Source: Phycisphaerae bacterium (GTDB taxonomy: Bacteria; Planctomycetota; Phycisphaerae; UBA1845; Fen-1342). Taken from it: a stretch of 64,000 nt of DNA. Numbering within the stretch: the stretch's first letter is position 1; every line of letters starts with the position of its first letter. The translations under genes were made by a program, and so were the position numbers. Under the pieces are notes generated by a model that was given only the letters and a program-made list of their open reading frames with translations, ran no database searches and had not been told where the DNA came from. The stretch lies in contig JANQNU010000070.1 of NCBI GenBank assembly GCA_028279405.1, positions 62,001-126,000 on the forward strand. The letters run 5' to 3'. Below are positions 1-64,000 of the stretch, piece by piece.

Positions 1-2
1 AC

Positions 3-917
3 ATGTTGCAGTTGACCGGATCCCGTACCCGGGTTTTCCCGTCGGACCTCGAGCCGATCCCGCTCCCGGTCGCCGGGATCAGCCCATCGGGCCGGATCGC
101 GCGCGACGCGCCAGGCTTCCCGCGCCGGCCTGCTGAAGTGTTGGAGTGGAACGGAGAATCGTACGTCGTCACGAAACAGTACGAGGCGCCGGCCGAGTTG
201 GTCAACTGCGAAACCAACGAAGGAACGACGTTCCTGTTTCCGGGCACCCTGGTGATTCGTTGGCTGGACGACACGCTGTTGCTGCTCGGCCGCTGCTTCC
301 CGCTCGTCGTCGACACGGAAACCGATGAAGAAGAGCCGTTGGAAGATGCGCGATTCGTCGGGCTCGGTACGGACGGTCTGTATGTGTTCCGCGACGGTGC
401 GATTTTCACGCCGGAGAGTGACCGGTTCGATCTGCCGACGAGCGCCGGTCGAACGGTGAACGGCTTGAATGAGCGCTACGTCGTCACCGAAGTCGGAATC
501 TACGATTATCGCGCCGCGGAGCAGGTGCTCACACTCCCCGAAGACGGGAACGCAGCGGAGCTGGTCGCGAGCCCGGACGGCGACGCCGCGGTGACGGTTA
601 CGAAGGACCCGCCGGCGATCGCCATCTACGACCTGGACCCGACCCTCGCCGAGCTTGGCGTGCGACCGATCCTGTTGCCGGAGTTTGACGAGCTGTCCAG
701 GCTGCGATGGTCTCCCGACTCGGGCGCCTTGCTCGCGGCGATCCGCTATCCGGACCAAGCGGTGATCTACGCGCTCCCGGCGGTGTTCCCGGGCCCGATC
801 GGTCAACCGATCTACGTCGACTTGACGGATGGGATCGTCTACCAGTTCTCGCGCGAATGGACGGACGGGTCGCCGACGCTGCTGGTACCGGTCCCGGCAC
901 AATTGGCAGCCGACTGA
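3..917 (+). CDS. Beta-propeller-like protein, possibly 5'-truncated by the window edge
   Basis: A 304-residue product I cannot assign to a named family. Two stretches have the look of WD40/TolB propeller blades: 'LVASPDGDAAVTV...IAIYDLD' near residue 190 and 'LRWSPDSGALLAAI...AVIYALP' near residue 240 (SPDG/SPDS followed by a beta-hairpin). No signal peptide is visible at the first in-window ATG, which lies three bases from the edge. The true start may therefore be upstream, and this may be only the C-terminal part of a larger propeller. It converges on the next gene, with a strong hairpin between them. Function unknown. Confidence 0.55.
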   Translation: MLQLTGSRTRVFPSDLEPIPLPVAGISPSGRIARDAPGFPRRPAEVLEWNGESYVVTKQYEAPAELVNCETNEGTTFLFPGTLVIRWLDDTLLLLGRCFPLVVDTETDEEEPLEDARFVGLGTDGLYVFRDGAIFTPESDRFDLPTSAGRTVNGLNERYVVTEVGIYDYRAAEQVLTLPEDGNAAELVASPDGDAAVTVTKDPPAIAIYDLDPTLAELGVRPILLPEFDELSRLRWSPDSGALLAAIRYPDQAVIYALPAVFPGPIGQPIYVDLTDGIVYQFSREWTDGSPTLLVPVPAQLAAD

Positions 918-986
918 CGACGATCGATCGATCGCGGTCCAGCGAATGTCCTTGACGTCGGGCGCTGAAGCTGGCAGCGCCGGCCC

Positions 987-1015
987 GGTACCCCACCCGT
1001 CCCAGGGTGGGGTAC
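987..1015. terminator. Perfect 12-bp hairpin between convergent genes
   Basis: The arms 987-998 and 1004-1015 are exact inverted repeats around a short loop, with the core CCCCACCC / GGGTGGGG. It sits between two convergent genes and could act as a bidirectional terminator or mRNA-end stabiliser. There is no clear U-run on either strand. The same core recurs at 17829-17858. Confidence 0.55.
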
Positions 1016-1061
1016 CGCACGCGGCGAACGCGGCGCCAGACTAGCCTGAACGACTGTCGCA

Positions 1062-2291
1062 TTAGCCGCCGCGTGGTACCCGTCCGAAATCGAACTGCAT
1101 CATGTAGTAGGCGCGCCAGACAGGGTACGCAACCTCGCAACGGAATCCGACGAACTCGTCCAGGGCCCAGCCTTCGGCGTCCGCAACGTAGCGCGTAACG
1201 GCTTGGGCAACCGGGTGCTCGTCCGCCGGCTCCGCATGCGATCCGAGTACTTGCAGACGCGGCCCGTGCGGCAACTGGGTCGGCCAGGTATCGCGCCACA
1301 CGTCCAAGTGCATGCCCAGCATGTGCGGCGATAGTGACGGAATACAGTTCCGCGCCAACTCCTCATGCAGATAGACGTCGAACACGAATTGCCGCGATGG
1401 ATACTCAGCCTGGTTGAGCGATACATGGACCGGTACATCGCTGGTCCGCGGGTGCGGGATTCGATCAACCGCTTTTTGACCGACAACAAAGTCGAACGGC
1501 TTGTTGCGGTGAACTCCATCGGCGTCGATGAGGTAGCTCAACACATAAGTGCCGTGGCGTGGGGTCGCGGTCGGTATCGGCTTGCTGCAGAACGGCTCGA
1601 GGATACCAGGGCTATCCAGCGCGGCCGGGTTGGTACCGGCGATGGCCTCGAATCGAACGCCTCGACGCGCAGCCTCGCCCGTCACGCCGGTGTACAGCGC
1701 GAGCGGCATGGCGCCGTCATGGGCCTGGTGCTCGAGGTAGCCCCGGATGCTAATGAGCTCCATCCAATTCGCGTCTCCGGGAACCGGACGCAGCAATTGA
1801 ACACCCAGGTGCGTTTCCGACCAGCGACCGGCAATGATCGTCGACGCATGAAAATGGTCCTCGCGGGCCCGCGCGACGGCACTCGGCGAAACCGGACCGG
1901 GAACCGACCGACGAGATTGCGATGCAGCAGCCCGCACAACAAGTGCCAATTCGCTCTTGCTACGCGCAACCGCCGATACGAATCGGTCAAAGTCGCGGAC
2001 GGCAGATTCGAGCGCAACCACATCCTCTTCTTCGGCACCGGCCTTGCGCATGGCGTTCGCGAATCCCGCAAGCGCCCGAACGCCAGGCAATCGCGTCACG
2101 AACTCGGCCGCGTCGCGCGACTTCTTCAACGCCGCGACGATCCGCTGGCATGTCGTACGTTCCAATCCAAGGACCCGTGACATGGCGCTGGCACCGCGAT
2201 CGACCTGCGGCAGGAAGTTCAGCGCCGCCGTCAACTCGATCCGCAACCGAGCCGAAATGCGGTTTAACCGCGCTTGATCCACTTCCTTCAT
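1062..2291 (-). CDS. Hypothetical protein with N-terminal helix-turn-helix-like segment
   Basis: A 409-residue product of unknown function. The start at 2291 is chosen because GGAGAG lies about six bases upstream; the frame stays open further upstream but without a comparable ribosome site. Residues about 20-60 contain 'AMSRVLGLERTTCQRIVAAL', which fits a helix-turn-helix, so DNA binding is possible. The larger C-terminal part (from about residue 140) is rich in aromatic and His residues ('DHFHASTII', 'YLHEELARNC', 'YYMMQFDFG') and resembles no family I recognise. A sensor-regulator architecture is an inference only. It is transcribed away from the PEP-CTERM gene at 2525. Confidence 0.7.
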   Translation of the reverse strand: MKEVDQARLNRISARLRIELTAALNFLPQVDRGASAMSRVLGLERTTCQRIVAALKKSRDAAEFVTRLPGVRALAGFANAMRKAGAEEEDVVALESAVRDFDRFVSAVARSKSELALVVRAAASQSRRSVPGPVSPSAVARAREDHFHASTIIAGRWSETHLGVQLLRPVPGDANWMELISIRGYLEHQAHDGAMPLALYTGVTGEAARRGVRFEAIAGTNPAALDSPGILEPFCSKPIPTATPRHGTYVLSYLIDADGVHRNKPFDFVVGQKAVDRIPHPRTSDVPVHVSLNQAEYPSRQFVFDVYLHEELARNCIPSLSPHMLGMHLDVWRDTWPTQLPHGPRLQVLGSHAEPADEHPVAQAVTRYVADAEGWALDEFVGFRCEVAYPVWRAYYMMQFDFGRVPRGG

Positions 2292-2524
2292 CGCAACTCT
2301 CCAGCTCCAACCTCCAGCAGCAGTCTGTGCTGGACAGTTCTCAATTGTTCCAGAACATCGTAACAACACCAGCACACGGCGAAACCCAAAAAACGCTGTA
2401 ACATGCTGCAAAATTTGATGTTCTGTCCTTGATCAGAGACCGCCCGATTGCCTAAATTGTGCTGAGCACTGGGCTGCACAGCGCAACCAGGATGATAACA
2501 GCACCAATAGTGGAGTGGGAACAC

Positions 2525-3160
2525 ATGAGAAGTACCTGGATCTTCCTCGCGGCCATCTCGATCGCGCCGCCGGTCTCCGCAGACGTCCTGGTCGACTACG
2601 GAATCAACCTCGATGTCGGCCCCGGGTTCAACCTTGTCACTGGACCGACATATGCCAGTGGGCCGCAATGGTCACAGTATCAGTCGTTCTCGGTGCCCGA
2701 CGCCGACGGCTGGAATGTCGACTCGCTCGAGGTCGTCGTGCACACGTGGGCATCCAACGACCCGGACGCACTGATCCGTCTCGATATCCGTGCTGATGAC
2801 GGCACTGGCGTCCCCACCGGGCCATCACTGGCCGCAAACACCGTGCTGGCTGATTACTTCTTCGAGAGTGGACTACCTGTCGGGGGCTTGGAGACCGCCG
2901 ACCTCTCCGGGCTCCACTTGCCCGTCGGCGACTATGTAGTCATCGCGTCCGCCGCCGCACTTGGAAACCCGGCGCTGGATGCCGGCTGGATACAAGGCAC
3001 TCTCTCCGGCCCGGGCTCGACCGGATTCAACCACGACACCGGCGAACTCTTCCCGGGAACGACGCCGCTCTCAATGCGGATTAACGGCACCGTCGTTCCC
3101 GAGCCAAACACGCTGATCGCACTTGCAGTCGCGAGCCTCTGCACGCTCCGGCGCCGCTAG
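2525..3160 (+). CDS. Secreted PEP-CTERM sorting domain protein
   Basis: A 211-residue exported protein. It starts with a signal peptide (MRSTWIFLAAISIAPPVSA|D) and ends with the tripartite PEP-CTERM signal: VPEPNT, a hydrophobic helix, then an arginine cluster (RRR). In this system an exosortase is known to cleave the tail near the outer surface; none is encoded in this window. The mature part is rich in Gly, Asp and Thr, as in beta-sandwich surface proteins, and has no catalytic motif I can see. The in-frame ATG at 2525 was preferred over the upstream one at 2459 because it begins the signal peptide. Confidence 0.8.
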   Translation: MRSTWIFLAAISIAPPVSADVLVDYGINLDVGPGFNLVTGPTYASGPQWSQYQSFSVPDADGWNVDSLEVVVHTWASNDPDALIRLDIRADDGTGVPTGPSLAANTVLADYFFESGLPVGGLETADLSGLHLPVGDYVVIASAAALGNPALDAGWIQGTLSGPGSTGFNHDTGELFPGTTPLSMRINGTVVPEPNTLIALAVASLCTLRRR

Positions 3161-3190
3161 GCACGCGACCTGAAGCGCGCGAATCGATAA

Positions 3191-3212
3191 GCGCGGGCGT
3201 GCGGGCCCGCGC
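3191..3212. terminator. GC-rich hairpin between convergent genes
   Basis: GCGCGGGC and GCCCGCGC form an 8-bp stem immediately beyond the thiC stop codon and 30 bases past the end of the PEP-CTERM gene. On the minus strand it is followed by TTATC only, so it is at best a weak intrinsic terminator. Its position between convergent genes supports a terminating role. Confidence 0.45.
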
Positions 3213-5033
3213 CTACTCTCCCGCTTCGACGTATTGCTGCTGCACTTCGCGAGCGACGGCCGCGTCCTCTACGTTGTCCGAGTGACAGGCGTGCTTGACG
3301 CCGCGCTGCTCGAGCACCTTGAGGGCGTCATCCGAGAGCCCCGGCGACTTCGTCGCTTTCTTCTCGGGAACGTAGCCGTCGGCCTTGCCGCTGGCCCAGT
3401 CGACGATCTCCTTGCTGATCCGCATACTGCACCAGTCGTGTCCGCACATCGCGCAGAAATCTGTATCGACGTCCAGGTCCTCGTCGTGTAACGCGCGGGC
3501 CGTGTCGCCGTCGAACGCCAGCTCGAAGTGCTTCGGCCAGTTCAGCGCCGCACGGGCCTTGGAAAGGTCGTCGTCCCATTGCCGGGCCCCGCCGATGCCG
3601 CGGGCGATATCGCCGGCGTGGGCCGCGATCTTGTACGCGATACAGCCCTGCTTGACATCGTCGGCCTTCGGCAAGCCGACGTGCTCCTTCGGCGTGACGT
3701 AACACAGCATCGCCGCACCAGCACGGGCTGCTTCCGTCGCTCCGATCGCGGACGTGATGTGGTCGTAGCCGGGGAAGACGTCCGTCACCAGCGGCCCGAG
3801 CACATAAAAGGGCGCATCGTCGCAGACGCTGCGCTGATGCTCCATGTTCCACGCGATCTCGTTCAGCGGCACGTGGCCCGGGCCCTCGACCATGACCTGC
3901 ACGCCGGCTTCGCGGGCGCGGTGCACCAACTCGCCGAGCACGTGCAGCTCCGCGAGCTGCGCCGGATCGGACGCGTCCGCCAGACAGCCGGGCCGCACGC
4001 CGTCGCCGAGCGAATAGGTCACGTCGTACTGCCGCATGATCGCCGAGATCTCGTCGAACAGGTCGTACATCGGATTCTGCTTGTTGTGATGAATCATCCA
4101 TTTCGCCAGCAGCGAACCGCCCCGACTGACCAGGCCGGTGATCCGCGGTCGGATCAACTCGAGGTGCTCGTGCAGAATGCCGGCATGGATCGTGAAGTAG
4201 TCGACGCCCTGCTGCGCCTGGTGTTCGACGACGCGCAAGATCGTGTCGTAGTCGAGTTCCTCAATGCTCCGGCCGATGATCATGCTGTAGATCGGAACGG
4301 TGCCGACCGGCACGACGCTGTTATCGATAATCCGTTGCCGGCATTCGTCCAGCTTCCCGCCGGTCGAGAGGTCCATCACCGTGTCGGCACCATACTGCAC
4401 CGCGTGACGCAGCTTCTCGAGCTCTTCGTCAGTGCTGCTACTCACCGGCGACGCGCCCTGGTTCGCGTTGATCTTGGTCGAGATCGGTCGTCCGATCCCA
4501 GTCGGATCGAGACGCTTGGGAGCGGTCTCACCGCGGCAATGTGCGGCGTCGTGCAGCCACAATCGACGCTGCGTGGCCGTCTGATTGACCCAAAGGGCGC
4601 TGCCTGGCGAGTAAGTGGGATGCCCGGCGCGATCCGCAGGATAGAAAAAGGCGTCGGGAACCTGAATCTCGCGCGCCGGCCAGCCACCACCAGAACCGAT
4701 CGGCGACGCGTTCAACCAGTGCTTTCGCGGACCAGGACTACCATTGCCGACGACCTCCAGCGCCCGCCCGTTCGGCACCGCTCCCCCATTCGTGGCATGC
4801 GATCGCGCACCGCCGGCGGTGAAGAACGTGCATAGTTCGGCATGCGCCCGCAGCCATGCATCAGATGGCGCGGTACCGGTGCTGCCCGCAAGATGGCGGA
4901 TATTGGCGGGGATCACGACGTTCCCGCGAGCGACGCAGTCGCGAACGAACTCGGGCGTCACGTTTTCACGCAGTGCCACGCGGACCATCTCCGGCGTGAC
5001 AACTCCACGACGAGCGTACTCAAGCTGAGTCAT
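3213..5033 (-). CDS. thiC: Phosphomethylpyrimidine synthase ThiC with an internal insertion
   Basis: A radical-SAM enzyme that converts aminoimidazole ribotide to HMP phosphate in thiamine synthesis. The family start is clear ([10 protein letters not shown]...[12 protein letters not shown]), as are '[11 protein letters not shown]', '[11 protein letters not shown]', '[13 protein letters not shown]', '[14 protein letters not shown]' and the C-terminal cluster motif CAMCGHDWC (Cys527, 530 and 535). The start at 5033 has GGAG seven bases upstream. At 606 residues it is unusually long. Between 'IPANIRH' (residue 47) and 'LDPTGIGRP' (residue 175), where the family runs on without a break, there are about 124 extra residues of non-family, unusual composition (about 4517-4889). 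The downstream half is intact. Expression is probably set by the TPP riboswitch upstream. Confidence 0.93.
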
Positions 5034-5118
5034 GCGAATTCTCCATTGGCGGATACCCGCGCAAGGGTAGGTCTTGTGCAGCGCAGGACGAGGCGTAGAT
5101 CGACGCGAACATCGGAAT

Positions 5119-5249
5119 GCTTCCCTACGCAGCCCGCTGATCGGCGTGGTAACACTACCCGCACGACAGCGGTCACTGATCAGGTTCGAAGGGTTCCGAC
5201 GACCGCCCGTGTCGTCGATCTCATGCCCGGCGCGCCGGGCCACCCCTAG
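5119..5249 (-). promoter_or_regulatory. TPP riboswitch (THI box) upstream of thiC
   Basis: On the minus strand the leader contains the THI-box landmarks in order: GGGGTGGCCC, a self-complementary P3 arm, ATGAGATC, ACCCTTCGAACCTGATC and GCGTAGGGAAGC. An optional P3a stem (CGACGAC/GTCGTCG) is present. The P4/P5 arm is longer than usual: CCGCTG pairs with CAGCGG, and CGTG..GGTA with TACC..CACG. It ends about 85 bases before the thiC start. No U-rich terminator follows, so control of translation at the GGAG ribosome site is more likely than attenuation. thiC fits the known role of this riboswitch in thiamine biosynthesis. Confidence 0.93.
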
Positions 5250-5257
5250 ACATACCT

Positions 5258-5286
5258 ATGGTAGCCGCCCCCCAATCCGCCGGCAA
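5258..5286 (-). promoter_or_regulatory. Candidate sigma-70-type promoter for thiC
   Basis: Minus-strand TTGCCG and TACCAT are separated by exactly 17 bases, each matching 4 of 6 consensus positions. The predicted transcription start falls right at the 5' end of the riboswitch, which supports the call. Confidence 0.45.
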
Positions 5287-5337
5287 AGCCCCTCCCGCCT
5301 TTGGCGCCGGCGCGCCTCGCTGCTTGTCCATCCGCAC

Positions 5338-5371
5338 GGCGGGAGCGTTCCGGAACAACGGCGCTCCCGCC
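5338..5371 (-). terminator. Hairpin downstream of the secreted-protein gene
   Basis: GGCGGGAGCG and CGCTCCCGCC form a perfect 10-bp stem about 45 bases beyond the stop codon at 5417. It separates that gene from the thiC promoter. There is no U-run. Confidence 0.5.
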
Positions 5372-5416
5372 ACAGGATCGACTATTCTTCGTGTGGACCG
5401 CTAACAGCGACGGATG

Positions 5417-6760
5417 TTATCCGCTAGCGGATTCTGTCGCCGACCGCGCTCGACGAAGCACAACTACCGCCACGGCAGCCAACAGCAAAAACATACCGAC
5501 CATCCCCGTCGGCGAAACGGCCGGTACTGCGGGCTCGCACTCGTCCGGAATCGCGTTGAGATTCTCGTCCAGAGATGTCTGATTGACGTAGATGTCGTCG
5601 CCGTCGTAGACACCGTTCTGGTTGCAGTCGTTCTCCGGGAAACCGCATGGTTCGCAAGGCGGCTCACCTCCCGGGAATGGGATCGTCGTGTCCACCACGA
5701 GCGCGGTGCCGGCACACGCCAGGCCCGGATCGCCGCTCGGCGAGAACGTTCCCTCCACGCTGAACGTGGTCTCGGAGCACGAACCGTTGGAGCACGCGGG
5801 GAATGAACGGATCCCGACCGTCACGGTCGCTTGGGACAATGGTGGGATCACAATCTGCGATGGATGCGTGATCGGGGGCTGAACGAACGTGGCCGGATCG
5901 GGCGGGAGCGGCATGCACGATCCCGGCGCCGGATCGAAAACGATTGGAAAGTCGTCCGCCGTCAGCCCCGAAATCGCGTAGACACCGTCGCTCTCCGTCA
6001 TTCCCGGCGGATCGGTTTCGGGTCGTCGCGCAACCTGATTGGACGTCGCCGTGGTGTTCCCCACGGGAATCGTAAACGTCTCGGTCGGGTCATTGTTCGT
6101 GATGATGTACCGGATGTTCACCTGATCGCCGGGCGCGCAGGCCACCGTGTCGTTCACGAATCCCGTCGTGTCGATCGCAAGATCGAGCCGCGGCACGCCC
6201 GGCTGCCCGGGCAGCTCGTCCACGATGCAAACGAGCTGGTCCCCGGTAGCGCGCAGCACCATACCGTCGGTGAACGTAATCGTCGTCGTCGCCGTGACGC
6301 AGAACAGACCGAAGACGCCCCCGGGTACTGCGATCGGGACTGCGAAACGCGTAATCACGCCCCGGCTGTTGCATGTCGGCAGCGGCATCGTGCCGGCCAC
6401 TGTCGAAACGGTGACCGCCGGAATCGGCGACGCGCAACCGGCCGCACACGGCGGTGCCCCGGGACACACCGTCACCGTCGTCGACGCCGAGGCGACGGCT
6501 GGCGCCGGATTGCAGGCCCCGCCGCAGTTGTTTCCACAAGTGACGACGACGGCCGTCGGAAGGAGAAAAACCCCACCGCCCGGCGGAAGTGCCACCACTC
6601 GCGGGACGGCCTTGAAGAGTACCGCGGATTTCGCACAGCCGGGTAGCACCTGGCATCGGGTCGACTTGCAGGCCTGCGTCGTTGGCGGCCAGCCGATCGT
6701 GCCAAAAACCAGTATCGCTGCCATACATTGCGAGAACGATTGTCGGAATCGCGAATTCAT
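5417..6760 (-). CDS. Secreted surface protein with IPTL-like C-terminal sorting tail
   Basis: A 447-residue exported protein. The start at 6760 is set by GAGGAG six bases upstream and by the signal peptide that begins there (hydrophobic MAAILVFGTIGW, then a cut near TQA|C). The mature part is rich in Val, Thr, Pro and Cys. Near residue 390 it has the motifs 'ENDCNQNGVYDGDDI' and 'DENLNAIPDECE', an Asp/Asn-rich calcium-loop-like module common in planctomycete secreted proteins. The tail 'VPAVSPTGMVGMFLLLAAV...RRAR' resembles the VPxVSxWGM tails of the IPTL-CTERM class (short motif, one membrane helix, basic end). Ligand and role are unknown. Confidence 0.75.
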   Translation of the reverse strand: MNSRFRQSFSQCMAAILVFGTIGWPPTTQACKSTRCQVLPGCAKSAVLFKAVPRVVALPPGGGVFLLPTAVVVTCGNNCGGACNPAPAVASASTTVTVCPGAPPCAAGCASPIPAVTVSTVAGTMPLPTCNSRGVITRFAVPIAVPGGVFGLFCVTATTTITFTDGMVLRATGDQLVCIVDELPGQPGVPRLDLAIDTTGFVNDTVACAPGDQVNIRYIITNNDPTETFTIPVGNTTATSNQVARRPETDPPGMTESDGVYAISGLTADDFPIVFDPAPGSCMPLPPDPATFVQPPITHPSQIVIPPLSQATVTVGIRSFPACSNGSCSETTFSVEGTFSPSGDPGLACAGTALVVDTTIPFPGGEPPCEPCGFPENDCNQNGVYDGDDIYVNQTSLDENLNAIPDECEPAVPAVSPTGMVGMFLLLAAVAVVVLRRARSATESASG

Positions 6761-7226
6761 GTGTTGCTCCTCACCCATTTGCACGTGCAGCTGGCGCGCA
6801 CGAACGGAGCACCAGCCGATGCGTTTTTGATACGCGCGCGACCATTCGCGCGCACCCCGGACCTCCAACCAAGCGCTATGCGGGCACTGGATGCCATAGC
6901 GGCGCGGCCGCTGCGATCCGATACCGCCGCTCGGACGCAACGCGAACGCAAGCGGACACAGTCCGACCGCGTAGAACGCTCCTCTCCACCACAAAATATG
7001 TTGGCTATCACCAGTGCGCGCCGCCCCGACCGAGGCGCCTTGGGAACATCATGAAGAGCGCACGAGACGCTGCCACCGAAAGATGAGGCAGTGGCTATTC
7101 AGGCGTGCCGAACCAATTTGGCTCTGTCAATAATTAGCTTTGCGCCAACGCATTGTCAAACGACGATTGATAATAATTGCCCTGCGCCCGTTCTTCGCCG
7201 GAGACGGAAACATCGCCGGCGGCCGG
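6761..7226. other. 466-bp intergenic region with a possible minus-strand promoter
   Basis: No convincing gene is seen here. Around 7127-7165 an AT-rich patch on the minus strand carries TTGACA followed 18 bases later by AATTAT, a plausible promoter for the secreted protein gene starting at 6760, with a leader of roughly 370 bases. Nothing else was recognised. Confidence 0.3.
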
Positions 7227-8540
7227 TCACTTCTTCAGTAGCCCTTCGACAAACCGCTCGAGCGAATCCAGATTGGGCTGCGCGACACCGTCGCGATTGG
7301 CATAGGGGAACGTGGGGCCATTGGCGCGGATCACGCCGTCCGCGTCGATGACGAGCAGGTGCGGAATTGCGTGTATGCCGAGTCTCCGGTCGATGACGGA
7401 TCGATCGTTGAATGCGATCGGCCAGGTGATTCCCCGTTTTTTTGTGTAGACCCGCGTGAACGCCAATTCTTCCACCAGGGTCTTGGCCGTTTTCAACCCA
7501 TCTTCGGTTGGCGCTCTGCGCTGTCTGCTGGTCAATCCCAGCACAACGACCGGATCTCCGGCAAATCGCTCCGCCACTCGGGCCAATGGCGGGTAGTAGC
7601 GCGGACAGTTGGCACAGGTGGTGGCCCAAAGGTGAATCACCACGATCTTGCCGCGCAGGTCCGAGAGCCGCTGCGCTTCCAATTCGGGGCTCGACCAAAC
7701 GAACTCCAGGTCCGGGGCAGGGCCCTCAACGAGTTGCTGCTGGCGAAGGAAGACGTCCACCTGTTCCTGGACCCGCTTGAACCGCGCACGACTATCGCTG
7801 TCAACGCCAGCTTCAATCACTGCGGCGCACTGCCGTTCGGCCGATCGCCCCAGACGCAGGCCGAGCGATGCCGGCAGCCGATGCCAACCCATCCGATACC
7901 GATGTAACAGGTACGACGAGTGCTCCAGTGTGTTGGCCGGATCGCTCGCCGAGAACTCGTGCTGGGCCTTCGCGATCGATTGCCACGCCGCGCGATACCG
8001 CTGATCGTCGAGTGCTGCCAGCAGATCGAAGAGGTCCCAAACCGCCGAGTACTTTCGGGGCTGTACGGTCGGTGGCTGACCTGCGCTGAGTGCCGATGCA
8101 AAGCCGTCATGGCAAACCGTCGCGTACGCCAGTTCCTTGAAATCCCCACGCGAAAGTGTGAGCCAGGCCCGGAGCGCAAGTGCGGTTGCCGCCGCCGCGT
8201 CCTTGCCCCTTCCGAGTTCGACAAGCCGGGGCTCCAATGAGGTCGGATCGTAGTATGCTCGGTACGGGAACAAACATTCAATCTCGAAGGCCGAAGCCCC
8301 TGCGAGGTCGAATTCGCTCATCCGCTGCTGTACCCACGCACGGAACCGCTTCGAATCGTAGGTTCCATCTCCCATTTGCCTGGCGCGTTCGCTCTCAAAC
8401 GAGTGGGCCAGCACACATCCGGGTAGCGGTGGCTTCGGGGTGTCACCTATCCCCGATGCCACAAGCAGGAGCACGGTACAGATAGCAATGCCATCTCGAG
8501 CCACCAGTAAACAGTTCTTGTGTTTGGATGATTCCTGCAT
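7227..8540 (-). CDS. Exported TlpA/redoxin-type thioredoxin-fold protein
   Basis: 437 residues. An N-terminal hydrophobic segment (about 11-32) suggests export or anchoring. A helical region of about 230 residues follows, and then a thioredoxin-fold domain from about residue 272. That domain begins 'GPAPDLEFVWSS', has 'LSDLRGKIVVIHLWATTCANC' with the redox pair at Cys309/Cys312, the cis-proline context 'HAIPHLLVIDADGVI', and a usual C-terminal helix. TlpA-like proteins act as extracytoplasmic thiol-disulfide reductases. The N-terminal part resembles those found in planctomycete redoxins but I cannot name it. GGAGGGAG precedes the ATG at 8540. Confidence 0.8.
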   Translation of the reverse strand: MQESSKHKNCLLVARDGIAICTVLLLVASGIGDTPKPPLPGCVLAHSFESERARQMGDGTYDSKRFRAWVQQRMSEFDLAGASAFEIECLFPYRAYYDPTSLEPRLVELGRGKDAAAATALALRAWLTLSRGDFKELAYATVCHDGFASALSAGQPPTVQPRKYSAVWDLFDLLAALDDQRYRAAWQSIAKAQHEFSASDPANTLEHSSYLLHRYRMGWHRLPASLGLRLGRSAERQCAAVIEAGVDSDSRARFKRVQEQVDVFLRQQQLVEGPAPDLEFVWSSPELEAQRLSDLRGKIVVIHLWATTCANCPRYYPPLARVAERFAGDPVVVLGLTSRQRRAPTEDGLKTAKTLVEELAFTRVYTKKRGITWPIAFNDRSVIDRRLGIHAIPHLLVIDADGVIRANGPTFPYANRDGVAQPNLDSLERFVEGLLKK

Positions 8541-8709
8541 CGCATCTCCCTCCGAGAGGCGCTCAGACAGCCGCCTCGCCGATCATACCACCAACGGTCA
8601 CGAGCGACTCGGCCATTCCTGCTCGCGATCGAGATCGCGCGGGCATCGAAGCGTTGACGCTACCGTCATCGGGTCCTCGGCGCTCTGGCAACCGCGTCAG
8701 CGGCGCCCG

Positions 8710-9288
8710 CTATTGGCGGGCTGCAGCTTTTCGCCGAACCCCCTCATCGTCCATCCGCGTTGCCGGGAGGTTCAATATCGAAAGATACTCGCGCCACGGA
8801 CCGACCGCCTGAGCATACTGGGCCGCTTGCGCGCGTGCGATTTGCGCCAGATGATTAAGATCGTGTACTGCCCAGGTCGCGAGCAGGTTCTCCAGCGTCA
8901 CCTCGCCCAGCGCCGGATGCGTCCCGTGTAGAGCGAACTGCTTCGTGCCAAGCTCGAGCTCCGCGAGCGTTTCGAGGTTCGCGCGTCGCAGACGCTCGAA
9001 CTCGTCGAGCAACGCCGCGAACGGCTTGCCGCGGCTCTCCTCGAACTGCGCGTAGCGGTCGAACGGGTCGAACGGCCGATCGCGTCCTTGCTCGAGTATG
9101 ATCCGGGCCCGTGTGATCCAGTCCGCCTTTTCACCGTGAATCAGATGGCCGAGCACGTCGTACACGCTGAACGTGCCGGCGCCATAGTCGCTGTGGATCC
9201 ACGGGTCACTGAGCGACCCGAGCCAGCTGCGCAGCGTCTGTGGTGTACTTCGCAGAATCTCGATCGCATGACTGAGGTCGAATTGCAT
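8710..9288 (-). CDS. DinB-family four-helix metal-binding protein
   Basis: A 192-residue protein of the DinB/YfiT-like superfamily. The metal-binding histidine pattern is visible: 'DVLGHLIHGEKADW' after the first helix and 'WAVHDLNHLAQIARA' near the C-terminus. Some family members are thiol-dependent S-transferases; many have no assigned substrate. The start at 9288 has GGAG nine bases upstream; an ATG five codons earlier (9303) is the alternative. Transcribed leftward; the next gene upstream ends at 9339. Confidence 0.85.
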   Translation of the reverse strand: MQFDLSHAIEILRSTPQTLRSWLGSLSDPWIHSDYGAGTFSVYDVLGHLIHGEKADWITRARIILEQGRDRPFDPFDRYAQFEESRGKPFAALLDEFERLRRANLETLAELELGTKQFALHGTHPALGEVTLENLLATWAVHDLNHLAQIARAQAAQYAQAVGPWREYLSILNLPATRMDDEGVRRKAAARQ

Positions 9289-9338
9289 CAGATCCGTCTC
9301 CATTTGAACGATTGCCGTCGAAAGAGCGGCAACCTGCG

Positions 9339-10643
9339 CTAGGAACCGACTCGGCGTTTCAACGCCGCCACCTTGCGGCGGTCCTTTCCGTTCGCGAACG
9401 AGCGTTCATATAACTTGATCGCGGCCAGCGCCTCGTCGTCCATCCCGCGGGCAACGAGGGCTGCGATCTGATGATAGAGCGCCCGATCCAGTAACGGGGA
9501 ATCAGGATGGTCGCGCAGCAATCGCCGCGCGGATTCGAGCGCCCGCGCCGGCTGATCGGCTTCGAGCCGCACGGCTCCTAGTTGGTACAGCGCCTCGTCA
9601 AAATAGTCGTTGTCTTCGGGGCCACGATCCAGCAGCGCGTCGAGTAGTTTGGCGGCTCTTGCGGGTTTCTTGCGAAGTCGGGCGGCCTTGGCACGAAAGT
9701 ACATGACGTTCGGTGCCAGCCACGACTTTGCATGCTGTCGAAGAAACCTGCCGGCGCGCCGTTCGACATCTGAATACTTCCGTGCTTTGTCGGCCCGCAC
9801 AATCGCAGCGTAGGCGTCGATCATCCGTGGGATCTTTGTAGCGACCCGTGTACGGGCAAACGCGTTGCTTTCGCGCAGAAAACGTGCGTATCGCTCGCCG
9901 CTTAGCTCGGACACAACCGACTGACAGCTCTCGCCGGCGCAAAGTTCCTGCGCTAGCTTTTTGATGGCGTCATTCCCGCTGCGCTCCACCAGGCGCTCCA
10001 TCGCCAAAGCGTACTCAGCGTAACGTCCAAGTCCGTGGTCACCTGCCTCCAAACCGGGAACCACCCTGTCCAATGACCCACGTCGGACGGACTCGCGAAT
10101 CACGGTACGAATGCGTTCGTCCGTCTGCTCGGCTGTCCATACCGCGAGTCCTTCTCGAACCCAATGCGGGATCTTGGTGTAGTCTTCTTCCTTGAGGTGC
10201 GTCCGCATGACAGCGTGTACCAACTCGTGCAAGACGATCTGGCGCGGATCGTGGCGCATATCAGCGAAGAACTCCATGTTCAGGAGAATGTGCACCCGCC
10301 CGCCTGGATAGTGAAAGGTTCGGAACGGCGGTCTGCGACTCGGCGAGATCGCTTTCAACGTTTGTGGGTGAGCATCCCGCAGCAGGATCTGGATCGTGAC
10401 CGCGGGGTCCGGGATGATCCCGAGGCGCGCCTCGACGACGGATAGCGACTCGGATACGTAGCCCGGCATCGCCTCCACCAGGGCTCGGCACCATGCCTCC
10501 GCGCTATACTTGCCACGATAGGCTTCGACCTCGACCACCGTTTCGGGCGCCCCCGCAGCGGCCGAGACCTCGATCGCGATGTACGCCGTCCCCAACGCAA
10601 GCAGCACCGCCGCACGAACCCTGGCACGCGCTATCAATCCCAT
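9339..10643 (-). CDS. Exported gluzincin-type metallopeptidase (MA-like) with TPR-like tail
   Basis: 434 residues with a signal peptide (hydrophobic 'AVLLALGTAYIAIEVSAAAG'). The zinc site is HELVH at residues 139-143, with a likely third ligand Glu164 in 'PHWVREGLAVW', the gluzincin spacing. The region after residue 280 is helical and repeat-like ('AARLLDALLDRG..', 'ARALESARRLLRDHPDSPLLDRALYH'), resembling tetratricopeptide repeats. Family members act on proteins outside the cytoplasm; the substrate here is unknown. GGAGGG precedes the ATG. A promoter-bearing intergenic region separates it from the divergent prepilin genes. Confidence 0.8.
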   Translation of the reverse strand: MGLIARARVRAAVLLALGTAYIAIEVSAAAGAPETVVEVEAYRGKYSAEAWCRALVEAMPGYVSESLSVVEARLGIIPDPAVTIQILLRDAHPQTLKAISPSRRPPFRTFHYPGGRVHILLNMEFFADMRHDPRQIVLHELVHAVMRTHLKEEDYTKIPHWVREGLAVWTAEQTDERIRTVIRESVRRGSLDRVVPGLEAGDHGLGRYAEYALAMERLVERSGNDAIKKLAQELCAGESCQSVVSELSGERYARFLRESNAFARTRVATKIPRMIDAYAAIVRADKARKYSDVERRAGRFLRQHAKSWLAPNVMYFRAKAARLRKKPARAAKLLDALLDRGPEDNDYFDEALYQLGAVRLEADQPARALESARRLLRDHPDSPLLDRALYHQIAALVARGMDDEALAAIKLYERSFANGKDRRKVAALKRRVGS

Positions 10644-11147
10644 GATTCGCCCTCCAACTGCTGGTCTACGGTACCTCTATTCGCGCCCCAAGCCCAGCGG
10701 CTGCCTCCCCGGGGTTTTTCCGCACGGAGGCGGAATCCCAGGAATTGTATCGAACTGTTGAATGTTGTATGATTGGATTTGTGAGTATGCACTGCGGCCG
10801 TCCGGCTCCGGTTACGGCCGCGTCTGTAGCACGTCTCGAGTCTCGCCGACGCCTCCGACCAACGTTTCGTCGCCGGCGCGGCTGCGCTGGGAGCGCAAGA
10901 CGTCATTTTGCGGGTCCGTTCTGGACCGATCCGGGAGCACGGCATGGTGCGCGCACATTGCGTTGAACCTGATCGAACGGCACGTCGCGACGCCAACGAC
11001 GATTTTTCTGCCTGCCGGCCTGCTGATATCGGACGCGAAATGCCGGAAACGCCGCCGAATCTTCAGCCGGCGCGCGCATGCCAAGCCCATCCGCTGGCAG
11101 GATCACCCTGCCGCCAAATGCACTGTTATCGAACCGGGAGATTGATC
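10644..11147. other. 504-bp intergenic region between divergent genes
   Basis: No supported gene is seen. It holds a candidate promoter (10745-10773) and an 8-bp hairpin, GCGGCCGT/ACGGCCGC, at 10794-10821. The frame of the downstream prepilin gene stays open back to 10908, but no signal before 11148 fits a start. Confidence 0.5.
10745..10773 (+). promoter_or_regulatory. Candidate sigma-70-type promoter for the prepilin pair
   Basis: TTGTAT and TATGAT (5 of 6 at -10) are spaced by 17 bases in an AT-rich patch. It would give a leader of about 370 bases, including the hairpin at 10794-10821, before the first prepilin gene. Confidence 0.4.
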
Positions 11148-12146
11148 ATGCGAGAACGTCGTGGTTTTACGCTCATCGAGCTGCTCGTCGTGGTGGCCAT
11201 CATCGCGCTATTGATCGCGATACTGGTGCCCACTTTGAACGGAGCCCGCGAGCAGGCCAAGAAAACCGTTTGCCTGGCCGGCTTGGCCAATATCGGGAAG
11301 TCGTTTGCCCAGTACTCGACCGAAGACGACAAGGAACACGCCGTACCGATTCAAGCAGCACAGCTCGATCCGGCGCTCTCGAGCCGGCAGGACCTCTGGA
11401 TCACGTGGTGGACCTGGGGTGGCACCAATGGAAGGGTTCCCTTCAACCCGCTGCCGATCGGTTCCGGCACGATCATCGGGGAAAACACGCGCTGGGCCGC
11501 GCGAAACCGCCCTCTCAACCGCTACATCTACGGCTCCTACACCGAGGAAGAAGGCGTGGATATGCCGATGTTCCAGTGCCCCTCCGACACCGGCTACGCG
11601 AAGATTGTCGGCGGCGCCACGCCGATCATCGACGACTTCCCGAACGGGATGCGCGGCATCCCGATCTATGACCTGCTCGGCAACAGCTACCGCGGCAGCT
11701 TCTTCAGCTATATCGGCGGCGGCTGGGCGTTCACGATGTCTCCCCTCGCACATCGACTCTCGACCCTCACAAACACGAGCACGCTCGTGATCATCGGCGA
11801 GCCACTCTTCTTCAACATGCTCGGAACGAACGGCAGCGCCGGCAACGAACGCACCCTCGTCGAGATGACAGGCTGGCACAAGCGGCTGCTGACCGACAAC
11901 CTGCTCTACGTCGATGGCTCCGCCCGCGCGACCCGCGCTGTCGAATCCGTCCCCGGAAGCCCGGTCGACTTTCCGGACATTGGCGACCTCGACCTGTTGA
12001 TCCGCGGCACGGACTGGCGCCTCGAAACCTATCCCACACCCGGCGCTCATGTTCGCCCGCGCGGCGGCTCGCCGCCCGGCGGCCTGTTCAACCAGCTCGG
12101 CCGTGACAAGTGGCCGATGCGCAACTACCAGAACATCATGAAGTAA
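11148..12146 (+). CDS. Prepilin-like protein with type IV methylation motif (copy 1)
   Basis: 332 residues. The leader MRERRG is followed by FTLIELLVVVAIIALLIAIL, the class III prepilin signal: prepilin peptidase cuts after Gly6 and methylates Phe7, with Glu at +5. The body belongs to the large planctomycete DUF1559-like group. Near residue 245 it has 'GWHKRLLTDNLLYVDGSA', related to the H-X9-DG processing motif but with 11 residues between His and Asp-Gly. These proteins are thought to be pseudopilins for secretion or surface structures. GGGAG lies seven bases upstream. It is followed 46 bases later by a close paralogue. Confidence 0.88.
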   Translation: MRERRGFTLIELLVVVAIIALLIAILVPTLNGAREQAKKTVCLAGLANIGKSFAQYSTEDDKEHAVPIQAAQLDPALSSRQDLWITWWTWGGTNGRVPFNPLPIGSGTIIGENTRWAARNRPLNRYIYGSYTEEEGVDMPMFQCPSDTGYAKIVGGATPIIDDFPNGMRGIPIYDLLGNSYRGSFFSYIGGGWAFTMSPLAHRLSTLTNTSTLVIIGEPLFFNMLGTNGSAGNERTLVEMTGWHKRLLTDNLLYVDGSARATRAVESVPGSPVDFPDIGDLDLLIRGTDWRLETYPTPGAHVRPRGGSPPGGLFNQLGRDKWPMRNYQNIMK

Positions 12147-12192
12147 ACCGGTCCTGAGCGAGCAAGGCCGTTTGTTACGAATGGGGATTCTC

Positions 12193-13209
12193 ATGCGGGG
12201 ACACTGCGCCTTTACATTGATCGAACTGCTGGTCGTCGTGGCGATCATCGCGCTGTTGATCGCGATTCTGCTCCCGGCACTCAACGGAGCGCGCGGAGGT
12301 GCCCAGCGGACCGTATGCCTCGCGAACTTGTCGAGCATCGGCAAGTCGATTGCACAGTACACGGCCGAGGATGACAAGGAACACGCGTTCCCCGTCTCAC
12401 CGTCGATCCTGGACACGACAATCTCCAGCCAGCTCGACCTGTGGGTCTCGTGGTGGGCCTGGGGTGGACGTAACGGTCAAACCGTGTTCAGTGCGCTTCC
12501 CGGCGGACTCGGCGGGTTTACCATCAACGACGATGACACGAACGGACGCAAGTGGGCAGCGCGGAACCGCCCGTTGAACCGCTACATCTACGGCAGCTAC
12601 ACCGAGCAAGAGGCCAACGACATGCCGGCCTTCGCGTGTCCGTCGGACACCGGCTACCCCAAAGTCGTCGGTCAGGGCGGCGGGATCCTCGACGACTTCC
12701 CCAATGCCATGCGCGGCGTTCCTTTGTACGACGTTCTGGGAAACAGCTATCGCGGTAGCTTCTACCGGATGGGGCACATCCCGGCGTTCACGCTCTCGCC
12801 GTTCGGGCACCGCACGTCGTCGCTCCTGCACGCCAGTACGCTGGTGCTGCTTGGCGAACCGCTGTTCTTCAACATGCTCGGCAGCAATGGCGTCGCCCTC
12901 GACCCCGGCGAGAGTCGACCGTTGGTCGAGATGATCGGCTGGCACAAGCGCCTGATGACCGACAACCTGCTGTTCGTCGATGGCTCGGCCCGTCCGACCA
13001 CCGCCACTCAGTCGATCCCCGCCGCGCCCGCGGACTATCCGGACGTTGGTGACGTGACGCTCTTCCTCCGCGGACCCGATTGGCGACTGGAATGCTATCC
13101 GACGCCCGGCGCTCACATGCGCCCACGCGGCGCCCAGCCCGCCGGATCATTGCTTAACGAATTCGGCGGAAAATGGCCCGTGCGAAACTACCAGAACCTT
13201 ATGCGATAG
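12193..13209 (+). CDS. Prepilin-like protein with type IV methylation motif (copy 2)
   Basis: 338 residues, clearly a tandem duplicate of the preceding gene (shared 'NRPLNRYIYGSYTE', 'CPSDTGY', 'GNSYRGSF', 'EPLFFNMLG', 'LRPRG'-like ends). The start at 12193 gives a six-residue leader (MRGHCA) like copy 1 and follows GGGG by six bases; an ATG at 12181 is the alternative. The residue before the cleaved Phe is Ala, not the Gly normally needed by prepilin peptidase, so processing may be altered. The same H-X11-DG segment is present near residue 252. A terminator follows the gene. Confidence 0.87.
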   Translation: MRGHCAFTLIELLVVVAIIALLIAILLPALNGARGGAQRTVCLANLSSIGKSIAQYTAEDDKEHAFPVSPSILDTTISSQLDLWVSWWAWGGRNGQTVFSALPGGLGGFTINDDDTNGRKWAARNRPLNRYIYGSYTEQEANDMPAFACPSDTGYPKVVGQGGGILDDFPNAMRGVPLYDVLGNSYRGSFYRMGHIPAFTLSPFGHRTSSLLHASTLVLLGEPLFFNMLGSNGVALDPGESRPLVEMIGWHKRLMTDNLLFVDGSARPTTATQSIPAAPADYPDVGDVTLFLRGPDWRLECYPTPGAHMRPRGAQPAGSLLNEFGGKWPVRNYQNLMR

Positions 13210-13235
13210 CAACAGTCCAGAATAGACTGAAATCC

Positions 13236-13272
13236 ACGGTCGAGTTCGCACGCCAAGCTCGACCGTTCTTTT
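13236..13272 (+). terminator. Intrinsic terminator after the prepilin pair
   Basis: The stem ACGGTCGAG / CTCGACCGT (9 bp) is followed directly by TCTTTT, the standard form of a rho-independent terminator. It lies 27 bases past the stop of the second prepilin gene and just before the convergent beta-galactosidase gene ends. Confidence 0.8.
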
Positions 13273-13279
13273 ATCGCGG

Positions 13280-15322
13280 CTACGCGCTGATTTGCCACCA
13301 GTTTCCGCCAAAAGCCGCCAATCGCACTGTCGTTGATGCCGGCAACCTCGTGTCGGCGTCCACGCCTCGCGCAACGATCGGCGCTTCGGTAAGCCGCACG
13401 GTGCACTCCAAAGCGTTTTGGAGCGTATTCACTGCAACCAGGACACGTCGTGTTCCGTCTGCGAACAGCGCCGTCTTGACGCCCGGATTTGTCGCTTGAG
13501 ACGCCGGCGGCGCGCCCAGCCACCGCGCGAGCGCATCGACCAGCGCCGCATTCGGCGACAGCCCGACGACCGTCAGTGTTCCGCGCCCCTGAGACTCACG
13601 GTAGCCACAGATTCGTCGCGTGCCGACCGCCTGACGCATCCACGCGTCAGCGTTCTCTACGGCTTGTTGGCGCCCGATCGTCTGCTCGCACCAGAGCGGC
13701 TCGCCGGGCGGCGCATCCCACTCCGCCAGCGCACCATCCACTTCCGCTCGGAGCGTACCCAGCTCCACGGCAACCCGCTTTCCAAGCGGCGAAAGAACGC
13801 GATCCGGGGAACGTACGTCCAGACGGTTGCACGGCTGCTGTCGCTCGTCGCGATGCGGATATCGCACGAACACGATCAGGTGTCCACCGCCACGAACGTA
13901 GTCCACCAGAGCTTGCTGTTGACGTTCTGCAAGCCAGTCGGCGCCGCCGTACAGAACGACCGGCTTGCGGAACCGGTCCGAATCGAGGTCCCAGATCTCG
14001 TAGTCCAGATCCGCTGCATACAGGGCATCGAGAACCGGATTGTCGCGTAGTAAATCGTCGGTCGCGATCTGTTCGCACGTCAGGGCCACAGCCAGATCGG
14101 TGACCTTCGTCATTGACGAGATGTCGTCCTCCGACAGCGCCGTATGCAACGCACGAACGGTCGGCGCCACGTCTGCCCGCGGTCGACCGGTCGCATCAAT
14201 CGGCGAAAAGTACCAGTTGTCGCGCTCGACCAGCATATACCAGTTGAAGGCATGAATTCCCGCCAGAAGCGCGCTTCCCAGGAGCAGTCGGTAGTGGTCG
14301 GCCGTAAGCAACCCGGTATGCTCGTGCCAACCGTGCCAGACACCGGCCTCCAGCTCCGCAATCATCGCCATCCGTGAAAGCGCCCGAACCCAGCGACAAG
14401 AGTCGAGGAACCGTCGATGCTCGCCGTCCGCCGAACCGTGCGTACCGGCTCGGAAACAGTTCCGCGGGTACCAGTCGATTCCGAGCCCATCAACCTCCCC
14501 CGCGATACGCGACCAGTTCTGTACATCCCCGCCGGGATAGAAGTTCGCGATCATCGGCAAGTCGACCCCCAGCGAGCGGTATTCGCTCACATGCCAGCAT
14601 AAAATCGACGCGACGGCCCAGTGCTGGAACCGCCAGTAGTCCCGCACGCGGTTGCGCACGTGCGGATCGTAGCGGTCGGTCGCGACAGCGAGCGGCGTGG
14701 CAGCTTCGAACGAGCGGTATCGCGATCCCCACGCGGCATTCAGCGTAGCAAGGTCGGCGTACGTTTCGCGAAGAAACTGCTGGAAGAGTCCGTCGGCCGT
14801 TCCATCCAGCCCGCACTCTCGTTCGAACCAATGGCTGAAAAGATCGATTTCATTGTCAGGCTGGAACAACACGAGCGGTCCATCGTGCTGCGTAGCGAAG
14901 AACGGTCTGATCGCGGCGACGACGGCACGCATCCAGACACGTGCCTCCTCCTGGTAGTCCGGGCCGAGCCGCGGCAAGGTCACGACGCGCTCGGGCACGC
15001 CGGCATTGCGCCACTCGGCGTAAATGTAAGGCCCGGGACGAATGAAGCCGGACAGGCCGTGCGATTTGAGGCGCTCGAGGAAACCGACGAGATTCCGCTG
15101 TGGCTGCGTCTCGCCGACCAGATCGAAACGGCCCGGGGCCAGCTCGTGAAACTCCCAGGGAACATAGGTCGCGATCATAGTGACGCCGACCTCCCGGCAA
15201 GCCTCCAGAATCGTGTCCCAGTGCGCCGGATTGACGCGCCAGTAATGGACTTCGCCCGAGCGGACAGGGAGTCGCCGATCGTCGATCCAAAGGCCACCGT
15301 CGCGTAGTTCTATCCTGGACAT
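13280..15322 (-). CDS. Glycoside hydrolase family 35 beta-galactosidase
   Basis: A 680-residue enzyme. The GH35 signature 'RPGPYIYAEWRNAGVP' is at about 95-110. The acid/base region is 'LVLFQPDNEID' (Glu158), and a candidate nucleophile lies in 'MAMIAELEAGVWHGW' (about 323-325). A C-terminal domain of about 330 residues follows. GH35 enzymes release terminal beta-linked galactose. The start at 15322 fits the family start (MSRIELRDGGLWIDDRRLPV). No clear signal peptide is seen, so it probably acts inside the cell or after uptake of oligosaccharides. Divergent from cytidine deaminase; the two starts are 108 bases apart. Confidence 0.87.
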   Translation of the reverse strand: MSRIELRDGGLWIDDRRLPVRSGEVHYWRVNPAHWDTILEACREVGVTMIATYVPWEFHELAPGRFDLVGETQPQRNLVGFLERLKSHGLSGFIRPGPYIYAEWRNAGVPERVVTLPRLGPDYQEEARVWMRAVVAAIRPFFATQHDGPLVLFQPDNEIDLFSHWFERECGLDGTADGLFQQFLRETYADLATLNAAWGSRYRSFEAATPLAVATDRYDPHVRNRVRDYWRFQHWAVASILCWHVSEYRSLGVDLPMIANFYPGGDVQNWSRIAGEVDGLGIDWYPRNCFRAGTHGSADGEHRRFLDSCRWVRALSRMAMIAELEAGVWHGWHEHTGLLTADHYRLLLGSALLAGIHAFNWYMLVERDNWYFSPIDATGRPRADVAPTVRALHTALSEDDISSMTKVTDLAVALTCEQIATDDLLRDNPVLDALYAADLDYEIWDLDSDRFRKPVVLYGGADWLAERQQQALVDYVRGGGHLIVFVRYPHRDERQQPCNRLDVRSPDRVLSPLGKRVAVELGTLRAEVDGALAEWDAPPGEPLWCEQTIGRQQAVENADAWMRQAVGTRRICGYRESQGRGTLTVVGLSPNAALVDALARWLGAPPASQATNPGVKTALFADGTRRVLVAVNTLQNALECTVRLTEAPIVARGVDADTRLPASTTVRLAAFGGNWWQISA

Positions 15323-15430
15323 CCCGGTATTGTATCCGCGAGCCGCCGAACGGTTTCGCGGAGCTTCCCGCGGCAGCCAAGGCGGCAACACGGACAGCGA
15401 GACGTCGAGCCTGGACACGGAGGAGCGCTG

Positions 15431-15832
15431 GTGTCGTCGGATGAGCGCATCGAGCGGGAACTACGCGACGCCGCGGAACGGGCGTCACATCACGCCTATA
15501 GCCCCTACAGTCGTTTTCGAGTGGGCGCCGCGGTGTTGGACGATCAACGGCGGGTGTTCGCCGCCTGCAACGTGGAAAATGCCTCGTTCGGTCTGACGGT
15601 CTGCGCGGAGCGCAACGCTACGTTCCATGCGATTGCCGCGGGCGCGAGCGGGCTGGTCGCAGTGGCGGTCTACATGCCCGGCGCGCGGCTGTACACACCC
15701 TGCGGCGCGTGCCGTCAGGTGCTGTCCGAATTCGGTTCCGCGATCACGATTCTGTTGTTCAACGACGAAACCGCACGTCGAACATCGCTGACCGAGCTAC
15801 TGCCGGATCCGTTCTCGCTTGACGCGACCTGA
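15431..15832 (+). CDS. cdd: Cytidine deaminase
   Basis: A 133-residue enzyme that deaminates cytidine and deoxycytidine to the uridine forms in pyrimidine salvage. The zinc motifs are complete: 'TVCAERNA' (Cys plus the catalytic Glu) and 'TPCGACRQVL' (two Cys). The N-terminal 'AYSPYSRFRVGAA' is the usual substrate-binding segment. Length matches the short homotetrameric class. It uses a GTG start with GGAGG seven bases upstream. Confidence 0.96.
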   Translation: MSSDERIERELRDAAERASHHAYSPYSRFRVGAAVLDDQRRVFAACNVENASFGLTVCAERNATFHAIAAGASGLVAVAVYMPGARLYTPCGACRQVLSEFGSAITILLFNDETARRTSLTELLPDPFSLDAT

Positions 15833-15844
15833 CAGCGCGTACGC

Positions 15845-16594
15845 CTACGCGTCCAACCCGTCCACGAACTCGGCCAGGTCCGAGATATCCTGATAGAATC
15901 CCTCGGCGTGCTCAAAAGTAAACTCGGACTTGCGTTCGAGAACGGCGAGCAGGCCGGTCAAACGACTGTTCACCACGCCGGCTGCCGATCGGGCAATATC
16001 CATGGACAACCGCGGGACATGCGCCTTGCGCAGCACGAGCAATCCCCGCAGGATACGGATTGTCCGTTCGGCACACCCGGCTACGAGGGGCGTCAACGGT
16101 CCCCGTCGACCAGCAGCGGCGAGCACGCCTTGGCGAATCTGAATCAACTCGCTCTTCAACTCGCGCTCGCACTGGAGCCGAATATCACGCGGCTCGAACA
16201 CCAGCTCCGAGAAGTGATCCTCGCCGACGACATGCGCGAGCTGATGGCGGATTTCGAGTAACTCGAGTGGAAAGACGTCCAGACTCGCCGCGATGTATTC
16301 AGGCGACATCAGCAGCGGCGCTGCGACGCCGCGCGCGCCAAACGTCTCACCCTCCTGACCGAAACGATCCGCCCACTTCAGCGTCACATCGCGCAACACC
16401 GCCACACTCCGCGCCGGCATCTGCGCGTATAGCGGGTCAGCGACGACCCAGCCACCAAACGCACCGAGCCCGATCAACTCGTCGCCGGCCATCGACTGCA
16501 ATGCCCGGGCAAAGTCTCCGAACGCGTCACGCCGAAGAATTGGGACTCGCGACAGATCCAACGCGGGTGCGTCGGCGGACATCGATTCGCTCAT
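15845..16594 (-). CDS. Hypothetical protein, possibly nucleotidyltransferase-related
   Basis: A 249-residue soluble protein. 'DELIGLGAFGGWVVADPL' near residue 35 faintly recalls the glycine-rich start of nucleotidyltransferase folds, but the usual acidic pair is not evident. The C-terminal half is strongly helical. The stop of the upstream thiO-like gene overlaps this start by four bases (ATGA), so the two are probably translated together. I cannot assign a function. Confidence 0.6.
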   Translation of the reverse strand: MSESMSADAPALDLSRVPILRRDAFGDFARALQSMAGDELIGLGAFGGWVVADPLYAQMPARSVAVLRDVTLKWADRFGQEGETFGARGVAAPLLMSPEYIAASLDVFPLELLEIRHQLAHVVGEDHFSELVFEPRDIRLQCERELKSELIQIRQGVLAAAGRRGPLTPLVAGCAERTIRILRGLLVLRKAHVPRLSMDIARSAAGVVNSRLTGLLAVLERKSEFTFEHAEGFYQDISDLAEFVDGLDA

Positions 16595-17754
16595 AACGAC
16601 ACGACCTCTCCTGATTCCTGATCGATTCCCTGTTGACGACCGGGACGAAACGGCTCGAACGAGAGCTCGGTCGTACCCGTCGTCACGAACTGCGTCAACA
16701 AGTCGGCGGTGATCGGCGCCAACGTCAACCCCGCACGATAGTGCCCGGTCGCCGCCAGTAGCCCATCAAGCCCGTCGACCGGGCCGAGGTAAGGCCGCCC
16801 ATCGTGCGACGCAGGCCGCAATCCACTCCAAGCTCGCACGAATGTCGCGTCCGCAAGCCGCGGCACGAATGATGCCGCTAACCCCAGCAGCTTCTGCACC
16901 GCACCGGCCGTCGTCCGCTTCTCGAATCCTGCCTCGGGCTCCTCCGTCGCACCGACGACGACGTAGCCGTCATTGCGGCAGACGAGGTAGCATTTCCCAT
17001 GCTCGATAATCGGCCGGAACAAGCGCGGCGAATGCTCCAGCAACACGATCTGACCACGCACCGGGTGTACATCGACCAGCCCCTGAAGCCGCGCCGAGAT
17101 CTGTGACGACCACGCGCCCGCCGCCAGCACGACCCAGCGCGAAACGTACCGGGAATCCGCCGCGTCAACCCCGCACACGCGTCCGGCGCGCAGGACGAAG
17201 TCGCGTACATCGACTTGGGTGCGCACGTCGACGCCCAGGCGCAAGCACGCCTGCAACAAAGCCGCCAGCAACCGCGGATTGCGGACCTGAGCCGCGTCTC
17301 GGACGCGCAGCGCCGATCGCACGCGACGAGACAGCTCCGGCTCAAACGCGTGAAGATCGCGTCCGTCCAGTCGCGACACGCGCGCTGAATCAAGTCGATC
17401 CGCGCGCGCCGCGGCGAGTTCGCGCGCTGCCGCGGCCTCCTGATTCTCGTCCGTAATCAGGTCCAGACAGCCGCAGCGCTCATACTCCGCCCAGATACCG
17501 GAGAGTTCGCGCAACTCCGCGCAAAACGACTCGAACCGGTCCGTGCTCGCGCGACGCAGCGCCGCCCGCGGGTCGTCCTCCTTCGCCACGCTGCCCGGAC
17601 TGAGAACGCCGGCCCCGGCCCATGACGCCTCGCGCCCGCAAATGCCTCGCTCCAGCACGCGCACACTGAGCCCGGCCTGTCGCATCCGCAACGCAACGCT
17701 CAGGCCGACGACCCCACCCCCAACGACCAGTACGTCTGTCGTAGTTTCCTGCAT
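16591..17754 (-). CDS. thiO: Glycine oxidase ThiO-like FAD-dependent oxidoreductase
   Basis: 387 residues of the D-amino-acid oxidase/glycine oxidase fold. The N-terminal FAD-binding motif is 'DVLVVGGGVVGLSVALRM' (GxGxxG form). Then come 'CGREASWAGAGVLSPG' and the C-terminal 'ATFVRAWSGLRPASHDGRPYLGPV' and 'ATGHYRAGLTLAPIT', which are typical of ThiO. ThiO oxidises glycine to dehydroglycine for thiazole synthesis, so it would complement ThiC at 3.2 kb, although the two genes are not adjacent. The start at 17754 is the methionine before the FAD motif; no clear ribosome site is seen. Other DAO-family substrates cannot be excluded. Confidence 0.8.
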   Translation of the reverse strand: MQETTTDVLVVGGGVVGLSVALRMRQAGLSVRVLERGICGREASWAGAGVLSPGSVAKEDDPRAALRRASTDRFESFCAELRELSGIWAEYERCGCLDLITDENQEAAAARELAAARADRLDSARVSRLDGRDLHAFEPELSRRVRSALRVRDAAQVRNPRLLAALLQACLRLGVDVRTQVDVRDFVLRAGRVCGVDAADSRYVSRWVVLAAGAWSSQISARLQGLVDVHPVRGQIVLLEHSPRLFRPIIEHGKCYLVCRNDGYVVVGATEEPEAGFEKRTTAGAVQKLLGLAASFVPRLADATFVRAWSGLRPASHDGRPYLGPVDGLDGLLAATGHYRAGLTLAPITADLLTQFVTTGTTELSFEPFRPGRQQGIDQESGEVVSL

Positions 17755-17828
17755 ACTAAGGAGTATAGGGCAAATGCCCGCACAACGCGGCGAGGTGCAC
17801 GCGGAACGTCGCGCCGGACCAAACAAGC

Positions 17829-17858
17829 AGTTCCCCACCCGCGGGAGGGTGGGGAACT
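17829..17858. terminator. 12-bp palindrome beyond the GH65 gene
   Basis: The arms AGTTCCCCACCC and GGGTGGGGAACT pair perfectly. It shares the CCCCACCC/GGGTGGGG core with the hairpin at 987-1015. A second stem, TGCCCCA/TGGGGCA, follows at 17864-17885. It lies downstream of the GH65 gene on the minus strand, so it may end or protect that transcript. Confidence 0.5.
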
Positions 17859-17908
17859 GATGTTGCCCCACGAGGAGCTGGGGCACCGCTTGGATCGGAA
17901 TGCCAGCG

Positions 17909-20263
17909 CTACAGCTTTACCGCCAACGAACGACCGGACTCGAGCGTGACCTCGCGGCCGTTGACCCGCAATACCTGGCGCCATTCGGCGCAGTCGGATG
18001 CTTCAACCTCGAAGTGGACCTCGTCGTGCGTGACTGCGACGCGCGTCGGCACGCCGCCCAGCACCAGCGTAAACTCCATACGCTTCCAGTGCGCCGGAAG
18101 GTTCGGGTTGATCCGTAGCGCGTGCTCCTCGATGTGCACGCCGCCGAAACCCAGCACCGCCGCCATCCAGGCCCCCCCCATGGCCGTGCCGTGCAGCCCG
18201 GCGAACGTATCACGACGGCCGGTGAGCGCCTCATCGACGTCCATGCCGGCCGAGATGATGAAGTCGCGATGAGCGCGCTTCATCAATCCCAGGTCCGCCG
18301 CCATCATCGAGTTCAGCACGAAGCTCATGCTCGAGAAGTTCATGCTCTTCGGATCGTAGTAGTCCCAGTTGGCCCGCTTGACGTCCGGCTCGAACGCGTC
18401 GCGAAACATGACCATCGCCATGATCACATCCGGCTGGTTGAGCGCCTTGAACCATGCCAGCGGCACGAACCAATCCTTGCGACCGTCGAGAATATCCTGC
18501 GGCGGCGGCGGCAACTCGTGAAACCCGTCGCACTGCTCGATCAGCTTGGTCTCCGGGTCGTAGATAAACGTCAACTTCTCTGCAACATCCTGCCAGCGTT
18601 GTGGCTCGTCGTCACCGAGGTCGAGTCGTCGGACTACAGCGTCCACGTCAGCCGAGGCCTCCGAGCGGCAATGCTCGAGCATCTCTGCGGCCCAACGCAA
18701 CGTCCGACGGGCCAGATAGTTCGTGAAGTAGTTGTTGGTGCTGTGGCAATGCGCCTCGTCAGGGCCGGAAACGTCGTGGATATCGTAAGCATCGCGCTGC
18801 GCATCGTAGCGCGCGCGCGTAGCATAGAAGCGCGCGGATTCGACCAACAGCTCGAGGCCGTGTGAAAGCATGAACGCATGGTCCTGCGTGATCCAGTAGT
18901 AGTGCATCAAGCTCCAGCACACGTCACCGTTGATGTGAATGTTGGTGTGCGTGAAGTGATACCAGCGTCCCAGGCACTCCTCGCCGTAGGGACCGGATTG
19001 CCACGCGAACTTGGCGCCCGCGCAATCGAGACTGCGGGCGATCGCGCGCCCCGAATCGAGGCCCGCATACCGATACCGAATGCACGTCCGCGCCATCTCC
19101 GGCATGACGAACGAATAGAACGGAATGATGTACGTTTCGGTGTCGTAGAACGTATTGCCTTGGTAGTAGTCGCCGCTGAGCAGCTTGACCGGGACGCTCA
19201 GACGATCGCTGAAGCGCGGCGCCGCTGCCACCAGATGATAAATGCAAAAACGCAGGTAGGTCTGACCGAGTTCGTCGCCGTCGATGCGTACGTCAGCCCG
19301 TTCCCAGCACTTCTTCCACTCGCTGCGGTGGCCTGTGAGCGCCGTCTCGAAGTCGACGGCCCCTGCCGCCCGGCATTCTTCGGCGAAGTCCACGGCCACG
19401 CCATGCCGCGCGTCCTCGCTCGATGCCGCGACGATCGCCCGCTCGAGCACGATCTCGTCCCCATCCGTCGGCGTGAACACGTACTGCGTCTGAACCGTAT
19501 CGTGCTCGACGACAGCAGCGACGTCCGTGGGTTGTACCTTACCCGCGACGCGATTCAACGCTGCTATCTGAAATCGAATGTCCCGTGCCGGCGCCCGGCC
19601 GCGCAGGATGCAATGCTCAGGACCGGGCGTCTCCATCGCGTCGATCGTGCATTGGCGCTCGCGGGTCATGTTCGAATGCACCGCCCCCGACACGCCGCAG
19701 CAGATCCGGATGGGCTCCTGGTGATTGAGCGGCGCGACGCGTAGCCGAAGATAGCCGCGATGGGCGTGCTCCAGCGTTACGAAACGCTCCATCGACAGCC
19801 GGGTCTGACGACCGTCGACATCCTCGAAAACATACGCGTAGCGGTACAGCCCGCACGACAGATCGAGCTCCTGATGGAACTCACGCACGACACCCTGGAA
19901 AAGCGAGATCTCTCGCGCGCCCACGAAGATCCGTGTGTGCAGTGGGTTCGGCAGATTGGCCACCGCGGGGCTCTTCCCCGCCGTGTCGAAGTACTCCGAG
20001 TCGAGCCAGGGCCGCTCACGATTCGACGCGGGCAGCAGGCTGAACATATCGAGTTCGTCGTACAGGCCGTTGATCAGCGTCACCGGGCAATAGCCGTCTC
20101 GCTCCTCGAGCACGTTACCCTTTAGCGAGAGGTAGCCGTTCGTCACGGCGAAGGCACTATTGAATTGCCCCAGTCGATGCCGATCCAATTCGCGATTCTC
20201 GACGAACCAGCCCGTTTCCGAGCGTGGTGCGGCGTGATCCTTGACGTCCAACAACTCTTTCAT
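17909..20263 (-). CDS. Glycoside hydrolase family 65 disaccharide phosphorylase
   Basis: 784 residues with the GH65 layout: an N-terminal beta-sandwich ('LGQFNSAFAVTNGYLSLKGN'), a linker, the (alpha/alpha)6 catalytic barrel, and a small C-terminal domain. The general acid is Glu503 in 'DVSGPDEAH'. The phosphate- and sugar-binding region reads 'KLLSGDYYQGNTFYDTETY', where classical trehalose, maltose and kojibiose phosphorylases usually have GHxFWDTE. GH65 phosphorylases split alpha-glucosides with phosphate to give beta-glucose 1-phosphate. The gene overlaps the HAD gene upstream by four bases, a classic phosphorylase/beta-phosphoglucomutase pairing. The exact disaccharide cannot be told from the sequence. 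Confidence 0.88.
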   Translation of the reverse strand: MKELLDVKDHAAPRSETGWFVENRELDRHRLGQFNSAFAVTNGYLSLKGNVLEERDGYCPVTLINGLYDELDMFSLLPASNRERPWLDSEYFDTAGKSPAVANLPNPLHTRIFVGAREISLFQGVVREFHQELDLSCGLYRYAYVFEDVDGRQTRLSMERFVTLEHAHRGYLRLRVAPLNHQEPIRICCGVSGAVHSNMTRERQCTIDAMETPGPEHCILRGRAPARDIRFQIAALNRVAGKVQPTDVAAVVEHDTVQTQYVFTPTDGDEIVLERAIVAASSEDARHGVAVDFAEECRAAGAVDFETALTGHRSEWKKCWERADVRIDGDELGQTYLRFCIYHLVAAAPRFSDRLSVPVKLLSGDYYQGNTFYDTETYIIPFYSFVMPEMARTCIRYRYAGLDSGRAIARSLDCAGAKFAWQSGPYGEECLGRWYHFTHTNIHINGDVCWSLMHYYWITQDHAFMLSHGLELLVESARFYATRARYDAQRDAYDIHDVSGPDEAHCHSTNNYFTNYLARRTLRWAAEMLEHCRSEASADVDAVVRRLDLGDDEPQRWQDVAEKLTFIYDPETKLIEQCDGFHELPPPPQDILDGRKDWFVPLAWFKALNQPDVIMAMVMFRDAFEPDVKRANWDYYDPKSMNFSSMSFVLNSMMAADLGLMKRAHRDFIISAGMDVDEALTGRRDTFAGLHGTAMGGAWMAAVLGFGGVHIEEHALRINPNLPAHWKRMEFTLVLGGVPTRVAVTHDEVHFEVEASDCAEWRQVLRVNGREVTLESGRSLAVKL

Positions 20264-21789
20264 GAAACACCTTGAACGGATGGAGTACCGGCGTATGCCA
20301 GCGTGTTCAGACTGGAGTCCGCCAGGAATAACTGATGATCCAGGATCAATTCGGGCAAGCCGTAACGCACGACGCGCGCAGCCGCCCCATAATGCTGCCC
20401 GCGCGTATCAGGGTTGGGCAGCGCGACCGCGCAACCGATGCCGGCGGCCCGCAGGGAAACAATCCCAGGCTCCGTATCCTCGAGCCCGACACATGCACCA
20501 TAGTCCTCGACGGGAATCGACATCTGGAAGAGCGCCATGCTGTAAAGGTCACGGTGCGGCTTCAAACGCGCCTCGTGCGCGAGTGTCGCATGCACGAATC
20601 CGTCAAAGACCTGCAATCCGCGCCCGAAATGCTCGGCGATCCGCGCCCGCGTTGCCGACGACACATCCCACTGCTGCGCGCGCTCACCGATCAACCGCAC
20701 AACCTGCTTCATGCAAGCCTCGGCCTCATATCGGATGGAAGCGGTCACGAGCGCGACAGCGACCGGATTTGCGCGAAAATAGGCGATCAGTCGAGTGACG
20801 CGTGCGCGTTGCACATCCGGCGCGCCATCGACAGCGCCACTCTGCTCGTAGGCCGCACGCAGACGCTCAAAGACGACATCCGCGTCCCCGTCCGCGAACA
20901 TCCCCTTGACGAGTGGCAGGAACAGATCGTACCCGGGCATCGGAGCGATCGGCTCGCGATCGACGAACTCGGGAAACATGTCGGCGCTCAATGGTTCGCC
21001 GGCCGCAATCTGCTGTAACAATCCGTGATACCGCAGGTAGTAGACTTGCAGCGCCGCGTCGACGAGTTGCGTCGTTGTCGTACAACGAAATCGGTCGCCG
21101 GCCCGCAGGACCCATGCGCGCGCACAATCGGACAGTTCTCGATCGGAGAGGCGCTGCTGCACGTCCGCCTGAAACTGCGCGTCCGCGAGCAGATCCGCCA
21201 GACCGCAGGACCGTGCCGCTTGCCGAACGTCGTGGTGACGCTGCGGATCATCCATGTTCGCGAGCGTCCAGAGCAGCGCTTCGAAGAATGCATCGCGCAG
21301 CGCCGTCGGGGAGATGGCGTCGCGGTATCGCTCGACGAGAAACTCCGTGTGGCGAAAATTGCTGTTGCCGATGACGTGCGGATGATCGACGACCGGGTCC
21401 AGCCCGGTCCACGCCGTGCGCAACAGACGACCGGTGAAGCGGCGCACCATGTACTCGAGCCCGTGCAAGGCCAGCGGCTCGGTCGTCGTGCTCGTCCCGT
21501 CCATGTCCACCGCAAACGCACGAATCCGCTCCAACGGCAACGGCGTGTGCGGGGCCAAAGGGTACAGCTCGTAACGCGCATTTACATAGTCAAGGTTGCG
21601 CACCCGCGCGAACTCGCTCCAGCCCGCTCGACGGGCTCGGTGTAATAGATCGGCCGCGGCTTCGTCGGCGTCGAAGTAACGCACCAACGGCTCGTCCCGG
21701 CCCGGAACCGCGCTCGGCACGCCGGGCAGGCTGCGTACATCCAGGTTCGTTTCGCTGGCGTTCAAATCGCTCAATCCTCTATCAAACAT
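20260..21789 (-). CDS. HAD-family beta-phosphoglucomutase-like protein
   Basis: 509 residues from the ATG at 21789; TTG or ATG starts at 21837 and 21822 are possible and no ribosome site decides between them. The HAD motif I is 'FAVDMDGTSTTTEPLAL' (Asp95, Asp97). A motif III/IV region appears near the end: 'EARLKPHRDLYSM' (Lys) and 'ACVGLEDTEPGIVSLRAAGIG'. Between them is a cap-like region of about 300 residues, far longer than in ordinary beta-phosphoglucomutase (about 220 residues in total). Being coupled to the GH65 gene, it probably handles glucose 1-phosphate, but the large insert could also give a phosphatase with another substrate. Confidence 0.75.
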   Translation of the reverse strand: MFDRGLSDLNASETNLDVRSLPGVPSAVPGRDEPLVRYFDADEAAADLLHRARRAGWSEFARVRNLDYVNARYELYPLAPHTPLPLERIRAFAVDMDGTSTTTEPLALHGLEYMVRRFTGRLLRTAWTGLDPVVDHPHVIGNSNFRHTEFLVERYRDAISPTALRDAFFEALLWTLANMDDPQRHHDVRQAARSCGLADLLADAQFQADVQQRLSDRELSDCARAWVLRAGDRFRCTTTTQLVDAALQVYYLRYHGLLQQIAAGEPLSADMFPEFVDREPIAPMPGYDLFLPLVKGMFADGDADVVFERLRAAYEQSGAVDGAPDVQRARVTRLIAYFRANPVAVALVTASIRYEAEACMKQVVRLIGERAQQWDVSSATRARIAEHFGRGLQVFDGFVHATLAHEARLKPHRDLYSMALFQMSIPVEDYGACVGLEDTEPGIVSLRAAGIGCAVALPNPDTRGQHYGAAARVVRYGLPELILDHQLFLADSSLNTLAYAGTPSVQGVS

Positions 21790-21852
21790 GTCAAAGCCGA
21801 CACGGGCGCCGGTCGCAAACATTGCGACCAACGTCAAACAGAAGTACAGCGG

Positions 21853-24216
21853 TCAGGAACCGGTCAAAAGCGCTACGAAGCCATTGATGTCGGCGACGCT
21901 GAGTTCGCCGTCGCCACTCGTGTCACCGTTGAGCAGGTCGCAATCCGGGAACTGGTCGGCATACCCGGTCGGGTTCGTCAATGCGAGCACAAAGGGGTTG
22001 ATGTCGCCGACGCTGACCACGCCATCGCAGTTCATATCTCCCAGCAACCGATTGCTGGCCGTGTGAATCTCCGAGTTCGCGACCTCCGGACCACCGCCGG
22101 TCTCGGCATGCCAAGAGAGGTTCCCCAGCGGCGCGACGCTGGGCGCCCGATCGTCCTGCGTGTTGCTCGTCAGCTGTCGGATCGTTCCGTCGTAATACTG
22201 GTAGATCTCCCAGTCGCTGCCATCGAAGCCTTGCCACGTCACGCGGCCCGTATCGTCAATGACCGGATACTGGTCGTGCGTGGCGTTGGTCGTGAGCGTC
22301 TGCTTGTTGCCCCCATCCACGTCAGCCGCCAGGATCTCCCAGTTACCCGCCTTCATCGACATCCAGACGACACGATTTTGATTGTTGATCTGCGGATGCC
22401 AGTCTTCGAGGAAGTTGAAGGAGGTCGTCAAGCGCGTCGCCGAGCCGCCGGCCGCGGGAACCGCCCAGATGTCGGTGTTGGAATTGGTCGCCCACGAATG
22501 CCAAACGACGTAGTCATTGTCGTTGATCTGCGGGAACTCGTCGTCGATGCCGTTGCTGGTGAGTTGCGTCAGGGCCGTCCCGTCGTCAAGTGCGCTGTAG
22601 ATCTCCCAATCGCTACCGTCATACCCGGTCCAAACAATCCGGCCGTTCGCGTTGATCCGCGGCCAGATGTCCTCGAACGGGTAACCGGCGTTGCTATTGT
22701 TGGTGATTTGTACCTGGTTGCCGCCACCCACATCGGCTGCGAAGATCTCGTAGTCGGTTCCGTCGAAACCGTCCCAGACAATGCGGCCGCTGTCATTGAT
22801 CTCCGGATGCCAGTCGTTGCGATCGGTATTGTCAGTGATCTGCGTCAAACCGCTGCCATCGGCGTTGGCCGTGAAGATCTCGTAGTCCATCCCGTCGAAC
22901 GCCTGCCAGACGATCTGCCCACTGTTATTGATCCGTGGCGACTCGTCCATGAATGAGTTATTGGTGATCTGTACGACGTCGCTGCCGTCACGATTGGCCG
23001 AGTAGATCTCGAAGTCCTGGCCGTCGAACCCGTACCAAACCACGCGACCCGCATCGTTGATCTGCGGCGACCAATCATCCTCCGCATCGGTCGTCACCCG
23101 CGCAACGGAACCCGTGAACGGATCCGCGACCGGCGCCGCAGCCCCCAACGTATGCGCGCCGCCACTCTCACGATACTGATTGAAGTTGAAGTTGTACGAC
23201 CACCAGCTATTCAAGCGCTGGAATCCGTCGTGGTTGTTCGAACCAGGATGGTGCGGCATATGCCGATACCACCAGTTCATGAAGTTCCGGTGATAATCGA
23301 CACCCCCCCACGTCGAGCGATTGACCGTCGACGTCTGCCCCGTCAGGTTCGGGAAGTTCAATTCCCAGTCGATCGCCGTGCTCGTCACCGGCGTCGCATT
23401 GGTATAGTCGTAATCCTGCACGCCGTTCGGCGGGTAATGCACCGACCCGCACGCTACGCTCGGCGACTGCCCCACGTTCTGGGTGAAACGCTCCCAATCA
23501 TGACGCGCCTGCGTGATGTCCCAGAAGTCATAGGTCTCCTCCATGATCGATTCCGTGCGATGCCCGCAACTGTGAAGCATCTCCGCCACACCCCGTTCAT
23601 AGTTGAACCCCATGACCACGAAGATCTTCGAACACGGAACGCGAACCTGCGGCGACGAGTTGCACCAATAGCTCCCACGACCCGCCATGTTCGACTCCCA
23701 ATAGCCGAAGTACGGAGCCCCTTGCATGAATACTTCGTCAATCACCCCCCAATCCACCTTCCGCGCCAGGTCGTGGTCGCGAATCAGCGCCTTGTAATCC
23801 ACACCGTCCGGCTGATGAAAATTCTGCGACTGAACCGCCAACCGATAGGAAGCGTCGTCGTAGCGGAATCCATCGATCTTGATCGGATACTCGTCGATCG
23901 TGATCTCATGGCCGTTGCGCTGATTGACCAACCCGTGACTCGAGCCGACCAGATCCTGTATGTACAAGCGATTCTGAAGCACAGGGTTGCGCCACCCGTA
24001 AATCGCAAACAGGTGCTGGTTCCCCTCACTCGCAACGCGCGGCACATAGTTCACAGTGAAAATTCGCGGGTACAACACCTCCGGATCACTCGCCATGACC
24101 GAACAAGCCCCGGCGACGACCATCACAAGCAACGCCAACAGCGTACGATGGCAACTTGTAAACGGATTTGGGGTGAAACTGCGATAAGATGGATAATTTT
24201 GATTTGATCGACTCAT
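21853..24216 (-). CDS. Secreted TolB-like propeller protein with C-terminal dockerin-like domain
   Basis: 787 residues. A signal peptide (hydrophobic 'TLLALLVMVVAGACSVMA') is followed by an uncharacterised N-terminal domain with many Trp, Tyr and His residues ('YFGYWESNMAG', 'FVVMGFNYERGVAEMLHSCG', 'NFMNWWYRHMPHHPG'). Then come about seven blades of about 45 residues of the form 'INDAGRVVWYGFDGQDFEIY' (TolB-like propeller). The tail has two calcium loops ('GDMNCDGVVSVGDINPFV', 'GDTSGDGELSVADINGFV'), as in type I dockerins. The ATG at 24216 is preferred to 24219 because GAGGG is better spaced. The N-terminal domain's function is unknown. Confidence 0.8.
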   Translation of the reverse strand: MSRSNQNYPSYRSFTPNPFTSCHRTLLALLVMVVAGACSVMASDPEVLYPRIFTVNYVPRVASEGNQHLFAIYGWRNPVLQNRLYIQDLVGSSHGLVNQRNGHEITIDEYPIKIDGFRYDDASYRLAVQSQNFHQPDGVDYKALIRDHDLARKVDWGVIDEVFMQGAPYFGYWESNMAGRGSYWCNSSPQVRVPCSKIFVVMGFNYERGVAEMLHSCGHRTESIMEETYDFWDITQARHDWERFTQNVGQSPSVACGSVHYPPNGVQDYDYTNATPVTSTAIDWELNFPNLTGQTSTVNRSTWGGVDYHRNFMNWWYRHMPHHPGSNNHDGFQRLNSWWSYNFNFNQYRESGGAHTLGAAAPVADPFTGSVARVTTDAEDDWSPQINDAGRVVWYGFDGQDFEIYSANRDGSDVVQITNNSFMDESPRINNSGQIVWQAFDGMDYEIFTANADGSGLTQITDNTDRNDWHPEINDSGRIVWDGFDGTDYEIFAADVGGGNQVQITNNSNAGYPFEDIWPRINANGRIVWTGYDGSDWEIYSALDDGTALTQLTSNGIDDEFPQINDNDYVVWHSWATNSNTDIWAVPAAGGSATRLTTSFNFLEDWHPQINNQNRVVWMSMKAGNWEILAADVDGGNKQTLTTNATHDQYPVIDDTGRVTWQGFDGSDWEIYQYYDGTIRQLTSNTQDDRAPSVAPLGNLSWHAETGGGPEVANSEIHTASNRLLGDMNCDGVVSVGDINPFVLALTNPTGYADQFPDCDLLNGDTSGDGELSVADINGFVALLTGS

Positions 24217-24486
24217 CATATCCCTCGATTCTCGCTCGTCACAAATGAAAATCGAAAACGTAGTCTCCGCGGTCTCTGGTTGGGAACGCCCGAGCCTCTA
24301 TTCTGGCCCGCCGGCACGAGAAGTCAAAGCGATTTTTCCAAGACCGCCGTTTTTCGCACCCCCGGCCGACGCCTAAGGCGTTCTCGGACGTCCCCTGGCG
24401 CCAAAATCCGCCGCTACGCTTACCATGCCGACACGTGGGAAACCGATCCGTAATCCACTCGCTCCGCGACCATCAGGAGGAAAACC

Positions 24487-26154
24487 GTGAGCCACCCGCT
24501 GTTCGAGACCCACCGCAAGACCATCGAGAGCGCGCTCGACGCCACCCGAAAGCGCGACTACTGGTCCGCTTACCCCGAGATTCCCAGCGGGAAAATCTAC
24601 GGCGAAACCGCCAAGGACGATGGCTTCAACGCCTTCAAGGCCCGACTGAACGCCACCTTCGAACTCGATCAGCCTGCGAACGGAACGGTCGGAGCCGAGT
24701 CCTCACCCTTCGGACTCGAGCTCAACATCCGCTACCCGGCGTCCGATCTCGACACGTTGATCACCGCATCGCGCACCGCTCAGGCCGCTTGGGGCGCTGC
24801 TGAGGTCGAAGCGCGGGTGGGCGTCTGCCTTGAGATCCTGCATCGGCTCAACCGGTCAAGCTTCGAGATCGCCAACGCCGTCATGCACACGACTGGCCAG
24901 GGTTTCATGATGGCCTTCCAGGCCGGCGGACCTCATGCCCAGGACCGCGGACTCGAAGCGGTCGCATACGCTTACGACGAAATGCGCCGCACGCCGACCA
25001 AGGCCAACTGGACCAAACGGGTCTCCAAGACCGATTCGATCACCCTCGAGAAAACCTACCGCATCGTCCCGCGCGGCGTCGGCGTCGTGATTGGCTGCTC
25101 GACCTTCCCCACCTGGAACGGTTACCCGGGCCTGTTCGCCAGTCTCGCGACCGGCAACAGCGTCATCGTCAAGCCGCACCCGGGCGCAATCCTGCCGTTA
25201 GCGATCACCGTCTCGATTGCTCGTGACGTGCTGCGCCAAGCCGGTTTCGACCCGAATGTGGTCACCCTCGCGGCGGACACCAGCGATGCTCCGATCACCA
25301 AGGAACTCGTCCAGCGGCCGGAGGTCGGCATCATCGACTATACAGGCAGTTCAGCGTTCGGCGATTGGATCGAGGCCCATGCGAAGCACGCAGCGGTCTA
25401 CACCGAGAAGGCCGGCGTCAACTCGACCGTCATCGACAGTATCGCGGATTTGAAGGCCGTCACGGGGAATCTGGCGTTCTCGCTCTGCCTTTACTCCGGG
25501 CAGATGTGCACGACGCCGCAAAACATCTTCATTCCACAAGACGGCATTCGCGTCGGAGACGAACAGAAGAGCTTCGATGAGGTCGCGGGCGCGATCGTAA
25601 AGGCGGTCGATTGGCTGCTCTCCGACGGGGCACGTGCCGCGGAGGTGCTCGGCGCGATCCAGAATCCAGCAACGGTCGACCGGATCGATGCCGCCCGCCA
25701 GCTTGGGGCCGAGATTCTCCGCGACTCCCAGCCGGTAGACAACGAGGCGTTTCCCGCCGCTCGTGTTCACTCGCCGATGATTCTCAAGACCGGCGCTGCG
25801 AATCGCGAGTTGTTTGCCAAGGAGCTGTTCGGTCCGATTGCATTCATCGTCGCAACGGAGTCGACCGACCAGAGCATTGCCCTCAGCAGCGAGCTCGCCG
25901 GAACCTGCGGTGCTATCACCGCCGGTGTCTATTCGACCGACGAAAACGTGCTACAGAAGGCCGAACAGGCTGCGGCCGCAGCCGGCGTCCCGCTGTCGTG
26001 CAATCTAACGGGCCCGATCTACGTCAACCAAGCCGCGGCGTTCAGCGATTTCCACGTTAGCGGCGCCAACCCGGCCGGCAACGCGACGCTCTGCGACAGC
26101 GCGTTTATCGCGAATCGATTCCGCATCGTCCAGAGCCGCCGAATCGTGAGCTAG
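24487..26154 (+). CDS. paaN: PaaN-like aldehyde dehydrogenase family protein
   Basis: 555 residues of the aldehyde dehydrogenase superfamily, closest in layout to phenylacetic acid degradation protein PaaN. Its N-terminus ('ALDATRKRDYWSAYPEIPS') precedes the dehydrogenase fold. The nucleotide-binding part reads 'VIGCSTFPTWNGYPGLFASL..GNSVIVKPHP', and the catalytic cysteine is in 'LCLYSGQMCTTPQNIFI'. PaaN-type enzymes oxidise an aldehyde intermediate of ring-cleaved phenylacetyl-CoA; no other paa genes are in the window, so another aldehyde substrate is possible. GTG start with AGGAGG six bases before it. Confidence 0.82.
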   Translation: MSHPLFETHRKTIESALDATRKRDYWSAYPEIPSGKIYGETAKDDGFNAFKARLNATFELDQPANGTVGAESSPFGLELNIRYPASDLDTLITASRTAQAAWGAAEVEARVGVCLEILHRLNRSSFEIANAVMHTTGQGFMMAFQAGGPHAQDRGLEAVAYAYDEMRRTPTKANWTKRVSKTDSITLEKTYRIVPRGVGVVIGCSTFPTWNGYPGLFASLATGNSVIVKPHPGAILPLAITVSIARDVLRQAGFDPNVVTLAADTSDAPITKELVQRPEVGIIDYTGSSAFGDWIEAHAKHAAVYTEKAGVNSTVIDSIADLKAVTGNLAFSLCLYSGQMCTTPQNIFIPQDGIRVGDEQKSFDEVAGAIVKAVDWLLSDGARAAEVLGAIQNPATVDRIDAARQLGAEILRDSQPVDNEAFPAARVHSPMILKTGAANRELFAKELFGPIAFIVATESTDQSIALSSELAGTCGAITAGVYSTDENVLQKAEQAAAAAGVPLSCNLTGPIYVNQAAAFSDFHVSGANPAGNATLCDSAFIANRFRIVQSRRIVS

Positions 26155-26237
26155 CCACGGGATTGACGACGCGCGACACGCTTGCCAAAACGCCCAGTAT
26201 GCAAACACACCAGTGAGTCGATCATTGGAGGTCCGCG

Positions 26238-26675
26238 ATGGATGTGTTCATGGAGGCTGCCATTGAAGAGGCCCGCAAGGGCCTCGCAAGCGGCGGACTA
26301 CCGATCGGGTCCGTTCTCGTCATCGACCGGAAGATCGTAGGTCGCGGACACAATCAGCGTGAGCAACGCGGCAGCGCGATTCTGCACGCCGAAATGGACT
26401 GTATAGAGAACGCGGGACGTCTCAAAGCCCGTGACTATCAGCGTGCCACGCTCTATTCGACGCTATCACCCTGTGACATGTGTAGCGGCACCGTCTTGCT
26501 CTACAAGATCCCCCGGGTGGTGATCGGGGAGAACAGGAACTTTCAGGGCCCGGAGGACTATCTGCGGAAACGCAACGTCGTGCTCGATGTCGTCTCAAAC
26601 ACGGAGTGTATCCAACTGATGAGCGACTTCATCCGCGCAAACCCCGAGCTGTGGAACGAAGATATAGGTGTTTGA
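26238..26675 (+). CDS. Yeast-type cytosine deaminase
   Basis: 145 residues. The zinc motif is 'LHAEMDCIENAG' (His plus catalytic Glu) and 'LSPCDMCSG' (two Cys). 'GLPIGSVLV', 'GRGHNQREQRGSAILHAE', 'IPRVVIGENRNF' and the C-terminal 'LWNEDIG' follow the fungal FCY1 enzyme closely, rather than the unrelated amidohydrolase CodA used by many bacteria. The reaction is cytosine to uracil. It starts at an ATG preceded by TTGGAGG. Only a methyltransferase lies downstream, so a salvage operon is not evident. Confidence 0.9.
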   Translation: MDVFMEAAIEEARKGLASGGLPIGSVLVIDRKIVGRGHNQREQRGSAILHAEMDCIENAGRLKARDYQRATLYSTLSPCDMCSGTVLLYKIPRVVIGENRNFQGPEDYLRKRNVVLDVVSNTECIQLMSDFIRANPELWNEDIGV

Positions 26676-26678
26676 GGA

Positions 26679-26714
26679 CCGGATGCGGTCTCCAACGAGC
26701 AATAAGGCATCCGG
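26679..26714. terminator. 8-bp inverted repeat after the cytosine deaminase gene
   Basis: CCGGATGC and GCATCCGG pair around a 20-base loop just past the stop codon. No U-run follows, so a terminating role is only suggested by position. Confidence 0.35.
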
Positions 26715-26746
26715 CTTAGGGCGCTCCAAGCGATACCGACGGAACG

Positions 26747-27493
26747 ATGAGCCTCGTCGATGACTACAAACGGCAGTTCGCCTGGCGTGATTGGCCGTCG
26801 GTCGTCGCGGCGCTGCCGACGCTGACGGGAACGACCGTACTCGACCTGGGTTGTGGCGTCGGGGACGTGGCGAGTCTCCTCGTCGACCATGGCGCCCGTG
26901 TCATCGGCGTCGACATGAACGACGACTTGCTGCACGCGGCGCGCTCGCGGGGGCTATCCAACGCGGTCTTTCAAAACGGCGACTTGCGCAACCCGCCCGA
27001 ATTCCGGGATCCGGTCGATGGGCTGTGGAGCAGCTTCACGGCCGCCTATTTTCCCGAACTGGCCTCCGTCCTCCCCCACTGGACTGCCAGTCTCAGAACC
27101 GGGGGCTGGATCGCGCTCACTGAAATTGACGACCTGTTCGGACACGAGCCGGTCCGTCGCGAGACGCGTGAACTGCTGGACGCGTACACCAGCGACGGCC
27201 TGCGAGCCGGCCGGTACGACTTCCACATGGGACGCAAGCTCACTGAACACGTCGCGCGCGCCGGCTACCACGTCGCGCGCGTGCTGGATGTGCCCGACCA
27301 GGAATTCGCGTTTCAGGGACCGGCCCGGCAAGACGTACTCGAAGGCTGGCGCCGTCGGCTTGATCGTATGAAGCTGCTGCACGACTTCTGCGGCGATAAC
27401 TTCGCGCGCGTTCGTGACGACTTCATCGCCTGTCTCGCTCGCGACGACCACCGCAGCAATGCACGCGTTGTCTGCTGCATCGCCACCCGCTAG
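26747..27493 (+). CDS. SAM-dependent class I methyltransferase
   Basis: 248 residues. The SAM-binding motif I is 'TVLDLGCGVGDVASLLVDHG', followed by the acidic loop 'VIGVDMNDDLL' and 'NGDLRNPPE'. It has the length and order of class I small-molecule methyltransferases. The substrate is unknown. It follows the cytosine deaminase after 71 bases, with the inverted repeat in between, so it may or may not be co-transcribed. Confidence 0.85.
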   Translation: MSLVDDYKRQFAWRDWPSVVAALPTLTGTTVLDLGCGVGDVASLLVDHGARVIGVDMNDDLLHAARSRGLSNAVFQNGDLRNPPEFRDPVDGLWSSFTAAYFPELASVLPHWTASLRTGGWIALTEIDDLFGHEPVRRETRELLDAYTSDGLRAGRYDFHMGRKLTEHVARAGYHVARVLDVPDQEFAFQGPARQDVLEGWRRRLDRMKLLHDFCGDNFARVRDDFIACLARDDHRSNARVVCCIATR

Positions 27494-27514
27494 GGGAACC
27501 CAACCGGGACAGCG

Positions 27515-28411
27515 TCAACGCGGCTGCAGCACGGCCCCGACGTGCAACAGGCTCACGAACTCGGTGAAGAATGCCCCGAACGCCTCCGTCTCGTCGCTGA
27601 AAGTATCCGCGGCGTGCGTCACAAACACCTGTGCCAAGTCATTGATGGTTGCCGGCGTTTCGGGCTCGATCGCCGCGAGTCCGGCAAGCAGCGGCGCCGA
27701 CACCGCCTGCCACATCGGCATCAGCTCGGCGTTTCGTCCGCAGACAGCGCAGATCGACATCTCAGCCGGCAGTGGTCTCGGCAACGTCTGCTCCCGACGC
27801 CAGTGATTCGCCAATGCGATCAGGTCATATGCGTACTCGCGCAGTGCGACGTACCCGGGCCGCACGATCGGCTGGGCCATCAGCTCGCCGACACTCATCG
27901 TCGCGAGCGTTGGCGGCGCGATGGTCTCCGCGAGTGAGTCCGAATGATAGAGCACCTCGAGCTCGGTCCGCTCGAAATCGAGCAAGTTCGCCAATCCTAA
28001 CCATACACCGGCCAGATCCGCACGATCATGCACCAAGTATGCTTCGAAGTTGCGCGCCAGGTCGCGATGCGACGCACTCTTCCACGGACGGACACGATGC
28101 AAGTCGCGAACGAGCGCCAACTGCGCTTCGCGCACGGTCGCGCCGGCGCCACTCTCGATCAGCCGCGGCGTCACAACCGCCAACGACATCGGGAACACCC
28201 ATTGCAGAACAGCCCGTTCGCCGGAGAAGATCAGATGCGTGTAAACCCCAAGCCGCTCCGGCGGAATGGCCGCCAGGTCGGCCCGTTCGTCGGCCGTCAG
28301 ATCCTTGAACCGCTCCCGAAACTCTGCACCCCGCGCGTCGGCGTTGCCCCCGGTTGGCGGATCGTCCAGAATCAACGTGCGAAAAGCTGCAAGAACATCT
28401 GCCAGCGGCAT
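27515..28411 (-). CDS. MNIO partner protein (BufC/HvfC, DUF2063-like)
   Basis: 298 residues, beginning two bases after the stop of the MNIO gene, so almost certainly translated from the same message. The N-terminal region 'IPPERLGVYTHLIFSGERAV' with 'LQWVFPMSLAVV' fits the pattern of DUF2063-type partner proteins that accompany DUF692 enzymes and help bind the precursor. A putative zinc-ribbon half, 'ICAVCGRNAEL', occurs near residue 228. The family assignment rests on position and general pattern more than strong motifs; a rejected alternative would be an unrelated helical protein. Confidence 0.6.
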   Translation of the reverse strand: MPLADVLAAFRTLILDDPPTGGNADARGAEFRERFKDLTADERADLAAIPPERLGVYTHLIFSGERAVLQWVFPMSLAVVTPRLIESGAGATVREAQLALVRDLHRVRPWKSASHRDLARNFEAYLVHDRADLAGVWLGLANLLDFERTELEVLYHSDSLAETIAPPTLATMSVGELMAQPIVRPGYVALREYAYDLIALANHWRREQTLPRPLPAEMSICAVCGRNAELMPMWQAVSAPLLAGLAAIEPETPATINDLAQVFVTHAADTFSDETEAFGAFFTEFVSLLHVGAVLQPR

Positions 28412-28413
28412 AT

Positions 28414-29262
28414 TCAGTCGTTCCCCACCGACGCCGAACCACACACCTCGTCCATGAGTTGCTGCGCCATCTCCGCTTCCTGCAGCAAGCGGGCCAGCGA
28501 CGGGATCTCACTGTCCCATTCGATCAGCACCGACGTCCGCCCGATGCGCTCGAGTACTTTTCGATACAGCACCCAGGTATCGTCGGCGACGGGTCGCGCG
28601 TGTGTGTCCAGCAGCACGTCGCCGAACTCTTCAAAGCCCGCGAGGTGCAGCTGACCGACGCGCTCGAGCGGGATCGAATCAAGGAATGCTTCCGGGTCAT
28701 ATTCCTGATTGCGTGCGTTGAGCAACACATTGGACACATCGAGCAACAAGCCGCAATCGGAGCGCTCGAGCACGCGCGTGATAAACTCCGCCTCGCTCAT
28801 TTGCGAACGCGACGGAGCAGCGTAGTACGTCACATTCTCCAGCAGGAATGGTCGCTCGAGGATGTCCTGGACGATCCGGACCCGGGCGGCCACGTTTTCG
28901 ATCGCCTCTTCGGTGAACGGCAACGGAATCAGATCGTTGAGATTGACATGATCGACCATCGTGAAGCAGAGGTGATCGGAGAACCAGCGACTGCCGATCT
29001 TGTCACAGAACTGCTTGACCCCCCGTACGTGCTCACGGTCGAGCGGGTCGGTGCTGCCGATCGAGAGCGAGACGCCGTGACCGACGCAGGGGTACGCAGT
29101 CGCCACCCGTTCCAGCGCATCCGCCAGGAACCCACCGCGTTGCAGAAAGTTCTCGGGGATAACCTCGAACCAGCCCACGGTCGGCCGGTCGGCGATGATT
29201 TCCTGAAGGTGCTGTCGACGGAGCCCGACGCCGGCGCCCAGCGCCGGCAAATTCGCGTACAT
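28414..29262 (-). CDS. MNIO-family (DUF692) multinuclear iron oxidative enzyme, BufB/HvfB-like
   Basis: 282 residues, a TIM-barrel enzyme of the DUF692/MNIO family. The family landmarks are clear: 'GVGLRRQHLQEII', 'FEVIPENFL', 'GHGVSLSIGS', 'WFSDHLCF', 'LLENVTYYA', 'CGLLLDVSNVLLNARNQ', 'QLHLAGFEE' and 'HARPVADDTW..Y'. The conserved His, Asp and Glu residues that bind the iron ions are present. MNIO enzymes are known to modify cysteines in short peptides, for example to oxazolone/thioamide or thiooxazole groups. It lies 116 bases downstream of a Cys-rich precursor gene and just upstream of its partner. Confidence 0.9.
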   Translation of the reverse strand: MYANLPALGAGVGLRRQHLQEIIADRPTVGWFEVIPENFLQRGGFLADALERVATAYPCVGHGVSLSIGSTDPLDREHVRGVKQFCDKIGSRWFSDHLCFTMVDHVNLNDLIPLPFTEEAIENVAARVRIVQDILERPFLLENVTYYAAPSRSQMSEAEFITRVLERSDCGLLLDVSNVLLNARNQEYDPEAFLDSIPLERVGQLHLAGFEEFGDVLLDTHARPVADDTWVLYRKVLERIGRTSVLIEWDSEIPSLARLLQEAEMAQQLMDEVCGSASVGND

Positions 29263-29317
29263 CTACAACGCCTCCGCGAGGGGGCCATGCAGCGGTTGCC
29301 CGCGCGCCCAATAGAGA

Positions 29318-29350
29318 AAGGCCATCGCGCCGAGCTCGGCGGACGGCCTT
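29318..29350 (-). promoter_or_regulatory. Strong stem-loop between precursor and MNIO enzyme
   Basis: On the minus strand, AAGGCC pairs with GGCCTT and an inner CGCCGAG/CTCGGCG stem stacks inside it. The sequence continues TTTCTCT, so it could be a partial terminator or an mRNA 3' end that makes the precursor transcript more abundant than the enzyme transcript, as is common in RiPP operons. Confidence 0.55.
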
Positions 29351-29378
29351 GTGTCTGAGCTGTCAGACGGTGCGAGCG

Positions 29379-29606
29379 TTACTTGCTGCCGCCGCAGCCC
29401 TTTTCGCCGCCGCAACCCTTCTCGCCGCCGCAGCCCTTTTCGCCGCTGCAGCCCTTGTCGGCCTTGCAGCAGGTGCCGTCCGTGCCACAGCAGCTGTCCT
29501 GCTGCGCGCAGCCGGTCGAGCTGAGAACGGTCGTGGCGCTGCCGGCGACCAATGCCGTGATCGCCATCGAACGAAGACCCGCAAAAGCAAGCTTCTTGAG
29601 ATCCAT
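29379..29606 (-). CDS. Cys-rich RiPP precursor, bufferin/HvfA-like variant
   Basis: 75 residues. An N-terminal signal peptide region ('LAFAGLRSMAITALVAGSA') leads to 'TGCAQQDSCCGTDGTCC', and then repeated units: KGCSGE, KGCGGE, KGCGGE, KGCGGSK. HvfA/BufA2-type precursors have repeated EGKCG motifs whose Cys are modified by MNIO enzymes; here the order is EKGCG(G). The gene is next to an MNIO enzyme and partner, so a secreted, modified, metal-binding peptide is likely. The start at 29606 is set by AAGGA seven bases upstream. The extra CC pairs (about 46-54) could also bind metal. Confidence 0.8.
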   Translation of the reverse strand: MDLKKLAFAGLRSMAITALVAGSATTVLSSTGCAQQDSCCGTDGTCCKADKGCSGEKGCGGEKGCGGEKGCGGSK

Positions 29607-29670
29607 TCCGAATTCCTTTCGTTGTGTCTGCTCGCACCTGAGAAACGTCGTGACATGACGAATCGGCGAG

Positions 29671-29699
29671 ATTCTAGCCAACGGGCCCCAGATTTCCAC
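29671..29699 (-). promoter_or_regulatory. Candidate promoter of the RiPP operon
   Basis: Minus-strand GTGGAA and TAGAAT (5 of 6 at -10) are spaced by 17 bases. The predicted start is about 60 bases before the precursor ATG. No obvious palindromic operator was seen. Confidence 0.4.
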
Positions 29700-29772
29700 C
29701 CCATCGCGGCAAATTCCTGCAAATGCGCGACTTGCATCGATCCCGCGCAGGTTCTGCGCCCAGGCACTGACG

Positions 29773-29801
29773 TTTCCGCTCCCTCGGAACCCGACTATAC
29801 T
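29773..29801 (+). promoter_or_regulatory. Candidate promoter of the phosphatase gene
   Basis: TTTCCG and TATACT (5 of 6 at -10) are spaced by 17 bases, about 70 bases before the TTG start at 29873. It is divergent from the RiPP operon promoter, about 75 bases away. Confidence 0.35.
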
Positions 29802-29872
29802 CCATTTGGTCGATTGCTCGATCGCGAGCATGGCGCCCCCGCAGGTACCGAAAAGCCACCGAGAGGATTGCT

Positions 29873-30436
29873 TTGAACGTCCCACGTTTCATCCGCCGAC
29901 TGTTTCGACAACCCTACGATGGTTTTCGGCACTTCGCGGTCGTCGACGAGGGTCGGCTATACCGCTGCGGACAACCACGGCCCGATGAACTGGAAACGCT
30001 GATCGAGCGCCACAAACTCCGTACCGTCATTAGCTTCCGCGGCAGTCGCGATGCAAGCGACCCCGACTCCTGGGAGGCGCAAGAACAGGCCGTCTGTGAT
30101 CGGCACGGCGTGCTTTTTGCTCAGATCCCCTGCAATCACAAGCAACCACCGACCGAAGCCGACGCGGGCCGCTTCCTGACGCTCGTGACCGATCCGCAGC
30201 GCCAGCCGGTGTTGGTCCATTGCCGATTGGGGCAGCAGCGAACGATGCTCTTCGTGGCGCTCTACTGGGTCCACGTCCAGGGAATGGACAAGGCCGATGC
30301 GGAACAGGAAATGGACCGCCTCGGGTTCAACATCCGGCATCGCCGACACCAGCAGCTCCTGTCGGCGTTCCGCAAACTGGCTGACATCCCCGCCGAGCAA
30401 TTGCTGAAGCAGCAATCGACCGGATCGCCGTCGTAA
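29873..30436 (+). CDS. Dual-specificity/tyrosine phosphatase-like protein
   Basis: 187 residues. The phosphatase signature 'VLVHCRLGQQRT' (Cys-x5-Arg) is present, with an upstream Asp-containing region. 'YRCGQPRPDELETLIE' and 'ISFRGSR' resemble the plant/fungal-like DSP subgroup that hydrolyses phosphotyrosine or inositol pyrophosphates. It starts at TTG preceded by AGAGGA. It faces the RiPP operon; no functional link can be shown. Confidence 0.8.
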   Translation: MNVPRFIRRLFRQPYDGFRHFAVVDEGRLYRCGQPRPDELETLIERHKLRTVISFRGSRDASDPDSWEAQEQAVCDRHGVLFAQIPCNHKQPPTEADAGRFLTLVTDPQRQPVLVHCRLGQQRTMLFVALYWVHVQGMDKADAEQEMDRLGFNIRHRRHQQLLSAFRKLADIPAEQLLKQQSTGSPS

Positions 30437-30478
30437 GCGCCCGGGCGAATCTGTTCAGCGGCAGACGGCACTTGCACG

Positions 30479-31657
30479 TCAACGCGAGATCCGGAGCAAC
30501 TCAACGGCGTTCTTCCAGCGTTGCAGCCTCTCATCACTCAACACAATATACGCACCGTCACCAATCGGTTGCAGGTCTCTGATGACTCGGTACTTGAGTC
30601 TCTTTTGCTCGCATAGTGCTCCCGTGTTCAAATCCCATATTGACAAGCGATCGGAGTTCCATCGGTAACCGCTGGCCGTCACCAAGAGCATTGCATTCGA
30701 ATCGACGTGCGAAAGATGAGCGGTTCCTTGAGCACGACGGGCAATAAGGCTGAAATCACGGACTTTCCTCATGGCGCCAGTATCGACGACGACCGCGTTG
30801 CGACCACAGATCGCAATGAGCAGTTCGTCCCCCGGTAACACCACCAGGCCCAGCGCAGGCCAACGCCCCCTTCCAATGGTGCAGTAAGTGGAATCCTCCG
30901 AGCTCACCAGGTCGAGCTCTCTCCGCACGCTAGGCGATGCAAGGCTTGAAACCGCAAGTAGAAAACGCCCGTCCAACGCTTCGAGCGAATAAAGGCGGCT
31001 TCGTTCATCGTCAAAGGCGAATGCGAACACTCGACCACTAGCGGGAGAAATCGACTGCGACAACAGATCATTCAGATCGATTACACAGACCATGGCGTGG
31101 CCGGCCAAAGCAAGTAGATCGTGCTTGGGCGAGTATGCGTATGCGGATACCGGCGCATAGATTGACAACTCCATTGGAAAATCGGCGACACTCACCTCCC
31201 CACACGTCGCATTGACGAGCGTGAACTTCCGATCGTGCACAAAACCGACCCTGTCGCCGCAACTCCATTTCGAAGTTCGGTCCGGCTGCGAGAGCCGTGT
31301 TGCGTGCTTCCCGAGAAAAACACCGCAATCGTCGCGCATCTCAATCCCATCATCAGTGAAGATGGCGAACCCGAAAGACGTCGAGAGGACCGAGAACGGG
31401 AACGAAGGAGAAACGGCGAACGACTCAGCACCACTGGCAAGGTCCAAGGCGACAACTTCCTGCCTGCCTTGGATAGCCACCTGGCCTGATAGCGGCAATG
31501 GAACTGCCTTGCCCAACCAAGGACGAACCATCTTGGCAACAACCGTTCGGCGCACCTCAACCGGGATATCATCAGATGCCCCCGACAACAGCGCCGAAAA
31601 CACGATCGCTAGGCGCCAAAGAGCAACCCAGCCTCGAAAGGTGGCCTTTCTTAGCAC
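30479..31657 (-). CDS. Secreted or anchored beta-propeller-like protein
   Basis: 392 residues from a GTG at 31657, chosen because GGGGAG sits five bases before it; an ATG 12 codons earlier lacks such a site. A hydrophobic N-terminal segment ('GWVALWRLAIVFSALLSGA') suggests export. Repeated beta-rich units such as 'VSAYAYSPKHDLLALAGHAM' and 'LSIWDLNTGALCEQ' match WD40-like propellers. No catalytic motif is visible. It converges with the phosphatase gene. Confidence 0.6.
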   Translation of the reverse strand: MLRKATFRGWVALWRLAIVFSALLSGASDDIPVEVRRTVVAKMVRPWLGKAVPLPLSGQVAIQGRQEVVALDLASGAESFAVSPSFPFSVLSTSFGFAIFTDDGIEMRDDCGVFLGKHATRLSQPDRTSKWSCGDRVGFVHDRKFTLVNATCGEVSVADFPMELSIYAPVSAYAYSPKHDLLALAGHAMVCVIDLNDLLSQSISPASGRVFAFAFDDERSRLYSLEALDGRFLLAVSSLASPSVRRELDLVSSEDSTYCTIGRGRWPALGLVVLPGDELLIAICGRNAVVVDTGAMRKVRDFSLIARRAQGTAHLSHVDSNAMLLVTASGYRWNSDRLSIWDLNTGALCEQKRLKYRVIRDLQPIGDGAYIVLSDERLQRWKNAVELLRISR

Positions 31658-31799
31658 CAAGTCTCCCCTCGCGCGGGCTGCGCCGCCCTCCATGGGACGA
31701 TCACCCGCCTGCCCACGGTCTAGCCAGGGCCCTGCCTACTTCCTCGCGACGGTACAAACACGATGCAAGCCGTGTATCGTGCCTCCCGCACGAGGACAC

Positions 31800-32807
31800 T
31801 CATCCCAAGCCGAAGCCCGGCTTGTCGGGCATCGCTAGCACGCCGCGCGAGCAAATGATCCCAGGATAAGGATCGTTGCCGAGCAGAAGTGCCCCGTCGA
31901 GGTCGGCGTAGTCGACGAGCGCTGCGATCGTCAGCGCCGGCGCGATCGCCAGACTGCTCGATACGAAGCAGCCGAGCATCACCTTCATGCCCAGCATGCG
32001 CGCCATACCGATCATACGCAGCGCTTCGCGCATGCCGCCACACTTGTTGAGCTTGATGTTGACGCCGTCGACGAAGCCATTGAGCCGGAGGACGTCGTCC
32101 GGCCGTTCGCAGCTCTCGTCCGCGAAGATCGGCGCCACACCAAGTTCGCGCAACTCGCGCATATGCCGCCAGTCGGCGCGCTTCAACGGCTGCTCGATCA
32201 TCGTCAAGCGAAACGGCGCGAGCGCTCGAATCCGGTCCGGCGCTTCGCTCGGCGTCCATGCCTCGTTGGCGTCGACCAGCACGGGACCGTCGAACACCTC
32301 ACGGATCACCTTCAACGTTTCGACGTCGTGGTCGCTGCCGACCTTCACCTTCAGGAGTTCGTAGCCGGCCTCCACCGCTTCCTGAACCTTGACGCGCGTC
32401 TCCTGGATGTCGGCCACGCCGATGGTCATGGTCGTGCGCTGCCGCGCCGGCGGCAGCCCCAGAAGCCGCCACACGGGAACATCCAGCCGCTTGCCGACCC
32501 AATCGTGCAGGGCCGCGTCGATGCCGTCGATCGTCGCTCGTTGATCGTCGAACCGGGCCACCAATCGGCTCAGGATCGGAATGATCTGGAACGGATCGTC
32601 GCCGAGCAACGGGCCGATCTGGCCCAGCGTACGCTCAGCGGACTCGAGCGATTGGCCGTACAGTCGTGACGGAACGATCTCCCCCTGGCCGCGCACGTTC
32701 CCATGCTCGACCGACACCACGATGGTCGACTTCTCGCGCATCGCTCCCTGCGACGTCGCAAACGTATACTTCGGCGCGATGCGCTGCCGCTCCCAGGAGA
32801 GCTTCAT
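31800..32807 (-). CDS. Dipeptide epimerase (L-Ala-D/L-Glu epimerase type), enolase superfamily
   Basis: 335 residues of the muconate-lactonising subgroup of the enolase superfamily. The first catalytic Lys lies in 'YELLKVKVGSD'. The metal ligands are in 'VLVDANEAW', 'MIEQPLKR' and 'PIFADESCE'. The second Lys is in 'GVNIKLNKCGG'. These match the L-Ala-D/L-Glu epimerases that recycle murein tripeptide-derived dipeptides, although related members act on other dipeptides. The start overlaps the stop of the small upstream gene by four bases, so the two are translationally coupled. Confidence 0.88.
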   Translation of the reverse strand: MKLSWERQRIAPKYTFATSQGAMREKSTIVVSVEHGNVRGQGEIVPSRLYGQSLESAERTLGQIGPLLGDDPFQIIPILSRLVARFDDQRATIDGIDAALHDWVGKRLDVPVWRLLGLPPARQRTTMTIGVADIQETRVKVQEAVEAGYELLKVKVGSDHDVETLKVIREVFDGPVLVDANEAWTPSEAPDRIRALAPFRLTMIEQPLKRADWRHMRELRELGVAPIFADESCERPDDVLRLNGFVDGVNIKLNKCGGMREALRMIGMARMLGMKVMLGCFVSSSLAIAPALTIAALVDYADLDGALLLGNDPYPGIICSRGVLAMPDKPGFGLG

Positions 32808-33151
32808 CCGGCATCCTCCTCCGCCAACGGCTCGACGTCACTGTCGGTCACGATGTCGTCCAGCGCCGAAACACTGACGACGAATCGCCGATCCACAAAT
32901 ACCAGTCTGCGATTGATGTTCCGTGAGCCGTCGCGCTCCAACTCGTGCGCATTGGAGATGTATACCTCCTTCGTACTGTGCCCGTCCGTTCGATCGTGCA
33001 CGTCGGCCTCGGCGAGCCAGTAGCCGCGCTCTTCATAGCTCGTCAATGTGCCAATGAACACCATCGGCCCCTGCGTGTCGAGGACGACGCGCCGGTTGAG
33101 GAAGCGGTCGAGGCCGGGTGTCGGTCCGGTTGTTGTTTCGCGATCGGGCAT
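32804..33151 (-). CDS. Small beta-rich protein, LSm-like pattern
   Basis: 115 residues. The pattern 'FLNRRVVLDTQGPMVFIGTL' then 'YWLAEADVHDR' and 'NRRLVFVDRRFVVSVSALDD' suggests a small beta-barrel with the alternating strands seen in Sm-like proteins. I base this only on the strand pattern. It overlaps the epimerase gene by four bases (ATGA). An ATG four codons earlier (33163) is an alternative start. It diverges from recO. Confidence 0.65.
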   Translation of the reverse strand: MPDRETTTGPTPGLDRFLNRRVVLDTQGPMVFIGTLTSYEERGYWLAEADVHDRTDGHSTKEVYISNAHELERDGSRNINRRLVFVDRRFVVSVSALDDIVTDSDVEPLAEEDAG

Positions 33152-33227
33152 GCGGATTCCCATGGGTTGGTCTATTGTAAGGGGCCTGAGCCCCGACACA
33201 ATGGAACCCGAGGGCGCCGCGAACGAC

Positions 33228-33962
33228 ATGGCCGTCATTACCGAACAAGCCATCGTCCTGCGTTTGACGGAATACTCCGAAACGTCGCAGATCGCGACGC
33301 TGTTCACCGCGAGCCACGGCCAGCTGCGACTGATCGCGAAGGGCGCCCGCAAAAGCACCAAGACCCGCATCGCGACCGGGCTCGATCTGCTCGAATGTGG
33401 CGAACTGCGATTCATGCCAACCCGCGGCGATTCGCAGCTCGCAACCCTCACCGAATGGATCCAACTCGAGCCGTTTCTGGGCATGCGCGCTCGGCTCCCG
33501 GCACTCCACGCGGCGTTCTATATCGCCGAGCTGACCGCGCGGCTGACCGTTCCGCAAGACGGGCATCCGGGACTGTTTCGAAGCCTGCATGCCGTGCTTG
33601 CCGCGCTGGACCAGGGCGCCGCCGCCCTGGCGGCCGTAGTCGCCTTCCAGCGGCGTTTGCTCGACGCGATCGGCCTGACGCCCAATCTGGACGCGTGCGT
33701 GCGCTGCGGACGCGGACGACGGGCCGGCCAGGGCGCCTACTTCAGCTCGCAGGCCGGCGGGCTGGTCTGTCGCAGCTGCGCCTCGAGCTGCCACGAAACC
33801 ATTCGGCTGCGGGCGGCCGTTCTCGATCAGCCGGAGACGGAGGCGGTCGCGAGCGCGCGGTTTGCGCTATTCGCATACCATCTGCAATATCAGGCCGGTC
33901 GGCAGTTCACGACCGAAGCGAGTTTTCGGACCGCCGTCGGCGTGAGCGAGCCCCCCCGATGA
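33228..33962 (+). CDS. recO: DNA repair protein RecO
   Basis: 244 residues. RecO loads RecA on single-stranded DNA coated with SSB, together with RecR. The N-terminal OB-fold begins 'ITEQAIVLRLTEYSETSQIA' and continues 'GQLRLIAKGARKS'. The zinc-binding region has CVRC and CRSC pairs in 'CVRCGRG...GLVCRSCASS'. An ATG at 33201 is an alternative start. It is 77 bases upstream of the Lon-N protein gene. Confidence 0.92.
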   Translation: MAVITEQAIVLRLTEYSETSQIATLFTASHGQLRLIAKGARKSTKTRIATGLDLLECGELRFMPTRGDSQLATLTEWIQLEPFLGMRARLPALHAAFYIAELTARLTVPQDGHPGLFRSLHAVLAALDQGAAALAAVVAFQRRLLDAIGLTPNLDACVRCGRGRRAGQGAYFSSQAGGLVCRSCASSCHETIRLRAAVLDQPETEAVASARFALFAYHLQYQAGRQFTTEASFRTAVGVSEPPR

Positions 33963-34039
33963 CGGGGCACATATATTCCCTTCGCCTCGCGGCCCGGGGA
34001 GCCTATGATAACGAGGTGGAAACGAGCGGGAGGAGCTCG

Positions 34040-34717
34040 ATGAGCGAACCGGATTACACGCTGCCCGAACTGGTGCCGTTGTTCCCGCTTCCCGGGATCG
34101 TCCTGTTTCCGCGCGTCGCGATCCCGCTGCACCTGTTCGAGCCACGCTACAAGTTGATGGCACGTCACGCGATCAACGGACATCGCCACCTCGCGATTGC
34201 ATTGCTCAAGCCCGGATTCGAGCCACAGTACTACACAAACAAGGCTCCCATCCATCCGATCGTCGGCGTTGGCCGGATCATCGCCGCCGAGGAGCTGGCC
34301 GACGGGCGCTTCAACATTCTGCTACAAGGACTTTCCCGCGCCCGTGTGGTCCAGGAGACGAACAGCCACTCATTCCGGATGGGGCGGATCGAGGCCATGA
34401 ACGGCGCCGCCGGCGACGACGAAGACGCCCTTGCCGGCAGCCGGGCCCGTCTGGCCGAGATGGTGGAGCAGAGCTGGTCGAACAGTGCCGAACGAACCCA
34501 ATGGCTGTCACACTTCGAGTGCGGGCTGACGTTGGGTGACGTTTGTGACCTGATCGCGGCCGACCTGCCCTTGGACGCCGAGTTGAAGCAATCGCTGCTC
34601 ACGGAACCCAGTGCGGTACAACGCTCTGACGCACTTTGCGGCCACCTCGATACGCTCGAGAAGATCACGCGCGCCAAGAAACGCCAGGTTCGCGACGCCA
34701 CCCTCAGTCGAAACTGA
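34040..34717 (+). CDS. Lon N-terminal domain (LON substrate-binding) protein
   Basis: 225 residues. It starts 'LPELVPLFPLPGIVLFPRVA' and continues 'PLHLFEPRYKLMARHAI' and 'VGVGRII', all standard for the PUA-like LON substrate-binding domain; it has no ATPase or protease domain. Such stand-alone proteins are common; some are thought to bind substrates, but the role is unknown. AGGAG precedes the ATG by six bases. Confidence 0.9.
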   Translation: MSEPDYTLPELVPLFPLPGIVLFPRVAIPLHLFEPRYKLMARHAINGHRHLAIALLKPGFEPQYYTNKAPIHPIVGVGRIIAAEELADGRFNILLQGLSRARVVQETNSHSFRMGRIEAMNGAAGDDEDALAGSRARLAEMVEQSWSNSAERTQWLSHFECGLTLGDVCDLIAADLPLDAELKQSLLTEPSAVQRSDALCGHLDTLEKITRAKKRQVRDATLSRN

Positions 34718-34737
34718 CGCTAGCCCGTCGTTCTTCG

Positions 34738-35133
34738 CTACGAATCGTCCCCGTCCTGAGGTTGCTCCACCGCCGACAGATAATCTGCTTGCAGCGCCCG
34801 GATCGCGGGAATCACCTGCTTGCGGTTGGTGGCCTCCGCCTGTTCGATCAGATATTCGAAGTAGAGCTGGAGGTACTGTCCGTCATCAAAGCTTGCCGAT
34901 CGACGCCGACTGCCCGCGTCGTAGGCCTGCCGGAAAGCGTGACCGTGGGCGTATTCACAAAAGGTGTCGAACCACTCCTGATTCTCGCCATAGACCGGCA
35001 GCTCGACGATCGCTTCCATAATGCTCGCCTGAATCGCATCCGAGGCCTGGCCCTGCTGGCGAAACTTCCACCACAGCAGCCCAACGACCAGAACGACCGT
35101 GATACCGATCGAGACCAGTTTCTTGCCTTCCAT
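34738..35133 (-). CDS. Small membrane-anchored hypothetical protein
   Basis: 131 residues. One N-terminal membrane segment ('LVSIGITVVLVVGLLWW') is followed by a mostly helical soluble part. GGAGGG four bases before the ATG supports this start. No family was recognised. It converges with the Lon-N gene. Confidence 0.65.
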   Translation of the reverse strand: MEGKKLVSIGITVVLVVGLLWWKFRQQGQASDAIQASIMEAIVELPVYGENQEWFDTFCEYAHGHAFRQAYDAGSRRRSASFDDGQYLQLYFEYLIEQAEATNRKQVIPAIRALQADYLSAVEQPQDGDDS

Positions 35134-35284
35134 TGGTTCCCTCCACCACATGCGTGATTCTTGTCTGGTTGAACTCCCCCCGCCCCTCTGCGTGGACGGT
35201 CGATTCTGATCGTAACCGATCCGCAGCACGCGGCACAACCAGTGATCCCGCCGGCCCCGCCGCGCTCCTGAAACGCTGGGGCGA

Positions 35285-35313
35285 TTGACGGCATGTCCCC
35301 CGACCTGTACTAT
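35285..35313 (+). promoter_or_regulatory. Candidate sigma-70-type promoter of tRNA-Glu
   Basis: TTGACG and TACTAT are separated by 17 bases and sit just upstream of the tRNA, which starts 15 bases after the -10 box. This is a convincing arrangement for a stable RNA gene. Confidence 0.65.
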
Positions 35314-35327
35314 GCCGCGCTTTGTCC

Positions 35328-35400
35328 GCCCCCATCGTCTAGAGGCCTAGGACACCGGCTTTTCATGCCGGCGACAGGGGTTCGAATCCCCTTGGGGGTA
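35328..35400 (+). tRNA. tRNA-Glu (anticodon UUC)
   Basis: The cloverleaf is complete: acceptor GCCCCCA pairs with TGGGGGT (with one G-U pair), the anticodon stem CCGGC/GCCGG encloses the loop TTTTCAT with anticodon TTC, and the T arm is CAGGGGTTCGAATCCCCTT. The 3' CCA is not encoded. It reads Glu codons. Confidence 0.95.
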
Positions 35401-35412
35401 TTCCCGCCGACA

Positions 35413-36390
35413 TCAGGTGGACGACAGACCGAGATTGACCAAGCGGGTCCAGAAGAACCACGCGACCGGCGCGGCCATCAACGGCGAGTCAAGCACGTCC
35501 AGTACGCCGCCCAACCCGGGCAACGTTCCTGAATCTTTCACCTCGGCGTCGCGCTTCAGCAATGACGCGCTCAGATCGCCGGCCACGGAAAACAGCCCCA
35601 TCAGGAGCCCGAAGGACGCCAGGACCAGAATCGATGGCGTGAACTCAACATCGTCACGCGATCGGAAGCCGGCAGCCTGCAACCAGAAGCCGACCAGGAT
35701 CGCGACCGCGATCGCAGTGACGAGCCCCCCGACGAAGCCCTCCCACGTCTTCTTGGGGCTGAGCCATGGGACCATCTTGTTCCGCCCGAGCAAACGCCCG
35801 GTGAAGTACGCGCCGGTGTCAGTCATCTTCACAACCAGGATCGTGTAAACGAGGAGTGCGATCCCAAGCGGGCCGCCGACCTCCATTCGCAGCTTGGTCA
35901 GAAAACCGGCCAGCCCCCCACAATAGAAGATGATGAAGGTGGAGGTGGCCAAGTTCACCATGGTGCGCTCGGTGCCGCGTCGTACGGCTTGCAGAAAGAA
36001 GGTCAACCCGAGCGCCAGCGCAAGCCAGAGCATGCCCCACGCTTCATTTCCCAGTGCGTATTTCTGCGGCAGGTTGAATGCAACGTACGGTCCGACGACC
36101 AGGCCGGCGGAGAAGCAATGCACGAGCGTCCCCTGCGGCCGGTAACCGAGCAGCTTGGCAAACCCCAGCAGTTCGTGCGTGGTCGCGACCGAGAAGCCGA
36201 GCAGCAGCAGCGTCGCGATCCCGCCTCGTTGCAGGAAGCGCATGAGATCGACGCCGCCGATTGTCCATGGCGCCGGCGAAAGACTCGAGAGCCAACCGTC
36301 GACGCACAACGCCACCAGCACGAGGGTCGCCATGCTCAAGCCGACAATCAATCGCATGCGCAACAAAGGGGGCGTACCTCTCCGGATCAA
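35413..36390 (-). CDS. cdsA: Phosphatidate cytidylyltransferase CdsA
   Basis: 325 residues, multi-spanning membrane enzyme that makes CDP-diacylglycerol from phosphatidate and CTP. The signature is 'SLLKRDAEVKDSGTLPGLGG' followed by 'LDVLDSPLMAAP', with 'TDTGAYFTGRLLGRNK' before it. The start overlaps the stop of uppS by four bases. Gene order uppS-cdsA is widespread and links undecaprenyl and phospholipid synthesis. Confidence 0.93.
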   Translation of the reverse strand: MIRRGTPPLLRMRLIVGLSMATLVLVALCVDGWLSSLSPAPWTIGGVDLMRFLQRGGIATLLLLGFSVATTHELLGFAKLLGYRPQGTLVHCFSAGLVVGPYVAFNLPQKYALGNEAWGMLWLALALGLTFFLQAVRRGTERTMVNLATSTFIIFYCGGLAGFLTKLRMEVGGPLGIALLVYTILVVKMTDTGAYFTGRLLGRNKMVPWLSPKKTWEGFVGGLVTAIAVAILVGFWLQAAGFRSRDDVEFTPSILVLASFGLLMGLFSVAGDLSASLLKRDAEVKDSGTLPGLGGVLDVLDSPLMAAPVAWFFWTRLVNLGLSST

Positions 36391-37193
36391 TCGACGGGGG
36401 GTAACGGATCGGTCGTCGCCGGGCCCTGCGAAAGGCCGCCTGCGGGCGCGACATCGCCGAAACGGCGCTCCCGGGAAGCGAACGTCCGTATTGCCTCGTG
36501 CAAATGCGCGACACCGAAGTCAGGCCAAAGCACATCCGAAGCGAAGAACTCCGCATAGCTGATCTGCCACAACAGAAAATCGCTGATTCGTTGTTCGCTG
36601 GCGGTGCGGATCACGAGATCGGGGTCGGGCAAACCGGCGGTATACAGTGCTTCCGACACGGTGCGCGCATCGATCCGATCGACTTCCAGCTCTCCTCGCT
36701 GCACGCGGCCGGCGAGCGTTCGAATCGCATCCACGAGCTCATGCCGGGCGCCGTAATTCAAAGCCAGGCACAACTTGAGACCGGTGTTCTGACGGGTAAG
36801 CTCGATGGTCTTGTCCAACGCGTTCAGCACTGCCTCCGGCAGCCCATCACGCCGACCGAGGTGCAGCACCCGTACGTTGCGCGCGTGCAGTTCGGCACGC
36901 TCAACCCGCAGATAGTGAGAATAGAGCGACATGAGGCCCGAGACCTCGTCCCGCGGCCGCTTCCAGTTGTCAGCGCTGAAGCTGTACAGCGTCAGGCACT
37001 CGATCCCCAGCCGGCCGCATTCCTCGACCACAGACCGCACAGCGCGTGCACCGCGGCGATGGCCGAAGATCCTCGGGCGCCGCCGTTGTCGTGCCCAGCG
37101 ACCGTTGCCGTCCATGATAATGGCCACGTGCCGGGGCAGCGTGTCGAATTCCACCTGGGTCGCCCTCTCAACCGCGACGTGCGCGCGAGACAT
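36387..37193 (-). CDS. uppS: Isoprenyl transferase (undecaprenyl diphosphate synthase) UppS
   Basis: 268 residues. 'PRHVAIIMDGNGRWARQR' holds the catalytic Asp of the family; 'YSFSADNWKRP' and 'PDLVIRTASEQRISDFL' also match. The enzyme makes the lipid carrier for peptidoglycan by adding isopentenyl units. The ATG at 37193 lies two bases after the purA stop, so it is probably coupled. No strong ribosome site is seen. Confidence 0.92.
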   Translation of the reverse strand: MSRAHVAVERATQVEFDTLPRHVAIIMDGNGRWARQRRRPRIFGHRRGARAVRSVVEECGRLGIECLTLYSFSADNWKRPRDEVSGLMSLYSHYLRVERAELHARNVRVLHLGRRDGLPEAVLNALDKTIELTRQNTGLKLCLALNYGARHELVDAIRTLAGRVQRGELEVDRIDARTVSEALYTAGLPDPDLVIRTASEQRISDFLLWQISYAEFFASDVLWPDFGVAHLHEAIRTFASRERRFGDVAPAGGLSQGPATTDPLPPVD

Positions 37194-37195
37194 TC

Positions 37196-38503
37196 TCAGG
37201 AGCCCACCATGATGACCTGATCGCGCGCCGGACCGACACCGATCATTCCGATCGGGGTCCGCAGACGCTCCGAAATCCACTCGACATAGCCGCGCGCCGC
37301 CTTTGGCAGTGCGTCGTAATCCCGGCAGGCACCCAGATCCTCATCCCAGCCCGGAAGCGTTTCGTAGACGGGCTCGGCCTGTTCCAACGCGTACGTATCC
37401 GCCGGGAAGCGGTTCACGATCTTTCCGTCACAACGGTACCCGACGCAGACCTTCAGTTCGTCCATGCCGGCCAGCGTATCGAGGTGCATGATCGCGAGAT
37501 GGGTCGGGTCGACCAGATTCGCCGCGTACGAAGCCGCGACGGCGTCGAACCAGCCGCAGCGCCGTGCACGTCCCGTCGTCGTGCCATACTCACCGCCGCG
37601 CTCCCGGATCCACTCGCCCGTGCGATCGGCCAACTCGGTCGGCATCGGCCCGGCACCCACGCGCGTCGAGTAGGCCTTGATGACACCGACGCGACCCTGA
37701 ATCGCGGAGAGCGGTACGCCGGCTCCCGTCGCCACCCCGCCGCCGGTCGCGCTCGAACTCGTCACGTACGGGTAGGTTCCGTGGTCGACGTCCAGCATCG
37801 CACCCTGGGCACCTTCGAACAGGAGCCGCCGACCCTCGTCGAGCGATTCGCGCAACAATTGCGTCGTATCGCAGACGTGCGGTGCCAGTTGCGCCGCGAA
37901 TTCGAGATACTCGTTCGCGATTGCCTTACCATCGAGCGTTTCGGGGTCGCTATAGACTGCGGCGAAATAGGCGTTCTTCTGTGCCGCGATCCGGGCGAGC
38001 CGTTCCCGGAACCGGTCGGGATGCTGCATCTCGCAGATCCGCACGCCCCAGTGACGCGAAACCTTGTCCGAGTAACAGGGCCCGATACCGCGGGCCGTCG
38101 TCCCTAGCTTGCTGCCGGCGTGCGCCGTCTTTTCCGCAAGCACATCTTCCTTACGATGCCACGGAAACACCAGGTGGGCCCGGTCGCTCAGCTTGAAGCG
38201 TTCGGGAGACAGGTCGATGCCGCGCTGCTCCAGCGCCGCCATCTCGCCTAGCAGCACAGCCGGGTCGATCACGGTCCCGCCGGTAATGACACAGCGCACG
38301 GTGGGCCGCAGGCATCCGCTGGGAAGCTGGTGCAACGCGAAGGTCTCGCTCCCAACGATGACCGTATGACCGGCGTTCGCACCACCGCTGTACCGAACGG
38401 ACACATCGAAGTGGCCCATGAGCAGGTCGACGATCTTGCCTTTGCCTTCGTCGCCCCATTGCAGGCCGATGACGCACGTGTTCCCGAGCTTTGTAAAATC
38501 CAT
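37196..38503 (-). CDS. purA: Adenylosuccinate synthase PurA
   Basis: 435 residues. 'VIGLQWGDEGKGKIVD' is the GTP-binding loop; 'TTARGIGPCYSDK', 'LFEGAQGAMLDVDHGTYPYVTSS' type segments and 'ATTGRARRCGWFDA'-like text follow family order. It makes adenylosuccinate from IMP and aspartate with GTP in AMP synthesis. GGAAAG precedes the ATG. It is the first gene of purA-uppS-cdsA. Confidence 0.96.
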   Translation of the reverse strand: MDFTKLGNTCVIGLQWGDEGKGKIVDLLMGHFDVSVRYSGGANAGHTVIVGSETFALHQLPSGCLRPTVRCVITGGTVIDPAVLLGEMAALEQRGIDLSPERFKLSDRAHLVFPWHRKEDVLAEKTAHAGSKLGTTARGIGPCYSDKVSRHWGVRICEMQHPDRFRERLARIAAQKNAYFAAVYSDPETLDGKAIANEYLEFAAQLAPHVCDTTQLLRESLDEGRRLLFEGAQGAMLDVDHGTYPYVTSSSATGGGVATGAGVPLSAIQGRVGVIKAYSTRVGAGPMPTELADRTGEWIRERGGEYGTTTGRARRCGWFDAVAASYAANLVDPTHLAIMHLDTLAGMDELKVCVGYRCDGKIVNRFPADTYALEQAEPVYETLPGWDEDLGACRDYDALPKAARGYVEWISERLRTPIGMIGVGPARDQVIMVGS

Positions 38504-38662
38504 GGAGTCGTCTTTCCAGCGGACCGGTTACCCCGTCCCAACGCGGGCCAACCCGTTGTTTGTATCACGGGAACGCTCCGCTCGCAATTTCCGACCGCAA
38601 GTGGAATCCGCGCCGGTCCGCCGACGGACAGCAAATCGGGGCCGTCGGCGCGCCATAACCGG

Positions 38663-38668
38663 TATAAT
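38663..38668 (+). promoter_or_regulatory. Perfect TATAAT -10 box upstream of the dockerin-tailed protein
   Basis: An exact TATAAT lies about 125 bases before the ATG at 38793. No matching -35 box was found 17 bases upstream, so this may be chance or an activator-dependent promoter. Confidence 0.3.
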
Positions 38669-38792
38669 GTGGGCATGTCCGGCGCGGCCTCGCGGGCGTG
38701 TTTCGCCTTTCTTGGCTTTGTGACGGACACCCGGCACAGGCCCGGAACGCGTGCCAACCAAGCTCACTATTTTTGTTCAGGAGGAGGAAACG

Positions 38793-40274
38793 ATGCGCAC
38801 AGGTACCAAATCCGTCGCGGCCGCGCTGACGCTGGTGATCGTCGTGGGGCATTACCGCGTCCAGGCGGGCAACGGCTACTCGATCTCGCCGCTGCTGCTG
38901 CAAGGTGACCCGGCGCCCGACACCCCGGCGAACTTCGAGACGTTTGACCGACCGAACATTGCCAACAACGGCTGGGTCGCATTCGGCGGCGACACGGACG
39001 ACGATCCGTCGCTCGACGACGTCATCTACCGCGTCACACCCGCAGGCACCGCGCTGCTCGCCGCGCGACAAGGCGAGCCGGCACCCGATAGCAACGGCGC
39101 GTTCTTCGGAACGTTCGAGTTCTTCGAGACCGGCCAGCAGATCAACAACAACGAGGGGTGCATCTTCATCGTTACACTGAGCGGCGCGGCCACCAACGCC
39201 AACCGAGCAGTCTACAAGTGCGGTGCCGGCGTCTCGCTCATCGCGCTCGAAGGCCAGCCGGCGCCGAACATGCCCGGACGCATTTATAACGACTTCGGCT
39301 TCGCCGCAATTCTCGATGACGGCAGCGTCGGCTACCTGGCCGACCTCGACGGTACCGCTGCCGACTCGGTGATCTACGTGAACGACACGCCGCGCTACGC
39401 TGAAGGCGACGCGGTCCCGGGAATGCCGGGCATCACGTGGGACGGGAACTTCGACGAAGTGCAGTGGAACGCGCAAGGCGACCTCATCTTCGAAGGCAAT
39501 ACGTCGATGCCGTTTGCCGAAGATATGGTGATCTGGCTGGACACCGGTGACACGACGAGCGTCGTCGCGCAGGAAGGACAGCCCCTGATGGCCCGTGATG
39601 GCACGGACGCGTTTGAAGGCGTGCTCCAACTCGCCCTGGCCAGCAACGGGACCTGGGCCCTCCGTGGAACGCTGCAGGGTGCCCCGTCCACTGCCGACGC
39701 AATCGCCCTGACCGCTGCCGGGATCGTGCTCCAGGAGGGGGCCGCGGTGCCCGAGATCCCCGGCGCCGTGCTCGGCAACTTCAACGGCATCGACATCAAC
39801 AGCGCCGGCGACATCCTCGTGCTGGCCGACCTCGAAGGTGCCGCGGACCCCGATGTCGATGAAGGGTTGTTTCTAAACGGAGCGCTACTGATCACCGACG
39901 GCGTTCAGGCCCCAGGCCTGCCCGACGGTATCGAGCTGACCGACCTCGGCTTCGAGGACGTTCGCATCACCGACGACGGGACCATCCTCTTCGCAGCGGG
40001 ATACACCGGCGGCGATGGACTGTTCAAGGCCATCCCCGATACGAACTGCGGCGATTGCGCGGACGCCAACTGCGACGGTCAGGTTTCGGTCGGCGATATC
40101 AACTTCTTCGTCGCCGCGGTGACCGGCGGTGAAGCGGCCTGGAATGCGCTCTTCCCCGGCGGCGCGGCCCCCTGCGACTACCTGTGCGCGAACGACGCCA
40201 ACGACGACGGGACTGTAACGGTCGGCGACATCAATGCATTCGTCACCGCCGTGACGGGCGGGGCCTGCCCATAG
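38793..40274 (+). CDS. Secreted protein with C-terminal dockerin-like calcium repeats
   Basis: 493 residues. A signal peptide is visible ('SVAAALTLVIVVGHYRVQA'). The body has many repeats around 'EGQPAPNMPG', 'GEPAPDSNG' and 'EGAAVPEIPG', typical of a planctomycete beta-propeller-like family. The tail has two calcium-loop units: 'DANCDGQVSVGDINFFVAAV' and 'DANDDGTVTVGDINAFVTAV'. The start has GGAGGAGG upstream. Dockerin-like tails may anchor the protein to a partner; no cohesin is visible here. Confidence 0.78.
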   Translation: MRTGTKSVAAALTLVIVVGHYRVQAGNGYSISPLLLQGDPAPDTPANFETFDRPNIANNGWVAFGGDTDDDPSLDDVIYRVTPAGTALLAARQGEPAPDSNGAFFGTFEFFETGQQINNNEGCIFIVTLSGAATNANRAVYKCGAGVSLIALEGQPAPNMPGRIYNDFGFAAILDDGSVGYLADLDGTAADSVIYVNDTPRYAEGDAVPGMPGITWDGNFDEVQWNAQGDLIFEGNTSMPFAEDMVIWLDTGDTTSVVAQEGQPLMARDGTDAFEGVLQLALASNGTWALRGTLQGAPSTADAIALTAAGIVLQEGAAVPEIPGAVLGNFNGIDINSAGDILVLADLEGAADPDVDEGLFLNGALLITDGVQAPGLPDGIELTDLGFEDVRITDDGTILFAAGYTGGDGLFKAIPDTNCGDCADANCDGQVSVGDINFFVAAVTGGEAAWNALFPGGAAPCDYLCANDANDDGTVTVGDINAFVTAVTGGACP

Positions 40275-40310
40275 ACAAACGTCAGAGCAAATCCGGAAGC
40301 GGCGAAGCAG

Positions 40311-40337
40311 GGTGCGTTCCCTTCAGGAGGACGCACC
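40311..40337. terminator. 7-bp hairpin between convergent genes
   Basis: GGTGCGT pairs with ACGCACC around a 13-base loop, between the dockerin protein and the last gene of the flagellar cluster. On the + strand GTCCCCGTTT follows; only a partial U-run is seen. Confidence 0.4.
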
Positions 40338-40345
40338 GTCCCCGT

Positions 40346-40648
40346 TTATGCGGTCACATCCAGGCCGCCGTCGGCACGACCTGTGGAATTTCCGTCCCCC
40401 TCTTCGTCCGCGGCAGCTTCGTCGCCGTCCCCAAACGGACGCCCCATGCTCCCTGCGCCCTCGGCGTCGGCGTAAACCTCCGAGTCGGCATCCGCTTCCT
40501 CGATCATGTTCTCGCGACTCTCGACGAACTGGTCGCCCCGCGATTCACTCTGCGCAGCTTCATCCTGGCGACGCGCGTCGGCGGCGCGATTGGTCGCACC
40601 CTGAGATTGGATAATCGATGAGAGCCAGTTGGGCGGGATCGCGGACAT
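40346..40648 (-). CDS. Conserved flagellar-cluster small protein
   Basis: 100 residues. It begins MSAIPPNWLSSIIQSQGA and then becomes acidic and disordered ('EEADADSEVYADAEGAGSMG'). GGGAGGAG four bases before the ATG supports the start. It is the last gene of the leftward flagellar series, right after fliA, and looks like a small protein I recall from this position in related planctomycete clusters, but the role is unknown. Confidence 0.6.
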   Translation of the reverse strand: MSAIPPNWLSSIIQSQGATNRAADARRQDEAAQSESRGDQFVESRENMIEEADADSEVYADAEGAGSMGRPFGDGDEAAADEEGDGNSTGRADGGLDVTA

Positions 40649-40679
40649 CGCTCCTCCCGGCAAATGGTCGCGCCCGCGG

Positions 40680-41528
40680 TCAGCGCGTTTCGGGATGCGG
40701 CGTCAACTCCGGCTTGCGCGCGTGCAGCTGATCGCGCAGCCGCGCCAGAATCGCCGAGTGCATCTGGCTGACCCGCGACTCGGACAGGTCGAGCGTCTGA
40801 CCGATCTGTTTCATCGTCATCTGCTCGTAGTAGTACAGCACGATGATCAACCGCTCGGCACGGCTCAAACCACGTGTGACGAGTTCCTTGATGTCTGACT
40901 TCTGCGCATCGATAACCGGGTCTTCATCTTCACGCCCCGGCACGACATCGATCTCGTAGACATCGCGATTGGAATCAGCGTCGTTGAATTTCTTCGAGTG
41001 CGAAATCAGCGAAACGGAGTTCGCATCGCGGATCAGCTTCTCGAACTGCGACGGCGCCATCTTCAGCCGCCGGGCGATCTCGTCTTCCGTCGGCTGTCGC
41101 CCGAGTTCAACCTCGAGCGTGCGCGTGATCTCCTGCAGCTTGTGGGCCCGATGCCGCACCAGCCGCGGCACCCAGTCCATGCTTCGCAGTTCGTCGAGGA
41201 TGGCGCCGCGAATCCGCGGGGCGCAATAGGTCTCGAACTTGACCCCACGCTGCGGATCGAAGTTGTCGATCGCATCCGCGAGGCCGAAGATCCCGGCGCT
41301 CATCAGGTCGTCGACGTCCACCTCATCCGGGAGCTTCGCACCAATCCGCTCCGCGTTGTACCGCACCAGGTACAGATAATGCTCCATCAACCGGTTGCGG
41401 ATATCATCGTCACCCGTCTCGATGAATCCCTTCCAGGCGGCGCGGGTCTCTTCGTCGCTCTCGAAGCTGCGAACACGCTGCTCCTGGCTGACCCGTCGCA
41501 ATCGTACGCTCGTGGCTCTGCGATTCAT
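40680..41528 (-). CDS. fliA: Flagellar sigma-28 factor FliA/WhiG
   Basis: 282 residues. Region 2 includes 'LMEHYLYLVRYNAERIG' and 'DLMSAGIFGLADAIDNFDP..GVKFETYCAPRIRGAILDEL'; region 3 'LGRQPTEDEIARRL'; region 4 'LYYYEQMTMKQIGQTLDLSE'. This is the FliA/WhiG type that directs late flagellar genes. It lies in the same direction as the export and flhFG genes. Confidence 0.93.
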   Translation of the reverse strand: MNRRATSVRLRRVSQEQRVRSFESDEETRAAWKGFIETGDDDIRNRLMEHYLYLVRYNAERIGAKLPDEVDVDDLMSAGIFGLADAIDNFDPQRGVKFETYCAPRIRGAILDELRSMDWVPRLVRHRAHKLQEITRTLEVELGRQPTEDEIARRLKMAPSQFEKLIRDANSVSLISHSKKFNDADSNRDVYEIDVVPGREDEDPVIDAQKSDIKELVTRGLSRAERLIIVLYYYEQMTMKQIGQTLDLSESRVSQMHSAILARLRDQLHARKPELTPHPETR

Positions 41529-41547
41529 GCGCTATGCTCCCGCCTGA

Positions 41548-41826
41548 CTATTCCGCCGCCGGCTCGGCTGCGACCGCTTCTCCCGACTCCGCTGCGCGCA
41601 ACGCCGCGATATGGTCCATATCCAGCGCCACCTTGCGACGAATCAACTCGTCGCGCAACGCCATCTTGCCAACCCACGCTGCCACCTGCCCGACGATCAG
41701 CGCGGCGAACGCAATGGTCAGCGCGCGGATCAGAATCGTGGTCGGCGCGTTGCCGGTGACCAGACCAATCACGATGGCGGCTGAAAACCCCAACAATCCG
41801 ATTTGTGCGGCGATACTGCGAATCAT
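41548..41826 (-). CDS. Small two-helix membrane protein
   Basis: 92 residues with two hydrophobic segments: 'LLGFSAAIVIGLVTG' and 'LTIAFAALIVGQVAAWVG'. It ends in an acidic, Ala-rich tail. It sits between the FlhG-like gene and fliA and may be part of the same operon. No family recognised. Ribosome site is weak. Confidence 0.5.
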   Translation of the reverse strand: MIRSIAAQIGLLGFSAAIVIGLVTGNAPTTILIRALTIAFAALIVGQVAAWVGKMALRDELIRRKVALDMDHIAALRAAESGEAVAAEPAAE

Positions 41827-41879
41827 ATTGACGTCCGTGTCCTTGTATCGGCGCGCATCACGCCGGGCTGGAAAAAGCC

Positions 41880-42701
41880 CTATAGAAACACGCTCGCGAC
41901 GCGCGCCCACAATCCCTGAATCGGCAACGGCCGCTTGCGAATCCGCGAATAGTGCTCACAAGCCGCTTGAATATCCATACTTGCGCGGCTCCGCGGATGG
42001 CGTAACGTTACCGGAACCCGGGCCCGCGTCGCAAGCGCCACATATCGGTCCTCAGCAATTCCGCCAACCGTAGTCAGCGTCAGTCCGAGAAATCGGTCCG
42101 CCGCTTCCTGCAAACGCGCCGCCGACCGGTCGGCATCTTCCCAGTGGCGCACCCGGTTGATCAGCAGGTCGGCTCCACGCGCCACTCCAGTCCGCGCCAG
42201 CGTCTTCAGAAAACCATACGTATGGGCCAACGTCGCAACGTCCGGCGTCGTGACCAGCACCGCACGATCGGCCGCCTTGGCCAGCGAACGGGACTCCGCC
42301 GTCAACCCCGCCGGCGCGTCGATCACCACCCGCTCAGCCTGGTGCCGCAGAAAGGTAAGCCACTGGGCGCGATGCAACGGTCGCGGCCACGCCCACCTGA
42401 ACTCGTCCATCAACAGGATCCGCAAGCCGAACGGCGCTTCGATCAGATGGTCCGCCACGACCTCGTGCAACGACGGCGGCACGGCACGCTCCTGCGAATC
42501 GCGCACCGCCGCCGGCAGCATCCCGTCGCGCGCGTCGACCAACAGGGTTCGAATCCCTGCGCGCGCAGACTGCAAGGCAAAGTTCATTGCGATCGTGGTC
42601 CGCCCGACCCCGTCGACGCCGCTGAGAATAGTGAAGAGTTCCCCCGCCGGTGGGCTCCATCCCACACGACTGACCGGTTCGAAGTGTCGGCTTCGCCTCA
42701 T
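41880..42701 (-). CDS. flhG: FlhG/MinD-like protein with degenerate Walker A motif
   Basis: 273 residues from the ATG at 42701, which has GAGGG six bases upstream; a GTG at 42722 overlapping flhF is the alternative. FlhG is the ParA/MinD ATPase that, with FlhF, sets flagellar number and place. The position and overall fold fit ('FTILSGVDGVGRTTIAMNFA', 'TLLVDARDGM', 'RVVIDAPAGL', 'VLVTTPDVATLAHTYGFLKTL'). In the deviant Walker A motif (KGGxGK[ST]) both lysines are replaced: VDGVGRTT. ATP binding may be altered. Confidence 0.78.
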   Translation of the reverse strand: MRRSRHFEPVSRVGWSPPAGELFTILSGVDGVGRTTIAMNFALQSARAGIRTLLVDARDGMLPAAVRDSQERAVPPSLHEVVADHLIEAPFGLRILLMDEFRWAWPRPLHRAQWLTFLRHQAERVVIDAPAGLTAESRSLAKAADRAVLVTTPDVATLAHTYGFLKTLARTGVARGADLLINRVRHWEDADRSAARLQEAADRFLGLTLTTVGGIAEDRYVALATRARVPVTLRHPRSRASMDIQAACEHYSRIRKRPLPIQGLWARVASVFL

Positions 42702-42718
42702 GCGCAGCCCTCTTCGAT

Positions 42719-43933
42719 TCACTGGATCGCAGGTAACACTAACTCCGCAAAGCGCTTACTGCAAGCCTCTTCGATGTCGCGCGGCACGTTCTGTCCTGCT
42801 GAAACATATGAAAGCTGCCACGGCAACTTCTCCAGCGCGTTCAGCACGACGCCGAGCCCGATCGTCTCGTCAAGCCGTGTGAGCACCACCTTGGAGACGC
42901 CGAACGGCTTGAACGTGTCCGCCACCCGTGTCAGCACGCCGCTTGCCGCGCTCGACTGCACGACGAGATGCACCTCGTCCGGCCGCGCCGCGCGCAACAA
43001 CGCGTGCATCCGCGCGAACCGGTTCGCGTCGCGCAAACTGATGCCTGGCGTATCCATGAGAATCAGGTCGAACGCACCCTCCCACGACCGGAGCCGCCGA
43101 TCGACGCCCGCCACCGTCTGATCCGTCGCAAACGGCACGTGGATGATCTCGGCGTACCGACGCAGCTGTTCCGAAGAACCGAGCCGATGCATGTCGAGCG
43201 AGAGGATCGCGACACGCTGCTGCTTACGCAACTTCATATGCGCGGCGAGCTTCGCCATGGTCGTCGTCTTCCCGGCCCCGCTCGGACCGACGAACGCGAC
43301 GCGCCGGACGGCTCCCGGCGTCAACTCAATCCCGCCAGGCTCCGGCAACGTCCGCGACAGGTAGTCGCAAATGACCTGCCGTAGCAAGGCCGGGTCCTCC
43401 TCCGAGCCATTCGGCCGTCGACGGACAGCTTCCGACACGAGCTTGCGCGCCAGGTCGTCGGCAACGTCGTTCTGAACCAGGGCCAGATAGGAGGGGTAGC
43501 TGCGCAGATCGCGTGCCGCGCCACCTGGTTGCCCGCTCGCGGCTGTCGCGCGTACCACCTTTCGCTTCACGCTGGGCTCACCATTTGACCGCCCCACCCG
43601 GGCCGGCGCAGACGTCTCGCCAGGTCGTAGTGCCGGTGGCGCGACCTTCGCTGTCGAACCTCCGGGCGCCGGTGGCGGTGTGGACGCGTTACTGGTCTTC
43701 CTGGACGGCTTCGAGCGGATCCGCGGGGCCGGCGAGTGTGTGTCGGCGGGGGCCGCCGTGATCTCGACGACCGTTCGGCCGACGACCCGCCCCAGCCCGC
43801 CACCTTCAATGGTCCGCGTACCGAGAATCACCGCGTCGGGGCCGACCTCGCGCTTGACCCGCGCGAGGGCTTCCGGCATCGATGCAGCACGTATCGTCTT
43901 GACTCGATCAGACGTCAAGGCTGACCACTCCAT
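42719..43933 (-). CDS. flhF: Flagellar biosynthesis GTPase FlhF
   Basis: 404 residues. The N-terminal B domain has 'VKTIRAASMPEALARVKREV'; a proline-rich basic linker follows; the NG domain has 'VAFVGPSGAGKTTTMAKLAA', 'VAILSLDMHRLGS', 'LILMDTPGIS' and 'KVVLTRLDET'. FlhF is an SRP-type GTPase that recruits the first flagellar parts to the pole. Its start region overlaps the end of flhA by 26 bases. DTPG appears where DTAG is usual. Confidence 0.92.
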   Translation of the reverse strand: MEWSALTSDRVKTIRAASMPEALARVKREVGPDAVILGTRTIEGGGLGRVVGRTVVEITAAPADTHSPAPRIRSKPSRKTSNASTPPPAPGGSTAKVAPPALRPGETSAPARVGRSNGEPSVKRKVVRATAASGQPGGAARDLRSYPSYLALVQNDVADDLARKLVSEAVRRRPNGSEEDPALLRQVICDYLSRTLPEPGGIELTPGAVRRVAFVGPSGAGKTTTMAKLAAHMKLRKQQRVAILSLDMHRLGSSEQLRRYAEIIHVPFATDQTVAGVDRRLRSWEGAFDLILMDTPGISLRDANRFARMHALLRAARPDEVHLVVQSSAASGVLTRVADTFKPFGVSKVVLTRLDETIGLGVVLNALEKLPWQLSYVSAGQNVPRDIEEACSKRFAELVLPAIQ

Positions 43934-45998
43934 GGGCGCGGATGTCCACGCCGCGGACGACCTCGTTCATACCCAGCACCGGCGTATGCGGTAGCACCGG
44001 CTCAATGATCCGTCGGACCCAGCTTCGGATCGTCGGCGAACAAAGCAGCGCGACAGTGCTCCCGGCGGCTTTCCCCGAAGACTGTTCGACCTGCTGCTTG
44101 ACCGAAGCCGCAATCGCCGCCTGACGATCGGGCGGAATGGTCATTGCCGAGCCGTGCTCCAGCCTTCGAATGTTGCCCTCTATGTAATCTTCGGTCTTGG
44201 GGTCGAACGTAATGCAGTGCAGCTTGCCCTCACTGTCGCGGTATTGCGCACAAATCGTGCGCGCCAGCGCGTTACGCGCATATTCGATCAGGACATCGAC
44301 GTCCTTCGACTTCGGCGCCCAATCGCCCAAGGCTTCGAGAACCGCCTCCAGATCGCGAATCGGTACCCGCTCCCGCAGCAAACCCTGCAGCACCTTCTGC
44401 ACTTCGCCGGTCTTGAGCAGTCCGGGCACGACTTCTTCCACCAGGGCGTTGTTGCGCACCTTGAGGTTGTCGAGCAGCTTCTGTGTATCGGACCGGCTCA
44501 GCAGGCTGTCCGCATAACGCTTGATCACTTCTGTCAGATGAGTGGCCAGCACGCCGGTGGGCTCGACAACCGTATAGCTGAGCTGTTCCGCCCGTGTCCG
44601 TTCGTCAGGCGCGATCCACCAGGCACGCAACCCGAACGCGGGCTCGAGCGTCTCGATGCCGGGCAATGGCGTACCGGCGGCGGCGCCCGAGTCAATCGCG
44701 AGCAGCTGATCGGCCAGCGCCTCGCCGCGCGCGATCTCCTGACCCCGTAACAGAATCGCGTACTGGTTCGGTTGCAGCTCCGATGCGTCTCGAATCCGCA
44801 CCGGTGGCACGAGTACCCCCATGTCGAGCGCCATCTGTTTGCGCATCGCACCGACGCGATCGAGCATGTCGCCGCCGCGCGCCCGGTCTACCAACCGCAC
44901 CAACCCGAATCCGACCTGCAACTCCAGCGCGTCGATCGCCAGATGGGACTCAATGGGCACTGGCTTGGTGCGCTCTTTGGTGCGCTCGTCGGCGATTATC
45001 CGCGCCGCCTGAGCGTTCTGCGATTGATTGACGAAATAGGCCATCATGCCGCAGCCCGCCGCCATCGTTACCAGGGGCAGCTTGGGCAGCGGCGTCAATG
45101 TCAGCACGCCCAGGAACCCGGCGGCCAGCCCGAGCGCGATCGGCTTGGCGATCAACTGGCGAATGACGTCCTCGCCCATGTTGGTCTGGCCGGTACTGCG
45201 GGTGACGAGCATGCCGGCGCCGATCGAGACGATGAAGGCCGGCACCTGGCTCGCGAGACCGTCGCCGATCGAAAGCATCGTGAAGGTCTCGAGCGACTGC
45301 ATCAGGCTGAGCTGGCCCTCGACCATACCGACGTAGATCCCGCCCACGATGTTGACGGCCGTAATGATGATGCCGGCAATCGCGTCGCCGCGGACGAACT
45401 TGCTGGCACCGTCCATCGCCCCGAAGAAGTCGGCCTCGCGCGATACCTCGTCGCGCCGTCGGCGGGCCTCGCGCTCATCGATCGCACCGGCGTTCAGATC
45501 GGCGTCGATCGCCATCTGCTTGCCAGGCATGCCGTCGAGGGTAAACCGCGCCGCAACTTCGGCGATGCGCGTGGCGCCCTTGGTGATGACCACGAACTGG
45601 ATGATGGTAATGATCGCGAAGATGATTACGCCGACCGCCAGGGAGTTGCTGGCGACGAACGCCCCGAAGGCTTCGATCACCTGGCCGGCGGCGTCCGCAC
45701 CCGACGCCCCGTTGGAAAGGATCAGACGGGTCGTTGCCGTATTGAGCACGAGCCGCAGCAGCGTGAGTGCCAGCAACAGAGAGGGAAAGCTCGAAAATTC
45801 GAGCGGCGTGCGAATGTACATCACCGTCATCAGCACGACGGTCGTCAACAGGATGTTGATGATCAACAGAAAGTCGAGGGCCACGGTCGGCAGCGGAATC
45901 AGAATGACGAAGATCGCCGCCGCCGCCGCCGCCGGAAAGAGCAGTCCGCTGTTCTCCTGAACGAAGCGGAAGACCGGGTTGTTCATCAACGCATTCAT
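43908..45998 (-). CDS. flhA: Flagellar export apparatus protein FlhA
   Basis: 696 residues. Eight N-terminal membrane helices include 'LPTVALDFLLIINILLTTVV' and the conserved FHIPEP loop region 'FVVITKGATRIAEVAARFTL' with 'DGMPGKQMAIDADLNAGAID'; then the large cytoplasmic domain with 'LVEEVVPGLL', 'VQKVLQGLLRERVPIRDL' and 'LIEYARNALARTICAQY'. FlhA forms the export gate ring. The ATG at 45998 was chosen; a TTG at 46007 is also possible. Confidence 0.96.
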   Translation of the reverse strand: MNALMNNPVFRFVQENSGLLFPAAAAAAIFVILIPLPTVALDFLLIINILLTTVVLMTVMYIRTPLEFSSFPSLLLALTLLRLVLNTATTRLILSNGASGADAAGQVIEAFGAFVASNSLAVGVIIFAIITIIQFVVITKGATRIAEVAARFTLDGMPGKQMAIDADLNAGAIDEREARRRRDEVSREADFFGAMDGASKFVRGDAIAGIIITAVNIVGGIYVGMVEGQLSLMQSLETFTMLSIGDGLASQVPAFIVSIGAGMLVTRSTGQTNMGEDVIRQLIAKPIALGLAAGFLGVLTLTPLPKLPLVTMAAGCGMMAYFVNQSQNAQAARIIADERTKERTKPVPIESHLAIDALELQVGFGLVRLVDRARGGDMLDRVGAMRKQMALDMGVLVPPVRIRDASELQPNQYAILLRGQEIARGEALADQLLAIDSGAAAGTPLPGIETLEPAFGLRAWWIAPDERTRAEQLSYTVVEPTGVLATHLTEVIKRYADSLLSRSDTQKLLDNLKVRNNALVEEVVPGLLKTGEVQKVLQGLLRERVPIRDLEAVLEALGDWAPKSKDVDVLIEYARNALARTICAQYRDSEGKLHCITFDPKTEDYIEGNIRRLEHGSAMTIPPDRQAAIAASVKQQVEQSSGKAAGSTVALLCSPTIRSWVRRIIEPVLPHTPVLGMNEVVRGVDIRAHGVVSLDV

Positions 45999-46033
45999 CG
46001 GCAGCAATCCCGTGCGGGCAAACGTCCCCTACA

Positions 46034-46174
46034 TCAACGCTTCCCGACGACCGTACCGCCCTCTCCCAGTACGGGAGCGGTCGGCCCGCAGCACGGCTGT
46101 TCGCTTCGCGGCGCCACGCGGACGCGTACCTCGTTTCGCACGACCACTGTCCTGGTCATTCGTCGCTCCATCAT
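46034..46174 (-). CDS. Possible very small protein between flhB and flhA
   Basis: A 46-codon frame (Met-Met-Glu-Arg start; a second ATG at 46159 has GGAG six bases upstream). It reads 'MTRTVVVRNEVRVRVAPRSE' and includes a Cys-Cys pair and 'LGEGGTVVGKR'. It fills most of the 189-base gap between two export genes and has a GAGGAAA ribosome site. No family recognised; it may be non-coding. Confidence 0.35.
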   Translation of the reverse strand: MMERRMTRTVVVRNEVRVRVAPRSEQPCCGPTAPVLGEGGTVVGKR

Positions 46175-46187
46175 CGAATTCGTTTCC

Positions 46188-47255
46188 TCACGCGCTCTGT
46201 GCGGTCCTGCCGGAGAGCTGATAGACGTACGCCAATACCTCCGCGACCGCCTTGTAGTAGTCCGCCGGCACTTCGCCACCGACGTCGACGCCGGCGTACA
46301 GCGCGCGGGCCAGCGGTGGCCGCTGGACGACCGGAACACCGGCACCGGTGGCGACCTGGCGGATTCGCAGCGCGAGGAAGTCCTTGCCCTTCGCGAGCAC
46401 GCGCGGGGCGGCCATGGTTTCTTCGTCGTATTTCAGCGCCACGGCGTACTCGGTCGGGTTGGTGACGACCACGTCCGCCTGCGGCACGTCCTGCGCAATC
46501 CGCTGCATCGCGAGCTTTTGCTGCACTTGTCGGCGGCGCTGTTTGACCATCGGGTCACCTTCCATCCGCTTCAGCTCGTCGCGCACTTCCTGCTTGGTCA
46601 TGCGCAGGCTCTGCATCAGCTTCCAGCGCTGGAAGAAGTAGTCGAGCAGGCCCAGCACGAGCAACAGCAGGCCCATCCGGACGGCCAGCGTGAAAACCAC
46701 GGCGCTGCCGGCAGCGAACGCACCTGCGGGGTGCAGGCTGGTCGCGCCGATCAGTCGGGTGATCTCGCCGCGAATGGTGAAATAAGCGACAGCGCCAAGC
46801 AGTCCGATCTTGAACAACCCCATCACCAACCGCATGACGGCCTCGGAGGAGAAGATCCGTTTGAAGCCGCTGAGCGGGTTGATTCGGCCCCAGTCGGGCT
46901 GCAACTTCTTCCAGGTCAACACGGGACGCGACTGCATCGCGGACCCGGCGATTCCCAACAACACCAACGCCGCCAGCAACGGTCCGAGAACTTGCGTGAC
47001 ACGGAGGATCGTTCGTTGCAGGAATGGTCCGATGTCGGCGGCGGACGGGTCCGGTACGTTTCCCAGCGAGCGTGTCACGTCCATGAACGTCGCCATCATC
47101 GAGGGCCCGAACGTCTTCAGCAGCATCAAACCACCCAGCAGCCCCACGGCCGCCGTGAGGTCGGCGCTGCGGGGCACGCGGCCCTCCTCGTGCGCCTCCT
47201 GCAACCGTCGTGCGGTGGGCTGCTCGGTTCGTTCGCCGGCATCTTCGCGTGCCAT
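46188..47255 (-). CDS. flhB: Flagellar export substrate switch protein FlhB
   Basis: 355 residues with four membrane helices and the cytoplasmic domain. 'ERTEQPTARRLQEAHEEGRV' at the start and 'VVVTNPTEYAVALKYDEETM' near residue 255 define the family. Usual FlhB has NPTH at the autocleavage site; here it is NPTE. FlhB controls the change from rod-hook to filament export. GAGGAG precedes the ATG. Confidence 0.95.
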   Translation of the reverse strand: MAREDAGERTEQPTARRLQEAHEEGRVPRSADLTAAVGLLGGLMLLKTFGPSMMATFMDVTRSLGNVPDPSAADIGPFLQRTILRVTQVLGPLLAALVLLGIAGSAMQSRPVLTWKKLQPDWGRINPLSGFKRIFSSEAVMRLVMGLFKIGLLGAVAYFTIRGEITRLIGATSLHPAGAFAAGSAVVFTLAVRMGLLLLVLGLLDYFFQRWKLMQSLRMTKQEVRDELKRMEGDPMVKQRRRQVQQKLAMQRIAQDVPQADVVVTNPTEYAVALKYDEETMAAPRVLAKGKDFLALRIRQVATGAGVPVVQRPPLARALYAGVDVGGEVPADYYKAVAEVLAYVYQLSGRTAQSA

Positions 47256-47304
47256 TACCGCTCCTCAACCGGCCGTTGGCTGTAACGCGGGCGCGGTGCA
47301 ACCG

Positions 47305-48081
47305 CTAGCGCGCGATCAGCTCGACGATCCCGCTGCAGACCATGTCGAGTCCCGAGGTGAATGCGTCGACCGCTAGCGGCAACGAGACCGCCATGATCGT
47401 GAACGCCACGAGCGTCTTCAGCGCGAAGCCGACCGAAATCACGTTGAATTGGGGCAGCGTCCGCGAGATGAAACCCATCGCGAGGTTGATCAGAAAGAGC
47501 GTGATCATCACAGGGGCAGCAACGCGGAAGGCCATCCCGGTTCCCTCCTGAATCGCGTCGAGTGCCAATTCCACGCCCGCCAGCGGCCGGTCGCCGGCTC
47601 CCGGTAACGGAATGGACTCGAACGAGTCCAGGCAGGCGGACACGAGTAGACGGTGTCCTCCGACGATCAGGAATATCAGACCGGCAAACTGGACATAGAA
47701 CGCGCTGACGACGGTGCCCTCCTCGCCGGAATTCGGATCGGCAACCTGGCCGAACGCGAGCCCGGACTCCTGAGCGATCATCAGACCCGCGAGCTGGAAC
47801 CCGTAGAACACCGCTGCCACGACCAGACCGATCAGCCCGCCCAGCAGCAGTTCGCTGCCCATCGCGAGCAGCACGCCGTCGGGGCCGATCGGGAGCGCTT
47901 CCGGCAGTGCGACGATCGGCGTTACCAGAATCGCCAGCGCCAGCGCCAGCAGGACGCGGAGTTGCATCGGTACTGCCAGCGAACCGAGGATCGGCTGAAA
48001 CATGATCAAGCCGGCCAGCCGCGACACGACCAGCAGAAACACCGGCAGCCGCAGGTACAGTCCAATCAGTTCCGTTGGCAT
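47305..48081 (-). CDS. fliR: Flagellar export protein FliR
   Basis: 258 residues, hydrophobic with about six membrane helices. 'RLPVFLLVVSRLAGLIMFQP', 'VAAVFYGFQLAGLMIAQESG' and 'PVMITLFLINLAMGFISRTL' followed by 'PQFNVISVGFALK' are typical. FliR sits in the core of the export gate with FliP and FliQ. Confidence 0.94.
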   Translation of the reverse strand: MPTELIGLYLRLPVFLLVVSRLAGLIMFQPILGSLAVPMQLRVLLALALAILVTPIVALPEALPIGPDGVLLAMGSELLLGGLIGLVVAAVFYGFQLAGLMIAQESGLAFGQVADPNSGEEGTVVSAFYVQFAGLIFLIVGGHRLLVSACLDSFESIPLPGAGDRPLAGVELALDAIQEGTGMAFRVAAPVMITLFLINLAMGFISRTLPQFNVISVGFALKTLVAFTIMAVSLPLAVDAFTSGLDMVCSGIVELIAR

Positions 48082-48099
48082 GGGTCGCGCTCAACTTCG

Positions 48100-48360
48100 T
48101 TACACCCCGGCGAAGAGATTGCCGGCATACTCGACCATCCGCATTCCGAGCCAGGGAATGAAGAACACCGCCGCCGCCACCATCGCCACGATCTTCGGCA
48201 CGATCGACAGCGTCTGGTCCTGGAGCTGCGTAACCGTCTGCAACAAGCTGATGATGATCCCGACGACCAGGCCGGCGACGAGAATCGGCCCCGCGATCAG
48301 GAGCGACACGAATAATGCGTCGCGCGTCAAATCGATCGCCTGCGTCATCTCCATCCGCAT
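48100..48360 (-). CDS. fliQ: Flagellar export protein FliQ
   Basis: 86 residues with two membrane helices, 'SLLIAGPILVAGLVVGIIIS' and 'KIVAMVAAAVFFIPWLG', and the signature 'LLQTVTQLQDQTLS' between them. Alternative starts at 48354 or 48348 would shorten it by two or four residues. Confidence 0.94.
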   Translation of the reverse strand: MRMEMTQAIDLTRDALFVSLLIAGPILVAGLVVGIIISLLQTVTQLQDQTLSIVPKIVAMVAAAVFFIPWLGMRMVEYAGNLFAGV

Positions 48361-48379
48361 TCGCTCCGCAATGCCATCG

Positions 48380-49255
48380 TTACGCCACGCTCGCCATCAG
48401 CGAACCCGCCACCAGGTGCCAGCCATCCGCCAATACGAACAACAGCAGCTTGAATGGCAGCGAGATCAACACTGGCGGCAACATCATCATGCCCATTGAA
48501 ACCAGCACGGTCGCAATGACCATGTCGATCACCAGGAACGGCAGATAGATCCGGAAGCCGATGACAAACGCCGCCTTGAGTTCGCTGAGGATGAACGCCG
48601 GAACGAGCGCCGTCAGCGAGACCTGCTCGCGTGTCAGCACCTCGTCCGCCGGGACGCTCCGACGCTCGGCATACTCGTACATCATGTAGACGTCATCGAC
48701 GTTGGCCGACGCCTCGATCTGGTCGAACATGAACGTCCGCAGCTCGCCACCCGCAATCGTGACCGCATCGAGCTGGGCCAGATTGCCGTCGAGATAGGGC
48801 TGAATCGCACCCTGCCGGATTCGCTCGAAGGTCGGCGCCATCACGAGGAACGTCAGAAACAGCGACAGTCCCACCAGCACCTGCGACGGCGGCAACTGCT
48901 GCGTCCCCAGCGCCTGCCGTAGCAACACCAGCACCACGACCATGCGCACGAAACAGGTCATCATCAGCACGATGCTGGGTGCGACCGTCAGCAGCGTCAG
49001 CGCCACGAGAATCTGTAGCGATGCGCTCAGCGATTCCTTCGACGACGCCTGCGGCAGGAACCGAGAAACGTCGGGAACGTAGATCGGATCGACCGGTGTC
49101 GGTGTGCCGGCGACACTCGCAGTGCCGGGCTGCGAACCCGCCAGCGGATTTGCCGGGACGGTGGCTTCAGCGCGGGCGCCGAACAGCAGCGCCACACTCA
49201 ACAGCGCGCCGGCAGGCACGACAGCACTTCGACTTCCTGTCGCTACGAACAGCAT
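48380..49255 (-). CDS. fliP: Flagellar export protein FliP
   Basis: 291 residues. N-terminal cleavable signal ('GALLSVALLFGARA'), a short Pro/Thr linker, and membrane segments with 'LMMTCFVRMVVVLVLLRQAL' and the signature 'QVLVGLSLFLTFLVMAPTF'; the end has 'FVIGFRIYLPFLVIDMVIAT' and 'MGMMMLPPVLISLPFKLLLF'. FliP forms the pentameric core of the gate. GGAG precedes the ATG. Confidence 0.95.
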   Translation of the reverse strand: MLFVATGSRSAVVPAGALLSVALLFGARAEATVPANPLAGSQPGTASVAGTPTPVDPIYVPDVSRFLPQASSKESLSASLQILVALTLLTVAPSIVLMMTCFVRMVVVLVLLRQALGTQQLPPSQVLVGLSLFLTFLVMAPTFERIRQGAIQPYLDGNLAQLDAVTIAGGELRTFMFDQIEASANVDDVYMMYEYAERRSVPADEVLTREQVSLTALVPAFILSELKAAFVIGFRIYLPFLVIDMVIATVLVSMGMMMLPPVLISLPFKLLLFVLADGWHLVAGSLMASVA

Positions 49256-49309
49256 GGCACTCCATCGCCATCTTTCGGTTCAGTCGAGTCGCAAGCCGGC
49301 TCGGCAGCC

Positions 49310-50023
49310 TCATCCGGCCTTGCGTTGGTCGGCACGCGGCCCGCGCAGTCGTTCCAACGTTTGTGTCAATCGCGTCCGCAGGGCGCCAAGGCTGTCCAGC
49401 CGCTCCACCGGCGCCTCGGACGCGGGTTCATACTCGTTCTCTTGCGCATCGAGCACGGCCTCGAAGGCGCGACGATGGCTCCCCGGTTGTGCGGTCGCTT
49501 CCTCTCCGATGATCTGTGACGTGACATCGACGTCAGAAATGACATCCAGCGGCTGAATCTGGTCTCCGCTAACGCCGACCAGCACCATCCGCGGACCGAC
49601 ACGGATCAGACATACGGATTGTCGCGCGGAGATCTGCGTCCGCGAAACGACCTCGAGAATGCCGGGACGGTTTCCACGCCAACTGCGCGGCAGGCCCAAC
49701 CCGTTGCTCGTGGCGCGATAGCCCCATGCCAGAAGCACGATCAGGCACACAACACCGGCAAGCGAGCCGAGCGTCCGGAGCCACGAACGACCCGCCGTCG
49801 AGCCGGACAATGCCCCGCGCGGGCCCGGGACGTCGGCGTCACCATTTCGCAACAGCGGTTTGGTCTCCAACTCGGCTTCGAGTACACCGGCCCACGGATC
49901 GACGCCCGGCCCGACCACAGGGCCCGCGGCATCCGCCGGCGCACCGGACGGCCGCGCGACTGCGGTCGTCGCCGCCGCCAGCGCGATCCATGTCCGAAGC
50001 CAGCCGAACCGCCTCCTCGTCAT
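49310..50023 (-). CDS. fliO: FliO-like flagellar membrane protein
   Basis: 237 residues, longer than a typical FliO. One main membrane helix ('LGSLAGVVCLIVLLAWGYRA') is followed by the FliO-type small beta domain 'GILEVVSRTQISARQSVCLI' with 'VLVGVSGDQIQPL'. FliO helps FliP assemble. It overlaps fliN by four bases. Confidence comes from position and pattern. Confidence 0.82.
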   Translation of the reverse strand: MTRRRFGWLRTWIALAAATTAVARPSGAPADAAGPVVGPGVDPWAGVLEAELETKPLLRNGDADVPGPRGALSGSTAGRSWLRTLGSLAGVVCLIVLLAWGYRATSNGLGLPRSWRGNRPGILEVVSRTQISARQSVCLIRVGPRMVLVGVSGDQIQPLDVISDVDVTSQIIGEEATAQPGSHRRAFEAVLDAQENEYEPASEAPVERLDSLGALRTRLTQTLERLRGPRADQRKAG

Positions 50024-50730
50024 GGACGCCCTTCCTCGAGCTCGGGGATCGGACTGATGATCTGGTTGATTCGAACGCAGAAGTTGTCGTTGAGCACGAG
50101 CACCTCGCCGCGCGCGACAAACTGATCATTGACCAGGATGTCGACCGGGTCGCCGGCAAGCTTGTCGAGTTCGACCACGGAACCGATGTCCAGTCGCAAG
50201 ACATCCTCGATGTACATGTCCGTGCGGCCCAGCTCGATTTTGACGTTGAGTTCCACATCGTCGAGCAGATCGAGCTGCGCGGGCTCGGCTGCGACTTCGC
50301 CGTCCGCGAAGTCGTCGGCTTTGAACTCGCTCGGATCGGCCCCGCCGTGCGGCGTGGTGCTGCCAACCACCTTGGGCGGCCCACCGTCCGCGTCTGCCTT
50401 TTCACCACCGGCTGCTTCTGCTTCGGCCGCCAGTGCCGCGGCCATCTCGTCGGCCAGCGACTGCATGTCTTCCGATTGCGCCAGCTCGGTTTCGACCTCG
50501 GCGGCCAGCGCCTCGGCGTCCGCTGCCACTTGTTCGACGTCGGACCCTGCCGCGGATGCTTCGGTCGCTTCGCCGGCGTCAGCGTCGGGCGCCGCGGCCG
50601 CACCACCCTCGTCGGCGGCATCGGCATCGTCGCCGCCCTGCTGCCCGAGTAGCGCCGCGAGCTCCGATTCGTCGATCAGATTCGAATCGTTCTCGTCCGC
50701 CGGCTGCTCTGTTTTTTCTTCATCCGCCAT
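50020..50730 (-). CDS. fliN: Flagellar motor switch protein FliN with long acidic N-terminus
   Basis: 236 residues. The last 80 or so form the SpoA/FliN domain: 'VELNVKIELGRTDMYIEDVL', 'LDKLAGDPVDILVNDQFVAR' and 'GEVLVLNDNFCVRIN'. FliN is a C-ring protein that binds FliM and export cargo. The first 150 residues are Ala/Asp/Glu-rich and probably unfolded; FliN is usually near 140 residues in total. It follows fliL directly; fliM is not between them. Confidence 0.93.
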   Translation of the reverse strand: MADEEKTEQPADENDSNLIDESELAALLGQQGGDDADAADEGGAAAAPDADAGEATEASAAGSDVEQVAADAEALAAEVETELAQSEDMQSLADEMAAALAAEAEAAGGEKADADGGPPKVVGSTTPHGGADPSEFKADDFADGEVAAEPAQLDLLDDVELNVKIELGRTDMYIEDVLRLDIGSVVELDKLAGDPVDILVNDQFVARGEVLVLNDNFCVRINQIISPIPELEEGRP

Positions 50731-50777
50731 CGGTACTACCTTCGTTCATCACCCGAATCGAACCGCACGGCCGCGTC

Positions 50778-51320
50778 TCACTCGGCGCGTAACGGGACAC
50801 ATCGCGGAATCAACACTTGGACGACGATCTCGTCGTTGTCCAGCACATCCCGGACCGCTTCCTCGAATTGGCCGCGGAGCGTCTTGAAGTCGACCTCGTC
50901 GAGAATGCGGGCGTTCGCGGCCCGCACGATCCGCGCAATGCGGTCCTGCAATTGCCCCTGTCGCGCCTCGACGAGCGACTTGGCGTCGGCCATCTGCTCG
51001 GCGGGTACGACCATCGAGATATCGAAGTCATAGATGTATGTGACGCCCTTGCTCGTGTTGGGAACCTTGAAGCGCGTCGCCAGCGGGACCTCGGCGGTGC
51101 TCATCATCGGGGCTGCACCGTCGTCGATGACATGTTCGCCGGACTCGCCGTGCGCCGGATCCGGCGAACTATAGAACACCTTGATGAAGACGAAGAAGAG
51201 CACGGCCTCGAGGATTGCCACGCCGGCAATCAACCCGATGGTCATCATCATGCCCTTCTTCTTACCGCCGCCATCCTCCGCCGGAGCCTGTTCCGGCGCC
51301 GCGGTCGCTTCGTCAGCCAT
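50778..51320 (-). CDS. fliL: Flagellar basal body-associated protein FliL
   Basis: 180 residues with one membrane segment ('TIGLIAGVAILEAVLFFVF') and the periplasmic FliL domain that ends 'ILDEVDFKTLRGQFEEAVRD'. FliL supports stators. GGAG precedes the ATG by seven bases. The 214-base gap upstream to flbD holds no gene. Confidence 0.87.
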   Translation of the reverse strand: MADEATAAPEQAPAEDGGGKKKGMMMTIGLIAGVAILEAVLFFVFIKVFYSSPDPAHGESGEHVIDDGAAPMMSTAEVPLATRFKVPNTSKGVTYIYDFDISMVVPAEQMADAKSLVEARQGQLQDRIARIVRAANARILDEVDFKTLRGQFEEAVRDVLDNDEIVVQVLIPRCVPLRAE

Positions 51321-51534
51321 CGCACGTCTCCGTCGCTGTCTCGATCCGAATCACTCCAGACGTTATCGACGATGACCCGACGCGAGTTCACGCGCAAGAT
51401 TGGCCGGCTGCGCCGTCGCCCCCGCGATTGCCGCCTACCCGCGCCAGCGGCGTTCTTATAAGACATGCCTGTCACGGATGGGCACTTTCTTGCGCGAACG
51501 CGCAAAGAGCCCACATGTGATCACTCCCGCAGGG

Positions 51535-51729
51535 TCAGCGCGTCGGGAAGGCCCGCACCGCCCGTAGAAACGCCACCGCCTTGCGGATCACGTCATCCAG
51601 GCCCTCGCGCACCATGAGTTGATCGCCGTTGAGCAACGTAATCATCGTGTCCGGCGTCTGCTCCACCGACTTGATCTGCTCGCTGTTCAACACGAACGGC
51701 TTACCGTTCAATCGCGTCAACTGAATCAT
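51535..51729 (-). CDS. flbD: Flagellar protein FlbD (small)
   Basis: 64 residues, the FlbD/SwrD family: 'MIQLTRLNGKPFVLNSEQIK' then 'VEQTPDTMITLLNGDQLMV'. It lies just downstream of the hook gene, as usual. In Bacillus SwrD supports motor power. AGGAG precedes the ATG. Confidence 0.92.
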   Translation of the reverse strand: MIQLTRLNGKPFVLNSEQIKSVEQTPDTMITLLNGDQLMVREGLDDVIRKAVAFLRAVRAFPTR

Positions 51730-51754
51730 GACCGCTCCTGGTCGACCGTCGCCG

Positions 51755-53434
51755 CTACTGGAGCACCAGCAGCAACGAGTTCAGCAAATCGCTGGACGTA
51801 CTGATCACCCGACTCGATGCCTGGAACCCCGTACTCGACGTGATCAGCCCGATGAACTCCCGCGCCAGGTCGACGTTCGAACCTTCGAGCGTGCCGCCGA
51901 TGACCAATCCGGCGCCGAAGGTGCCCGGCGGCGTAATGACCGCTTCCCCCGAACTCGGCCCGACCGTATAGAGGTTGTCCGCCTCCGCGATCAACCCCGA
52001 CTCCGACGGGAAGACCGCAAGCGCCACTTGGCCGATCGAGCGCGTCTGACCGTTGTCAAAGATGCCGGTGATCGTACCGTCCTGGTTGACCGCGTAGTTC
52101 GTCAGCGTCCCCGGCGGAAATCCGTTCTGATCCTGCATGATGACCGTCGACTGCCGCGTGGACAGCCCGTGTACGCCGGTAAAATCGAGATCGAACGTGA
52201 TCGGCGTCATGGCACCGCTCTGGTCACGGTTGAGCGTCAGCATGTTGCCGGTCGTGTCGAAGAAGTTGCCGTCGGTATCGAAGGTAATCGTACCTGTTCC
52301 AACCGACCGCGATCCGCCGGTCGCGTCGGGCGACTCCACGTAGAACCGCCACACCGGACCGGTGTTCGGCGTACCCTCCAACACGAATGCCACGTTGACC
52401 GTCACCGGCGAGCCGAGCGAATCGTAGATCGTGAACGCCGTCGTTACGCCCGAACCATTCGCGTCCGTCACCTGCGCGAACTCGAAGGGCAACGGCGCCG
52501 CCGCGTTGTCCGATCGAACATCGCCGGCGCTGAACGTGAATCCGTTGACGCTGCCTGCGTTGCTGGTGATCGTCAGCCGCCCGTCGTCGATCGTCACGCC
52601 GGCTGTTCCCGGACCTTCGTCAGGCTGAATCCCCAACGCGCCCTCGAGCCATTGCGCGAAATCATCCAGCGTATTTCCGTCGGTACCGACGGTGAAGCTT
52701 CGGGTCGGCACCTCGCGCTCACCCTTGTCGACCTTGGTGATCGTGATGACCGTACCGGTCGAGAAGAGCGGCGCACCGGGATTGCTCGCCGAGCGCAGGT
52801 CGGTGAGCGCAGCCGTTCCGGTCGCCGAGGCGCCGCTGGCAACGACGAGTTGCTGCGTCTGCGTGACGGAGCCCTGAGTAGCGATGGTGCCGTCGGCGCT
52901 GAGGTCACCGTCCATCCGAACGCTCTCGGTCTGTTCCGCGATCAGCTGGCTGCCCAACGGGATCGTGATGTCCTGCAGCACCGTATCCTGAATCTGGAAG
53001 TTCTCGTCGACCGAGAAGCCCTGCACGAAGAAGCCGTCGGCGGATACGAGCCGGTTCAGGCCGTCGGTAGTGAACGAACCGTCGCGCGTGTAAGCCTGCC
53101 CGTTCGCGCCGCGGCGCAGCACGAAGTAGCCGGCACCATCGATCGCGAGATCGCTCGCGATGCCGGTGGTCTCGAGCGGTCCGCCTGTATGGTTCCGCTG
53201 GGTCGTCGCGATCGACGCACCCATTCCGAGCTGGATCGGGTTCGTCCCGCCGGTAATTTCCGAGGGTCGCGAGCCTTGCGAGAAGGTGCGGTAGAACTGC
53301 GTCTGGAAGATCGTGCGCGACCCCTTGAACGCAGTCGTGTTGACATTCGCAACGTTGTTACCGATCGTGTTGATTCGGTTCTGATTGACGTCCATCCCGG
53401 TCAGACCGGTCAACATCGCCGTCGTCAATCCCAT
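51755..53434 (-). CDS. flgE: Flagellar hook protein FlgE
   Basis: 559 residues. N-terminal 'GLTGMDVNQNRINTIGNNVA' and 'NVNTTAFKGSRTIFQTQFY' are the classic rod/hook motif; the C-terminal 'GGTLEGSNVDLAREFIGLIT' and 'GFQASSRVISTSSDLLNSLL' pair as a coiled coil. The middle domain is larger than in E. coli FlgE (about 400 residues), so the hook has an extended surface domain. AGGAG is eight bases upstream. Confidence 0.95.
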   Translation of the reverse strand: MGLTTAMLTGLTGMDVNQNRINTIGNNVANVNTTAFKGSRTIFQTQFYRTFSQGSRPSEITGGTNPIQLGMGASIATTQRNHTGGPLETTGIASDLAIDGAGYFVLRRGANGQAYTRDGSFTTDGLNRLVSADGFFVQGFSVDENFQIQDTVLQDITIPLGSQLIAEQTESVRMDGDLSADGTIATQGSVTQTQQLVVASGASATGTAALTDLRSASNPGAPLFSTGTVITITKVDKGEREVPTRSFTVGTDGNTLDDFAQWLEGALGIQPDEGPGTAGVTIDDGRLTITSNAGSVNGFTFSAGDVRSDNAAAPLPFEFAQVTDANGSGVTTAFTIYDSLGSPVTVNVAFVLEGTPNTGPVWRFYVESPDATGGSRSVGTGTITFDTDGNFFDTTGNMLTLNRDQSGAMTPITFDLDFTGVHGLSTRQSTVIMQDQNGFPPGTLTNYAVNQDGTITGIFDNGQTRSIGQVALAVFPSESGLIAEADNLYTVGPSSGEAVITPPGTFGAGLVIGGTLEGSNVDLAREFIGLITSSTGFQASSRVISTSSDLLNSLLLVLQ

Positions 53435-53521
53435 GAGTAATGCTCCTGCGAGGGAAGTTTATCGCGGCTCGATACCGAACGTACCGCCCGCGCGCCGCAC
53501 GGCCCACGGGCGCCGGACCGG

Positions 53522-54070
53522 TCACAGTTGCAGGGAGGCGTTCCACTGGAACCACGGCTGCCGCTCGCCCTGCGGCTTGGCCGTGCCGTCCGCCTTGGCG
53601 TCCTCCGCGGTTGTTGCCTGCGCGTTGGATTCGCCGACAGCCTGCGCCACGTTCTCCACCGTGGTCACCGCCGTGACGTCCTGGCCGCGAACCGATGTGC
53701 CGGTGTCGAGTTCGAGCATTGCGGTTCCGTCGGATTCGAACCGTACGCCGGTAACGACACCGCCGGTCTGCGCCTCCTGCCCGGCGCTGTCCGTGGTGCT
53801 GGCGACAACGAACTTGCCGATCAGGTCGCTGCTGCCGCCGGTATGCTGCTGGTTCGCGATCTGCTCGAGCGTGTTTCCGAGTTGCTCGTTCAGTTCGATC
53901 GAGCGGATCCGTGAGACCTGCCCGATCATGTCTGCGGTCTTGGTGGGTTCGAGCGGATCCTGCTGCTGCAACTCGGTCACGAGCAGCTTGAAGAAGTCCT
54001 CGCTCTCGAGACTGCTGACGCTCTGATCCGGCAACGTTCGATTGACCGCGCCGGCGGCTCCGATTTCCAT
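53522..54070 (-). CDS. flgD: Hook assembly scaffold protein FlgD
   Basis: 182 residues. The N-terminal 'FFKLLVTELQQQDPLEPTKT' with 'ELNEQLGNTL' is the typical FlgD cap signature; a beta domain follows, ending in a Gln/Trp tail. FlgD guides hook polymerisation. AGGAG lies five bases before the ATG at 54070. Confidence 0.92.
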   Translation of the reverse strand: MEIGAAGAVNRTLPDQSVSSLESEDFFKLLVTELQQQDPLEPTKTADMIGQVSRIRSIELNEQLGNTLEQIANQQHTGGSSDLIGKFVVASTTDSAGQEAQTGGVVTGVRFESDGTAMLELDTGTSVRGQDVTAVTTVENVAQAVGESNAQATTAEDAKADGTAKPQGERQPWFQWNASLQL

Positions 54071-54128
54071 GACGGCTCCTGCAGCCGGCGCTGTCACCGG
54101 CGTCGCGTGCGGCGCACTCCTTGCGACC

Positions 54129-55478
54129 TTACGCGAGGACGTTGACCCGTGTCTCCGACACGAGTTCCACCATCGTTTCTCCCAACCGCCGTTCGTCGCT
54201 CCGCAGTGTCGACGATCGCGCGGCGCCGTCGCGCCGCGACTGGCGTCCGCCGGCGTTGCCCGCGTCCGAGGGCTGCCAGCCGTTACCTGCGCCGGAGCGT
54301 CCATCGCTCCCAAGTGGCGCATCTCCAGTCGCGAACCCGGACTCGGTCGGCGGTACGATCTCGATCCGCTCGACCTGCAACCCGCTGGCCTCCAGGCCGG
54401 TTCGCAGCGCGTCCTGATCCCGACGGAGCAACTCGTGTGCCACGCGCGTCGTCGGCTCCACGCGAACCTCGACCTGCGACGCGCGCAACTCCATTCGAAC
54501 GCGCAGGTTACCGAGATGTGGCGGGTCCAGTCGCATCGTCACGTTCGATTGCCGCGCGTGCATTCCGAGTTTGATGCTGCGCACGATCCGCGCGACGTTC
54601 GCGTCGAATTTGCCTTCGGGCTCCGGGTCCGCGTCGGGCGCTGGGTTCCCCGCAACCTTTGGCGTTCCGCCCGCGGCGCGCAGAGCCTTCGCGCTCGGCA
54701 CTAGCGCCGCATTACCGCCTACCGAGGACGACCCGCGATTCGCACCAGACGCCGCCTCGATCGCCGAACCGCCACGCGCTCCGGAAGTCGACGCTGAACT
54801 CGTGGAAGAAAGCCCCGGCCGTGCTGCAACCGACGAGTGGGAGGACGCCGCGCGCGTCAACGACTCGAAGGATGCCGGCAACTCCGGTCGGTCCGCAACG
54901 TTCGAAACACGCGGGGCTTCCCCATCACGACGTGACGCTCCACCTGAGTCCGGCGTCCGTGACGGTGCTTCCATAGCGGCTTTGGACGGCTTCGTGCCGA
55001 AATCATCGGGCTGGGCTGGAGACGATGCGGCCTTTGCACGGCCTGTCGCATCCTCGGCAACTGCTGGAAGACGCCCACCGACGTCGGTACCAGTGGCTCG
55101 ACCGGGACCGTCAGGCGTCGCCGACGTTTGTCCGGTACCGTTGGCCTCGGATAGTGCCTGTTGAAAGACCGCCCGGCGTTGCTGGAGCCGCTCCTGGTGC
55201 TGCGTAATGCGCGTCTCGAGGCGTGTCGCACGCTGCGCCTGTTGCGACTCGCTGAGCGCCGAACGATGAAGATCGGCCAGCGCATGCGATGCGGCCAGCG
55301 CGTCGGCCTCTGCGGTCGCCGCCGCGCGTCGTTGCGCCCGGCGCGCTTCGCGATCCTCCTGCTCGAGGGCCTCGAGCGGCTCGTCTGCTGTCGGAAACAG
55401 CGTTGCCAGTAGCGGTGGAGAGAGCAGGGGCCGCGGGTCCGTACCCGCCACCCGCGGTGTATTCAACGCATCGACCAT
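54129..55478 (-). CDS. fliK: Flagellar hook-length control protein FliK
   Basis: 449 residues. The long Ala/Ser/Pro-rich N-terminal two-thirds act as a ruler. The conserved C-terminal domain includes 'SNVTMRLDPPHLGNLRVRME' and 'LRTGLEASGLQVERIEI'. FliK talks to FlhB to change export specificity. Ribosome site weak. Eleven bases separate it from the MotE-like gene. Confidence 0.88.
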   Translation of the reverse strand: MVDALNTPRVAGTDPRPLLSPPLLATLFPTADEPLEALEQEDREARRAQRRAAATAEADALAASHALADLHRSALSESQQAQRATRLETRITQHQERLQQRRAVFQQALSEANGTGQTSATPDGPGRATGTDVGGRLPAVAEDATGRAKAASSPAQPDDFGTKPSKAAMEAPSRTPDSGGASRRDGEAPRVSNVADRPELPASFESLTRAASSHSSVAARPGLSSTSSASTSGARGGSAIEAASGANRGSSSVGGNAALVPSAKALRAAGGTPKVAGNPAPDADPEPEGKFDANVARIVRSIKLGMHARQSNVTMRLDPPHLGNLRVRMELRASQVEVRVEPTTRVAHELLRRDQDALRTGLEASGLQVERIEIVPPTESGFATGDAPLGSDGRSGAGNGWQPSDAGNAGGRQSRRDGAARSSTLRSDERRLGETMVELVSETRVNVLA

Positions 55479-55488
55479 CGTCGCGCCC

Positions 55489-56181
55489 TTATGGCGTGGA
55501 CGCGCCCGCGGTCTTCCCTGACGCGGCGCTGCGCTCCTGAGTCTGGAGTCGGATCTGCTCCAGCAGATCGTGCAAAACCCTCATCTCCTCGGGTGTCTTC
55601 ATCTGCTCGAGGACCTTCTTGCTCTGTTGTACCGTCATTGCGTTCAACAAGCGGACGGCGTCCGCGGGATGCTTCTTCCAAGTCTGGACGATGTGATCCT
55701 TGGCCTGCTTCGACGGCAACGCAATCACCAGCGCCAGCTCGCGCTCGAACCCCTCGTCGCGACTCTTCGCCGCGAGCTTGTTACGCCGCTGCTCCCAATC
55801 GCGTTGTTCAGCGCCCAACTGCTCCGTCTCACGAATCAACGTCTGCAGGGCATGGTCGAGCAGCCGCTGGCGCGTCGCGATGTCCTGCTTGGCGCGCCGT
55901 AGCCGCAAGCTTTTCATATGCACTTGCAAACGCTGGCCGCGCACTTCGGCTGCCGACGTGCCGCTCGGGCCGCCGTCCGCCATTCCGTCGGCGGGCTGCG
56001 TCGTGGGCGCGTCCGGGTCCTCGGGCTCCGGGTCGTACTCCCCGCGCATCACGCCTGCGAGTTGATCGACGCGGTCCGGCGTCAACTGGCCGGTGCCGAA
56101 CAGGTACCCGCCCAGCCCGGCCAGGGCCAGCAGCGTCCCGATCGCGATCACGGAGAGCAGGCTGTACGCTTTGGTCATCAT
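55489..56181 (-). CDS. MotE-like (MgtE N-terminal fold) flagellar protein
   Basis: 230 residues. A membrane helix near the start ('LLSVIAIGTLLALAGLGGYL') is followed by a coiled-coil region and a helical MgtE-N-like domain ending 'LLNAMTVQQSKKVLEQM' and 'VLHDLLEQIRLQTQ'. MotE-type proteins help flagellar motor assembly. Located between fliJ and fliK as in other bacteria. Start may be 56178. Confidence 0.7.
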   Translation of the reverse strand: MMTKAYSLLSVIAIGTLLALAGLGGYLFGTGQLTPDRVDQLAGVMRGEYDPEPEDPDAPTTQPADGMADGGPSGTSAAEVRGQRLQVHMKSLRLRRAKQDIATRQRLLDHALQTLIRETEQLGAEQRDWEQRRNKLAAKSRDEGFERELALVIALPSKQAKDHIVQTWKKHPADAVRLLNAMTVQQSKKVLEQMKTPEEMRVLHDLLEQIRLQTQERSAASGKTAGASTP

Positions 56182-56204
56182 CGTCCGTCGTCAGCTCCGC
56201 GGGC

Positions 56205-56711
56205 TCAGTCGCCGTGGACCTGCGTATGCGATCCAAGGTCCGCGTCGGCCGACACGGACTCCAGCGCTCGACGCAGGTACATTTGCCGTGCCACTTCGGC
56301 CTCCACCAGTCGCTCGCGGCGTTTTGCAGCCTGCAAATGCTGCTCCAGTCGTCGCTCTCGGAGTTTCTCGAGAATGCGCGTTTGCGTCCGCGCCTCGCGC
56401 AATTTTTGCTGTGCAACGGCAAGTTGCTGTTGCACGGTCTTGCGCTGCATCTCGCGCTCGATGATCTGCCGCTGCTGCTGAGCGATCCACGCGCGGCCAC
56501 GCGTCAGATCGGCGGTCTCGGGCGTGTCGGACTGCTGCGTGCGCAGAAGTTGCGTGTGCACGTCGTGGATGTCACGCCGCGCGATCGCGTCCAACTCGTC
56601 CAGTTCGACCAATTCCGCCACGTGAGCCGCAACGCCGCGCTGGGCTTCGCGCTCCTTCAACTCGCGCACGCGCATCAGCGTCTGCAATCGAAAATGGAAG
56701 CGTCTTGCCAT
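56205..56711 (-). CDS. fliJ: Flagellar export chaperone FliJ
   Basis: 168 residues, almost all coiled coil, beginning 'FHFRLQTLMRVRELKEREAQ', the FliJ signature. FliJ links FliI to the export gate. GGGAGG lies seven bases upstream of the ATG. Confidence 0.9.
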   Translation of the reverse strand: MARRFHFRLQTLMRVRELKEREAQRGVAAHVAELVELDELDAIARRDIHDVHTQLLRTQQSDTPETADLTRGRAWIAQQQRQIIEREMQRKTVQQQLAVAQQKLREARTQTRILEKLRERRLEQHLQAAKRRERLVEAEVARQMYLRRALESVSADADLGSHTQVHGD

Positions 56712-56724
56712 TCAACGTCCTCCC

Positions 56725-58116
56725 TTACGACGTGCCCGCGTTCGACGACGCGGGCGGGTTTGACTGCGTCCGCGCGGACGCGAGTGCTTCCGCCAGGGTG
56801 CCGAGCGCCGCCGCGGATTCGTCGAACGGAATCCCGACACCCAGTCCCTGCTGAAGAAAGCCCAACACCGCCTCGCGGCTCTGCACCGCGACGTCATAGT
56901 CGCGATTCGCGCCGGGTACGTATGCCCCGATGCTCACGAGATCTTCGATCTCATCCCACGTCGCGAGTACGCGACGAACCTGCCTCGCGGCTTCCTGCTG
57001 CGCCGGTTGCACCACGTCCGGTGCCACCCGACTGATGCTGTTCAGGACATCGATCGCGGGATAGTGCCCGCGATTCGCGAGCTTGCGCGAAAGAAAAATG
57101 TGCCCGTCGAGAATCCCGCGCGCCGCGTCCGAAAGCGGGTCATCGATGTCGTCGCCTTCCACGAGAACGGTATAAATCCCGGTAATACTGCCGCTCATCG
57201 TCCGGCCCGCGCGCTCGAGCAGGCGCGGCATCAGCGCAAAAACGCTCGGCGGATACCCCTTCGCCGTCGGCGGCTCGCCCGCAGCCAAGCCGATCTGCCG
57301 CTGGGCCATCGCCATCCGCGTCAACGAATCCATCATCAGCAGCACGTCGAGCCCCTGATCGCGGAAGAACTCCGCGATCGCCGTCGCCTGAAAACAGGCC
57401 CGCACGCGCAATGCCGGCGCTTCGTCCGACGTGCACGCGATCACCACGCTGCGTTGCAGGCCGTCCGGTCCGAGTTGATTCCGCAGGAAATCGCCCACCT
57501 CGCGACCGCGCTCACCGACCAGCGCCACGACGTTGACGTCGGCCTGCGTGTGCCGGCAGACCATTCCCATCAGCACACTCTTACCGACACCCGTGCCGGC
57601 GAAGATCCCGAGCCGCTGGCCACGTCCCGCGGTCAGCAACGCGTCGATCGCCCGCACACCCAAGCCCAGCGGTTCGTCGATCTCGCGTCGCTCCAACGGC
57701 GCCGGCGGCGGCACCTGCAACGGACGGCGCAGGTTCAACAACGGCGCCGGACGCCCGTCGAGCGGCCGTCCCTGGCCGTCGAGCACCCGGCCGAGCAGGT
57801 CGAAACCGACGGCCACCCGCGGCGGTCCGGACGTGCAGACCACGCTGTCCTCCGGCGCAATACCCTGAACGTCGCCCAGTACGGACAAGAGCGTTTCCGA
57901 TCCCGACAGACCAACCACCTCGCCCTCGACCGGGCCGTCGCGACGCGTCTCGATCACACATCGCGAGCCGACGGGTACCGGTAGCCCACCCGCCCGCACA
58001 GTCAGCCCGCTGACCGCGCGCACCCGACCACGAATCCCCTCGCTCAGGACGCTCGCGGTCTCGCGCGCCAGGTTTTCGAATAGCTCGGGTGTGTCGCACC
58101 GTTCCGCCAGACTCAT
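56725..58116 (-). CDS. fliI: Flagellar export ATPase FliI
   Basis: 463 residues of the F1-like ATPase family. The Walker A motif is 'GIFAGTGVGKSVLMGM' near residue 180; Walker B 'VLLMMDSLTRMAMAQRQIG' and 'GEPPTAKGYPPSVFALMPRL' follow. FliI powers substrate unloading. Start overlaps the fliH stop by four bases (ATGA). Confidence 0.96.
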   Translation of the reverse strand: MSLAERCDTPELFENLARETASVLSEGIRGRVRAVSGLTVRAGGLPVPVGSRCVIETRRDGPVEGEVVGLSGSETLLSVLGDVQGIAPEDSVVCTSGPPRVAVGFDLLGRVLDGQGRPLDGRPAPLLNLRRPLQVPPPAPLERREIDEPLGLGVRAIDALLTAGRGQRLGIFAGTGVGKSVLMGMVCRHTQADVNVVALVGERGREVGDFLRNQLGPDGLQRSVVIACTSDEAPALRVRACFQATAIAEFFRDQGLDVLLMMDSLTRMAMAQRQIGLAAGEPPTAKGYPPSVFALMPRLLERAGRTMSGSITGIYTVLVEGDDIDDPLSDAARGILDGHIFLSRKLANRGHYPAIDVLNSISRVAPDVVQPAQQEAARQVRRVLATWDEIEDLVSIGAYVPGANRDYDVAVQSREAVLGFLQQGLGVGIPFDESAAALGTLAEALASARTQSNPPASSNAGTS

Positions 58117-58805
58117 GCGGTCGCTCCGCCGATCGCGTCCGCGATCCGTTGCAATTGCGTCTCGATCGTCCCATCGATCTCACCGTCGAGCGTCCGGACC
58201 ACGCAACCACCGGGCTCCACGCGCTCGTCCGCATGCAGTTCGATGTGCTCGAGTCGCTCGAAGCCCGCGACGAACTCGTCCACGACCGCCTGCAGCGTCT
58301 CGTGATCGCTCGGATGAATCGTCAGTGTCACGTCGCGCTGATGCCGAACCAGTTCGAGCAGGGCGCGCGCGTTCTCCACGACGACATCCGACGTCCGCCC
58401 GGCAGTCGTCTTGCAGACCCGTTGCGCAATCGCCAAAGCCAGCGTGATGATTCCCGTTTCGGCCTGCGCGAGAAACGAACGCTTACCAGCCTCGAACGAC
58501 GTGAGACCCGCACGCAGGGCCGCGATCAACTGGCTGATCTCGGCCTGGGCGTCGGCGAGCGCCTGTGCGCGGGACTCGCGCGTCAGCTGCTCATGACCTT
58601 CTTTGCGACCCTGCTCGAATCCCGTCCGACGCGCCTCCTCTTGCAGCATTGCGAGTCGCTCGCCCCATTCGCGCTCCGCTTCGGCGGTGAGCGCAGCGGC
58701 CCGCTCCCGGGCCTCCGCCAGCACGCGCTCGGCATCGCGCTCGACGTCGGCGAACGAAAACGTTCTGCCGCTGGGAACTGTTTCGCGTCGAATGACTCCG
58801 GCCAT
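58113..58805 (-). CDS. fliH: Flagellar assembly protein FliH
   Basis: 230 residues. Helical N-terminal half ('AERVLAEARERAAALTAEAE') and a C-terminal domain with 'LIAALRAGLTSFEAGKRSFL' and the family end 'GGCVVRTLDGEIDGTIETQL'. FliH regulates FliI and is related to stator subunits of ATP synthase. Confidence 0.92.
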   Translation of the reverse strand: MAGVIRRETVPSGRTFSFADVERDAERVLAEARERAAALTAEAEREWGERLAMLQEEARRTGFEQGRKEGHEQLTRESRAQALADAQAEISQLIAALRAGLTSFEAGKRSFLAQAETGIITLALAIAQRVCKTTAGRTSDVVVENARALLELVRHQRDVTLTIHPSDHETLQAVVDEFVAGFERLEHIELHADERVEPGGCVVRTLDGEIDGTIETQLQRIADAIGGATA

Positions 58806-58820
58806 CGAATCCCGCTCCCG

Positions 58821-59858
58821 CTAGACCACCAGTCCACCCTCGCCGCCCTTGCCGGAAACGATGACCTCTCCGGCATCCTCGAGTCGGCGGACGATGTCGA
58901 CGATCTTCTGCTGGGCCGCCTCGACGTCGCTGATCCGCACCGGGCCCATGTATTCCATTTCCTCCGCGATCAACGACGCGGCCCGCTCCGACATGTTGCC
59001 GAAGATCTTCTCCTTGAGATCGTTGCTGGCGGTCCGCAACGCGAGCGCCAGCTCCTCGTTCTCCACCTCCTTGAGAACCGATTGAATGCCCTTGTCGTTG
59101 ACCCGCAGGATGTCCTCGAAGACGAACATCAGCCGACGAATGTCTTCGACCAGCTCCGGCTCGTCGGTCTCGAGCCCTTCCATGATGGAACGCTCCGCTG
59201 CCCGACCGGCCAGGTTGAGAATCTCCGCCACGTGCTCGACGCCGCCGACGCGCTCGAAGCGTTCGGACACGAGGCCCGCCAGCCGTTTCTCGAGGCCGCG
59301 CTCGACCTCCTTGATCATGTCCGGGCTGGTCTGGTCCATGTGTGCGATGCGGGTAACGACCTCGACCTGCCGCTCTGTCGAAAGCGAGATCAGTATTTCG
59401 GTTGCCATGCTGGGCGGCAGGTGCGACAGCACGAGCGCAATCGTCTGCGGATGTTCCTCCTGCAGGAAGGTCACGAGGTTTTCCTTCTCGGTCTTCTGGA
59501 GGAAGCTGAAGGGCTGTTCGTGGACCTGATGCTCGATGGTCATAATGATCCGCCGCGCTTCGTCCGGCGGTAGCGTCTTGCTCAGCAGCGCCCGCGCGTA
59601 GGCCAGCCCGCCGGAATCGGCGTACTTGCGCGCCAGCACCAGGTTGTAGAACTCCTTGACGACCGCCTCGCGCAGTTCGGACGTGATGGACTCCAAGCTG
59701 GCGATCTCGCGCGAGATCTCCTCGACGCGTTCGCGCGACAACGTCTTCATGATGTTGGCCGCGATGTTCTCGTCCATGACCAGTAGGAGAATCGCCGCCT
59801 TGCGGGCGCCGGTAAGCTCTTCGAGTTTGGGCCCGGAGGCCTTCCGTGCACGGCTCAT
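58821..59858 (-). CDS. fliG: Flagellar motor switch protein FliG
   Basis: 345 residues. All domains are visible: 'LTGARKAAILLLVMDENIAA', the 'EEHPQTIALVLSHLPPSMAT' region, and the C-terminal torque helix with 'MFVFEDILRVNDKGIQSVLK' and 'GNMSERAASLIAEEMEYMGP' carrying the charged residues that meet the stator. Six bases separate it from the fliF stop. Confidence 0.96.
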   Translation of the reverse strand: MSRARKASGPKLEELTGARKAAILLLVMDENIAANIMKTLSRERVEEISREIASLESITSELREAVVKEFYNLVLARKYADSGGLAYARALLSKTLPPDEARRIIMTIEHQVHEQPFSFLQKTEKENLVTFLQEEHPQTIALVLSHLPPSMATEILISLSTERQVEVVTRIAHMDQTSPDMIKEVERGLEKRLAGLVSERFERVGGVEHVAEILNLAGRAAERSIMEGLETDEPELVEDIRRLMFVFEDILRVNDKGIQSVLKEVENEELALALRTASNDLKEKIFGNMSERAASLIAEEMEYMGPVRISDVEAAQQKIVDIVRRLEDAGEVIVSGKGGEGGLVV

Positions 59859-59864
59859 CGCGAC

Positions 59865-61565
59865 CTACTTGAATACGGGTGTCTTCTCGATCCAGCGCTC
59901 GATCAACGTGGAAACGGCCTCGGGATCGCTGCTGACGATCTCCGCCACCTCCTCAAGCATCTTCTGCATCTGCACGGTGCTCTCGTCGACCTCCTGGGCC
60001 ATCAGCACGCCCTCCGCCGCGGAGGTGCGCGTGGCCTCTGCCGTCTCCCCGTCGGCGGCTGCCGCCTGCTGGCTTTCCTGAACGACGCCGGAGACGCCGG
60101 CCGCCGCGGCACGCGCCGCTTCGATCGCCTCCTTGGGCAGCCCGAGTTCGAGGCCGAATGCCTCGCCGTCATCCTTCTTCTTGGCCATGCGGACCATCAT
60201 CAGCAATGCAATCAGTGCCAACAGGCCGAGTCCGGCCTGCGGTCCGAACCGCTGCGCCAGTTCGAACGCCTGCTCCTGCGTCGACAGCACCACGGTCGTC
60301 GCGACGGCGTTGGAGTCGTAGTACCAGTTCACCGCAACGTGATCGTTGACGTCTTCGTCCGCGGATGCTTTGACGAGCTTGGCGACCTGATCGACGATCC
60401 CCGCCTTTTGTTCGTCGAAGATCGTTTGAATCTGCTCGAAAGTGGGCGGCTCGGCGTCCGGGTTGCCGCGTTGAAAGATGCTTTCCAGGTAGGAGTGCGA
60501 GATGTTGATCGCAGCGAAGATCTCGCGGATCTCCCCGCCGGGGTTGTGGGCTTCCGTCTTGGTGTAGCCCGTCTCCTTCTCGATCCGGTTGGTTTCCTTG
60601 GTGTATTGCTCGTCTGCGCCGGAGCGCCCGATTTCGGTGCCGACGTTTGGCTGCACGCCGGGCTGTCCCCCGCTGCGAAGCCGCGTCCGCTCCTCGGCAG
60701 TACGCTCCTCGGTTACCTCCACCGGGTCGTCAAGCGTATGCTGGTGCGTGCTGCGCGTCGCGAAATCCATCTCCACGCGGACGCTGACGAGAGCCTTGGG
60801 ATCGAACGCGAGTTGCGTTCGGATCTTGCTCTGGATCGTCTGCTCGTGCTCGGTCCGGAGGCGCGTCATCTGCGTGCCGCCGTTGAGGTTCGATTCCCAG
60901 TCGATCACGTTGTTGCCGTTCCCGTCGACAACATTGACCTGATCGGGGCGCAATCCCCGAACGGCACCCGCGACGAGCCGCGCGGCCGCCTTGCCGAGCG
61001 ACTCGGGCGCCGGCTCATTGCCCTGCATGATGAGTTGCACGCTCGCCGACTTGGGTGGCTGGACCCGGGTATACTTGCGCGAAGCGCTCAGATTCAGGAC
61101 GACGTGCGCCTGCTTGACACCCTGGAAGTTCACCAGAATCCGCTCGAGCTCGCGCTGCAACGCGACGGTCCAGTGCCGATCCTTTTCCGATTCCGAGGTG
61201 AACGGGTTCGCTTCCTTGATGAGCGCCTCGAAACCCATGGAGAGATCGGACGGCATCTGGTTCATCTGCTGCAGTTGCGCAACGATCGCGCTGCGATTGG
61301 CGGCACCGCGAACGAGAATCTGGTCGCCGCGGATCTCGTATGGCTCGTTCATCCGGTCGAGGCCGGTGCGAATGGTCGCCAGATCATCCGCCGACAGCTG
61401 CTGATCCCAGAGCGGCACCATCTCCGGCGATGCAGCCCACTGGCCCATCCACGCCAGCGAGATCGCGACCAGCAGAGTCCCCATGCCCAGCGCGAGCCGT
61501 TGCGAAACGCTGAGCTCGCTGAGCTGCTTGGAAATGCGCGAGATGAGTTTCTGCAACGCCTCCAT
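59865..61565 (-). CDS. fliF: Flagellar MS-ring protein FliF
   Basis: 566 residues. First membrane helix 'LALGMGTLLVAISLAWMGQW'; ring-building motifs 'LVRGAANRSAIVAQLQQMNQ', 'VNFQGVKQAHVVLNL'; a second membrane helix 'RFGPQAGLGLLALIALLMMV'; and the C-terminal FliG-binding tail. GGGAG lies five bases before the ATG. Confidence 0.95.
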   Translation of the reverse strand: MEALQKLISRISKQLSELSVSQRLALGMGTLLVAISLAWMGQWAASPEMVPLWDQQLSADDLATIRTGLDRMNEPYEIRGDQILVRGAANRSAIVAQLQQMNQMPSDLSMGFEALIKEANPFTSESEKDRHWTVALQRELERILVNFQGVKQAHVVLNLSASRKYTRVQPPKSASVQLIMQGNEPAPESLGKAAARLVAGAVRGLRPDQVNVVDGNGNNVIDWESNLNGGTQMTRLRTEHEQTIQSKIRTQLAFDPKALVSVRVEMDFATRSTHQHTLDDPVEVTEERTAEERTRLRSGGQPGVQPNVGTEIGRSGADEQYTKETNRIEKETGYTKTEAHNPGGEIREIFAAINISHSYLESIFQRGNPDAEPPTFEQIQTIFDEQKAGIVDQVAKLVKASADEDVNDHVAVNWYYDSNAVATTVVLSTQEQAFELAQRFGPQAGLGLLALIALLMMVRMAKKKDDGEAFGLELGLPKEAIEAARAAAAGVSGVVQESQQAAAADGETAEATRTSAAEGVLMAQEVDESTVQMQKMLEEVAEIVSSDPEAVSTLIERWIEKTPVFK

Positions 61566-61676
61566 GCGTCTCCCTGACCGACACGTCCAACGTCGGCGTC
61601 AGTTTCGCTCGCGACCCGTCCGTGGGGCGCTGCGAGCGCTTCCGATTCTCTTATCGTTCGATTGGGATTGGCGTGT

Positions 61677-61988
61677 TTACACGCGGAGCTGACGGAGTTC
61701 GTCGTATGCCTCGACGAGCTGATTGCGAACCTCCATCAGCAGACTGAAGGCCACCTCAGCTTTGCGGGCTGCAACGAATACATCGGTCATGTTATCTGAC
61801 TCTCCGGTCAGAACCTTCTGCAGGCCGGCGTCCGCCTCGTTCTGCATCGCGCTGACCTTCTCGAGTTGGGTACGCATCAATTGAGCGAAATCCGCGCCCT
61901 CGGCGTCGCCGGTCGGCGATACCGGTGCCGCGCCGGGGGTCGGCGTCAGCCCGCTCGGGCGAATCGGATTGGAAAGCGGATCAACCAT
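61677..61988 (-). CDS. fliE: Flagellar hook-basal body protein FliE
   Basis: 103 residues. The C-terminal 'DVFVAARKAEVAFSLLMEVR' with 'NQLVEAYDELRQLRV' is the FliE signature. FliE connects the MS ring to the rod. GGAG precedes the ATG. Confidence 0.94.
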   Translation of the reverse strand: MVDPLSNPIRPSGLTPTPGAAPVSPTGDAEGADFAQLMRTQLEKVSAMQNEADAGLQKVLTGESDNMTDVFVAARKAEVAFSLLMEVRNQLVEAYDELRQLRV

Positions 61989-62049
61989 GACGCTCCATCA
62001 AACTTCTTCCGCACCGCTGAACCACGCCGGCGCGAGCCTCCGCGTCTGA

Positions 62050-62460
62050 CTAGCCGAACAGCCGGATCGCCTGCTGCATCATCGTCCGCGAGACATTCAT
62101 CATCGCGACGTTTGCCTCGTAGGCCCGGCTGGCTTCCATCGCATCGACATATTCCATCGTGATGTTGACGTTCGGGTACCGGACATAATTCGTCAGCGGC
62201 CCTTCGCGGATCCGATCGCTGTGTCCTGGGTCGAAACGCAACTGGAACGGCGACGGATCGTGTCCGACCTCGTCGATCTGCACGCCGGCGCCACCCGCGC
62301 CATCGCCGGTCATGAACGAGACGAAGCGCCGCTGATAGGGCGCGACCGTGCCGTCCTCCTGCCGGGTCGTGAAGGCGTTCGCGATGTTGCCGGAGATGAC
62401 GTCGAGGCGCACGCGTTGCGCCACCAATGCCGAGCGACTGATGTCCAACGACTTCATCAT
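62050..62460 (-). CDS. flgC: Flagellar proximal rod protein FlgC
   Basis: 136 residues. Starts 'SLDISRSALVAQRVRLDVIS' with 'GNIANAFTTR' and ends 'VAMMNVSRTMMQQAIRLFG'. It overlaps the flgB stop by four bases. Confidence 0.95.
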   Translation of the reverse strand: MMKSLDISRSALVAQRVRLDVISGNIANAFTTRQEDGTVAPYQRRFVSFMTGDGAGGAGVQIDEVGHDPSPFQLRFDPGHSDRIREGPLTNYVRYPNVNITMEYVDAMEASRAYEANVAMMNVSRTMMQQAIRLFG

Positions 62461-62891
62461 CGTAAGCGTCCTCGAATCGCGGTCAGCAGGCCTTCGAAGC
62501 GTGTTCGCAGCAGGTTCGTGCTGAATTCGTACATCAACGTGTTACCGGCGACGTCCGACATCAGCCCCTCGAGACGTGCAGTCGTGCCGTCATGAAACAG
62601 CACGTTGGGCGCCGGCTCGACCTCCGGTCGAACCTCCAGCCCCCGGTGCGACGATTGAAACTGCGGATTGTGCCGCAGCTCGAGCGGGCGGATGTCCCCG
62701 GGCCGTTTGGCGTCCAGCGCTTCCTGCAAGGAAGCCTGAAACGCATCGACATCCAGCCGCTTCGCGTGATAGTCCGGCGTGTCCAGATTCGCGATATTCT
62801 CCGACAGCACGCTATGACGCTGCTCGGCGAACTGCGCACTGAGCGCGATCGCATCCGTCACCTTGCTCGATAACAACCGGTCAACCCACAT
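62457..62891 (-). CDS. flgB: Flagellar proximal rod protein FlgB
   Basis: 144 residues from the ATG at 62891 (a GTG at 62900 is the alternative). 'QRHSVLSENIANLDTPDYHA' is the rod motif. It is the first structural gene after the sigma-54-like promoter. Confidence 0.94.
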   Translation of the reverse strand: MWVDRLLSSKVTDAIALSAQFAEQRHSVLSENIANLDTPDYHAKRLDVDAFQASLQEALDAKRPGDIRPLELRHNPQFQSSHRGLEVRPEVEPAPNVLFHDGTTARLEGLMSDVAGNTLMYEFSTNLLRTRFEGLLTAIRGRLR

Positions 62892-62943
62892 GCCGTCCAC
62901 TCACCTCAGCATCCGTGCGCTCGTCTCCGTGCCAGTCCTGGCT

Positions 62944-62959
62944 GGCAACCCCTGTGCCG
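62944..62959 (-). promoter_or_regulatory. Sigma-54-like promoter upstream of flgB
   Basis: On the minus strand CGGCACAGGGGTTGCC has GG and GC separated by exactly ten bases, with the consensus cores GGCAC and TTGC (model TGGCACG-N4-TTGC). It lies about 50 bases before the flgB start and directly downstream of a sigma-54 activator gene. Confidence 0.7.
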
Positions 62960-62971
62960 GAACTCGATAAA

Positions 62972-64000
62972 TCACACACTGAACGCCGGCTCATACTCGG
63001 TGGACAATGCCGTGTACGACGTCCCGCGCCGTCCGGTTTCGATAAAACTGCCTTCCTCACGCCATTTCTTCAGTTTCAGGCCAAGTGTCCGCAAGCCGAT
63101 GCCCAGCGCCCGCGCCGTCTTCTCCCGATGTCCATCGAAGCGTTCGAGCGTACGCACGATCAGATCCCGCTCCGCATCGGACAAAATCTGCCCGTCGCGA
63201 TAGGCCACTTTTTGCGCTGGTGCGCTGGCCGCCTTGACCAGCCCGTTCAAGAGGGGACGCACGATCGTCGGCTCCACCGTCTTACCGGCCTCGAGCACGC
63301 ACAGGCGTTCACAGAGATTCTGCAGTTCGCGAACATTCCCCGGCCAGGCATAGTCGTGGAGCAGACGCGCCGTCTCATCCGAGAGAATCGGCCGCTCCTT
63401 GCCCTCGCGCTTGTGAATCCGGGCAATGAAGTAATCCAATAACAACGGGATGTCCTCGCGCCGATCGGTCAGCGCCGGGACTTCAATCGGCAGCACGCTC
63501 AGGCGGTAATAGAGGTCCTCGCGAAACTTGGCCTTCGCAGCCCAATCGCGCAAATCGCGATTCGTCGTCGCGATGACCCGCACATCGACGCGTCGCGTAA
63601 CGGAACTGCCGACACGCTCGAACTCACGCTCCTGAAGCACGCGCAACAGCTTCGCCTGCAACGCCGGCGCGATCTCGGATACCTCGTCCAGCAGCAGGGT
63701 CCCGCCGTCTGCAAGCTCGAACCGGCCCTTGCGCGTCCGATCGGCACCGGTAAAGGCGCCGCGCTCATGTCCAAACAGCTCACTCTCCAGCAACGTCGGC
63801 GACAGTGCCGCGCAATTGACGCAGAGCATGGGCTTGTCGGCCCGTGGCGACGCTGCGTGCACCGCCCGAGCGATCATTTCCTTTCCGGCACCGCTCGGTC
63901 CGCTGATAAGCACGGTCGCGGCGCTTTGAGCGACGCGCTGCACTTTCTCGAGCACCGGACGCATGGTCGGCGAATCCCCGACCATGCGGTTCTCGGCGTG
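62972..64000 (-). CDS. Sigma-54-dependent transcriptional activator (partial, 5' end beyond window)
   Basis: At least 342 residues are present; the frame continues past the window edge (the last visible codons read HAENR before MVGDSPTM). The AAA+ domain is complete: Walker A '[18 protein letters not shown]', the sigma-54 contact loop '[16 protein letters not shown]', Walker B '[12 protein letters not shown]' and '[11 protein letters not shown]', then a C-terminal Fis-type helix-turn-helix '[20 protein letters not shown]'. It probably has a receiver domain upstream, outside the window. Its place next to flgB suggests the flagellar master activator (FleQ/FlbD/NtrC class). Confidence 0.9.

Follow-up and report, generated by a model that had tools for sequence, protein, structure and literature searches.

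A captophorin/bufferin-like MNIO operon with a KGCGG repeat core in a Phycisphaerae bacterium

Results

Operon Anatomy and Transcription Signals

The window, a 64,000-nucleotide stretch of DNA from a Phycisphaerae bacterium (contig JANQNU010000070.1), carries on its minus strand one operon that encodes, in the order A-B-C, a Cys-rich precursor peptide, an MNIO enzyme and a partner protein (Table 1). All three genes and their order were confirmed, and the assignment, made in an earlier note on this DNA, to MNIO RiPP operons of the bufferin/HvfA kind was supported. The single promoter candidate of that note also stood: one σ70-like site was observed where 0.1 was expected. The GAAAGGA-type ribosome-binding site shortly 5′ of the precursor start is kept in the precursor genes of nearly all relatives; beyond it, no conserved operator was found in the 300 bp upstream of 11 precursor genes.

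Table 1. Features of the operon, in order of transcription (positions are those of the window).
Feature	Position	Strand	Basis
Candidate σ70-like promoter, TGGAAA-16-TAGAAT	29671..29698	−	Consensus match only
Leader end with GAAAGGA ribosome-binding site	29607..29626	−	Same element before nearly all related precursors
Precursor gene, 75 aa	29379..29606	−	ATG start, ribosome-binding site GAAAGGA; homologues in nine other genomes of the order
Terminator-like hairpin in the gap before the MNIO gene, imperfect T tail	29317..29350	−	Equivalents at 11/11 precursor genes
MNIO (DUF692; PF05114), BufB type, 282 aa	28414..29262	−	PF05114 and NF050167 scores
Partner, predicted PME fold (helical domain and RRE-type domain), 298 aa	27515..28411	−	Start by homology; AlphaFold model and fold match

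Each of the 11 loci has a strong hairpin 3′ of the precursor gene, in most cases with a T run, and in eight of them it beats all 30 dinucleotide shuffles; the hairpin of the window is weak when taken alone (2/30 shuffles as good; z −1.9 over the whole gap) and its T run is interrupted. Such hairpins suggest a leaky terminator, which would give precursor in excess over enzyme and would also suit a precursor gene able to move alone. The long open reading frame of the partner extends from 27515 to 28444 and includes an internal ATG at 28411, 2 nt past the MNIO stop; the latter was taken as the start because all homologues start at its equivalent, and 28444 could be an alternative. The flanks of the operon showed no copper gene, DoxX gene or metal regulator, and the neighbors within the window (aldehyde dehydrogenase, deaminase, methyltransferase, phosphatase and others) offer no clue to a metal.

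The Precursor Peptide

The precursor (MDLKKLAFAGLRSMAITALVAGSATTVLSSTGCAQQDSCCGTDGTCCKADKGCSGEKGCGGEKGCGGEKGCGGSK) consists of a signal peptide (called by eye) with a KKLAFxGL N-region, an STGC lipobox-like site (Cys33), two CC pairs (Cys39/40 and Cys46/47) and four repeats centered on Cys53, Cys59, Cys65 and Cys71, which brings the peptide to nine Cys. The repeats read ADKGCSG and then GEKGCGG three times, at a spacing of exactly six residues, and repeats within one gene differ from each other at third codon positions only. The KGCGGE motif and the CC pairs before it had been recognized in the earlier note, the first repeat being in fact DKGCSG. Its description of the core as a permuted EGKCG is right as to KGCGG; the core is better described as one of a [D/E]KxCGG hexamer family in which position −1 is free. 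Across the ten precursors of this branch, the core is the hexamer [D/E]-K-x-C-[G/S]-G, spaced by six residues in 33 of 34 intervals. Among its 44 repeats, a count in which the pattern also took in one CC site, Lys occupies −2 in 41 and the −1 residue is Lys in 24, Gly in 13, Ser in five, and Cys and Gln in one each. Close relatives carry DKKCGG or EKKCGG, in which Lys fills position −1 as well as −2.

The N-region, M-x-x-[KR]-[KN]-[LMI]-A-F-x-[GSN]-[LIM]-[RK], is conserved, also in precursor copies unlinked to an MNIO gene, whereas the segment that joins signal peptide to core shows no such conservation. This pattern fits a Sec signal peptide that serves as the RiPP leader, as PMC13419390 reports for HvfA and bufferin (after Junger et al., 2026). 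A Gly-Cys lipobox-like pair closes the signal peptide in 10/10 precursors, with Ser and not Leu at −3 in the window. LspA occurs twice in the genome, and other signal-peptide-like N-termini with Gly-Cys (about 750 kb of genome, crude gene calls) include TTGC and ATGC, with Leu commonest at −3. The precursor is a likely candidate for lipidation at Cys33; the lipidated oxazolin NedA is a precedent (PMC12636315).

The NCBIfam HvfA/KCGExKCG models match a gammaproteobacterial control but neither the window precursor nor its relatives. The BufA2 model NF050166 likewise did not match the window precursor; it did detect a CKGxGGC control from Phycisphaerae, though at 33.5 bits, short of its cut-off of 60. 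Nor did the precursor have any Pfam match, DUF2282 (BufA1 type) included. Among the hits listed in a literature search for KGCGG, KKCGG, EKGCG or DKKCG cores, there was no MNIO paper.

The MNIO Enzyme

Membership in DUF692, a point raised in the earlier note, is clear: the enzyme scores 341 bits against PF05114, and it reaches 324.1 bits against the NCBIfam BufB equivalog NF050167 (cut-off 310). The nearest solved structure by sequence is 3bww, and the catalytic Asp and the other candidate ligand residues are invariant in the 28 rows aligned. The window enzyme and most members of its branch retain Arg15 and Arg16, a pair linked in FonB with an acidic motif position 1 (PMC13097082). After the catalytic Asp, the window enzyme has Ser where FonB has Phe (Phe250). 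The enzyme shares its half of the tree with the EGKCG enzymes, is separated there from the Cys-Lys enzymes of its own class, and is ~44–48% identical to the gammaproteobacterial EGKCG enzymes fetched; the gammaproteobacterial relatives from the same search have EGKCG precursors.

Other Phycisphaerae encode MNIOs at 39–46% identity (L031–L041, L050), almost all of which follow a CKGxGGC Cys-Lys precursor; some of these precursors are near 160 aa, and one genome (G112) has two such operons. At two loci (L042 and L043, in G317 and G309), the MNIO gene is preceded by that of a membrane protein whose C terminus carries a GCGGGGCGG tail and which resembles TIGR04222 proteins.

The Partner Protein

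The DUF2063 signature, suggested at the outset for the partner, was not borne out, with 17.0 bits against a cut-off of 27.2, though a PME fold is predicted. The HvfC model NF050145 also remained below its cut-off (35.3 bits against 142), and the PDB was matched by fold and not by sequence. The AlphaFold model (pLDDT 91) aligns over nearly the whole chain with TglI (8hi7; Z 14.9) and NGO1945 (3dee; Z 14.5), the next rows having a Z of 7.5; it is thus predicted to share their fold, a helical domain with an RRE-type domain, but at ~13–16% sequence identity and in a longer protein. Distance from the signature, and not a different fold, is the likely reason for the missed DUF2063 cut-off. By signature, the partner would be filed with the “PME-type 2” of PMC12452194, though its substrate carries a signal peptide and that study links signal-peptide substrates with PME type 1 (DUF2063) partners.

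Co-occurrence of Precursor and Enzyme

The survey covered 114 genomes of the order, with a close MNIO defined as the window's own or one of 69–76% identity and the precursor accepted at E ≤ 1e-5. A close MNIO was found in ten genomes and the precursor in exactly the same ten, with 0 of the 104 others (hypergeometric probability 1.5e-14 assuming independent genomes; the genomes are not fully independent, and the ten span three families). The earlier note had held that absence of the small gene from homologous operons would speak against its reading; that refutation is rejected, a precursor being present in 10/10 genomes with a close MNIO. The nine homologues outside the window's genome are 41–63% identical to the window precursor. 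The gene lies directly before the MNIO gene in the window and in seven of the nine other close genomes; in the remaining two, G043 and G007, no precursor precedes the MNIO gene and one lies on another contig. Since the precursor co-occurs exactly with close MNIOs, even where unlinked in two genomes, we conclude that the gene is genuine and goes with the enzyme. In G007 (L012, about 2350–3000), the MNIO gene without an adjacent precursor directly follows a likely ribosome recycling factor gene.

One operon shows signs of decay. The partner gene of G253 has an in-frame TAG where homologues have Trp (L013, 3837–4740), and the repeats of its precursor have lost their regularity (GCKG and GCGS occur, and one Cys is exchanged); in its congener G237, the partner is intact and the five repeats are perfect. 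As a single case, the broken partner and decaying core of G253 could reflect coincidence or sequencing error. A 3127-bp contig from a Deltaproteobacteria MAG (L015) carries an MNIO at 51% identity, together with a partner; this MNIO nests in the planctomycete branch through either gene transfer or a mis-binned contig, which ends before any precursor.

Origin of the Gly Before Cys

The enzyme tree requires three separate changes to KGCGG, in the window, in G253/G237 and in G608, the last belonging to another planctomycete class. A single clade of the window with G253/G237 was rejected (p-AU 0.023, for a group picked after the motifs were known). At the site of FonB Phe250, the window enzyme has Ser, those of G253/G237 and G608 have Phe, and the KKCGG enzymes have Ala or Val. 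A change in this pocket residue as the cause of KGCGG was rejected, since both Ser and Phe occur beside KGCGG (with Ala or Val beside KKCGG) and the residue thus does not track the Lys-to-Gly swap. Moreover, FonBC, which acts on EGKCG, accepts Ala, Arg and Thr as the residue before Cys (PMC13097082). Because KGCGG arose repeatedly, beside unlike pocket residues, and because FonBC is tolerant at this position, new chemistry is not indicated and the swap looks permissive. The proposal of the earlier note that the exchange of Lys for Gly may bring a different modification, metal or number of sites is therefore not supported: three origins share no change at the pocket site known to contact this residue. 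The core is more aptly derived from a KKCGG-like state, already with Lys at −2, by loss of the Lys at −1.

At the G608 locus (L074/L075), the core of the precursor lacks acidic residues (SKGCGGAKGCGG), the MNIO has Phe following its catalytic Asp, and a further open reading frame resembles the partner.

Discussion

Relation to Known Systems

The operon shares with those of HvfA/oxazolin, fontiphorin and gonophorin (EGKCG captophorins; PMC13097082, PMC13419390) a secreted precursor with tandem acid-containing Cys repeats, a BufB/HvfB-type MNIO with Arg15-Arg16, an RRE partner and the order A-B-C. It differs from them in its repeat, which is the six-residue [D/E]KxC[G/S]G in place of the five-residue EGKCG, with Lys at −2 and a variable −1 residue (Gly in the window), and in the absence of a GY-containing motif after the signal peptide and of a visible DoxX gene. 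The lipidated MNIO products (NedA, DAG-RiPPs; PMC12636315) are repeat-core oxazolins with a lipoprotein signal, a pattern that the window precursor may share; NedA, however, has EGKCG, the lipobox of the window is non-canonical at −3, and its lipidation is a proposal. The Cys-Lys bufferins (BufA2; CKGxGGC) depend on the same enzyme superfamily and occur in other Phycisphaerae, but their core differs and the window enzyme falls in a separate clade.

Alternative Explanations

An operon of the same kind could make a different product, through another oxidation (e.g., oxazolone-thioamide), modified CC pairs or a metal other than copper. In its favor, a Gly preceding the Cys is uncommon in the substrates that have been tested, the pocket has Ser in place of Phe, and some MNIO products have been argued to serve other metals (PMC12452194); on the other hand, KGCGG arose repeatedly beside different pocket residues, FonBC is tolerant at −1, the characterized MNIO-PME1 pairs all make 5-thiooxazole (PMC13097082), and the CC pairs are missing in G253 and differ among other relatives, all of which makes this unlikely. 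Quite unlikely, too, is that the Gly is itself a functional switch, which would give the thiooxazole a neighbor free of a side chain and, possibly with modification of the CC pairs, lend a membrane-anchored peptide another copper affinity or metal preference.

The nine Cys, CC pairs included, resemble a thiolate metal binder, and precursor and MNIO are unlinked in two genomes, as would be expected if the peptide stayed largely unmodified, as a lipid-anchored metallothionein-like buffer, and the enzyme acted on it partly or on something else; yet over 114 genomes the precursor is present where the MNIO is and nowhere else, linked or not, and the strict repeat spacing and conserved N-region are typical of a RiPP substrate, which leaves this very unlikely. 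That the small open reading frame arose by chance within GC-rich repeats, with some other substrate for the MNIO, is scarcely credible: GC content is high and long open reading frames overlap in other frames, but homologues at the protein level exist in nine other genomes, changes within the repeats fall at third positions, and the ribosome-binding site and hairpin are conserved.

Proposed Mechanism

We consider it probable that this is a captophorin/bufferin-type RiPP operon that places 5-thiooxazoles on the core Cys (−4 Da each) for membrane-anchored sequestration of Cu(I). Its anatomy, enzyme family, predicted partner fold class and strict co-occurrence of precursor and enzyme are documented here; ring, number of sites and metal are transferred from characterized but distant homologues (PMC13097082, PMC12452194, PMC13419390). 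In this captophorin/bufferin-type operon, the promoter would drive mainly the precursor gene; at the leaky hairpin, some of the transcripts would continue through the MNIO and partner genes, which would leave more substrate than enzyme. The RRE-type domain of the partner would bind the signal peptide at its conserved N-region, which would serve as leader. The MNIO, a mixed-valent di-iron enzyme, would remove four electrons from each core Cys (Cys53, 59, 65 and 71), and each of these would close into a 5-thiooxazole with the carbonyl of the residue before it, which is Gly here and Lys in most relatives. Sec would then export the modified peptide, which would probably receive a lipid at Cys33 and be anchored in a membrane, where the ring thiols would bind excess Cu(I); the two CC pairs probably supply extra, unmodified thiolate ligands.

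Implications

For the partner proteins, the operon is an apparent exception to the published association of signal peptides with DUF2063 (PMC12452194). The unlinked precursors, together with the one genome in which a disrupted partner gene goes with a decaying core, support the link between substrate and enzyme without recourse to biochemistry. The switches from Lys to Gly amount to a natural experiment, in which [D/E] at −3, Lys at −2 and a small residue or Gly after the Cys were kept and −1 was free. If the proposed product is correct, thiooxazole metallophores would extend to a planctomycete branch whose precursors are missed by current NCBIfam models.
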